A stretch of 33,731 nt of DNA from Chloroflexi bacterium ADurb.Bin180 (GCA_002070215.1 MWCV01000026.1:1-33731); one strand, 5' to 3'; shown: positions 1 to 33,731, counted from the first letter of the stretch. Program-made: numbers and translations. Notes: generated by a model from the sequence alone, not told the origin.

Positions 1-2
1 CA

Positions 3-23
3 GGGCGGGTCTCAGACCCGCCC
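3..23. repeat. Short palindromic repeat, GGGCGGGTCT family (REP-A)
   Basis: The arms GGGCGGGTCT and AGACCCGCCC flank a single central base and are followed by CCTA. The same palindrome recurs at 17746, 17873 and 18000, and a sister form with arms GGGCGGTTC/GAACCGCCC occurs at 13278 and four times from 22117. It lies just downstream of the UroD gene stop, so it could act as a transcript-end hairpin. Confidence 0.8.
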
Positions 24-91
24 CTAGAAGTTGGTTGATAGTTCGGACCTGCCGCACGAGTTCGACTTGAGTCCTGCGGACTTGATAGCGG

Positions 92-1366
92 CTACTTCTC
101 GCGGCTTCTCCGGATCACTTCCTCCTCCGGCTGGCCCTTGAGCCACTCGTCGAACGGCGTGAACCTGGGCAGGGGCACGTCGACCTGGCTCAGGTCCCGG
201 GCGATGGGATAGCGGCCCAGAGTGTGCACGGCCCGGCTGGCCACGAACACGTTCAAGGGTGACGTGTCCGCCGGGATGTTGGCGATGTTGAGCACCAGCT
301 TGCCGTTGCGGCCCAGCACGTCGATCCACTGGCGGACCTTGGCCACGATGGCCTCGGGCTTGCTGTCGCGGATAAAGCGGCCGTTGAGCCCCAGGAACAC
401 GGGCTGATGGCCGTGGGTGTCGGCGTACTCTTTGATCCACAGCGGATCCCACTCCTGGGTGCGGCCCATCGCGCCGAGGACCATCTTCATGCCCAGGAGG
501 CCGAACTCGTTGATCAGGTCAAAGCTGTCCCACATCAGCTTTTTGTCGAACTTGGCCGGATCCTCTTCGCAATAGTCGCCGGCCACCGAACCGGCCTTGA
601 TATCCCAGCCGTTCTTTTTGCCCAGGGCCTTGAGGCGTTGCGCCGAGGGCAGCTCCCACTCGCGGATCATGGCGTGGGAGAGGTTGGGGAAGCAGGCCCA
701 GGCATCGGGCCCGGTGAAGGATTTCAGATGGCCGTGCTCGGCCTGCGCCCTGACAAAGGGCAGGATCGCGCCCTCTTCCATGAAGGCAAAGACATCTTTC
801 GCGAACTGGGGGTTGCGGCGCATGGCGTGGACGGCCGGGGCATAGCCCATCATGTTGCACATCATGCTGAACGGCGAGCAGAAAAAGCCGTCCTTGAGCA
901 GGCCCGAGGCGCGCTCGGCGGTGAGCCTGGCCAGCTCGCAGGCAAAGGGCACGCGGCCCTTCGTGGGATCCAGCGGCTTGAGCCTGGCCAGGTCCGCCGG
1001 CGAGCTGATCAGCGGGTGGCTGACGTCGGGGGTGGGCATGGCGTTGTCGCTGTAGATGAACCTGGCGCCGAGGGCTTCGGTCTCCCAGTTGTAGACGTCG
1101 GCGATGACGGTGTAGCCATCCATCTCGTACCAGCGCTGCACGGCCATCTGCGTGCTGATATGCAGTTCGGCGTCCCAGTAGAACTTGCGGGCGGGCACGC
1201 GAGCCACGGTCATGCAGTGGTCGTGCGACTGTGCGCCGGCAAAGGGCACCATATCGGGCACGCCCATCATGGCGGCCATCGGGCGGTTGCCGGGATTCAA
1301 CTGGCCAATGTGCAGACCCTTGCTCCACAGCAGACCCTGAATGAGGTCGAGCGTTGCGTTGGCCAT
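92..1366 (-). CDS. UroD-family methyltransferase (corrinoid-dependent type)
   Basis: This 424-residue protein has the size and layout of uroporphyrinogen-decarboxylase-fold methyltransferases (MtaA/MtbA/MttB-associated relatives), which move a methyl group to or from a corrinoid protein in the cytoplasm. The start ATG at 1366 follows AGGAGGTAA by 4 nt; this Shine-Dalgarno overlaps the last codons of the upstream corrinoid-protein gene, so the two are co-translated. The partner gene supports a methyl-transfer role rather than haem synthesis. Oddly, where zinc-dependent members usually have an HxCGD-like motif the protein reads SVAGD (residues 260-264), and where they have GC-x-[IV]-P it reads IANIP (361-365), so the usual zinc ligands seem absent. 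The substrate cannot be told from the sequence. Fold and partner are well supported; the exact reaction is inferred. Confidence 0.85.
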   Translation of the reverse strand: MANATLDLIQGLLWSKGLHIGQLNPGNRPMAAMMGVPDMVPFAGAQSHDHCMTVARVPARKFYWDAELHISTQMAVQRWYEMDGYTVIADVYNWETEALGARFIYSDNAMPTPDVSHPLISSPADLARLKPLDPTKGRVPFACELARLTAERASGLLKDGFFCSPFSMMCNMMGYAPAVHAMRRNPQFAKDVFAFMEEGAILPFVRAQAEHGHLKSFTGPDAWACFPNLSHAMIREWELPSAQRLKALGKKNGWDIKAGSVAGDYCEEDPAKFDKKLMWDSFDLINEFGLLGMKMVLGAMGRTQEWDPLWIKEYADTHGHQPVFLGLNGRFIRDSKPEAIVAKVRQWIDVLGRNGKLVLNIANIPADTSPLNVFVASRAVHTLGRYPIARDLSQVDVPLPRFTPFDEWLKGQPEEEVIRRSREK

Positions 1367-1370
1367 GGTG

Positions 1371-2009
1371 TTACCTCCTCATCAATTGCCGGGCTTTGGC
1401 CGTCGCGTCGAGCGCGTCCTTGCCCCAGGCATCGGCGCCCACTTCGTCGGCAAACTCCTGGCTGGTGGGCACGCCGCCGACCATCACCTTGACCTGATTG
1501 CGCAGGCCGCGCTCCTGCAGCCCGGCGATAATGTCCTTGATGCTGAGCATGGTGGTGGACATGTAGCAGCCCGCGCCGAGGATGTCGGGCTTGAGCTCGG
1601 CGGTCTGGTCGAGGAAGGTCTTGACCGGCACGTCGACGCCGAGGTCGGTGACCTCAAAGCCGGCGCCCTGGAGCATGGCGATGACGATGGACTTGCCCAG
1701 GGTGTGCATATCGCCGGCGACGGTGCCGATGAGCACGCGGCCGGTGTGCCTGGCGCCCTCAGCGGTGAGGGTGGGCTGGACCACGGCCATCGCGGCGGAA
1801 AAGGCCTCGGCGGACATCACGACATCGGGGAGAAAGTACTGGTTCTCCTTCCAGAGCTGGCCGGCGGCCTGGATGCCGGGGACGATGGCCGAGTTGACGA
1901 TGTCGAGGCCCTTGAGGCCCTCGGCCAGGGCCTGTTGGGCGGTGGCGGCGGCGGTGGCGTCGTCGCCTTCGAGAACGGCCTGCTTGAGCTTGGTCAGTGC
2001 GTCGGACAT
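1371..2009 (-). CDS. Corrinoid (cobalamin-binding) methyltransferase protein, MtbC/MttC-like
   Basis: A 212-residue protein with the two-domain layout of methyltransferase corrinoid proteins. Residues 1-85 form the helical cap (B12-binding 2 type) and about 88-212 the Rossmann-like B12-binding domain. The signature D100-M-H102-T-L-G105 supplies the His that ligands cobalt from below, followed by a Gly-Gly pair at 178-179. It would carry the methyl group between a substrate methyltransferase and the UroD-type protein encoded directly downstream. The chosen start (MSDALTKL) follows AGGAG with normal spacing; a longer frame reaching 2240 is open but has no such site and non-family sequence. The stop is 4 nt from the next ATG. 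No substrate-specific first methyltransferase is present here, so it may be elsewhere or lost. No clear promoter was found upstream. Confidence 0.92.
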   Translation of the reverse strand: MSDALTKLKQAVLEGDDATAAATAQQALAEGLKGLDIVNSAIVPGIQAAGQLWKENQYFLPDVVMSAEAFSAAMAVVQPTLTAEGARHTGRVLIGTVAGDMHTLGKSIVIAMLQGAGFEVTDLGVDVPVKTFLDQTAELKPDILGAGCYMSTTMLSIKDIIAGLQERGLRNQVKVMVGGVPTSQEFADEVGADAWGKDALDATAKARQLMRR

Positions 2010-2063
2010 AGTACTCTCCTTTGCCGAGAATGGCCCCCTTTGTGAGCACCAGGGGGCGAACGG

Positions 2064-2080
2064 CCGGGCGAAGTGCCCGG
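2064..2080 (-). promoter_or_regulatory. Small hairpin in the corrinoid gene leader
   Basis: CCGGGC and GCCCGG arms around a 5-base loop lie about 55 nt upstream of the corrinoid-protein start. It may be a leader structure. No cobalamin riboswitch consensus was recognised around it, so a regulatory role is a guess. Confidence 0.3.
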
Positions 2081-2222
2081 GTTGATGCCAACAGTCACGA
2101 CAAGCCAAGACCCGAATGGGGGAGCAGGCGCAGGAGACGGTTCGAAGCGAGAGGTGAGAGGATCCGGACGCGTCAGGAGAGCCTGCCCCGTTAGGTTGTC
2201 CCTCGTGACAGAGGATAGCGCG

Positions 2223-2293
2223 GTTTGGCACAGGTGCCAAACGAGCGAGTGGTGAGCGGCCAGGCTTCCCACGTCTCCGAGACCTGGGAAGCC
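2223..2293. repeat. Two adjacent palindromes (GTTTGGCA hairpin and REP-B variant)
   Basis: The first hairpin has arms GTTTGGCA (2223-2230) and TGCCAAAC (2235-2242) around CAGG. The second is a compound palindrome: outer arms GGCTTCCCA (2263-2271) and TGGGAAGCC (2285-2293) enclose GTCTC/GAGAC. The second resembles the AGACTTCCCAAGTCT family found at 10592, 13225, 14035 and 22311. It sits at the broken end of the UroD gene remnant. Confidence 0.7.
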
Positions 2294-2304
2294 TCCGAAG
2301 CCAA

Positions 2305-2417
2305 CTAGTCGGGCTTGCCCATCATCGAGGCCAGCGAACGCGAGGCGCCGTTGAGCCGGCCGAGGTGGAGCCCTTGAGCCCACAGGAGACCCTGAACCCT
2401 TCCCACGTATTGGCCAT
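2305..2417 (-). pseudogene. 5' fragment of a second UroD-type methyltransferase gene
   Basis: Reading from an ATG at 2417 on the minus strand gives MANT, then after a frame change VQGLLWAQGLHLGRLN and further residues ending SMMGKPD before a TAG at 2305. This matches the first ~38 residues of the intact UroD protein at 92-1366 (MANATLDLIQGLLWSKGLHI... MMGVPD). The remainder of the gene is missing and a palindromic repeat begins 12 nt beyond the break. With a frameshift, a stop and no downstream part, it is a remnant of a paralogue or an incomplete duplication. The homology is direct; the mechanism of loss is unknown. Confidence 0.8.
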
Positions 2418-2639
2418 CGTCTTGACCCCTGCTGGACGGAGTTGGCCGTAGAGCGGACGATGAATGGTAAGGTCAGGGGGTACCGCGAGGGAGGAGGAGG
2501 CGAGTGGATAGCGCGTTCACGTGGTGGTCCCATCGGGAGGGTATCGTAGCACGAGTGGGAGAATTGGTCAAGGTTAGGAATAGCGAAGCGGCTAGTTCGT
2601 GCGCATTGCCGCGAGTTGCTTCGGTTGCGTCACGAGGTA
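2418..2639. other. Intergenic stretch between pseudogene and island promoter
   Basis: Together with 2010-2304 and the leader at 2675-2889 this makes about 880 nt with no intact gene. Apart from the hairpins and the UroD remnant listed separately, nothing with coding character or a family match was recognised. Confidence 0.5.
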
Positions 2640-2668
2640 TTGACAGCCTTGTGGAAACAGTCTATACT
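2640..2668 (+). promoter_or_regulatory. Sigma70-type promoter of the vWA-PP2C-kinase operon
   Basis: TTGACA (2640-2645) and TATACT (2663-2668) are separated by 17 nt, a near-consensus housekeeping promoter. Transcription would begin near 2675, leaving a leader of about 215 nt before the vWA start at 2890. No riboswitch or attenuator was recognised in that leader. Confidence 0.8.
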
Positions 2669-2889
2669 TGTTATTGTTCGCCTGACGAGAGCTTCCGCGA
2701 CCACTGGAGGTGACTGGCGAGCGGTCTGCTCCTGGCGTCGGGCCTTGGGCGAGTTTGGGCGCCAATCACCCACACTGCGTTCCAGTTGCGACGGCTCCGT
2801 CACGGCCCGTTCATCTTCCTCGAGATGCGTTTGGTCATGTATCGCTCGACTTGGCGTGCGCAAATACTGTGAGGCGAAGGAGCAGACAG

Positions 2890-3726
2890 ATGCCGTACTC
2901 AGCAGAGATTAGCCGCCGCAATCCGAGTTGCATCCTCTTCCTTCTCGACCAATCCGGGTCTATGGCCGACCGATTCCCCAACCGCCAGGGCTGCAAGGCG
3001 GACGATGTCGCCACGACAACAAACCGTATCCTGTCGAATGTGATCGTGCGCTGCACCAAGGGCGATGATATCCGCGACTACTTCCATATTGGTGTTATCG
3101 GCTATGGCGGCAAGGTGGGGTCAGTACTTGGCGGTCTGCTTGCGGGACGTGACATAGTGCCGGCAAGCGAGCTTGGGCGTCACCCGCTCCGTGTGGAAGA
3201 ACGTAAGCAGAAGGTGGAAGACGGCATCGGCGGGCTTGTGGAGCAGAACGTGCGATTTCCCGTGTGGATCGACCCGATCACAGAGAATGGCACTCCGATG
3301 TGCGCCGCGCTCACAGTTGCGACGCACATACTCGCTGCGTGGCTGAAGGATCATGCTGACTGTTTCCCACCGACGGTCATCCACGTGACGGATGGCGAAG
3401 CCACGGACGGTGACCCCAGAGAGGCCTTTGCAGCACTCACGAGCTTGGGCTCAAGTGACGGGCCCGTGATGCTGTTCAACGTGCACCTTTCCAGCAACCC
3501 GAGCGCAAACAAGCTCGAATGGCCAGACGCGAAGACCGCGTTGCCGGATCAGTACGCCCAGATGCTCTTTGACACCGCCAGTGCGCTGCTGCCTACTCAT
3601 CGCATTCTAGCTGCTGAGCAGGGCAAGTCAGTGAATGAGGGCAGCAAGGCGTTCGTTCTGAATGCTGATCTCGTCTCCGTGATCGAGGCGTTTGAGATAG
3701 GTACTCGCCCAGCCAATTTCAGATAG
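2890..3726 (+). CDS. vWA-domain protein, TerY-like (triad component 1)
   Basis: This 278-residue protein is essentially one von Willebrand A domain. The metal-ion-dependent adhesion site is intact: D20-Q-S22-G-S24, T135 in ENGTPM and D168 in VTDG. There is no signal peptide or membrane segment, so it should be cytosolic. The start ATG at 2890 follows AAGGAG; a longer open frame exists to 2710 but its extra 60 residues look non-coding. Followed 13 nt later by a PP2C phosphatase and then a protein kinase, it matches the TerY-P triad known from comparative genomics of Ter-linked stress and DNA-processing systems. In such triads the vWA protein is thought to be a metal-dependent scaffold and a possible phosphorylation target. 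No TerD/TerC homologue is in the window. Confidence 0.9.
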   Translation: MPYSAEISRRNPSCILFLLDQSGSMADRFPNRQGCKADDVATTTNRILSNVIVRCTKGDDIRDYFHIGVIGYGGKVGSVLGGLLAGRDIVPASELGRHPLRVEERKQKVEDGIGGLVEQNVRFPVWIDPITENGTPMCAALTVATHILAAWLKDHADCFPPTVIHVTDGEATDGDPREAFAALTSLGSSDGPVMLFNVHLSSNPSANKLEWPDAKTALPDQYAQMLFDTASALLPTHRILAAEQGKSVNEGSKAFVLNADLVSVIEAFEIGTRPANFR

Positions 3727-3739
3727 GCGCTCCAAGGGC

Positions 3740-4510
3740 ATGTTCGCAACAGTAAGCAGATACGTCTGTGTGAAAGCAGGCAACCAGCCGGATGAGTGCG
3801 AGGACGCGTTCTGCATTCGTGGTGTTCGCAGGGGACCCACTCTGCGCTGTGCGGTCGCCGATGGGGCGACAGAATCATCCTTCTCCCGCGCCTGGGCGAC
3901 CCGGCTTGTTCATGCCTACGCTAGAAGACCGTTTGACGACCTTGCTGACCTCGTGAAGCGTGCTGGCCTACTCGGCAGGGGATGGCGACGGGTGTTCCTA
4001 CACCGTCCGCTGCCGTGGTATGCCGCCGAAAAAGTGCGCCTCGGAGCGTTCAGCACCCTGCTGGGAACCGAGTTGGCGCGTCCGTGCGGAGATGCCGCGA
4101 AAGGGACGTGGAGAGCTGTGGCGGTGGGCGACACTTGCCTTTTCCACTTGAGAGGCGCACAGCTCCTGGCGGTCTTCCCTCCTCTGACGGCAAGCGACTT
4201 TGGCCACTTTCCCACGCTGCTGTCGACGAGTGAGCACGCGAACGTGTCTGCTTGGGCGGCGGTGCTGTTTACGGAGGGTGAATGGCAGGTCGGAGACACT
4301 TTTGTGCTCGCTACTGATGCCCTGGCGGCGTGGTTTGCTCGCATCAGGGAGGGAGGCGCCGCAACGTGGGCTGAGTTTCCGCCGTTGGCCGAGCACCTGT
4401 GGCCGGCAGGCGGGTTCGAGGACTGGGTGTTTCAGAAGCGGGCATCGAAGGAATTGGCGAACGACGACACCACTTGCATAGTGGTGCAGACCCAGGAGAT
4501 GGACGATTGA
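3740..4510 (+). CDS. PP2C-family Ser/Thr phosphatase (triad component 2)
   Basis: A 256-residue PPM/PP2C phosphatase. The metal-binding motifs appear in order: E21-D22-A-F, V-A-D41-G42-A, V-G130-D131, A-T-D193-A and N241-D242-D243-T-T. All expected acidic ligands are present, so it should be an active Mn/Mg-dependent phosphatase. It is slightly compact and has no membrane or sensory domain. It presumably reverses phosphorylation by the kinase encoded next, perhaps on the vWA protein (inference from gene order). The ribosome site at 3740 is weak, fitting translation coupled to the vWA gene 13 nt upstream. Its TGA stop overlaps the TTG start of the kinase gene by 3 nt (TTGA). Confidence 0.88.
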   Translation: MFATVSRYVCVKAGNQPDECEDAFCIRGVRRGPTLRCAVADGATESSFSRAWATRLVHAYARRPFDDLADLVKRAGLLGRGWRRVFLHRPLPWYAAEKVRLGAFSTLLGTELARPCGDAAKGTWRAVAVGDTCLFHLRGAQLLAVFPPLTASDFGHFPTLLSTSEHANVSAWAAVLFTEGEWQVGDTFVLATDALAAWFARIREGGAATWAEFPPLAEHLWPAGGFEDWVFQKRASKELANDDTTCIVVQTQEMDD

Positions 4511-6216
4511 TCCTCCCTCGAGGTGATGACTACCAGAACGCGGTCCAGAACCCAGGGACCGCGTTCTTCGACAACGACCTCCGCAAGTGCAAGGTAGAAG
4601 AGGGCCCATTTCGCCTGCCCAAGCCCTACTCGGGCGGATTCACGGTCACTTACCACCTGCTGGACGGGCGTAGCGGCTGGGCTGTGCGTTGTTTCACCAG
4701 GCCGGTCTCCGGCCTTGAGGAGCGCTATCGCGCCATTGGCCGCTTTGCGCGACGAACTGGCCTCAGTGGTCTCGTCCCGGCTGACCTTCTCCAGCCCGGC
4801 ATTCAAGTGTGTGGCGACTGGTACCCAATCATCAAGATGTTGTGGGTGGATGGGAGCACTCTGGGTGACTACCTGGAGGTCAATATCAGCCGCCCTACGG
4901 CGATCGAAGCACTTGCCGAGAAGTTTCGGGAGACAGTGCGCCAGTTGGAGCAAAGCGGCATGGCTCATGGCGACTTGCAGCATGGGAACATCATCGTTGG
5001 GCGCTCCGGTATACAGCTCGTCGATTATGACGGGGTGTGGTTACCAGAGATCTCCTCTCTTGGTACTGATCAACTTGGTCATCCGAACTACCAGCATCCT
5101 GGGCGGCAGGATGCTACGGTGTACGGTCCGTGCATGGACCGTTTCTCCTCGATCATCATCTATGTTGGGCTGAGGGCTACGGCGGCGGAACCCTCGCTGT
5201 GGGACAAGTATGGCGACCCGGATAGAATCCTGTTCCATCAGGGAGACTTCCGGGACCCAGCTTCCTCTCCTCTGCTCGCTGCTATGGAGTGCAATTCCAG
5301 CCTCAAGGCGATGGCGGAGATGGTGCGCTCTGTTTGCCTACTTGGGGTGTCGAAGGTTCCTTCACTGGAGGACTTTGTCAGAGGGAACATCCCCAAGGAA
5401 GCCGAGGTTCTGCGACAATTCGCTTTGCCCAGAAGTGCATACGAATGCATCGATGCGACTGATATCATCCGTCTGTGGAGGTTCGCTGGGCAGCGAGTTC
5501 AGGTTATTGGGCGAATCGATGGTTACTACGAAGGGCGCACCGCATTCGGAAAACCGTACGCGTTCTTGAACTTTGGCAAGTTCCCACACCAGACGCTGAC
5601 GCTCGTCCTGTGGTCTCCCGTAGTTGATGCTCTTGGTGACCATGGACTTTGCCCCGGCAGCTTCGCGGGGAAATGGGTCTCAGTCTCTGGAATGATGAGC
5701 TCCTACCATGGCAAGGGCCAGATGGTGGTGGAAGGTGTCTCGCAGCTGCGTCTGCTGCAGGGCCAGAGCGAGGCCGAGCGTCTCCTTGGCGGACCCGTAC
5801 TCGGCACAACCGATCAGAAGCGTCTGGTGGAGCGACCGTTGCGGAGATCAGGAAGGTCAGCTAGGCTGGCAGCCAAGCTACAACCCACCGCAAGCCAAGG
5901 ATCCGTCACTCAGAACTACGCTCAGACTCTTGAGCGCCTATATGGTGGCTCGGCAAGGTCTAGGCAGGTGAACCGCCCGCAAGTAGCACCAAGCACAACA
6001 GCAACCAAAAAGATGGCTCGCGCGCCGCGAGCGTCGTCTCCGCCAGGTGTCAAGCCGCAACCTGACAGAATGCGCGGCGCGCTTGTGTCAGTGATATGCG
6101 CAGTGCTCGCCACTGTGTTGGCTGCTGGTCTGAGCCAATGGATTGAGCCCTTGTTCTTGGGGCTGGCCGTGTCGGCAGTGGCCATATCCGCATACAGCTT
6201 GGCAACTCGGTCCTAG
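4507..6216 (+). CDS. Protein kinase with OB-like domain and C-terminal membrane hairpin (triad component 3)
   Basis: A 569-residue protein. The N-terminal half is a bacterial eukaryote-like kinase of the TerY-P type, with catalytic loop H154-G-D156-L-Q-H-G-N161 and metal loop V-D173-Y-D175-G. A usual VAIK lysine is not obvious; the nearest candidate is in YPIIKMLWVDG. Residues about 322-418 look like an OB-fold (VQVIGRIDGYYEGRTAFGKP through VSVSGMMSSYHG), followed by a basic disordered stretch and two hydrophobic segments at about 522-565 that should anchor it in the membrane. The start is TTG at 4507, 8 nt after AGGAG and overlapping the phosphatase stop; an in-frame ATG at 4399 lies deep inside the phosphatase gene and lacks this site. 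The kinase call is firm, the OB call moderate. Confidence 0.88.
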   Translation: MILPRGDDYQNAVQNPGTAFFDNDLRKCKVEEGPFRLPKPYSGGFTVTYHLLDGRSGWAVRCFTRPVSGLEERYRAIGRFARRTGLSGLVPADLLQPGIQVCGDWYPIIKMLWVDGSTLGDYLEVNISRPTAIEALAEKFRETVRQLEQSGMAHGDLQHGNIIVGRSGIQLVDYDGVWLPEISSLGTDQLGHPNYQHPGRQDATVYGPCMDRFSSIIIYVGLRATAAEPSLWDKYGDPDRILFHQGDFRDPASSPLLAAMECNSSLKAMAEMVRSVCLLGVSKVPSLEDFVRGNIPKEAEVLRQFALPRSAYECIDATDIIRLWRFAGQRVQVIGRIDGYYEGRTAFGKPYAFLNFGKFPHQTLTLVLWSPVVDALGDHGLCPGSFAGKWVSVSGMMSSYHGKGQMVVEGVSQLRLLQGQSEAERLLGGPVLGTTDQKRLVERPLRRSGRSARLAAKLQPTASQGSVTQNYAQTLERLYGGSARSRQVNRPQVAPSTTATKKMARAPRASSPPGVKPQPDRMRGALVSVICAVLATVLAAGLSQWIEPLFLGLAVSAVAISAYSLATRS

Positions 6217-6729
6217 GTGCAGCCACTCGGTAGATCATCGCCGTGGAGGCTACTCTGGTATGGTAGTGGTGCCGCCGCGTGGCGCTGTCCTGGCTCATGA
6301 CCTAGGCAACCGCTCTGCGACGGGGTAGCAGCTCGGCCTGCACGCGGAGCGCGGTCGCAAGGGTCGAAGCTGCGCCTGAGCCAATGCCTACGGCTCTGCC
6401 GGCCACTGGGAACAGGTCGTTGACCTGCTCCGCCTCGACTGCGCAGTGAGCGTGAAAATGATGAAGAACGTCGGCGAGGAGCCCATAGCGACTCTACTGG
6501 AATGCCGACGTAGGAGAAGTACTGGCCAAGTCCAAAGCGCTGTGGTCTACCGCGTCAAGCGGCCTTCGCAGGGCCGCATCCGACTGCCTCGAGGGGCAGT
6601 GGTTGGCAGAAGGCCGACACGCGATTTGCATCCGGATGCGAAGGGACCTATAATGTCCACTCAGGTCGGGAGACAGATAACGGCTGACGCAGACAGACTA
6701 GTGCCTGAAACCGAAAGGAGCGTATGGTG
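6217..6729. other. Intergenic stretch with a possible decayed coding fragment
   Basis: About 510 nt separate the two island operons. From 6380 the plus strand reads ANAYGSAGHWEQVVDLLR and continues open to 6730, with an amphipathic, protein-like beginning directly after a TGA. No good start or ribosome site precedes it and the later part looks random (Arg-rich). It could be the tail of a lost gene. The promoter for the next operon is at 6626-6654. Nothing else was recognised. Confidence 0.35.
6626..6654 (+). promoter_or_regulatory. Sigma70-type promoter of the metallopeptidase/Dcd operon
   Basis: TTGCAT (6626-6631) and a perfect TATAAT (6649-6654) are spaced by 17 nt. Transcription should start near 6661, about 70 nt before the first gene. 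This shows the downstream genes can be expressed independently of the kinase operon. Confidence 0.8.
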
Positions 6730-7185
6730 ATGCAACACGTTGACGACTTCCATCTTGGGGTTGTGTTCAACAGCGTAAGGCACACGCTTCAGAACGAGGT
6801 GACCTCACTCTCGCCCAACTCGCTCTCCTATGTTCGCGACGCCCAGAAGTTTGTGGACAAGCTCGTCAGCTCCCTTGACTCGCTTTGCCCACCTACTCGT
6901 CGCCGTGGCTCCTGCGGCTCGTTTGTGTTCTTACCTAACCTGGAGGACGTCATCAGGATTCGTCACTTAGGTTCTGATAGGTTGGATGCTAAGATCTTGG
7001 ACAGCGTCAAAGCGTATTTCCGCACAATGCGCAATTATCTTGCGGAGCTTGAGGCTGATCCTCAGGCCCTCTACGGGAGCGAGCGAGCTTCTGAACTTCT
7101 GGATTTCGTCGCAAGACTTGCGGACATCTATTCTCCAAGCTATCGTGTGCTGTCTGACGATTACTCGGTGTACGTGACAGCCTAG
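6730..7185 (+). CDS. Small protein of unknown function (island operon 2)
   Basis: A 151-residue protein (MQHVDDFHLG...) rich in predicted helix, with no signal peptide, membrane segment or catalytic motif recognised. Two ATGs are available. The one at 6730 is 9 nt after AGGAG and is preferred; the one at 6724 is only 3 nt from it. It is the first gene after the promoter at 6626-6654 and lies 56 nt before the HExGH protein gene. Its position suggests a partner or regulator of the next two proteins. No family was recognised; the coding call rests on the promoter, ribosome site and operon spacing. Confidence 0.7.
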   Translation: MQHVDDFHLGVVFNSVRHTLQNEVTSLSPNSLSYVRDAQKFVDKLVSSLDSLCPPTRRRGSCGSFVFLPNLEDVIRIRHLGSDRLDAKILDSVKAYFRTMRNYLAELEADPQALYGSERASELLDFVARLADIYSPSYRVLSDDYSVYVTA

Positions 7186-7241
7186 CCAGGGCGACTGCAA
7201 CCTAGCTCACTTGGTCTGTTGAACGGCGGGGTGCCGGATAA

Positions 7242-8573
7242 ATGCTGAACAACGAGCTTTACCGCAAGCTAGTAGGGGCGAAGACCTACCTTGACGAGAG
7301 GATTCAGCGGGCCGATTTTTGCAGTCAGTCTTGTGTGGTTGCCATTGCGAACTATCGTAGGTTCGTTCAGTATCTGATCGACCACTTCTCGGAGATAGAA
7401 CCCTCAATTCACCAGAGTCTCTTCGTGCAGCTCTCCACTGTGTTCATACCGAGCATCAGGTATATCGAGAGGGCATCGACTGCCAACATTCCGTGGAGCA
7501 TCCTTCCTTACCTCGATCAGATGCTGCGGGAACTGTTCGGAGACAACCACCTTGTGCTATTCAGGCCTCAGTGGAACTTCAACTACACCGTGATGATGGC
7601 TGACCTGGTAGACCCGCTCCGCGAGGATCTCATTGCGGCGCTTCCGAGTCGGAGGGACGAGATTGAGCAAAGCTTCCGCGGGCAGCGGGTTCACGTATTC
7701 TCCTTTCCGTACCTGGAGAAGACCAACGTGCTGCTCCACTCTGTCATCGGCCACGAAATTGGGCACTTCTACTACCGCATCTGGGAGGAATCCAGCGAAG
7801 CCAGGAAACTGCGCCATGAGCAGAATGCCTCCTTGAGCACCCACTACAGGCGCCAGTACCCGCGCGACATGATGAAGGCGTATAATCAGACGGAAGAGGG
7901 CATGAAGGTCTTGGAGGGGATGTACCGGGAGATCTTCTCGGACATCTGCGGTTACCAGTTGTTTGGTCCATCTATGCTATTCGCTCTCGAAGACATCGCG
8001 GTGTTCGAAGCCAGTTGCGCGAGGCCGAGTAGCCAAACTCACTACTATCCCCCGACCAAGTACCGCATTCGGCTGCTCTATGAGAAGGTACTGCCTCTCG
8101 GCTCCCATCGGCGGTTGCTCTTGGGAGGCAATACCGAGTGTTCAAAGTACTTCGCAGCGTTTCTCGAGTCCATAGCCAGTGATTTGGCTGATCGCGAGGA
8201 CCTGAAAGCATTGGCTGACTTGCACAAGGAGACGCAGCTCTTCCAGGAGGCCCTGCCAGCCGTCATCGACTTTGTGAGGGCCCACGTGCCGACCAAATAC
8301 GTACACGTAGAAATCGTGCCACGACTCTTCGACAAGCTGAACGAGAGCATTCCCATCAACGAGCTGGATGGCGAGCCGGTTGGAATGAGTGACATCATCC
8401 TTGCGGGCTGGATCTTCCACCGCAAGATTACAGCTTGCTATCAGAAGGACGATTACATCACTCAGTACCAGATTCTGTCGCGCCTGCTCCTCAAGTCACT
8501 GTACTCCAGCTACATTCACGCAGACTACATTCAATGGAGGAGATCCGCCGATGGGTACCCTCTCAAAGCGTGA
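7242..8573 (+). CDS. HExGH zinc-metallopeptidase-like protein of unknown family
   Basis: A 443-residue soluble protein. The notable motif is H171-E172-I-G-H175 within a hydrophobic stretch (LLHSVIGHEIGHFYYR), the classic HExxH zinc site. A second helix carries E230-I-F-S-D234, which could supply the third ligand. The family cannot be named; the flanking regions are helical with no signal peptide or transmembrane segment, suggesting a cytosolic enzyme. The start ATG at 7242 has only a weak ribosome site. Its last 23 nt overlap the dCTP deaminase gene, whose GGAGGAG site lies inside this frame, so the two are tightly coupled. The substrate is unknown; a protease cutting a partner protein is an inference from the motif and context only. 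Confidence 0.82.
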   Translation: MLNNELYRKLVGAKTYLDERIQRADFCSQSCVVAIANYRRFVQYLIDHFSEIEPSIHQSLFVQLSTVFIPSIRYIERASTANIPWSILPYLDQMLRELFGDNHLVLFRPQWNFNYTVMMADLVDPLREDLIAALPSRRDEIEQSFRGQRVHVFSFPYLEKTNVLLHSVIGHEIGHFYYRIWEESSEARKLRHEQNASLSTHYRRQYPRDMMKAYNQTEEGMKVLEGMYREIFSDICGYQLFGPSMLFALEDIAVFEASCARPSSQTHYYPPTKYRIRLLYEKVLPLGSHRRLLLGGNTECSKYFAAFLESIASDLADREDLKALADLHKETQLFQEALPAVIDFVRAHVPTKYVHVEIVPRLFDKLNESIPINELDGEPVGMSDIILAGWIFHRKITACYQKDDYITQYQILSRLLLKSLYSSYIHADYIQWRRSADGYPLKA

Positions 8574-9174
8574 GCTAATCGATAGGCTTGGCGGGTCTGG
8601 TTCGGACAAGCTCGTGGTCACGCCGATTCTGGACGCCGAACTACAGGTGAACGAGATCGGCATTGATCTGAGGCTGTCAAGTCAGTTCATCATCTTCAGA
8701 ATCGAGAACATCAACGCAATAGACCCAGCACAGCTCCGTTCAGACAGTGAGCGTGTGAAGTGTATCCAGACTGAAGTGGTGGTACCGTTTGGAACGCCGT
8801 TCTATCTACATCCTCAAGAGATGGTGCTGGGTGCTACCTTTGAGTATGTAGCAATGCCCGACACCATCGAAGCATCAGTTGAGGGCAGGTCGTCGCTCGC
8901 CAGGGTCGGCCTTGTAATCGCCACCGCCGTCACTATCGAACCGGGCTTCAAGGGCTGTATCACCCTCGAGCTCGCGAACATCGCCAGCGTACCAATCGCC
9001 CTCTATCCGGGCACTAGGATTGCTCAGCTTGTATGCAGAGAGACTACTTCCAGTGCCCAGCACACGAGAGGCTGGAAGTACCTTGTCCCCGTGGGTCCCG
9101 AGTTTAGTCGGCTGCACAGTGACAAGGACGGGCCGTTTGCGTACCGGACTCAACCCTGGGCCAGTAACATTTGA
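8551..9174 (+). CDS. dcd: dCTP deaminase family protein
   Basis: This 207-residue protein carries the Dcd/dUTPase fold signatures: GIDLRLS (residues 37-43), the core E-G-R113-S114-S115-L-A-R118-x-G, and PGFKGCITLE140LAN, where E140 matches the catalytic glutamate of E. coli Dcd. It should convert dCTP to dUTP, or to dUMP if bifunctional. The ATG at 8551 follows GGAGGAG by 8 nt and lies inside the end of the preceding metallopeptidase-like gene. Compared with E. coli Dcd the C-terminal tail differs (HTRGWKYLVP... QPWASNI). Family members also act as antiphage enzymes that deplete dCTP, and the linkage to a peptidase-like gene and a kinase/phosphatase/vWA set favours a defence or stress role over housekeeping. 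That role is inferred; the enzyme family is clear. Confidence 0.9.
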   Translation: MGTLSKRELIDRLGGSGSDKLVVTPILDAELQVNEIGIDLRLSSQFIIFRIENINAIDPAQLRSDSERVKCIQTEVVVPFGTPFYLHPQEMVLGATFEYVAMPDTIEASVEGRSSLARVGLVIATAVTIEPGFKGCITLELANIASVPIALYPGTRIAQLVCRETTSSAQHTRGWKYLVPVGPEFSRLHSDKDGPFAYRTQPWASNI

Positions 9175-9670
9175 GCCTGAGTACTCAATCATTCCGCTCA
9201 CGTTGGGTACCTGCGGCCAACGAGACGGTCAATTGAGGTGTGGTCAAGAGATCATTCTGCTGGCGAATTGGCCCGGTGCAAGGCGACGATCTCAATGCGC
9301 GCCCGCAGGCACTTGAGTCTGCGACGCCCTGACCCTTGCGCCGCGTCCCGGCGGAATATGGCTCTGTTCGTTCCCATCCTGCTGGCGACGTGACGCGCCA
9401 TGTTCAATTGCGCCACCCGACACGAGAAGGACCCGCTGACGGAGTTCTCGGCCTCTGTCGATAGGGGTCGCTCTGCTTCTGGGCAGGAGGTGCGTGCTAT
9501 GGGGTGGCCGCCGAAAGATCACTCTTGCTTCGCAACTAGTGCTGACTGAGCCGGAGGATGTTGTCCTGGTGTGGCGGCGGGATAATGACAAGGACGCGGC
9601 GCACGACTACCTCTGACGGAGGTGCGCGAGTCACGCGCCCCGGCCGCCTTTCGTCCATCGTCCCTCCCCC
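9175..9670. other. Intergenic stretch at the right edge of the island
   Basis: About 500 nt without a convincing gene. The plus strand at 9539-9616 reads VLTEPEDVVLVWRRDN and on to DYL before a TGA, which looks like the tail of a lost protein but has no start context. No promoter, terminator or repeat was recognised. Confidence 0.4.
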
Positions 9671-10567
9671 TTGATCCTCTCCGCGAGCTACAAAACCGAC
9701 CTCCCGGCCTTTTACGGCGAGTGGTTCCTCAACCGCCTCCGCGCCGGCTACTGCCTCGTCCCCAATCCCTACAGCGGCCGGCCCTTCCGCGTTGCCCTCT
9801 CCCGCGACGCCATCGACGGCATCGTCTTCTGGACGCGCAACCTCGGGCCGTTCCTCCCGCGGCTGGAGGAGGTTCACCGTCTGGGCTATCCCTTCGTCAT
9901 CCAATTCACCATCACCGGCTACCCGCAGGAGCTGGAGAGCGGGGTCATCGACGCGCGCCGGGCGGTGGAGCAACTGCGCCAGGCGGCGGAGCGCTACGGG
10001 CCGCGGGTGTGCGTGTGGCGCTATGATCCGATTGTGGACACCTCGTTCACGCCGCGGGCGTTCCACACCGAGACCTTTGCCCGGCTGGCGGGGGAGCTGG
10101 AAGGGGCGACGGACGAGGCGGCGCTCTCGTTTGCGCAGCTCTATGGCAAGACGCGGCGCGGTCTGGAGCGGGCGGCCCGGGCGCACGGGCTGACCTGGAG
10201 CGATCCAGGGGATGACTGGAAGCGCGCGCTGGCGGCGGAGCTGGCGGGCATCGCCAGGGGCAGGGGCATGAGGCTGACGGTGTGCGGGCAGCCGGGGCTG
10301 GTGCCGCCCGGGTGCGCGACGGCGCAGTGTATCGACGCGGGGCGCCTGTCGGACGTGGCGGGGAGGGCGATCCTGGCGCGGGAGCGGCCGCACCGCAAAG
10401 AGTGCGGCTGTTACGAGTCGAAGGACATTGGGGCCTACGATACCTGTCCGCAGGGGTGCGTGTACTGCTATGCGGTGAGCAGCGTCGAGAGGGCGCGGGC
10501 CAACCTCCGGGCGCACGATCCGACGGCGGAGAGCCTGGGGGCGTTGCGGCGACCGAGCATCCCGTAG
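9671..10567 (+). CDS. DUF1848 family protein (radical-SAM-like)
   Basis: A 298-residue protein with the DUF1848 hallmarks: N-terminal SASYKTDLPAFYGEWF, then IVFWTRN and the QFTITGYPQELE strand. A C-terminal cysteine cluster follows, with C245-x-C247 and C259-x3-C263-x2-C266. The CX3CX2C spacing equals the radical SAM iron-sulfur motif but lies near the C-terminus. The reaction of this family is not established to my knowledge. The start is TTG at 9671, chosen because family members begin with a very similar MIxSAS; no Shine-Dalgarno is visible. It stands alone, 496 nt after the Dcd gene and 144 nt before the ATPase, with a palindromic repeat following. Base composition returns to the GC-rich style here, so it probably belongs to the host background. 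Confidence 0.88.
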   Translation: MILSASYKTDLPAFYGEWFLNRLRAGYCLVPNPYSGRPFRVALSRDAIDGIVFWTRNLGPFLPRLEEVHRLGYPFVIQFTITGYPQELESGVIDARRAVEQLRQAAERYGPRVCVWRYDPIVDTSFTPRAFHTETFARLAGELEGATDEAALSFAQLYGKTRRGLERAARAHGLTWSDPGDDWKRALAAELAGIARGRGMRLTVCGQPGLVPPGCATAQCIDAGRLSDVAGRAILARERPHRKECGCYESKDIGAYDTCPQGCVYCYAVSSVERARANLRAHDPTAESLGALRRPSIP

Positions 10568-10591
10568 GGCTAGCTGATTGGCCGGCAGTTC

Positions 10592-10624
10592 AGACTTACA
10601 AAGTCTTCAAGACTTTGTAAGTCT
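10592..10624. repeat. Nested palindrome, AGACTT family (REP-B)
   Basis: Two 16-nt arms, AGACTTACAAAGTCTT (10592-10607) and its complement (10609-10624), meet around one base. Each arm is itself a palindrome (AGACTT/AAGTCT), so a cruciform or cloverleaf is possible. It may end transcription after the DUF1848 gene. Confidence 0.85.
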
Positions 10625-10711
10625 TGGTTGCGTTGCGCGTTTGACCACTGCGCTGCTCCCGGGCATACTAGGCGCCTGTGCTTTTTATCACACGCGACGA
10701 GGTGACGACCC

Positions 10712-13210
10712 GTGTTCCATCACGCAACGCTGCACGACAACGAGCTCTTGTCCCACTTTACTTCCTCTCTCGAAGCGGGCCTCTCCAGTACCGAGGCAGC
10801 GTCCCGCCTGCACGAGCACGGGCGCAACGAGATCACCGCGCACCAGGTGCAGTGGTACGAGATCCTGGCGCGCCAGTTCAAGTCGGCGTTCATCTACCTG
10901 CTGGTGGTGGCGGCGGCCATCGTCTTTGTCATCGGCGAGAGGCTGGACGCGTCGGTCATCGTTGGCTTTGTGCTGCTGAACGCGGGCCTCGGCTTTGTGC
11001 AGGAGTATCGCAGCGAGATGTCGCTGCAGGCGCTGCAAGAGTTCATCCATCCGCGCACAAGGGTCAAGCGCGACGGGCAGTGGAAGGTGGTGGACTCGGC
11101 GGAGCTGGTGCCGGGCGACATCATCAGCCTGCAGACGGGCGATGCGGTAACGGCCGACGTGCGCGTGCTGAGCGAGCACAATCTGACCGTCAACGAGACC
11201 AACCTCACCGGCGAATCGGTGGCTGTGCCCAAGCGCGCCGGCCATCTGGCCAAGGAACCGGCCACCATCTATGACTGTCACAACCTGTGCTTTAGCGGCA
11301 CCACGGTGGTGGAGGGCGACGCCACGGCGCTGGTGCTGGCGACGGGCACGAATACCCGGATGGGTTCGATCGCCAAGCTGACCGTGGAGACGACGAAAGA
11401 GTCCGAGTTCTCGCGCTCGATCACGCGCTTTAGCAGCTTTATCCTGCGGATGATCCTCGTGACGCTGCTGGTGGTGCTCGTGGCCAACCTGCTGCTAAAG
11501 GGCAAAGGAGCCAACATCCTGGAGCTGCTGGTGTTTGGCATCGCGCTGGTGGTGAGCGTGATCCCCGAAGGGCTGCCGGTGGTGACCACGGTGTCGCTCT
11601 CGCGGGGCGCGCTGGGGCTGGCCAAGCACGGGGTGGTGGTCAAGCGGCTGACGGCCATCGAGGACATTGGCACCATCGAGGTGCTCTGCTCGGACAAGAC
11701 CGGCACGCTCACCGAGAACTCGCTGACGGTGACGGGCTACTCGCCCGGGGCGCGGGAGGACCTGCTGTACCATGCGGCGTTCACGGTGGCCGAGACGGAA
11801 GACAAGACGGAGCCGTTCGACATTGCCATCGACCAGGTCTGCCGCGAGGCGGGGAGGGCGTCCGAAGGGCGCCCGGAGCGTCTGGCCGAGTTGCCGTTCG
11901 ATCCCGTACGCCGCCGTAACGCGGTGCTGCTGCGCTTGCCGGAGCGGACGTGGATGGTGGTGCGCGGGGCACCGGAGGAGGTGATGGCGCTCTGTCCGCG
12001 GCTGTCACTGGAGGAGCGGCATACCCTTACCCGCTGGCTGGAGGAACGCGGCCGCGGTGGAGAACGGACCATTGCCCTGGCCGTGCGGGACCTGTCCGCC
12101 GGGACGCTCAGCCTGCGCCCCGCCGACGAATGCGAGCTCGAGTTCCTCGGGGCGATGGCCTTTGCCGACCCGATCAAGCCGTCCACCTTCAAGGCGGTGC
12201 CCCTGGCCAGGGAGCTGGGCGTGGCCATCAAGATCCTCACCGGCGACAGTCCCGAGGTGGCCGGCGCGGTGGGCCAGGCCATCGGCCTGCTCGACGATCC
12301 GGAGAAGGTGCTGACCGGCGCCACGTGGCTGGGTCTGCCGGGGGAGCAGCGGGCCGAGGCGCTGGAGGAGTACTCGGTCATTGCGCGGGTGACGCCGGAG
12401 CAAAAGTACGAGATCATCCAGACGCTGCAGGCCAGGCACACGGTGGGTTTTCTGGGCGAGGGCATCAACGATGCCCCGGCGCTCAAGCTGGCGGGGGTCA
12501 GCCTGGTGGTGCAGAGCGCGGCGGACATTGCCCGTCAGGCGGCCGACATCATCCTGCTCGAGTCGGACCTCGAGGTGATCGTCGACGGCATCCGCAGCGG
12601 GCGCGAGGTGTTTGCCAACGGCATCAAGTACCTGAAGAGCACCCTGGCCTCGAACTTTGGCAATTTCTACGCGGTGGCCATCAGCAGCCTGATGATCCCC
12701 TTCCTGCCGATGAAGCCGCTGCAGATCCTGTTGTTGAACCTGCTGTCGGATTTTCCAATGATCTCGATTGCCACGGACAATGTGGACCCGGCGGAGTGGG
12801 AGCGCCCGCGCAAGTACGACGTGCGGGAGGTCGTGCTGATCTCTATCTTCCTGGGTGTGGTGAGCACCGTATTTGACCTGATCTTTTTCGCCACGTTTGT
12901 GCGCGGCGGCGAGGCGGTGCTGCAGACGAACTGGTTTGTGGGCAGCATTCTCACCGAGCTGATCTTTTTGTTCTCGATCCGCACGCGGCTGCCGTTCTGG
13001 CAGGCAGTGCGTCCGTCGAGCACGGTGGTGTGGTTGACCGGTGTGGCGGCTGTGGCCACGGTGGTAGTGCCGTACACGGCGCTGGGGCAGCGGGTGTTTG
13101 GGTTTGTGCCGCCGACGGCGCCGCAGATGGGGGTGATTCTGGGCCTGGTGGCGGCGTTTTTTGCCGTCACCGAGGTGGTGAAGGGGTGGTACTACCGGCA
13201 GGTGGGGTAG
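10712..13210 (+). CDS. P-type cation-transporting ATPase, P2/P3B (MgtA-related)
   Basis: An 832-residue membrane pump with an N-terminal cation-ATPase domain, the actuator with LTGES, TM4 with I284-P-E-G-L-P289, phosphorylation site D328-K-T-G-T, an ATP-binding region with LTGDSPEV, and about ten transmembrane segments. The C-terminal part (ASNFGNFYAV... FLPMKPLQILLLNLL...TDNVD) resembles the Mg2+ transporters MgtA/MgtB, whereas IPEGLP in TM4 is more like Ca2+/P2 pumps, so the ion is uncertain. The hinge motif reads G-E583-G-I-N-D where GDGxND is usual, a conservative Asp-to-Glu change near the catalytic Mg2+. The start is GTG at 10712, 9 nt after GAGG. It is monocistronic; REP palindromes lie on both sides. 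Confidence 0.9.
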   Translation: MFHHATLHDNELLSHFTSSLEAGLSSTEAASRLHEHGRNEITAHQVQWYEILARQFKSAFIYLLVVAAAIVFVIGERLDASVIVGFVLLNAGLGFVQEYRSEMSLQALQEFIHPRTRVKRDGQWKVVDSAELVPGDIISLQTGDAVTADVRVLSEHNLTVNETNLTGESVAVPKRAGHLAKEPATIYDCHNLCFSGTTVVEGDATALVLATGTNTRMGSIAKLTVETTKESEFSRSITRFSSFILRMILVTLLVVLVANLLLKGKGANILELLVFGIALVVSVIPEGLPVVTTVSLSRGALGLAKHGVVVKRLTAIEDIGTIEVLCSDKTGTLTENSLTVTGYSPGAREDLLYHAAFTVAETEDKTEPFDIAIDQVCREAGRASEGRPERLAELPFDPVRRRNAVLLRLPERTWMVVRGAPEEVMALCPRLSLEERHTLTRWLEERGRGGERTIALAVRDLSAGTLSLRPADECELEFLGAMAFADPIKPSTFKAVPLARELGVAIKILTGDSPEVAGAVGQAIGLLDDPEKVLTGATWLGLPGEQRAEALEEYSVIARVTPEQKYEIIQTLQARHTVGFLGEGINDAPALKLAGVSLVVQSAADIARQAADIILLESDLEVIVDGIRSGREVFANGIKYLKSTLASNFGNFYAVAISSLMIPFLPMKPLQILLLNLLSDFPMISIATDNVDPAEWERPRKYDVREVVLISIFLGVVSTVFDLIFFATFVRGGEAVLQTNWFVGSILTELIFLFSIRTRLPFWQAVRPSSTVVWLTGVAAVATVVVPYTALGQRVFGFVPPTAPQMGVILGLVAAFFAVTEVVKGWYYRQVG

Positions 13211-13224
13211 AGGGAGAGGTAGTC

Positions 13225-13255
13225 AGACTTCCCAAGTCTACGAGACTTGAAGTCT
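13225..13255. repeat. REP-B palindrome between convergent genes
   Basis: AGACTTCCCAAGTCT (13225-13239) is followed after ACG by the shortened complement AGACTTGAAGTCT. It lies 15 nt past the ATPase stop, where it could fold as a bidirectional terminator. Confidence 0.75.
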
Positions 13256-13277
13256 TTGTATCCGGGCGCGCGGGGGA

Positions 13278-13306
13278 GGGCGGTTCTCGAACCGCCCCTA
13301 CGGGCA
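13278..13306. repeat. REP-A palindrome, GGGCGGTTC form
   Basis: Arms GGGCGGTTC and GAACCGCCC around TC, followed by CTACGGGCA. This is identical in core to the four-copy array at 22117. It shares the ATPase/DUF2283 convergent gap with a REP-B copy. Confidence 0.85.
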
Positions 13307-13457
13307 TACCCTGCGCGCCATTGCCGGTTCCCTCCGCGGGGTCAGTTTGTTGCCACCGCGTGTTATCTTGAGGGCGGCTCGCCGGGCGCCATTGTGCTGT
13401 AAGGGCGGTTCGTCGATGCCGAAGGCGAAGCGGGAGGCCCGCGCTCCGTTGTGCTCG

Positions 13458-13670
13458 CTATGCCGGTGTGGACACCGGGATCATGCGGTACTCGATTTGC
13501 GTTGGCAGCCCCACACGGGATGATGCGTCCAGTATCTCCAGCGACACCAGGTTGCCCGCTGCATCATAGTCCAGGATAATCCCCGGCTTGTCTTCGTCAG
13601 TTTCAGCTACGGCGCAATCTGAGAAAATCACCGTCAGGGTGTCGGTTTCGCCGTCGTATATTACCTTCAT
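13458..13670 (-). CDS. DUF2283 protein (putative antitoxin)
   Basis: A 70-residue protein beginning MKVIYDGETDTLTVIF and containing PGIILDYDAAGNLVSLEILDA, the DUF2283 pattern. Its ATG overlaps the stop of the DUF4258 gene as ATGA, so the two are translated as a unit. DUF2283 genes are commonly paired with DUF4258 genes, and the pair is predicted to behave like a type II toxin-antitoxin module with this as antitoxin; I know of no direct proof for this subgroup. It has no DNA-binding domain of its own. Confidence 0.88.
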   Translation of the reverse strand: MKVIYDGETDTLTVIFSDCAVAETDEDKPGIILDYDAAGNLVSLEILDASSRVGLPTQIEYRMIPVSTPA

Positions 13671-13951
13671 GATTGTCCTCTCCAGTACTTCTCAACACGG
13701 CTGGTCCGGTAGGCCGTGACGACCTGTGCAGGCCGGCGATCCACGTCCACAAACACGCGCAGAAGGAATGCCCGAGGTGGTTCACCGGCATCAACACGCG
13801 CCTGGTAGACTACCCGTCCGGGCCGCACCTGCAGCGTCTGCTCCGGCGCGGCCAGGACCCGGGCAATGTCCTCCTCGCTAATGTGGCGGCGCGTCATCTC
13901 GAGCCGCGCGTGCTCGGTCAGGCGGTAGTCGGTGATCCTTCGCTGGGCCAT
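13667..13951 (-). CDS. DUF4258 protein (putative RelE/BrnT-like toxin)
   Basis: A 94-residue protein with the DUF4258 pattern: LTEHARLEMTRRHISEEDI near the N-terminus, VVYQARV in the middle and VVTAYRTSRVEKYW at the end. The family belongs to the RelE/BrnT-like toxin fold, so ribosome-linked RNA cleavage is possible but unproven here. The start at 13951 (MAQRRITDY) is chosen over an in-frame codon at 14011, because the promoter at 13983-14011 would start transcription near 13976. The gene overlaps the DUF2283 gene by 4 nt. Confidence 0.85.
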   Translation of the reverse strand: MAQRRITDYRLTEHARLEMTRRHISEEDIARVLAAPEQTLQVRPGRVVYQARVDAGEPPRAFLLRVFVDVDRRPAQVVTAYRTSRVEKYWRGQS

Positions 13952-13982
13952 CGTTGGTGCCTTCTGCGGACCTCTTGACCAG

Positions 13983-14011
13983 AGTATACCCGGCCGCATG
14001 GACCGTGTCAA
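13983..14011 (-). promoter_or_regulatory. Consensus sigma70 promoter of the DUF4258/DUF2283 pair
   Basis: On the minus strand TTGACA (14006-14011) and TATACT (13983-13988) are 17 nt apart, the same two hexamers as the promoter of the kinase operon at 2640. The transcription start would be near 13976, giving a leader of about 25 nt. Confidence 0.82.
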
Positions 14012-14034
14012 AGCTCGCGTTTGGCTGTTGACAG

Positions 14035-14067
14035 AGACTTCCGAAGTCTACAAGACTTCGGAAGTCT
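14035..14067. repeat. REP-B palindrome, AGACTTCCGAAGTCT
   Basis: Perfect 15-nt inverted arms at 14035-14049 and 14053-14067 around ACA; each arm is also nearly self-complementary. It lies just upstream of the DUF4258 promoter and downstream of the lipoprotein gene. Confidence 0.88.
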
Positions 14068-14219
14068 TTGTATTTGGGCAGGCGGCGGGGGGCGGTTTGC
14101 CGCGCGAGGCGGGGGAGGGCGGGTCTGAGCGTCTGCGCCAGCGCTCGGGCGGCTGCGGCCCGCCCCTGCGAGTGACGCCGAGGTCGCGGGGTCGCATCGA
14201 GGTACGCTGGCAATAGCCG

Positions 14220-14239
14220 GGGCGGTTCCCGAGCCGCCC
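14220..14239. repeat. Degenerate REP-A palindrome
   Basis: GGGCGGTTC and GAGCCGCCC arms around CC, one mismatch from the REP-A core, followed by a decayed CTACGGG-like tail. It is 22 nt past the stop of the lipoprotein gene. A further partial copy may be present near 14117-14170. Confidence 0.6.
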
Positions 14240-14260
14240 GTACGAGTGGACCACACGCCG

Positions 14261-15739
14261 TCACCAGCCGACCCATGCCCCCGCATAATCGCTCCTATCC
14301 AGGGTACCCCGCATCATCTCGTCCCGGCCATCCCACACGCGTGAGTCGTCGGGCGGAGCCGACCCCCACCAGCAGCCGCTAACCGTAACCCCCGCCCGCT
14401 GGTCCACCTCGGCATCCCAGACCGTGCTATCGAGCACGTTGCTGGCCCGCATGTTCGGCGCGCTCTCGCCGCCATAGGCGAGCAGCCCGACGCCGTTCCA
14501 CCGCAGGGTGCAGCTCAACACGTCGCTGGGGGCCATCGTGGCCAGGCCAAAGGTGCTGCTGAGGATGCTCGTCCGCCGCAGGGTCAGCGTGCCGCCGTCG
14601 TTGATGCCCCGGCCGTAGAGCAGGGCAGCGTTCGACATAACCAGACTGGCGCCGGGGCGCACGTACAGGGGTCCCCAGGAGCCCATCGCCGTGCTGGTCT
14701 CGTGGGTGAGGGTAATGGGCTCGGTAACGCTACCGGTAGCGCTAACAGCGCCCCAGAGGTCCCAGGAGACGTCGCTCGTCATAACCAGCCGGGTGCCGGG
14801 AGCAATGGTGAGCACGCCGGTGGCGGTCAGGCCGACGTTGCAGCCGATGCGCACGGTGCCGGAACCCCAGGTGGTGTGGCCGCTCAGGGCCACGGGGCAT
14901 AGGGCAGTGACGGTGGGAGTCAGTGGAGCAACCCCCGTAGTGGTGGCGGCCGGCGTGGCGGTGGGAGTGGAGGTCGCAGTGGCGGCCGGCGTCGAGGTGG
15001 GCGTCTCCGTGGGGGTTGCGGTCGAAGTACTCGTGGGCGTTGGCGTGGGCGGCACGGTGTAGTTGACCGTTAGCCAGGGATCGGACCCTGTGCCGGCGTA
15101 ATCGGCGGTGCGCACAAAGACGTACTGATTGCCGCCGGGCGCGCTGTTGCTGATATCGCGCGAGCTGACCAGGGCGTATTTACTGTCGCCAGTAAGATTG
15201 ATTCCCGCGGCGTCGAGGGTCAGCGTGTAACAGGTGCCACTGGACCAGCCGTCGGCGGTGTTACGCAGGGTGCCCTCGAGGGTCGTCGAGGCGCCGTAGG
15301 CCCCGTCATAGTTGCCCTCTCTGGTGCCGGCGTCGCACAGGCCCTCACTCCAGCCGTAGCGGTAGACCTGCAGGTTGAAATCGGTGCTGGACAGGTCGCT
15401 GTCGGCGCAGACGCCCAGCACAGCCGAGGTCACGGTGGCGTCGTCCGGCAGGGCGGAGGTGTCAAAGTCGAGGTAGGCGCGAAAGACATAGTACACCGTG
15501 CCGCCGGACAGGTTCTGGCCCACGCGCGCCGTGGTGGCGCCCGCGTCGCAGCCGGCGGAAGTCGAGCGGGCGGTGGAGTAGGTCGCGTTCTGGCCATAGA
15601 TCTCGCCGTCGGCGGTCGAGGCATAGACGGTGCTCTCCGCCGCGGCGCGCAGCGGGGGCCCGCCGGGGTTCTCTCTCGTGCAGGCGGCCAGGGCGGTGAC
15701 GGCAATCAGGCCAATCACCAGCAGCCAGGTTCGGTTCAT
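14261..15739 (-). CDS. Lipoprotein with DNRLRE-like domain, Thr/Pro linker and beta-helix
   Basis: A 492-residue exported protein. Residues 1-20 form a lipoprotein signal ending in the lipobox LAAC (Cys20), so it should be lipid-anchored outside the membrane. Residues about 35-225 resemble a DNRLRE-type beta-sandwich (AYLDFDTSALPDDATVTSAV; VYRYGWSEG). Then come a low-complexity Thr/Pro/Ala linker (PTPTPTSTSTATPT and similar, about 230-275) and a C-terminal region of short repeated beta strands that looks like a right-handed parallel beta-helix. Such linkers are typical of Chloroflexota surface proteins. Its ATG overlaps the stop of the terminase gene as ATGA, an unexpected operon partner for a lipoprotein. 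The role is unknown; surface binding or a cargo/moron gene of the phage-like cluster is possible. Confidence 0.8.
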   Translation of the reverse strand: MNRTWLLVIGLIAVTALAACTRENPGGPPLRAAAESTVYASTADGEIYGQNATYSTARSTSAGCDAGATTARVGQNLSGGTVYYVFRAYLDFDTSALPDDATVTSAVLGVCADSDLSSTDFNLQVYRYGWSEGLCDAGTREGNYDGAYGASTTLEGTLRNTADGWSSGTCYTLTLDAAGINLTGDSKYALVSSRDISNSAPGGNQYVFVRTADYAGTGSDPWLTVNYTVPPTPTPTSTSTATPTETPTSTPAATATSTPTATPAATTTGVAPLTPTVTALCPVALSGHTTWGSGTVRIGCNVGLTATGVLTIAPGTRLVMTSDVSWDLWGAVSATGSVTEPITLTHETSTAMGSWGPLYVRPGASLVMSNAALLYGRGINDGGTLTLRRTSILSSTFGLATMAPSDVLSCTLRWNGVGLLAYGGESAPNMRASNVLDSTVWDAEVDQRAGVTVSGCWWGSAPPDDSRVWDGRDEMMRGTLDRSDYAGAWVGW

Positions 15740-17340
15740 TCTCTTGCTCCTTGCGCGTCATTCGGCGCGATGATCTCGGTCTCGCGTTCGGTGCGCCAGT
15801 CAAGCTCGTCGAGCAGGCTCACCATGGCCGCGCTGATCAGCATATCGTCGTGGACCTGCGCATCCCGCACGCCCCAGCGCAGTTGGTGCCCCGGCCCGGG
15901 CAGCACGTTGTACTCACAGGCGGCGGCCTCGCGCCAGAACTGGAGCGTGTCTGGCTGACCGTCCGGGGCGTAATCCTTGTAGCGGCCGCTGTCGACGATG
16001 GACACAAAGGCCCAGCCCAGGTCGCTCTTGCTGGCGGCGGTGAACACAAAGGGCCGCACCCGCGCCCCCAAGGCGCGGCTCAGCGCCTGGGCCAGCGGCG
16101 CGCCCAACGCGGCAGACGCGCCGCCGCGTTCGCCGCGCGGTACGCGCCCCAGCCGCCGCCCGAGGTACGAGGCCAGTCCGGCGCCCACGCCGGTAGCATC
16201 GACAATGACGTAGCCGGGGTGCCATTCGCTCACCAGGTCCACCAGCGCGGCATAGAGCTCGGTATGGGACCTGCCGGTCCACCACCAGCGGTTGAGCACG
16301 CGGTAGGTGGGCCGGCCGAGCAGGGGATCGTCGGCCGTGGACAGGTCCACCCAGAAGAGGGTGGCCACGGTCGAGTCGCGCCGCGGCGAGTCCGCGCGCA
16401 GGGCCGCGCCCTCGAGCTCTTCGTCTTCGCCGGCCACGTCCACGGTGAGGACGTAGTAGGGCGTCTGTCCGTCGGCCGCGGTCAGGCGGGCGGCCTCGGC
16501 CGGAGTGCGCGCGCGGGAATGCTGGCCGGCCATCCGTGCCAGGCGCTCGTCGGTCAGCAGGCGGCCGGCGTCGTCGATTTCCTGCAGCAGGTACTGGGTG
16601 CGAAAGACCGGATGCTCGGCGCCGAGGCGGGCACGTTCTTTCTCCACGTAGCGGCGATAGTCGGGCAGGCACGCGGCCACCACGTCCCACGGCGCCAGAA
16701 AGACGCGCTGGACGCCGTCAGCAGCCTCCTCGTCGCGGAGCTGACGGATCACGCGGGAGAGCAGGGTGCGGCCAGTCCACATCGTGCCGTAAAAGACGGT
16801 GGTCACGTTGGTCGAGGCGCCCATCGGGGCAAAGTCCTTGCTCCACTTGTCGGGATCGACGTCCTGGGCCTCGTCGCACTCGAGCAGGAGCGAGGCGGTG
16901 GCGCCGACCACGTTGGCGCCGGGGTGGGCCGAGAAGAACAGGGCGCGGCAGTTGCCCAGGCGGACGATATAGTCGGCGTCGGCGTGCAGGGCGAACTGGA
17001 GCACCGAGCGGCTCAAGCGGTCATAGAGCCGCTGGCGCGAGTTGAGGGTCTGCGGCTTGAAGGTGGGGCTGGCCTTGACCAGGGTGGAGGGCGGCCGCGC
17101 GTGCCAGTGCATCATCAGGTAGGCCTCAACGATGGCCGAGAGCTCGTTCTTGCCGGCCTGGCGGCTCATCACCACGGCAAAGGTGCGGCCGCGGCGGTGG
17201 AGCACGCTGTCGACGATGGCCAGGGCCGGTGCTGCCTGATAGGGCCTCAGGCGGCGCTGGAGCACCATGGCGCTAAAGAGGCGGATGTCGCCGATGATGC
17301 CCATCATCACCTGGCGGGCGTAGGCCGCGTCGATGGTCAC
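15736..17340 (-). CDS. Phage large terminase (ATPase-nuclease)
   Basis: A 534-residue protein with the large-terminase layout. It has a Walker A-like M-S59-R-Q-A-G-K64-N, Walker B L-L-L-E-C-D156-E157, a coupling motif near TVFYGTMW (181-188) and an RNase-H-fold nuclease with D301 (VDVAGED), D381 (IVDATGVG) and D499 (HDDMLISAAM). The length is normal and all key residues are present, so the motor appears intact. It should package DNA into a capsid, yet no small terminase, portal or capsid gene is nearby. The start is GTG at 17340, overlapping the upstream gene's TGA; the stop overlaps the lipoprotein ATG. An intact terminase among so few phage genes suggests either a remnant kept by chance or a domesticated function. 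Confidence 0.9.
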   Translation of the reverse strand: MTIDAAYARQVMMGIIGDIRLFSAMVLQRRLRPYQAAPALAIVDSVLHRRGRTFAVVMSRQAGKNELSAIVEAYLMMHWHARPPSTLVKASPTFKPQTLNSRQRLYDRLSRSVLQFALHADADYIVRLGNCRALFFSAHPGANVVGATASLLLECDEAQDVDPDKWSKDFAPMGASTNVTTVFYGTMWTGRTLLSRVIRQLRDEEAADGVQRVFLAPWDVVAACLPDYRRYVEKERARLGAEHPVFRTQYLLQEIDDAGRLLTDERLARMAGQHSRARTPAEAARLTAADGQTPYYVLTVDVAGEDEELEGAALRADSPRRDSTVATLFWVDLSTADDPLLGRPTYRVLNRWWWTGRSHTELYAALVDLVSEWHPGYVIVDATGVGAGLASYLGRRLGRVPRGERGGASAALGAPLAQALSRALGARVRPFVFTAASKSDLGWAFVSIVDSGRYKDYAPDGQPDTLQFWREAAACEYNVLPGPGHQLRWGVRDAQVHDDMLISAAMVSLLDELDWRTERETEIIAPNDAQGARE

Positions 17341-17645
17341 GACGGGAGCTCGAGGCGCGGGCCGTCGCGGAGCAATCCACGGTGGCGGTGGCCGGTGAGT
17401 GGATCAAAGGCCGGGTCGTCGGCCGGGCGGCCGTTCCACATGGCCAGCACCACGGCGTGAGTGAGGTTGACCACCTCTTCGAAGAGCACGAGGCAGCGCG
17501 CGCCGGCGACGATCAGGTCCTCGCGCACGTGGTAGGCCACGGGCACGCCCGTGAGCAGGGATCCGGCGTAGCCGGACAGTTCGATGTCGGCGGTGTAGAC
17601 GGTCGGGTCAAAGTTGTGGATAAAGCCAAAGTAGAGTGTGGGCAA
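17337..17645 (-). CDS. Small phage-cluster protein of unknown function
   Basis: A 102-residue protein (MPTLYFGFIHNFDPTVYTAD...) with no named domain recognised. It has a strand-rich N-terminal half and a hydrophobic stretch LVLFEEVVNLTHAVVLAMWN. The start is TTG at 17645, 5 nt after a strong AAGGAGG. It overlaps the terminase GTG by 3 nt, so the two are co-translated. By position it could be a head- or tail-associated protein; this is inferred from context only. The 1-kb repeat island lies immediately upstream. Confidence 0.7.
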   Translation of the reverse strand: MPTLYFGFIHNFDPTVYTADIELSGYAGSLLTGVPVAYHVREDLIVAGARCLVLFEEVVNLTHAVVLAMWNGRPADDPAFDPLTGHRHRGLLRDGPRLELPS

Positions 17646-17745
17646 TGGTGCCTCCTTGGGTTGCGGGCGGTCGGATCTCTGTGGCGGCTCAACATCGGGC
17701 GCGCTCCACCGCGTGAACCAGTCCGCCTCCCGCGAGATGGAACAC

Positions 17746-18126
17746 GGGCGGGTCTGAGACCCGCCCCTACGGGTCCTGCCTGGTTCGAATCGCTCGCGGT
17801 AACGGCACAGGGACGGACGTGATGGTGCACCGCCTGGATCGGGCGCGCCTCGACCCGCGATGGGCCGGGGACGGGCGGGTCTGAGACCCGCCCCTACGGG
17901 TCCCGCCTGGTTCGAATCGTTCGCAATAACCGCTCAGGGACGGACGTGATGGTGCACCGCCTGGAGCGGGCTCGCGTCGACCCGCGATGGGCCGGGGACG
18001 GGCGGGTCTGAGACCCGCCCCTACGGGTCCTGGCTAGTTTGAATCGCTCGCAGTGATGGCACAGGGACGGACGTCGTGGTGCACCACCGGCTTCGGGCCC
18101 GCCTCGACCGGCGATGGGCCTTTGCG
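17746..18126. repeat. Three tandem 127-bp units headed by the REP-A palindrome
   Basis: Units begin at 17746, 17873 and 18000, exactly 127 nt apart. Each starts with the GGGCGGGTCT-type palindrome and CCTACGGGTCC, continues with GGTTTGAATC or GGTTCGAATC and a CACAGGGACGGACGT-like segment, and ends near GCGATGGGCC. The first two junctions are near identical; the third unit diverges towards its end. Confidence 0.88.
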
Positions 18127-18189
18127 GTGCGAAGGGCCCATACTGGTTGTGCCTGCGGTGAAACCAGCGCCTCCAATCGGACGGGCAGG

Positions 18190-18589
18190 GACAGGCTAAA
18201 GCCTGAACTATGAACCAATACAGGTTGTGGTGTCCTGGCTGAACGCCGCACGGGCGGAGATTCATGCTCCACAGTGCAGCATTGGTTCGTAGTACACGCT
18301 TCAGCGTGTCCTGGCTCGGATGGCCAGGCAAGTTGGCAAGACAGGCCATCCTCGTCCAGCAGCGCCGGCGGACAGGCTAAAGCCTGAACTACGAACCAAT
18401 ACATGTTGTGCTGTCCTGGCAGAATGCTGCACGGGCAGAGATTCATGCTCCACAGTGCAGCATTGGTTCGTAGTACACGCTTCAGCGTGTCCTGGCTCGG
18501 ATGGCCAGGCAAGTTGGCAAGACCGGCCATTCTCGTCCAGCAGCGCCGGCGGACAGGCTAAAGCCTGAACTACGAACCAGTACCGGTTC
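18190..18589. repeat. Tandem 181-bp repeat, two full units and a partial third
   Basis: Units start at 18190, 18371 and 18552 with GACAGGCTAAAGCCTGAACT, 181 nt apart. Each full unit has an AGGCT/AGCCT hairpin at its head and an ACACGCT/AGCGTGT hairpin inside. TACGAACCAAT early in the unit (TATGAACCAAT in the first) pairs with ATTGGTTCGTA later, so the unit can fold on itself. The two full copies differ at only a few positions, pointing to recent duplication. Confidence 0.88.
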
Positions 18590-18646
18590 TTCGTTGCCAA
18601 CAGTCTCTGAGCCAGGGCGAAGAGGCGCTTGACCGCTCCCGGCTCG

Positions 18647-20809
18647 TTATGGCCCCTCAAAGCGGACCTCCTGCTGCCACACGGACCGGGCCGGTTCGTA
18701 GCGCGTTTCGATTGCGGTGACGCGGCGGCGGATGGCGCTCAAGCCTGCCCCGGCGCGGCTCTCGCTCAACGCCACCACGTCGAACAGCTCTAGCCCGGCG
18801 TTGGGCCTGGTGCGGAACCAGCCGCCGCTGGCCCGCGCGGCAGCATCGTCCAGCGCGCCATCGCTGATCTTTAGTAGTTGCGCGTCCGTGGCCCACTGGC
18901 TGGCCTGAACCATCTGCAGGAAATCCATCCCTGCCGCCAGGCCGGCGGGCACGTTCTGGCGCTCGATGGTGCGGTCGGCGCCGACCACGCGCACGCGAGT
19001 GGGCCAGGCAAAGGACTGGATGTGCTGTAAAAAGAGCAGCTCGCCGTCCTGGTAGGTGTGCACCGCGGCGGGGGCCTGGCCCTGCTCGGAGGGCACAAAG
19101 CAGTAGAGCACCTCGCGCGAGTCGCCATGGCCCCAGCGGGCCTGACCGCCCACCAGCCCCAGCAGGCGCTGCAAGAGGGCCAGCCCACTGTACTCCTGGC
19201 CCAGCATCACCGTGGGCTCATCCAGCGGCACCCAGCGGCCCCAGGCGCGTACGTAGGTCAGGTTGGACCAGTCGTTATAGCGCGCGGCGACGGTGAGATA
19301 AGTGAGCGTCTGGCCCCACGCGCTCGAGCCGTCGAACTCGACCGCCAGGCCGCCCACGCGGCTGGCCAGCTCGGCGATGCACCAGCCGAGCGTCTGGCCC
19401 TGCCACTGGATGGTACAGTCGGGCCGCCACAACTGAAAGAGCCGCCAGCCGTCCACGGCGTGCAGCCGCAGCAGGTTGACCCCCTCGGCGGCGACGCGGC
19501 TCTGCTCCCACAGGAAAAAGGGCCGGCTCTCCACGCGCTCTTCGCCAGCGGCGGTGCGCAGGCCCAGCTCTACCGATACCCGGGCCAGGGGGCGCAGAGC
19601 GGGAGGCGTGTCGTAGCGGCCGGCGCGGTTGTCCAGCTCGATGTGCGTGTCGCCGCTGGTCGGGCTCTCGCGCAGGCGCAGCCGCAGGATGTCCGCCTGC
19701 GGCACGGTCAGCTCGGCGTCTGGCTTGCCTTCGTACCACAGGTCGAGGCGCAGGGCCTCGTTCAGCGCGTGCAGGTGGATAGCCGTGCCGGTCTGGGTGA
19801 TGGCCAGGCGCCGCTCGTGAGCGGCAGGGGTAAAGGCCAGAGGGATCTTGAACGACCAGTGCTCGAAATCCCGCGAGAAGAGGGCGGTGGGCGTGGTCCA
19901 CGAGCTCTGACCGCTGGACAGGCAGTCCCAGTAGGTCAGCCAGTAGAGCGAGCCGAGGGCACCGGAGGCCTGGAACAGGCAGGGCGCCCTGGCCGTCGAG
20001 CCGACCGCGGGCAGGCCCGGCGGTACGATGCCCTGGTAGTGGCTCAGCGTGGCCGTGGCCCGATCCCAGCGCGCGGTGACGATGCGCCCGTCACCGTTGG
20101 AGGCGCGGTCCAGGCTGGCCGCCACGAGGTAGCGGCTCAGCGATGCACTCCAGATGACAGAGAGCCCGTAGCAGTTCTCGTACTCGCCGCCGGTCTCCAT
20201 CAGCGAGTGCACCGTCGTCCAGGAGCCCCACGTTCCACCCGCACAGTAGCCCACGCAGATGTAGCGGTATCCGCTTCGTTGGAGGGTGTACCACAGGTCG
20301 TCCTTTCCGCCAGAGGCGAGGTGATAGCGGCAGCCGGGCGCGCCGCCAGGAACGGCCCGCACTGTCGACGGGGCGGACCACGTTTGCCCGCCATCGGTCG
20401 AGGTGCGCTCGAGCAGCTCTGTGCCGTCCGGCTTGACGTAAGCCAGGCGCAGCGTGCCGGAATGGTTGGAGAGGCACAGGTCGCCGTTGGGCCGGGCGAG
20501 GGCCCCGCCAGCGGCCACGAGCACGGTGTAGGCGGCCGGGTAGAGCCCCCAGCCGACGGCCGGGTCGCCGGTGGGATCCAGCGACGTTGGCGCGGTGACC
20601 TGGCGCAGGCGGATGCAGCCGCTCGTGTCGAGCGCGGCGATGAGGATGCTCCCGGACGCAACGGCGCACTCGCTGCACTGCACGTCGGCGGGGCCGGCCG
20701 TGCCGATGACCGAAAAGCGGGGTTGTTTGTCGCGCACCACCAGACGCAGGCGTGGCGACTGGGTGCTCAAACGCTGGGCGGCCAAGTGGGTGGCGGTGAG
20801 GGTGCGCAT
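18647..20809 (-). CDS. Phage tail/baseplate-like protein with sialidase-type Asp box
   Basis: A 720-residue protein. The first ~370 residues look like a beta-propeller of the BNR/sialidase kind, with one clear Asp box S137-T-D-G-G-Q-T-W144. The rest resembles a phage tail hub or receptor-binding assembly, with strand-rich repeats such as LRLRESPTSGDTHIELDN and a C-terminal GLELFDVVAL... ITAIETRYEP-type strand pair. No signal peptide is present, as expected for a virion protein. The start at 20809 follows GGAGG by 7-8 nt and lies 27 nt after the replication-like gene. The tail assignment is inferred from domain order and cluster context; catalytic sialidase residues were not identified, so carbohydrate binding is likelier than hydrolysis. 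Confidence 0.65.
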   Translation of the reverse strand: MRTLTATHLAAQRLSTQSPRLRLVVRDKQPRFSVIGTAGPADVQCSECAVASGSILIAALDTSGCIRLRQVTAPTSLDPTGDPAVGWGLYPAAYTVLVAAGGALARPNGDLCLSNHSGTLRLAYVKPDGTELLERTSTDGGQTWSAPSTVRAVPGGAPGCRYHLASGGKDDLWYTLQRSGYRYICVGYCAGGTWGSWTTVHSLMETGGEYENCYGLSVIWSASLSRYLVAASLDRASNGDGRIVTARWDRATATLSHYQGIVPPGLPAVGSTARAPCLFQASGALGSLYWLTYWDCLSSGQSSWTTPTALFSRDFEHWSFKIPLAFTPAAHERRLAITQTGTAIHLHALNEALRLDLWYEGKPDAELTVPQADILRLRLRESPTSGDTHIELDNRAGRYDTPPALRPLARVSVELGLRTAAGEERVESRPFFLWEQSRVAAEGVNLLRLHAVDGWRLFQLWRPDCTIQWQGQTLGWCIAELASRVGGLAVEFDGSSAWGQTLTYLTVAARYNDWSNLTYVRAWGRWVPLDEPTVMLGQEYSGLALLQRLLGLVGGQARWGHGDSREVLYCFVPSEQGQAPAAVHTYQDGELLFLQHIQSFAWPTRVRVVGADRTIERQNVPAGLAAGMDFLQMVQASQWATDAQLLKISDGALDDAAARASGGWFRTRPNAGLELFDVVALSESRAGAGLSAIRRRVTAIETRYEPARSVWQQEVRFEGP

Positions 20810-20836
20810 CAGCGGGCCTCCGGGTGGGGCGTCGGG

Positions 20837-21715
20837 CTAGACAAAGCGGACATCGCGTATGGCCCCTCTGGAGGAATAGGTCAGCTCGCGCAGGACGACA
20901 TTGCGCAGGCGGTATTGCATCAGCTCGAGCACCAGGGGCGCGCGGCAGCGCAGGGTGAGGACGCCGTCTTCGAAAGAGTCGGCGTGCGTCTGCTCGACCG
21001 TTGCGCGGTACACTCCGGGCAAAAGCTGCGCTTTGAGCTCCTCCTGCGTATTGAGCCACCATTGCTTGTGTAGGGGTAATTCATCGGTCTTGTTCGGGAG
21101 AGCCGGCGCACCAGCAGCGGACGCGGGGACACCAGGGGGTGAGTCGTCGGGCGCCAGTGCGGTGGCAGGGGTGGGTGCCGGTGCATCGCCCTCGGGAGTG
21201 GGCAGGGTGAGCTGGTAGGCGCGCTGGTAGTCCGCGGCGGAGATGCCGTAGCGTTCCAGCCAGCGCTGGTGGTCGCGCTGCAGGGCGAGGGAGAGGGTAG
21301 CCACCTGTTCAGGGCGCAGCAGGGGCAGCTCGCGCGCCACGCGAAAGACATAACGCGTGCGCGGGCCCGGGTCACCCGGTCCGGTGGCGATGAGGTGCTC
21401 GGCGCGCAGGCGGGCCAGAGGGCCGGGCCGGTTGGCCTGGCCTTTGCGTCCTTTGACGCGGCCGCGCGACTGGTCGCTGTTGGTCAGCATGCGGGCCAGG
21501 TGCGAGAGGGAGGGGAAAGCGGTATCCTTGTTGCCGTAGCAGAAAGAGACCAGCAGCTCCCACAGCGAAAAGGCGGCGTTGCCCAGGTAGGGCCGCCAGA
21601 AGTAGTGGGCATAGTTGTGGACTACTGTAAAGCCGGTCCTGGCGGGATCGCGCTCGGCGCCCATCTCGCGCCAGGGGCTCTCTCTGGCCAGCAGGCCGTT
21701 GTCGGTGGCGGCCAT
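20837..21715 (-). CDS. Replication-initiation-like protein with DnaA-N-like C-terminus
   Basis: A 292-residue protein. The N-terminal third (FWRPYLGNAAFSLWELLVSF... SLSHLARML) resembles the winged-helix region of phage and plasmid replication proteins. A Pro/Ala-rich linker follows (about 175-215). The last ~75 residues (W-W-L-N-T-Q-E-E-L... DGVLTLRCRAPLVLELMQYR) resemble the DnaA N-terminal domain, which recruits helicase or partner proteins. There is no AAA+ ATPase domain. It starts 1 nt after the HTH gene stop, so it is translationally coupled to the regulator. Together they look like the regulatory/replication end of a phage or integrative element. Confidence 0.62.
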   Translation of the reverse strand: MAATDNGLLARESPWREMGAERDPARTGFTVVHNYAHYFWRPYLGNAAFSLWELLVSFCYGNKDTAFPSLSHLARMLTNSDQSRGRVKGRKGQANRPGPLARLRAEHLIATGPGDPGPRTRYVFRVARELPLLRPEQVATLSLALQRDHQRWLERYGISAADYQRAYQLTLPTPEGDAPAPTPATALAPDDSPPGVPASAAGAPALPNKTDELPLHKQWWLNTQEELKAQLLPGVYRATVEQTHADSFEDGVLTLRCRAPLVLELMQYRLRNVVLRELTYSSRGAIRDVRFV

Positions 21716-21716
21716 A

Positions 21717-21953
21717 CTAACGGCCGCCGCGCAGGAGGAAGCGGTGCACCTCGTCGGTCATTGACGGGTACGCTTTGAGCACCCCGCGCAGGAACTTGCG
21801 CCCCGGGTTGCGCCGCCCCAGATAGACCATACCCAGCATGGCGCCGCTCACCCCCAGCCGCCGCGCCATATCGTCGATGGTCAGCCCTTCGTTGCGTTGC
21901 TGCCCGCGCAGCAGACGTATCAGCCGCTCCAGACTCGTGTGCTCGCCAGTCAC
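21717..21953 (-). CDS. Small HTH (Cro/CI-type) regulator
   Basis: A 78-residue protein with a helix-turn-helix of the Cro/CI type (LTIDDMARRLGVSGAMLGMVYLGRRNP). The start is GTG at 21953 preceded by GAGAGG. It is the first gene after the minus-strand promoter at 22003-22031 and probably autoregulates that promoter, perhaps also the divergent one at 22082. It is shorter than most CI repressors and has no oligomerisation or cleavage domain, so it is more Cro- or excisionase-like. Confidence 0.82.
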   Translation of the reverse strand: MTGEHTSLERLIRLLRGQQRNEGLTIDDMARRLGVSGAMLGMVYLGRRNPGRKFLRGVLKAYPSMTDEVHRFLLRGGR

Positions 21954-22002
21954 CGTTTCCTCTCCCCAGTCGATGTTGTGCCCGCGCCCACGCTCTGACG
22001 GC

Positions 22003-22031
22003 AGTTTAGCACATCTGTTCTAATCAGTCAA
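22003..22031 (-). promoter_or_regulatory. Promoter of the phage-like operon (divergent pair, leftward)
   Basis: On the minus strand TTGACT (22026-22031) and TGC-TAAACT (-10 at 22003-22008) are 17 nt apart; the TGn just before the -10 adds an extended element. The transcription start would be near 21996, 43 nt before the HTH start codon. Confidence 0.72.
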
Positions 22032-22081
22032 GCGGGAGGGGGTCAAATTGGCCATTTGGAGGCACGAATTCTTCACATTTG

Positions 22082-22090
22082 TGCTATAAT
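22082..22090 (+). promoter_or_regulatory. Extended -10 promoter upstream of the sensor kinase operon (rightward)
   Basis: TGCTATAAT combines a perfect -10 (22085-22090) with an extended TGn. No good -35 is present at normal spacing. A transcript from about 22097 would carry the four palindromic repeats at 22117-22270 in its leader before the kinase gene at 22398. Confidence 0.6.
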
Positions 22091-22116
22091 GGTGGCGGGC
22101 GTGGAGTGGGCGGGGA

Positions 22117-22270
22117 GGGCGGTTCTCGAACCGCCCCTACGGGCACAGACGTGGTGGTGGGCGGTTCTCGAACCGCCCCTACGGGCACAGACGTGGTGGT
22201 GGGCGGTTCTCGAACCGCCCCTACGGGCACGGACGTGGTGGGGGGCGGTTGCCGAACCGCCTCTACGGGT
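22117..22270. repeat. Four tandem 42-bp palindromic units (REP-A array)
   Basis: Units begin at 22117, 22159, 22201 and 22243. Each has arms GGGCGGTTC/GAACCGCCC, then CTACGGGCAC and a GACGTGGTG spacer. The first three cores are identical; the fourth has GCC in the loop and CCTCTAC after the arm. The period is a multiple of three, which creates a false open frame. It lies in the predicted leader of the sensor kinase operon. Confidence 0.9.
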
Positions 22271-22310
22271 GGCGTTGTAGTTGTGGCGACGCGAGGGAGT
22301 TGATGAGATG

Positions 22311-22343
22311 AGACTTCCAAAGTCTCCCCGACTTGGGAAGTCT
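22311..22343. repeat. REP-B palindrome before the sensor kinase gene
   Basis: AGACTTCCAAAGTCT (22311-22325) and GACTTGGGAAGTCT (22330-22343) around CCCC. It ends about 55 nt before the kinase start codon and could form a stable leader hairpin, perhaps an attenuator. Confidence 0.8.
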
Positions 22344-22397
22344 AGTGGGTGGTGGTGGTCGGCGGGCCGGGCCGGGCGGAAGCGTGAAAGGACCTGA

Positions 22398-25109
22398 ATG
22401 CTGCTCCACGAGTCCCCTTACATCGCTTCTCTGGTAATCACCGCGGCGCTGGCGCTGGCGGCGGCACTGTACTTCTCCCGCCGCGCGCCGCGCGGCGTCG
22501 TCCCCTTCGTAGCCCTGATGGCAGGGGTGGCCTGCTGGGCTTCTTTCTATGCCCTGGAGCTGTCCACCCCTGACCTGGCCACCAAGCTCTTCTGGTTCGG
22601 GCTCAAGTACGTGGGCATCGTGACTTTGCCGCCGGCCTATGTCCAGTACGCGCTGCGCTACACGGACCAGGAGGGCCTGCTCCGCGGCCGTGCCAAGGTG
22701 CTGCTGGCGGTAGAGCCGCTCTTTTTCCTGCTGGCCCTGTGGACCAATGGCGCGCATCACTGGGTGTGGACCGGGGCTAGAGTCGTATTGGCCGACGGGG
22801 CCAACGGGGTTCTGGTACTGGATCATGGCTGGGCCTTTTGGTTGAATATGGTCTATTCCAACGGCCTGAGCCTGGTTGGGCAGCTCGTGCTGGCCGGCAG
22901 CCTGATCCACGCCTCACCGTTGCACCGCCGGCAAACTGCGGTATTGATGCTGGCCTGCTCTCTGCCGCTGCTGACGAGCGTGGCTTCCGTGGTGCAGGCT
23001 GCTCCCCTGGGCCTGCCGAGCCTCGTGCCGCCGGCCGCGCTCCTGGCCGGATTGGTGATGGGTTACGGCCTGCTGCGCTTTGATCTGCCGGATGTGCTGC
23101 CGGTGGCGCGCGAGGTCACGCTGGAGCACGTGGCTGAGGGCGTGGTGGTGGTGAGCCGCGGGGGCCGGGTGGTGGATGCCAACGCGGCTGCCCTGGCGCT
23201 GGCCGGCTTGACCCGCGGCCAGGCCGTGGGTCGGCCGGCAGCCGAGGTGCTGAGCTTTGTACCGGCCGCGCTGGAGCGAGCTGGCGGCCTCGATGCGTGG
23301 CAGGGGCTGGAGGAGTGGACCCAGGCGGGGCAGGTGCGGCAGTTGGACCTGTTTGTGTCGCTCTTGCGCGGCAGGCGTGGTCAGGAGTCGGGCCATGTCG
23401 CGGTGATCCGCGACATTACGGAGCGACTTGCCGTCGAGAACGAGCTGCTGGCCCGCTCCAACGAGCTGGCCGAGCTGTATGATACCAGTCTGGCCATTGC
23501 CTCCGAGCTGGACCTGCAAAAGCTGCTGCCGGTCATCGTCGAACGGGCCAACCGGCTGCTGACGGCTATGGGAACGGGGCTCTACCTCTATGATGCCGAG
23601 AAAGACAACCTATTCTATGAGGTAGGCACGGGCCTATCCGAGCAGTTCGTTGGCAGCAGCCTGGGGCGGGGCGAGGGGCTCAGCGGACGGGTGCTGGAAA
23701 CGGAGCTGCCGCTGGCGGTGGAGGACTATCACCACTGGCCTGGCCGCTCGTTGCAGTTCGAGGCTCAGGCCGTGGGCAGTGTGCTGGGGGTGCCGGTGCG
23801 CTGGCAGGGCCGCGTTCTGGGCGTGATCGAGGTGCAGCGCGAGGCGGGCCGGCCCTTTACCAGCGAAGAGCGGCGCCTGATGGACCTGTTCGCCATCCAG
23901 GCCGCCAGCGCTCTGGGCAATGCCCGGCTCTACCAGGCCGCCCAGCGCGAGCTGCAGGAGCGGCGGCTGGCCGAGTCGGCCCTGCGCGCCTCCGAAGCGC
24001 GCTACCGGGCCACGGTGCAGGACCAGACCGAGCAGATCTACCGGATGAAGCCCGACCTGACCATCACCTTTGCCAACGACGCGGCCTGCCGCTTTCAGGG
24101 CGTACTGCCGCAGCAGGTGGTCGGGCGCAGCGTTCTGGAAGATGTCCTGCCCGAGGACCAGGCGGGGGTGCGGCAGATCCTGGGCATGATCAGCCCCGAG
24201 CAGCCGGTGCTCGTATCGGAGAACCGCAACGTGGGCGCGGACCAACAGCAGCACTGGTTCCAGTGGACCAATCGCGGCATCTTTGACGAGTCGGGCCGGC
24301 TGGTCGAGCTGCTCTCGGTGGGCCGCAACATCGATGAGCGCAAGAGCGCCGAAGCGGACCGGGAGCGCCTGGAGGAGCAACTGCGCCTGGCGCAGCGCAC
24401 TGAGGCGGTGGGCATCCTGGCCGGCGGTGTGGCTCACGAGTTCAACAACCTGCTCACGGTCATCCGGGGCAACGTGGAGCTGCTGCAGGCCGACCTGGCG
24501 GAGCAGCCGGCGATGCAGGCTCCGCTGGAGGCCATTGCGCGCACCGCGCAGCGGGCCACCGCGCTGACCCGGCAACTGCTGGCCCTCAGCCGCCGGCAGG
24601 TGCTGCAGCGTGTGCCCACCGACCTCAACGACCTGGTGACGAGCTTTGCACCATTGCTGCGTCATGCGGTGGGCCAGCTCATTCAGGTGCACGTTCAGAC
24701 TGAGCCAAACCTGGGCCGGGTGCTGGCCGATCCGGGTGCGATGGAACAGGTGCTGATGAACCTGGCCATCAACGCGCGCGATGCCATGCCCGAAGGAGGG
24801 CTGCTGGTGGTGTCCACGCGGCCGGTGGATGCCGACCCGGCCTTTTGCGCCGCCCACCCCGCCGTGGCGCCGGGCCATTATGCCTGCCTGACCGTGTCGG
24901 ATACGGGGAGCGGGATGGACGATGCCACCCGGCGTCACCTGTTCGAGCCCTTTTACACGACCAAAGAGGTGGGCAAGGGCACCGGTCTGGGGCTCTCGGT
25001 GGTGTACGGCATTGTGCGGCAGCACGAGGGGTTCATCGAAGTGCACAGCGAGCCGGGCAAGGGCACGGTGATTGACATCTATCTGCCGCTGGGAGGGCAG
25101 CAGCAATGA
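22398..25109 (+). CDS. Hybrid-sensing histidine kinase (7TM-PAS-GAF-PAS-HisKA-HATPase)
   Basis: A 903-residue membrane sensor kinase. Residues about 1-220 carry seven hydrophobic segments like the histidine-kinase 7TM sensor region. They are followed by a PAS domain (about 235-350), a GAF domain (365-520), a second PAS (535-650), a HisKA dimerisation domain with H680 in GVAHEFNNLL, and a catalytic ATPase domain with NLAINARDAMP, the D-x-G box VSDTGSGMD and GKGTGLGLSVV. All catalytic boxes are intact. No receiver domain is fused, so its partner should be a separate regulator. The ATG follows AAAGGA by about 6 nt. The gene overlaps the next kinase as ATGA. The signal is unknown; GAF and PAS suggest a small ligand or redox input. 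Confidence 0.93.
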   Translation: MLLHESPYIASLVITAALALAAALYFSRRAPRGVVPFVALMAGVACWASFYALELSTPDLATKLFWFGLKYVGIVTLPPAYVQYALRYTDQEGLLRGRAKVLLAVEPLFFLLALWTNGAHHWVWTGARVVLADGANGVLVLDHGWAFWLNMVYSNGLSLVGQLVLAGSLIHASPLHRRQTAVLMLACSLPLLTSVASVVQAAPLGLPSLVPPAALLAGLVMGYGLLRFDLPDVLPVAREVTLEHVAEGVVVVSRGGRVVDANAAALALAGLTRGQAVGRPAAEVLSFVPAALERAGGLDAWQGLEEWTQAGQVRQLDLFVSLLRGRRGQESGHVAVIRDITERLAVENELLARSNELAELYDTSLAIASELDLQKLLPVIVERANRLLTAMGTGLYLYDAEKDNLFYEVGTGLSEQFVGSSLGRGEGLSGRVLETELPLAVEDYHHWPGRSLQFEAQAVGSVLGVPVRWQGRVLGVIEVQREAGRPFTSEERRLMDLFAIQAASALGNARLYQAAQRELQERRLAESALRASEARYRATVQDQTEQIYRMKPDLTITFANDAACRFQGVLPQQVVGRSVLEDVLPEDQAGVRQILGMISPEQPVLVSENRNVGADQQQHWFQWTNRGIFDESGRLVELLSVGRNIDERKSAEADRERLEEQLRLAQRTEAVGILAGGVAHEFNNLLTVIRGNVELLQADLAEQPAMQAPLEAIARTAQRATALTRQLLALSRRQVLQRVPTDLNDLVTSFAPLLRHAVGQLIQVHVQTEPNLGRVLADPGAMEQVLMNLAINARDAMPEGGLLVVSTRPVDADPAFCAAHPAVAPGHYACLTVSDTGSGMDDATRRHLFEPFYTTKEVGKGTGLGLSVVYGIVRQHEGFIEVHSEPGKGTVIDIYLPLGGQQQ

Positions 25110-27673
25110 CCCTGTGGGAGAAGACGCTGCGCGTCATTGGTGTAAGCGTGCTGCTGCTGGTGTCGGTGCTGTATCTGCTGCAGCGGGCCGTGCTGCGGCG
25201 CGATTTCAGCCGGCTCGAGCGCGAGAACCTGGAGGAACGCCTGCAGACAGCGCGCTATGTGGTGGACCTGGAGCTGGAGCACCTGCAACTGCTTTCTGGC
25301 GACTGGGCCCTCTGGGACGATATGTACGCATTCGCCGCCGACGGCAATGCCGAGTTCCTGGCCGCGAACCTGCCCGACCGGTCACTCGAGGTCGCCGGCC
25401 TCAACCTGATGGTGATTGTCGATGCGGCGGGGCGGGTGCTCTATGCCCGCGGTTTCGATCCGCTGCACGGCGGGATGTTCGACCTGCCAGAAGTGGATGT
25501 GGCCGGCTCTGGCCCGCTGGCGCCGCTGCTGGGGCCGGCGGACGAGGGCGGCCGCAGCGGTCTGGTGATGCTACAATCCGGCGCCATGCTGGCCGCCAGC
25601 CGCTCGATCCTGACCAGCCTGGGCCAGGGGCCGGCGCGGGGGACGGTCGTCGTGGGGCGCCTGCTCGAGGAGCGGGCGCGCGAGGGGCTGAGCGAAATTG
25701 CCCGGCTGCCCTTGAGGCTGCGCAACGCCAGCGACGAGAGCCTGACCGCCGATGAGAGGGCCAGGCTGGCAGCACTGGCGCCGGGACAGTCCACGTGGAT
25801 TGAATCGCGCTCGGGCAGCATCTATGCCGGGCATCTGTTGCTGCGCGATATGGCCGGCCAGCCGGCGGTGGTGGTGACGCTGGAGCCATCGACCGATGCG
25901 TACAACTATGGCCAGGTGACTTTTTATGCGCTGGGCACCATGCTGGTTGTGGGCGCGCTGGGCCTGTTCTTGGCGGTCCTGCTGGGCATTGAGGTGACGG
26001 TGCTCTCGCGCATCAATGCGCTGCGCCGGCAGGTGGCGGTGGTGAGCAGCTCGGCCGACCCGACGTTGCGGGTCAAGCTGGACGGCCGCGATGAGGTGGC
26101 CGACCTGGCTCAGAGCATCAACGTCTTGCTGGCCGGGTTGGAGGAGGCGCACCGCTCGTTCGCCGCCCAGCAGCAGGAGCTGCGCGAGTCGGAGCGGCGC
26201 TACCGCACCATCTTTGAGACAGCCGGCACGGCCAACGTCATTCTCGACGAGGATGGAACCGTGCTGCTGGTGAATCCCGAGTTTGAGCGCCTCTATGGCT
26301 ACAGCAGGGAAGAGTTGGAAGGCAAACGCAAATGGTCCGAGTTCGTCCAACCGTCGGACGTGCAGCGGATGAGGGAATACCAGCTGCGGCGGCTGCGGGA
26401 GCCCTCTGCGGCGCCGCGGTCCTACGAGTACAAGGGCTATGACCGGCAGGGCAACTTGAGAGATGTCCTGCTGACAGCAGCGGTCATTCCCGGCACGCGG
26501 CGCACTCTGGCCAACCTGCTGGACATTACCGAACGCAAGCGCATCGAGGAGGAGCTGCGGCGGCTCAAGGATTTCAACGAAGGCATTGTCGAAGGGATGG
26601 CCGAAGGTTTGGTGCTGGAGGACAGCGAAGGTAGAATTACGTTTGTCAACCGCGCCCTGGAAACGATGCTGGGCTATCAGCGGGCCGAGCTCATCGGCTG
26701 GAGCTGGACGCAACTGGTGGCTCCGGACCACATCGAGTCGATCCGCGCCAGGATGGCCGGCCGCAGGGAGGGCGCGAGCGAGGTCTACGAGTCGTACTTC
26801 CTGGACAAGGCCGGCCGGCAGGTGCCGGTGCTGATCAGCGCGCGGGCGCTGATGGAGGGGGGGCGCTACCACGGTTCGCTGTCGGCCATCACCGATATGC
26901 GCGAGCGGGAGCAGCTCGAGGAGCAGCTCAGGCAGGCGCAAAAGCTCGAGATGCTGGGCGTAATTGCCGGCGGCGTGGCGCACAGCTTTAACAACCTGCT
27001 CACGGTGATTCGCGGCAACGCGCAGCTCGTTCTGGCCGAAGAGGGACTGACCGAGCAGCTCCGCCACGACCTGGAGGTGATCGACGGGGCGGCTCAGCGG
27101 GGGGCGCTGCTCACGCAGCAGTTGCTGACCTTTAGCCGGCGGCGTGTGCTGCAGCCGGTGGCGACGGACCTCAACCGGCTCGTGCGCGATTTCGTGCAGC
27201 TCATCGGGCCGGTGCTGGGCGGCGACATCACCGTGCAGACCGGGCTGGCCACAGCAGCGCTGCCGGTGCTGGCCGATGCCAGTGCGGTGGAGCAGGTGCT
27301 GATGAACCTCTCGGTCAATGCGCGCGACGCGATGCCCGACGGCGGCACCTTGACCTTTGAGACGGCCGCCGTGAGCCTGCCCGCAGGGGCAGCAGAGTGC
27401 CGGCCGGCAGTGCCGCCGGGGGACTATGTGCGGGTGAGTGTCACCGATACGGGCCAGGGAATGGGTCCGGACGTGATCGCCCACCTGTTTGAGCCGTTCT
27501 ACAGCACCAAAGAGGTAGGCCGGGGCACGGGGCTGGGCCTGTCCGTGGCCTATGGCATTGTGCAGCAGCACCAGGGCTGCATCGAGGTGCAGAGTGCGCC
27601 GGGGCAGGGCGCCCGGTTCGACATCTACTTTCCCGCACGCGCTGCCGACCAGCCGCGCAAGCAGGAAGGGTAA
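25106..27673 (+). CDS. CHASE4 sensor histidine kinase (CHASE4-HAMP-PAS-PAS-HisKA-HATPase)
   Basis: An 855-residue sensor kinase. TM1 (about 8-28) is followed by an extracellular CHASE4-like domain (DWALWDDMYAFA and IVDAAGRVLYARGFDP), then TM2 (about 271-295), HAMP (about 295-348), PAS (365-480), PAS (490-610), HisKA with H626 in GVAHSFNNLL, and the ATPase domain with NLSVNARDAMP, VTDTGQGMG and GRGTGLGLSVA. It is catalytically complete. The kinase core is strikingly similar to that of the preceding gene, suggesting duplication with exchange of the sensor half. The start overlaps the upstream stop (ATGA). Eighty nt separate it from the receiver/pseudo-kinase gene. Confidence 0.93.
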   Translation: MTLWEKTLRVIGVSVLLLVSVLYLLQRAVLRRDFSRLERENLEERLQTARYVVDLELEHLQLLSGDWALWDDMYAFAADGNAEFLAANLPDRSLEVAGLNLMVIVDAAGRVLYARGFDPLHGGMFDLPEVDVAGSGPLAPLLGPADEGGRSGLVMLQSGAMLAASRSILTSLGQGPARGTVVVGRLLEERAREGLSEIARLPLRLRNASDESLTADERARLAALAPGQSTWIESRSGSIYAGHLLLRDMAGQPAVVVTLEPSTDAYNYGQVTFYALGTMLVVGALGLFLAVLLGIEVTVLSRINALRRQVAVVSSSADPTLRVKLDGRDEVADLAQSINVLLAGLEEAHRSFAAQQQELRESERRYRTIFETAGTANVILDEDGTVLLVNPEFERLYGYSREELEGKRKWSEFVQPSDVQRMREYQLRRLREPSAAPRSYEYKGYDRQGNLRDVLLTAAVIPGTRRTLANLLDITERKRIEEELRRLKDFNEGIVEGMAEGLVLEDSEGRITFVNRALETMLGYQRAELIGWSWTQLVAPDHIESIRARMAGRREGASEVYESYFLDKAGRQVPVLISARALMEGGRYHGSLSAITDMREREQLEEQLRQAQKLEMLGVIAGGVAHSFNNLLTVIRGNAQLVLAEEGLTEQLRHDLEVIDGAAQRGALLTQQLLTFSRRRVLQPVATDLNRLVRDFVQLIGPVLGGDITVQTGLATAALPVLADASAVEQVLMNLSVNARDAMPDGGTLTFETAAVSLPAGAAECRPAVPPGDYVRVSVTDTGQGMGPDVIAHLFEPFYSTKEVGRGTGLGLSVAYGIVQQHQGCIEVQSAPGQGARFDIYFPARAADQPRKQEG

Positions 27674-27753
27674 GGGACCGCCGCGCGCCCCTCGCGGGCG
27701 GTAACGGGCCAGGGGCTGAAACGCGTCCTGAGCCAAGTCGCGGAGGAGATGAA

Positions 27754-29988
27754 ATGGATCCCACCAGGCGAATTCTCATCGTGGACCACGAGCCCAAGTC
27801 GACCCTGGATATGGAGCGGGCCCTGACCTCGGCCGGGCACGAGGTGACCCTGACCGAGTCGGGCAAGGACGGCCTGCGCCTCGCGCGCGAGACCGTGCCC
27901 CACCTGATCCTGGTCGACGTAGCGCTGACCGACATCAGCGGCATTGACCTGGTCAAGCTGGTGCGCCACGAAGAGTCGCTCGAGCGCAGCTATGTGGTGC
28001 TGCTGGTGCGCGAAGAGGTGCCGGCGGCCATTCAGGCGCGCGCTCTGGAGAGCGGCGCCGACGCGGTGGTCCAGAGAACCTTCCTCACCCGCGATTTTGT
28101 CTCGCGCATCGAGGCCCTGCTGCGCCGGCAGAGGACGCAGGACGACCTGTGGTATGCCGTGCGCGACCTGCGCAAGACCTTTGACGCCATCTCCGACGCG
28201 GTGTACCTGGTAGACCTCGACCACCGCATTATCGAGTGCAACCAGGCGCTGGTGGAGATGCTGGGTGTGCCGCGCGGCGAGATCATTGGCGCCAGATGCT
28301 ACGAGCTGATGCACCGCAGCAGCAAACCCATCCTGGCCTGCCTCGGCGAAAGGGTCACCTACACCCACCGCCGCGAGACCTGGGAGGCACCGGGGCTGGA
28401 CGGCCGGTGGCAGCAGGTGGACGTGGACCCCCTGGTCGATGACAACAACAAGGTCGTTGGCAGCGTGCACGTGCTGCGCGATATCACCGACCGGCGGCGC
28501 ATTGACGAGGCTCTGCGCGCCGCGCAGGAAGACCTCAAGAAGCGCAACGAAGTCGAAGACGGCTTGAAGCGCCGCCAGAGCGAGCTCGAGCAGCAACTGG
28601 CGATGGGCCGCACGGCGCTGGCCCAGGCTCATCAGCACAGCGAGGACGTGCTGGCGGCGGCGCAGGAGCAGGTGCGACTGGCGCAGAACGAAGTGGCCGA
28701 GCAGCGCCGCCAGAAGATGGCCGGGCTGCGGCGCTTTGCCGCCGGAGTGGCCAAAGAGTTCGAAAAGCGCCTGGCCGAGGTGCTGGGCGGCATCGAGATC
28801 ACCCTGGGGCGGCTGCAGCCGACGCAGACATTCTACAACGAGCTGCTGGCGGTCAAGCAGGGGCTGGAAGGCGCGCTGTACCTGGTGCGGCAGTTGCGGG
28901 CTTTTGCCGCGGTCGAGCTGCTCGAGCCGCAGATCTTTTACGTGAATGAGGCCCTGCGGGCGATGGAACCGCGCCTGCAGCGGCTGCTGGGCAAGCGCAT
29001 CGGGCCAGAACTCGAGCTGGCGCCCGGCCTGAGGCCGGTGCTGGCCGACCCGCTGGGCTTTGAGGAGATTGTGCTGAACCTGGCCACCCACGTGCGCGCC
29101 AGCACGCCGGCCGTCGGTACGCTGCGGCTGATCACCTCTGCGGCCACGCTGAGCGAGGCCGACTGCGCCGCCCATCCCGACGCCAGGGCGGGCGAGTACG
29201 TGCTCTTGAGCGTGTCCCAGGTGAGCGACGAGCCGGCCCTGCCGGCCCTGGCCTACCTCTTTGAACCCCTGCCGGCCACGACGGGCAATCAGGGCAATAT
29301 GGCCCTCACCGCGGCGGAGGGTATGGTGCACCAGCTCGGCGGATTCCTGCTGGTGGCCCAGGGCGGCACGCGCTGGGACGTGTACCTGCCGGCGCAGATG
29401 GATCAGCCGCCCGAAACGGCGCCGGAGCCGGCCGCTGCCCCCGCACCGGTCGAGGCGACCCCCGAGGCAGGCGAGCCCAACTGGCCGGCCGCGATGGCTG
29501 AGGCGGCCGCCGCATCGCCACGAAATGAGCCCGCCGCCGAGGTGCCACGAAGCGATAGTACTGCCGAACCGTCGCCGGCCGCTGCGCCTGCGCCGGAGGC
29601 GGAGCCAGCCGCAGACGCCGCGGCGAGCAAAGCCACGGTGAGGGAAGCGGGACCGGCAGTTGGTTCGGCGGAGATGATCGGCGCTGCGCCAGGCGGCGAG
29701 CCAGCGCCGGCGCAGACGGTCGAACCAGAGCCGCTGCCGGAGACGGCCGGGGTGGCTGCAGCAGAGCCAGCCCCTGAGGTCCCTGCGCCCACCACCGAGT
29801 CCGCGGCCACGGCGAGCGCTGAGAACGAACACGAGCTGCCGGCGTTCCTCTCGGAGGAAGATGTGCCGTCTCCGCTGGAGACAGAGCCGCCGGGCGGCAT
29901 TGGTGCCCGGCTGAGGGCCAGGCTGCGCCGCAAGGCGGCCCCGCAGCAGGACGCGGCTGCTGAAGAACCTGCAGCGCCCAGGAACTAG
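27754..29988 (+). CDS. Receiver-PAS-pseudo-histidine-kinase fusion with Ala/Pro-rich tail
   Basis: A 744-residue cytosolic protein. The N-terminal receiver keeps phospho-acceptor D55 (LILVDVALTD) but has Arg in place of the usual Lys (VVQRTF) and no Thr/Ser in VVLLVREE. A PAS domain follows (about 140-250), then a long coiled coil (about 255-325). Next is a region shaped like the neighbouring kinase core but without catalytic residues: the H-box reads GVAK334EF where its neighbours have GVAH, the N-box reads NLATHVRAS, and the D-x-G box is absent (VSQVSDEP). The last ~195 residues are low-complexity Ala/Pro/Glu. It may be a phospho-responsive scaffold or an inhibitor of the two upstream kinases. 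GGAGGAG precedes the ATG. Confidence 0.85.
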   Translation: MDPTRRILIVDHEPKSTLDMERALTSAGHEVTLTESGKDGLRLARETVPHLILVDVALTDISGIDLVKLVRHEESLERSYVVLLVREEVPAAIQARALESGADAVVQRTFLTRDFVSRIEALLRRQRTQDDLWYAVRDLRKTFDAISDAVYLVDLDHRIIECNQALVEMLGVPRGEIIGARCYELMHRSSKPILACLGERVTYTHRRETWEAPGLDGRWQQVDVDPLVDDNNKVVGSVHVLRDITDRRRIDEALRAAQEDLKKRNEVEDGLKRRQSELEQQLAMGRTALAQAHQHSEDVLAAAQEQVRLAQNEVAEQRRQKMAGLRRFAAGVAKEFEKRLAEVLGGIEITLGRLQPTQTFYNELLAVKQGLEGALYLVRQLRAFAAVELLEPQIFYVNEALRAMEPRLQRLLGKRIGPELELAPGLRPVLADPLGFEEIVLNLATHVRASTPAVGTLRLITSAATLSEADCAAHPDARAGEYVLLSVSQVSDEPALPALAYLFEPLPATTGNQGNMALTAAEGMVHQLGGFLLVAQGGTRWDVYLPAQMDQPPETAPEPAAAPAPVEATPEAGEPNWPAAMAEAAAASPRNEPAAEVPRSDSTAEPSPAAAPAPEAEPAADAAASKATVREAGPAVGSAEMIGAAPGGEPAPAQTVEPEPLPETAGVAAAEPAPEVPAPTTESAATASAENEHELPAFLSEEDVPSPLETEPPGGIGARLRARLRRKAAPQQDAAAEEPAAPRN

Positions 29989-29991
29989 GCG

Positions 29992-30648
29992 ATGAGATAC
30001 TCACCCAAGCTGGCTGAAGCCTGGGAGCATTTTGACCGGGGCGACTATTCTGGCGCCGTGGCCGAGGCCCGTATCAAGTGGCGGGCACTCTATCCGGACG
30101 ACGGCGCCTCGGAGGGGTGGCTTCTGCTGGGTCTGGCTCTCGATGCCATCGAGTGGTACGATGAGGCCGTGGAGTGCCTGACCGTGCTGTGCAAGGGCAG
30201 CGAGCTCGCTGACAACTGGTGTCATCTGGCTGTGGCCACGCTGCACGCCGGCAAGCGCAAGCTGAGCGAAGAGGCATTTGAGCAGGTGCGATTGTGCCAC
30301 CAGGTGTCGCGCTATGCACAGCGGCCGGGGCTCTTCTGGCACCTGTTTGCCTATGCCCACGCCCTGCTCGAGGCGGGCGACCTTCCGGGCACGCGCGCCC
30401 TGCTGGATGAAATTGGCGACGGAATGCGCCGCCTGCCGAACGTCGAGCCGGCACTGCTGGTGGCACGGGGCATGCCCACGTTCCCCGGCTTGTTGGAGCT
30501 AGCGGTGCGCCATTTTCGTGCTGCCTGCACGCCGGATGCGGGTACGGCCTGGCTGCAGGCCCTGGGCGAGGGAGTGGATGCCGAGAGCGGGCGGCAGGTG
30601 GCCCGCGCGATGAAGGAGCTGCGTGACACAGACGGATGTCAGGCGTAG
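29992..30648 (+). CDS. TPR-like repeat protein
   Basis: A 218-residue helical protein with at least three TPR-like pairs (EAWEHFDRGDYSGAVAEA; WLLLGLALDAIEWYDEAVECL; NWCHLAVATLHAGKRKLSEEAFE). No signal peptide or enzyme motif. It starts 3 nt after the preceding stop, so it belongs to the same transcript, and its end overlaps the MFS gene by 26 nt. TPR proteins usually bind other proteins; it may bridge the pseudo-kinase and other members of the operon. Confidence 0.78.
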   Translation: MRYSPKLAEAWEHFDRGDYSGAVAEARIKWRALYPDDGASEGWLLLGLALDAIEWYDEAVECLTVLCKGSELADNWCHLAVATLHAGKRKLSEEAFEQVRLCHQVSRYAQRPGLFWHLFAYAHALLEAGDLPGTRALLDEIGDGMRRLPNVEPALLVARGMPTFPGLLELAVRHFRAACTPDAGTAWLQALGEGVDAESGRQVARAMKELRDTDGCQA

Positions 30649-31810
30649 CGGAGGCGCGCGCCTCTGGACCCGCGACTATGCGCTGGTGCTGGGCTCGACG
30701 CTGCTGGTGTGGGCAAGCTATTATGGGCTGATGGTGGTCATGCCGCTCTATGCTACAAAGGTGCTGGGCGGCAACAGGGCGCAGGTGGGGCTGCTCTCGA
30801 GCATTCTGGCTCTGTCCTCTGTTCCGGCGCGGCTGGCCGGCGGCTGGGCCTGCGACCGCTGGGGACGGCGGCCGGTGCAGCTCGCCTTTCTGGCGTTGTT
30901 CGTGCTGGCGGCGTTCAGCTATCCTCTGGCCGCCACTTTTCCCCTGCTGCTCCTGCTGCGCTTTTTGCACGGCGTTCCCTTTGGCGGGGGCACCACGGCG
31001 TGTATGACCGTTGGCTCGGACCTGGTGCCGGCCGAAAGGCGGGGCGAAGGGATGGGCTATTATGCCGCCTCGCAGGTTATGGCCTATGCCGTGGGTCCGC
31101 CCCTGGCCTTTTTCGTGCTGGCCCGCAGCGGCTTTGACGGGTTCTTTACCGTGGCCGGGCTGCTGGCAGCGGGGTCGCTGCTGCTGGGCTGGCTCATCCA
31201 CCATCCCCGCGTGAGCGACCCGACGGCGCGTTTTCGGCTCTCGGCGGTGCTCGAAAAGCGCGTGCTGTGGATGTCGCTGATGGGGCTGTTCATCGCGCTG
31301 GGCTACAGCGGACTGGTCACTTTTGCCACCCTTTATGCCGGGCAGGTAGGGGTGTCCAATGCGGGGCCGTTCTTCACCCTTTACGCGCTGAGCGTGCTGG
31401 CGGTGCGCCCGCTGGTCGGCAAGCTCTTTGACCGGCACGGGCCGAGCCTGCCGGTGCTGGCCGGGCTGGCGGGGATGATGGCCGGGTTTGTACTGTTGAC
31501 CTGCTGGCGCAGTCCGCTGGGTTTTCACCTGTCGGCCGTGCTGTACGGGCTGGCCTACGGCGCCTGCTTTCCTTCGATCCAGGCCATGGCCGTGGGGGTG
31601 GTAGAGCCGGAGCGGCGCGGAGCGGCCGGTGCCACGCTCTTTGCCATTTTTGACGTGGGCATGACCATTGGGCCTTATGCCAATGGCCTGCTGGCCGACA
31701 CGCGCGGAGGGTATCCGCTGGTGTTTCTGACCGGCGCGGCAGTGCTGGTGGTGGCGGTGCTGCTGTATCTCACGCGCGTGCGGGCCGAGTACGAGGCGCA
31801 GCGGAGATAA
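30623..31810 (+). CDS. MFS transporter (12 TM)
   Basis: A 395-residue integral membrane protein with about 12 hydrophobic segments in two halves. The MFS-specific loop between TM2 and TM3 reads GGWACDRWGRRPVQL (GxxxDRxGRRP), and the second half has the matching VGKLFDRHG. It should be a proton-driven exporter of small molecules; the substrate is not readable. The start is GTG at 30623, 4 nt after AAGGAG and inside the TPR gene; the first TM lies shortly after, which fits. No regulator is adjacent apart from the sensor operon upstream. Confidence 0.9.
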   Translation: MTQTDVRRSGGARLWTRDYALVLGSTLLVWASYYGLMVVMPLYATKVLGGNRAQVGLLSSILALSSVPARLAGGWACDRWGRRPVQLAFLALFVLAAFSYPLAATFPLLLLLRFLHGVPFGGGTTACMTVGSDLVPAERRGEGMGYYAASQVMAYAVGPPLAFFVLARSGFDGFFTVAGLLAAGSLLLGWLIHHPRVSDPTARFRLSAVLEKRVLWMSLMGLFIALGYSGLVTFATLYAGQVGVSNAGPFFTLYALSVLAVRPLVGKLFDRHGPSLPVLAGLAGMMAGFVLLTCWRSPLGFHLSAVLYGLAYGACFPSIQAMAVGVVEPERRGAAGATLFAIFDVGMTIGPYANGLLADTRGGYPLVFLTGAAVLVVAVLLYLTRVRAEYEAQRR

Positions 31811-31886
31811 GGAGGGTCCAGCGGCAGGGATCGGGCGTCGCCAGCCGGCGCGTCCCGCTGCGGCCAGATTGCTCTGCGCGAAGCGC

Positions 31887-31904
31887 AAGGGCGAGAGCGC
31901 CCTT
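31887..31904 (+). terminator. Hairpin between the MFS and LVIVD genes
   Basis: AAGGGCG and CGCCCTT arms around AGAG form a perfect 7-bp stem after the MFS stop. No U-run follows, so it may be a weak terminator, or a structure near the next ribosome site (GAGGTG at 31910-31915). Confidence 0.4.
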
Positions 31905-31920
31905 GATGTGAGGTGTTCCA

Positions 31921-33731
31921 GTGTTGTCTCCTCGGTATGCTGCGGTGCTGGTCCTCTCTCTGGCGCTGCTGGTGATGCCGTCTCCCCGGGCTAACACCGC
32001 TGTTGCGGCCACAGTCAGCGACGTGTTGACGCCGCTCGGCCAGGTCGGCGGGCCGGTGAGCGCGGTAGCCGTGCAAGGCGACGCGGCCTCCGGCGCGTTG
32101 TATGCCTACTTGGGCGTGGGGCCGCGGCTGGTGGTGCTGGACGTATCCGACCCCACCAACTCCGTCGAACTCGGCAGCACTGCACCCTTTCCCTCCTTCG
32201 TCGAAGACATCGCCGTCCACGGCACGTTGGCCTACCTCGTTGCGGGCGACGCTGGGCTGCGCATCATCGATGTCTCCAACCCGGCGCTGCCACGGGAGGT
32301 GGGCGCCTGGGATTCCCCCGGCTACGCCGAGGGCGTGGCCATCTCTGGTACCCTGATCTGCCTGGCGGATGGACCGAACGGCCTGCAGGTGCTGGATGTC
32401 TCTGACCCTTCGGCCCCCCTGCGACTGAACAGCGCGTTCGAAACTCATTTTGCGTTTGACGTGCTGTGGCACGACGGACTGGCCTATGTCGCGGCGGGCG
32501 GCTCGGGGCTGCTGGTGGTGGACCTGCGCAACCCGACGCTGCCGGTGGAGGTCGGCCAGGTCGATACCCCGGGCAATGCCTACGGGGTAGCAGGCGACCC
32601 GGAGTGGAACCCCCACATCTATGTGGCTGACGGCTGGGGCGGGCTGGTCGTGCTGGACATAACGCGGCCGACTGAGCCGCTGATCCTGTCGCGCCTGGCT
32701 ATGCCTGGCTGGGCGCTCGACGTAACGGTGGAGGGTGGCCTGGCCTACGTCGCCGATGGTGCCTTTGGCCTGCGGGTGATCGACCTGCAGGATGCCGGGC
32801 AACCGCGGGAGGTCGGCGCGTGGACCGGGGCTGACCTGGCGCGGCGGCTGGCGGTGAGCGGGTCCACGGTGCTGCTGGCCGACACGGGCCTGGGCCTGCA
32901 CCTGATGGACGTCCACGACCCGTCGGCCATCACCGAGCAGGGGGTCTACTCGCCCATTGCCGATGCGCGGCAGGTGGCCGTCAAGGGGAACCTCGCAACC
33001 GTGGCCTCTGGTTTCCAGGGGTTCCGGCTGGTGGACGTGAGCCAGCCGACCTCGCCGCTGGAGGTAGGCTCCTTCGACTGCGCTGGTGCCTTTGCCATGG
33101 GCACCGCCCTCCACGGCACGGTGGCTTTTGTTGGCACCACGCTGCAGCGACCGCACGACAAGATCGAGCTGCGGGTGATCGATGTGACCGAGCCAGCCTC
33201 GCCGACGCTGCTGGCCGCGTGGGATGCTCCCGCGGATTTTGGCCCCTTCCGCGAGATGGTCGTTCAGGACGGCCGGCTCTATGTGGCGGAGGAGGCAGGC
33301 CTGGGCGTGGTCGATGTGTCGGACCCGGCGCACCCGGCCGCCCTGGGCCACCTGTGGTTTGATCTGGAGCGCAAGATGGCCACGGTGGGTGTGGCGGTGC
33401 AGGGCCAGTACGCCTATGTCGCCTACGCCGCCTACGGGCTGCGCGTGGTCGATGTGTCCAGGCCGGCCGACCTGCACATTGTCGGCTCGGTGCTGCCGCA
33501 GGGGGGCTGTGCGGGAGTGGCGGTGGCGGGCGACCGGGCCTATTGCGTCAGTGGGTTCGATGGCCTCGCGGTGATCGACGTGAGCCAGCCGACGTCGCCC
33601 ACGGTGCTGGGGCGGGTGGACACCCCGGGCTATGCCACGGCGGTGACTCTGGCCGGTGAGCTGGCCCTGGTGTCCGACGGCGGCGGGGGACTGGTCGTGG
33701 TCGACGTGGCGGATGGGCATAACCCGCGGGT
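31921..33731 (+). CDS. Exported LVIVD-repeat beta-propeller protein (partial, 3' end cut)
   Basis: At least 603 residues, running off the window. The start is GTG at 31921, 5 nt after GAGGTG. Residues 1-27 look like a signal peptide (AAVLVLSLALLVMPSPRA). The rest is made of many ~40-residue repeats ending in forms of LxVxDVSDPxxPxxVG (LVVLDVSDP, LRIIDVSNP, LVVVDLRNP, LRVIDLQDA and so on), the LVIVD signature of a surface beta-propeller. Function is unknown; such proteins are often secreted adhesins or scaffolds. No anchor is visible in the part present. Confidence 0.88.
   Translation, partial: MLSPRYAAVLVLSLALLVMPSPRANTAVAATVSDVLTPLGQVGGPVSAVAVQGDAASGALYAYLGVGPRLVVLDVSDPTNSVELGSTAPFPSFVEDIAVHGTLAYLVAGDAGLRIIDVSNPALPREVGAWDSPGYAEGVAISGTLICLADGPNGLQVLDVSDPSAPLRLNSAFETHFAFDVLWHDGLAYVAAGGSGLLVVDLRNPTLPVEVGQVDTPGNAYGVAGDPEWNPHIYVADGWGGLVVLDITRPTEPLILSRLAMPGWALDVTVEGGLAYVADGAFGLRVIDLQDAGQPREVGAWTGADLARRLAVSGSTVLLADTGLGLHLMDVHDPSAITEQGVYSPIADARQVAVKGNLATVASGFQGFRLVDVSQPTSPLEVGSFDCAGAFAMGTALHGTVAFVGTTLQRPHDKIELRVIDVTEPASPTLLAAWDAPADFGPFREMVVQDGRLYVAEEAGLGVVDVSDPAHPAALGHLWFDLERKMATVGVAVQGQYAYVAYAAYGLRVVDVSRPADLHIVGSVLPQGGCAGVAVAGDRAYCVSGFDGLAVIDVSQPTSPTVLGRVDTPGYATAVTLAGELALVSDGGGGLVVVDVADGHNPR

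What the first reader, a model, noticed from the sequence alone, without database searches (positions are those of the whole stretch)
6626..9174. Candidate undescribed module: unknown protein + HExGH metallopeptidase-like protein + dCTP deaminase
Three genes share a strong promoter (TTGCAT-17-TATAAT) and tight coupling: the deaminase start and its ribosome site lie inside the metallopeptidase-like gene. Dcd-type enzymes serve as antiphage nucleotide-depletion effectors, and a peptidase-like partner would suit a trigger or activator, but I know of no described system with this exact combination. It sits directly beside the vWA/PP2C/kinase triad on the same strand.
Basis: partly seen in the sequence, partly recalled or inferred. 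Interest (0 to 1): 0.75.

Follow-up and report, generated by a model that had tools for sequence, protein, structure and literature searches.

The report
Peptidase–dCTP deaminase three-gene module
Three tightly packed genes (a small helical protein, a zinc-peptidase-like protein and a dCTP deaminase) are a distant copy of a mobile gene trio that recurs in many bacteria, often beside antivirus genes, and that I could not find described anywhere, so it may be an unrecognised way for bacteria to shut down viral DNA synthesis.

Summary
Three same-strand ORFs (6724-7185, 7242-8573, 8551-9174) lie in a low-GC, patchily distributed island beside a TerY-P defence triad. The middle protein carries HExGH...ExxxD and matches no Pfam, NCBIfam, PADLOC or PDB sequence family. 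The last is a dUTPase-fold dCTP deaminase with intact catalytic residues.

A scan of ~85,000 species genomes with related HExGH proteins found 54 loci (Pseudomonadota, Bacteroidota, one Thermodesulfobacteriota). All 54 have a dcd gene directly downstream, overlapping or within 5 nt, and nearly all have a ~100-aa helical gene upstream. In contrast, 0 of 20 ordinary dcd genes from the same genomes have an HExGH neighbour.

The window copy is a divergent relative: its peptidase is homologous (E=4e-7), but its Dcd falls outside the main clade and its first gene is related only by position.

Neighbours elsewhere are enriched in ubiquitin-like conjugation, RM and CapP-like genes. The Dcd is not the known antiphage dCTP deaminase family. 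Best reading: an undescribed accessory, probably antiphage, module in which a gluzincin-type peptidase gates a nucleotide-depleting deaminase. The module is shown; defence and gating are inferred.

The parts
6626..6654 (+). Candidate sigma-70-type promoter TTGCAT-17-TATAAT
   Evidence: Sequence; no more than chance expectation in the scan
6724..7185 (+). Gene 1: small, probably helical protein, 153 aa (start 6724 or 6730), no known family; same position as the ~100-aa first gene of type-A modules
   Evidence: positional counterpart in relatives, no sequence homology found
7242..8573 (+). Gene 2: gluzincin-like metallopeptidase, 443 aa, HEIGH 171-175 and E230xxxD234
   Evidence: homologous to the type-A HExGH family; model pLDDT 76; weak zinc-peptidase fold matches
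8536..8542 (+). Ribosome-binding site GGAGGAG of dcd, inside gene 2
8551..9174 (+). Gene 3: dUTPase-fold dCTP deaminase (Dcd), 207 aa, S114, R118, E140 conserved
   Evidence: TIGR02274 3e-40, PF22769 5.7e-33, PDB matches
2710..6216 (+). Neighbouring TerY-P triad (TerY, PP2C, STK_OB); same island, not part of the module
   Evidence: PADLOC; not found next to other module copies

Best explanation
The locus is a divergent copy of a mobile, accessory three-gene module: small helical protein, then a gluzincin-type zinc metallopeptidase, then a dUTPase-fold dCTP deaminase. I think it is most likely an anti-phage (anti-mobile-element) system that acts by nucleotide depletion. The Dcd is the effector: once active it drains dCTP to dUTP and blocks or poisons phage DNA synthesis. 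The small protein and the peptidase are the control layer: the peptidase, activated by an infection cue, releases the Dcd by cleaving or dislodging the small protein (or a propeptide or partner). Shown: conserved gene order and coupling, intact catalytic motifs in both enzymes, gluzincin-like fold of the type-A peptidase (and, more weakly, of the window protein), accessory patchy distribution, presence on plasmids and phage-plasmids, defence-type neighbours. Inferred: defence function, which enzyme is the effector, the peptidase substrate, the trigger.
For: Module: 54 of 54 genome loci found with the HExGH protein alone have dcd directly downstream on the same strand, and a ~100-aa first gene was recovered in 51 of 56. 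0 of 20 ordinary dcd genes from the same genomes have an HExGH neighbour. Window gene 2 is hit by a type-A HMM built without it at E=4e-7, over residues 53-278, not only the motif. The same three-gene order occurs in L018 (same phylum), L005 and L027. Catalysis: HExGH...ExxxD in 51 of 51 type-A and 5 of 5 divergent proteins; the Dcd S/R/E signature in 62 of 63. Fold: type-A model pLDDT 94.4, whose best natural-enzyme matches are zinc peptidases (ZMPSTE24 6bh8 Z 6.4 over 138 aa, BepA, Ste24, ZMP1, aminopeptidase N, DPP III). Accessory: 0 of 59 relatives of the window genome have gene 2; 1 of 5 same-family genomes has any Dcd, only 25% identical; GC 0.545-0.58 against 0.65-0.70. 22 of 33 module hosts carry a second full-length Dcd, and 8 E. 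coli genomes carry the module on plasmids only, so it is not the biosynthetic enzyme there. Defence context: Ubl conjugation genes near 20 of 63 module loci against 0 of 20 controls (p=0.002, or p=0.03 with the rhizobial clade collapsed), plus RM, CapP-like, mad2 against generic single hits in controls. Precedent: a dCTP/dCMP deaminase blocks phage (AvcID, PMC10511110).
Against: No infection or biochemical data. In 11 of 33 hosts (mostly Bacteroidota) the module Dcd is the only full-length Dcd, so a metabolic role is not excluded there, and it is also the only Dcd in the window genome. The window Dcd does not group with type-A module Dcds; it groups weakly (88/61) with ordinary ones. Its first gene has no detectable homology to theirs. 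No substrate for the peptidase is known. Many Bacteroidota loci have ordinary chromosomal neighbours.
Confidence: 0.45

Rival explanations
1. Roles reversed: the Dcd is a nucleotide sensor and the peptidase is the effector. A phage-induced shift in dCTP/dTTP/dUTP changes the Dcd conformation and unleashes the peptidase, which cleaves an essential host or phage protein (abortive infection).
For: dUTPase-fold proteins are known to act as signalling molecules (phage dUTPase binding the SaPI Stl repressor, abstract of PMC5593958). HExGH relatives occur without dcd beside other genes (a large ATP-binding protein in L009, a patatin-like protein in L019), so the peptidase is the more widely used part. 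The loop that holds E. coli H121 is shortened in module Dcds.
Against: Dcd catalytic residues are kept in 62 of 63 modules, more than a pure sensor needs. Within the type-A family the Dcd partner is invariant.
Confidence: 0.2
2. Not defence: a regulated nucleotide-metabolism cassette that supplies dUTP/dTTP to its host or mobile element, with the peptidase controlling Dcd turnover.
For: In 11 of 33 hosts and in the window genome it is the only full-length Dcd. It sits on plasmids and phage-plasmids that might profit from extra dTTP.
Against: 22 of 33 hosts already have a Dcd; patchy distribution; defence-type neighbours against none around ordinary dcd. A peptidase is not needed for supply.
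Confidence: 0.2
3. The window operon is an independent assembly: a member of the wider HExGH superfamily and an unrelated Dcd came together separately, so it need not work like the type-A module.
For: The window Dcd is outside the type-A clade and nearer to ordinary Dcds; the first genes are not detectably homologous; HExGH relatives without dcd exist.
Against: Same gene order, overlap and small first gene in four mutually divergent window-type copies. The type-A HMM scores three of the four dcd-linked divergent proteins (window, L018, L027) above the dcd-free P0014, the exception being L005. Long branches make the Dcd tree unreliable here.
Confidence: 0.25
4. The peptidase serves ubiquitin-like conjugation (processing or removing a Ubl) and the Dcd is one of several targets or partners.
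For: Ubl E1/JAB/multiubiquitin genes lie near 20 of 63 module loci, of several unrelated types.
Against: About two thirds of modules, and the window, have no Ubl genes nearby; the cassettes carry their own JAB peptidases; orientation and spacing vary.
Confidence: 0.1

Closest known systems
Antiphage dCTP deaminases (DcdV / AvcD; PADLOC dCTPase PDLC02373)
   Same: Enzymatic logic: dCTP deamination to deplete a DNA precursor
   Different: Different protein family and architecture: the 541-aa relative on L097 matches the PADLOC model at 1.9e-158, while no module Dcd matches; AvcD is controlled by an RNA, here there is a peptidase and a small protein
Housekeeping dCTP deaminase Dcd (TIGR02274; PDB 1xs1 E. 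coli, 2qxx M. tuberculosis)
   Same: Same fold family and catalytic S/R/E residues
   Different: Encoded in an operon with a peptidase; loop at E. coli H121 shortened; an extra copy in most hosts
Gluzincin zinc metallopeptidases, nearest M48 (ZMPSTE24, Ste24, BepA)
   Same: HExxH plus ExxxD motif and a similar predicted core
   Different: No Pfam M48 match for the window protein; extra N- and C-terminal helical parts
CapP/CapH and similar peptidase-controlled defence regulators
   Same: Metallopeptidase beside a defence effector; CapP-like genes are also neighbours in several module loci
   Different: CapP is an IrrE-type peptidase; the window protein has no PADLOC match and the type-A proteins only sub-threshold ones
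TerY-P phosphorylation triad (Gao et al. 2020, as described in PMC7699616)
   Same: Physical neighbour in the window; defence against T7-like phages reported
   Different: Separate genes and system; not next to the module in other loci

Membership tests
Type-A small-HELGH-Dcd module (defined here from 54 loci) | Gene order small gene, HExGH gene, dcd, same strand, dcd overlapping or abutting the HExGH gene | tested here: met
Type-A small-HELGH-Dcd module (defined here from 54 loci) | HExGH protein homologous to the type-A family | tested here: met
   HMM without the window protein, E=4e-7 (Z=10000), residues 53-278; hhalign probability 94%
Type-A small-HELGH-Dcd module (defined here from 54 loci) | Dcd belongs to the type-A Dcd clade | tested here: not met
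   Type A is one clade (100/99) without the window Dcd; so filed as a divergent relative, not as type A
Type-A small-HELGH-Dcd module (defined here from 54 loci) | First gene homologous to the ~100-aa helical family | tested here: inconclusive
   E 0.66; only position corresponds
dCTP deaminase (TIGR02274, dUTPase-fold Dcd) | Above curated cut-off, catalytic residues present | tested here: met
   137.8 bits against 92.8; S114, R118, E140
dCTP deaminase (TIGR02274, dUTPase-fold Dcd) | Deaminates dCTP | not testable with these tools
   Needs an enzyme assay; the base-binding loop is one residue shorter than in E. coli
Antiphage dCTP deaminase (PADLOC dCTPase / DcdV) | Match to the PADLOC model | tested here: not met
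   No match at E<=1 for P0001; positive control 1.9e-158
M48-type gluzincin peptidase | HExxH and ExxxD zinc site | tested here: met
   HEIGH 171-175, EIFSD 230-234, invariant in the relatives
M48-type gluzincin peptidase | Sequence or clear structural match to M48 | tested here: inconclusive
   No Pfam match for P0002; relatives 0.01-0.04; ZMPSTE24/Ste24/BepA Z about 5.6-6.7 among other rows
Antiphage defence system | Protection against phage infection | not testable with these tools
   Only genomic context available
TerY-P triad (neighbour) | TerY, PP2C and STK_OB genes in a row | tested here: met
   PADLOC matches

The most novel reading that the evidence does not exclude
A widespread, undescribed bacterial immune module in which a gluzincin-type metallopeptidase, with a small helical partner, gates a dUTPase-fold dCTP deaminase. 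It would be the first peptidase-gated nucleotide-depletion system known to me and the first immune use of the housekeeping-type Dcd fold, often combined with ubiquitin-like conjugation cassettes.
Probability: 0.4. Interest if true: 0.8.

Novelty: new variant of a known kind. Interest (0 to 1): 0.63.

Why it matters
If it is immunity, it adds a second, unrelated deaminase family and a proteolytic switch to nucleotide-depletion defence, and gives a function to an unnamed metallopeptidase family present in several phyla and on E. coli phage-plasmids. The strict dcd linkage makes it directly testable in laboratory strains. Even if it is not defence, a strictly conserved peptidase-Dcd operon would show an unknown way of controlling dCTP/dUTP pools.

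Tried and rejected
Close relatives of P0002: none in plasmids, phages, viral contigs, 300 genomes of the phylum or 59 relatives. What worked was walking from Dcd hits on plasmids to their upstream genes. Sequence search of P0002 against PDB: nothing. Foldseek against PDB with both models: no match under E 0.001; only the slower re-alignment brought up zinc peptidases, at middling Z. The Dcd alignment A2 could not be used for a collection scan. The idea that the Dcd is the organism's ordinary enzyme is weakened: most family relatives have no Dcd and the class has a different type. The idea that TerY-P and the module form one system is rejected on non-recurrence. The promoter as evidence was dropped. 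Literature: none of ten searches gave a paper that describes a Dcd-peptidase pair in defence (DefensePredictor main text checked); preprints, supplements and most subscription journals were not searchable. IMG/VR locus L040 lacks dcd because the HExGH gene is cut after about residue 260 and phage-type packaging genes follow.

Full report
What is there. The window holds three same-strand ORFs: 6724-7185 (153 aa), 7242-8573 (443 aa) and 8551-9174 (207 aa). The promoter-like TTGCAT-17-TATAAT is present, but one such site is expected by chance in the region. The third protein is a dCTP deaminase of the dUTPase-fold family (PF22769 5.7e-33, TIGR02274 3e-40) with the catalytic serine, arginine and glutamate in place when aligned to solved E. 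coli and M. tuberculosis enzymes. The first two match nothing in Pfam, NCBIfam or PADLOC. The three genes sit next to a TerY / PP2C / STK_OB triad in an island of lower GC (0.545-0.61 against 0.65-0.70).

Is it accessory? P0002 is absent from 59 relatives, including a genome of the same genus, and from 300 genomes of the phylum. Only one of five same-family genomes has any Dcd. Dcds of the class are about 24-33% identical to the window's and have no HExGH neighbour within the 1.5 kb held on each side. So the window Dcd is a patchy, probably acquired gene, although it is the only Dcd found in its own assembly (95% complete).

Relatives. P0002 itself finds no close homologue in plasmids, phages or viral contigs. 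Walking from Dcd homologues on plasmids to their upstream genes gave the answer. E. coli P1-like phage-plasmids (so identified from ref, icd and ash genes, my inference), Bradyrhizobium, Agrobacterium, Shinella, Rhizobium and Emticicia plasmids carry small gene, HExGH gene, dcd in the same order, mostly with overlap. It returned 54 loci in Pseudomonadota, Bacteroidota and one Thermodesulfobacteriota. All 54 have a Dcd ORF immediately downstream on the same strand; the search used only the peptidase. The seeds had been chosen through dcd, so the figure says that this peptidase family is tied to dcd, not that every HExGH protein is. A small (~95-110 aa) first gene was recovered in 51 of 56 loci; at least two of the misses are at contig ends. 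As a control, 20 ordinary dcd genes from the same host genomes have no HExGH neighbour.

Where the window copy belongs. An HMM of type-A proteins, built without any window-type sequence, hits P0002 at E=4e-7 and the same-phylum copy in L018 at 2e-7, across the N-terminal part and both zinc motifs. The window peptidase is therefore homologous, at 15-21% identity. The Dcd tree puts all type-A Dcds in one clade (100/99) and leaves the window Dcd and three other divergent copies (L005, L018, L027) outside on long branches. The window first gene has no detectable similarity to the type-A first gene. I therefore treat the window as a divergent relative of the module, and keep open that window-type modules assembled separately.

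Anatomy. HExGH...ExxxD is invariant in 51 of 51 type-A and 5 of 5 divergent proteins, and the Dcd signature is kept in 62 of 63 modules. The window peptidase model is moderate (pLDDT 76, pTM 0.77); a type-A model is excellent (pLDDT 94, pTM 0.92). Foldseek finds nothing significant. The re-alignment of its candidates brings up zinc peptidases of the gluzincin kind: ZMPSTE24 6bh8 Z 6.4 over 138 residues at 4.1 A, BepA, Ste24, ZMP1, aminopeptidase N, DPP III (window model). Z values of this size can also arise by chance in helical proteins, so 'gluzincin-like' rests on motif plus fold together. Type-A Dcds are three residues, and the window Dcd one residue, shorter than E. coli Dcd in the loop that holds E. 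coli H121. From memory, that loop takes part in base binding and dTTP inhibition, so altered regulation is plausible but untested.

Function. In 22 of 33 module hosts examined a second full-length Dcd is present (counted from the per-genome table), so the module Dcd is not needed for dTTP synthesis there. In the E. coli collection it occurs in 8 of 5,426 genomes, always on plasmids. Neighbouring genes match PADLOC models for ubiquitin-like conjugation (E1-E2), type I methyltransferases, mad2, CapP and RmrA, whereas neighbours of ordinary dcd genes give only single, generic hits. Ubiquitin-like E1/JAB/multiubiquitin genes lie near 20 of 63 module loci, of several unrelated types and in both orientations, against 0 of 20 controls (p=0.002; p=0.03 with the rhizobial clade reduced to one). 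One rhizobial plasmid also has a DcdV-type antiphage dCTP deaminase a few kb away. Together with the precedent that a dCTP/dCMP deaminase blocks phages (AvcID, PMC10511110), the best reading is a nucleotide-depletion defence module with the peptidase and the small protein as its switch. Defence is inferred from context, and the division of roles from gene content; the reverse (Dcd as sensor, peptidase as effector) remains a serious rival.

What was already known. No paper found in the library describes a Dcd-peptidase module, though preprints, supplements and most subscription journals were not searchable. TerY-P is a described system (PMC7699616) and is simply the neighbour here: it is not seen beside any other copy of the module.

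Noticed in passing
window 2710-6216: Complete TerY-P triad (TerY, PP2C, STK_OB by PADLOC), a described antiphage system, directly upstream of the module.
   Followed up: partly
L043, L044, L046-L050, L006, L025, L026; L018, L052, L062, L090; L066, L075, L091: At least three different ubiquitin-like conjugation cassettes (multiubiquitin-ThiF-DUF6527; JAB-ThiF; another multiubiquitin-E1 type) recur near the small-HExGH-Dcd module in unrelated taxa and orientations.
   Followed up: partly
L009:3674-5062; L019:8366-9775; L020:1198-4057: Other HExGH-superfamily proteins pair with other partners: a large ATP-binding protein (L009), a patatin-like protein (L019), and in L020 two tandem copies, one with a degenerate zinc motif (HEFAY). 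Suggests a larger undescribed peptidase family with exchangeable partners.
   Followed up: no
type-A Dcds, e.g. L003:6001-6618, L043, L063: Three-residue deletion in the base-binding loop while the catalytic Glu is kept; substrate or feedback may differ from ordinary Dcd.
   Followed up: partly
L040:698-2176: Viral contig in which the HExGH gene is cut at about residue 260 and followed by phage packaging-type genes: a broken module at a prophage boundary.
   Followed up: partly
L026 / L097 (Rhizobium sp. CIAT894 plasmid): A DcdV-type antiphage dCTP deaminase and the Dcd-peptidase module lie within about 7 kb of each other, with an ImmA/IrrE peptidase and a regulator between.
   Followed up: yes
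window 22398-29988: Three consecutive large PAS/GAF sensor proteins (two histidine kinases and a response-regulator-PAS protein).
   Followed up: no
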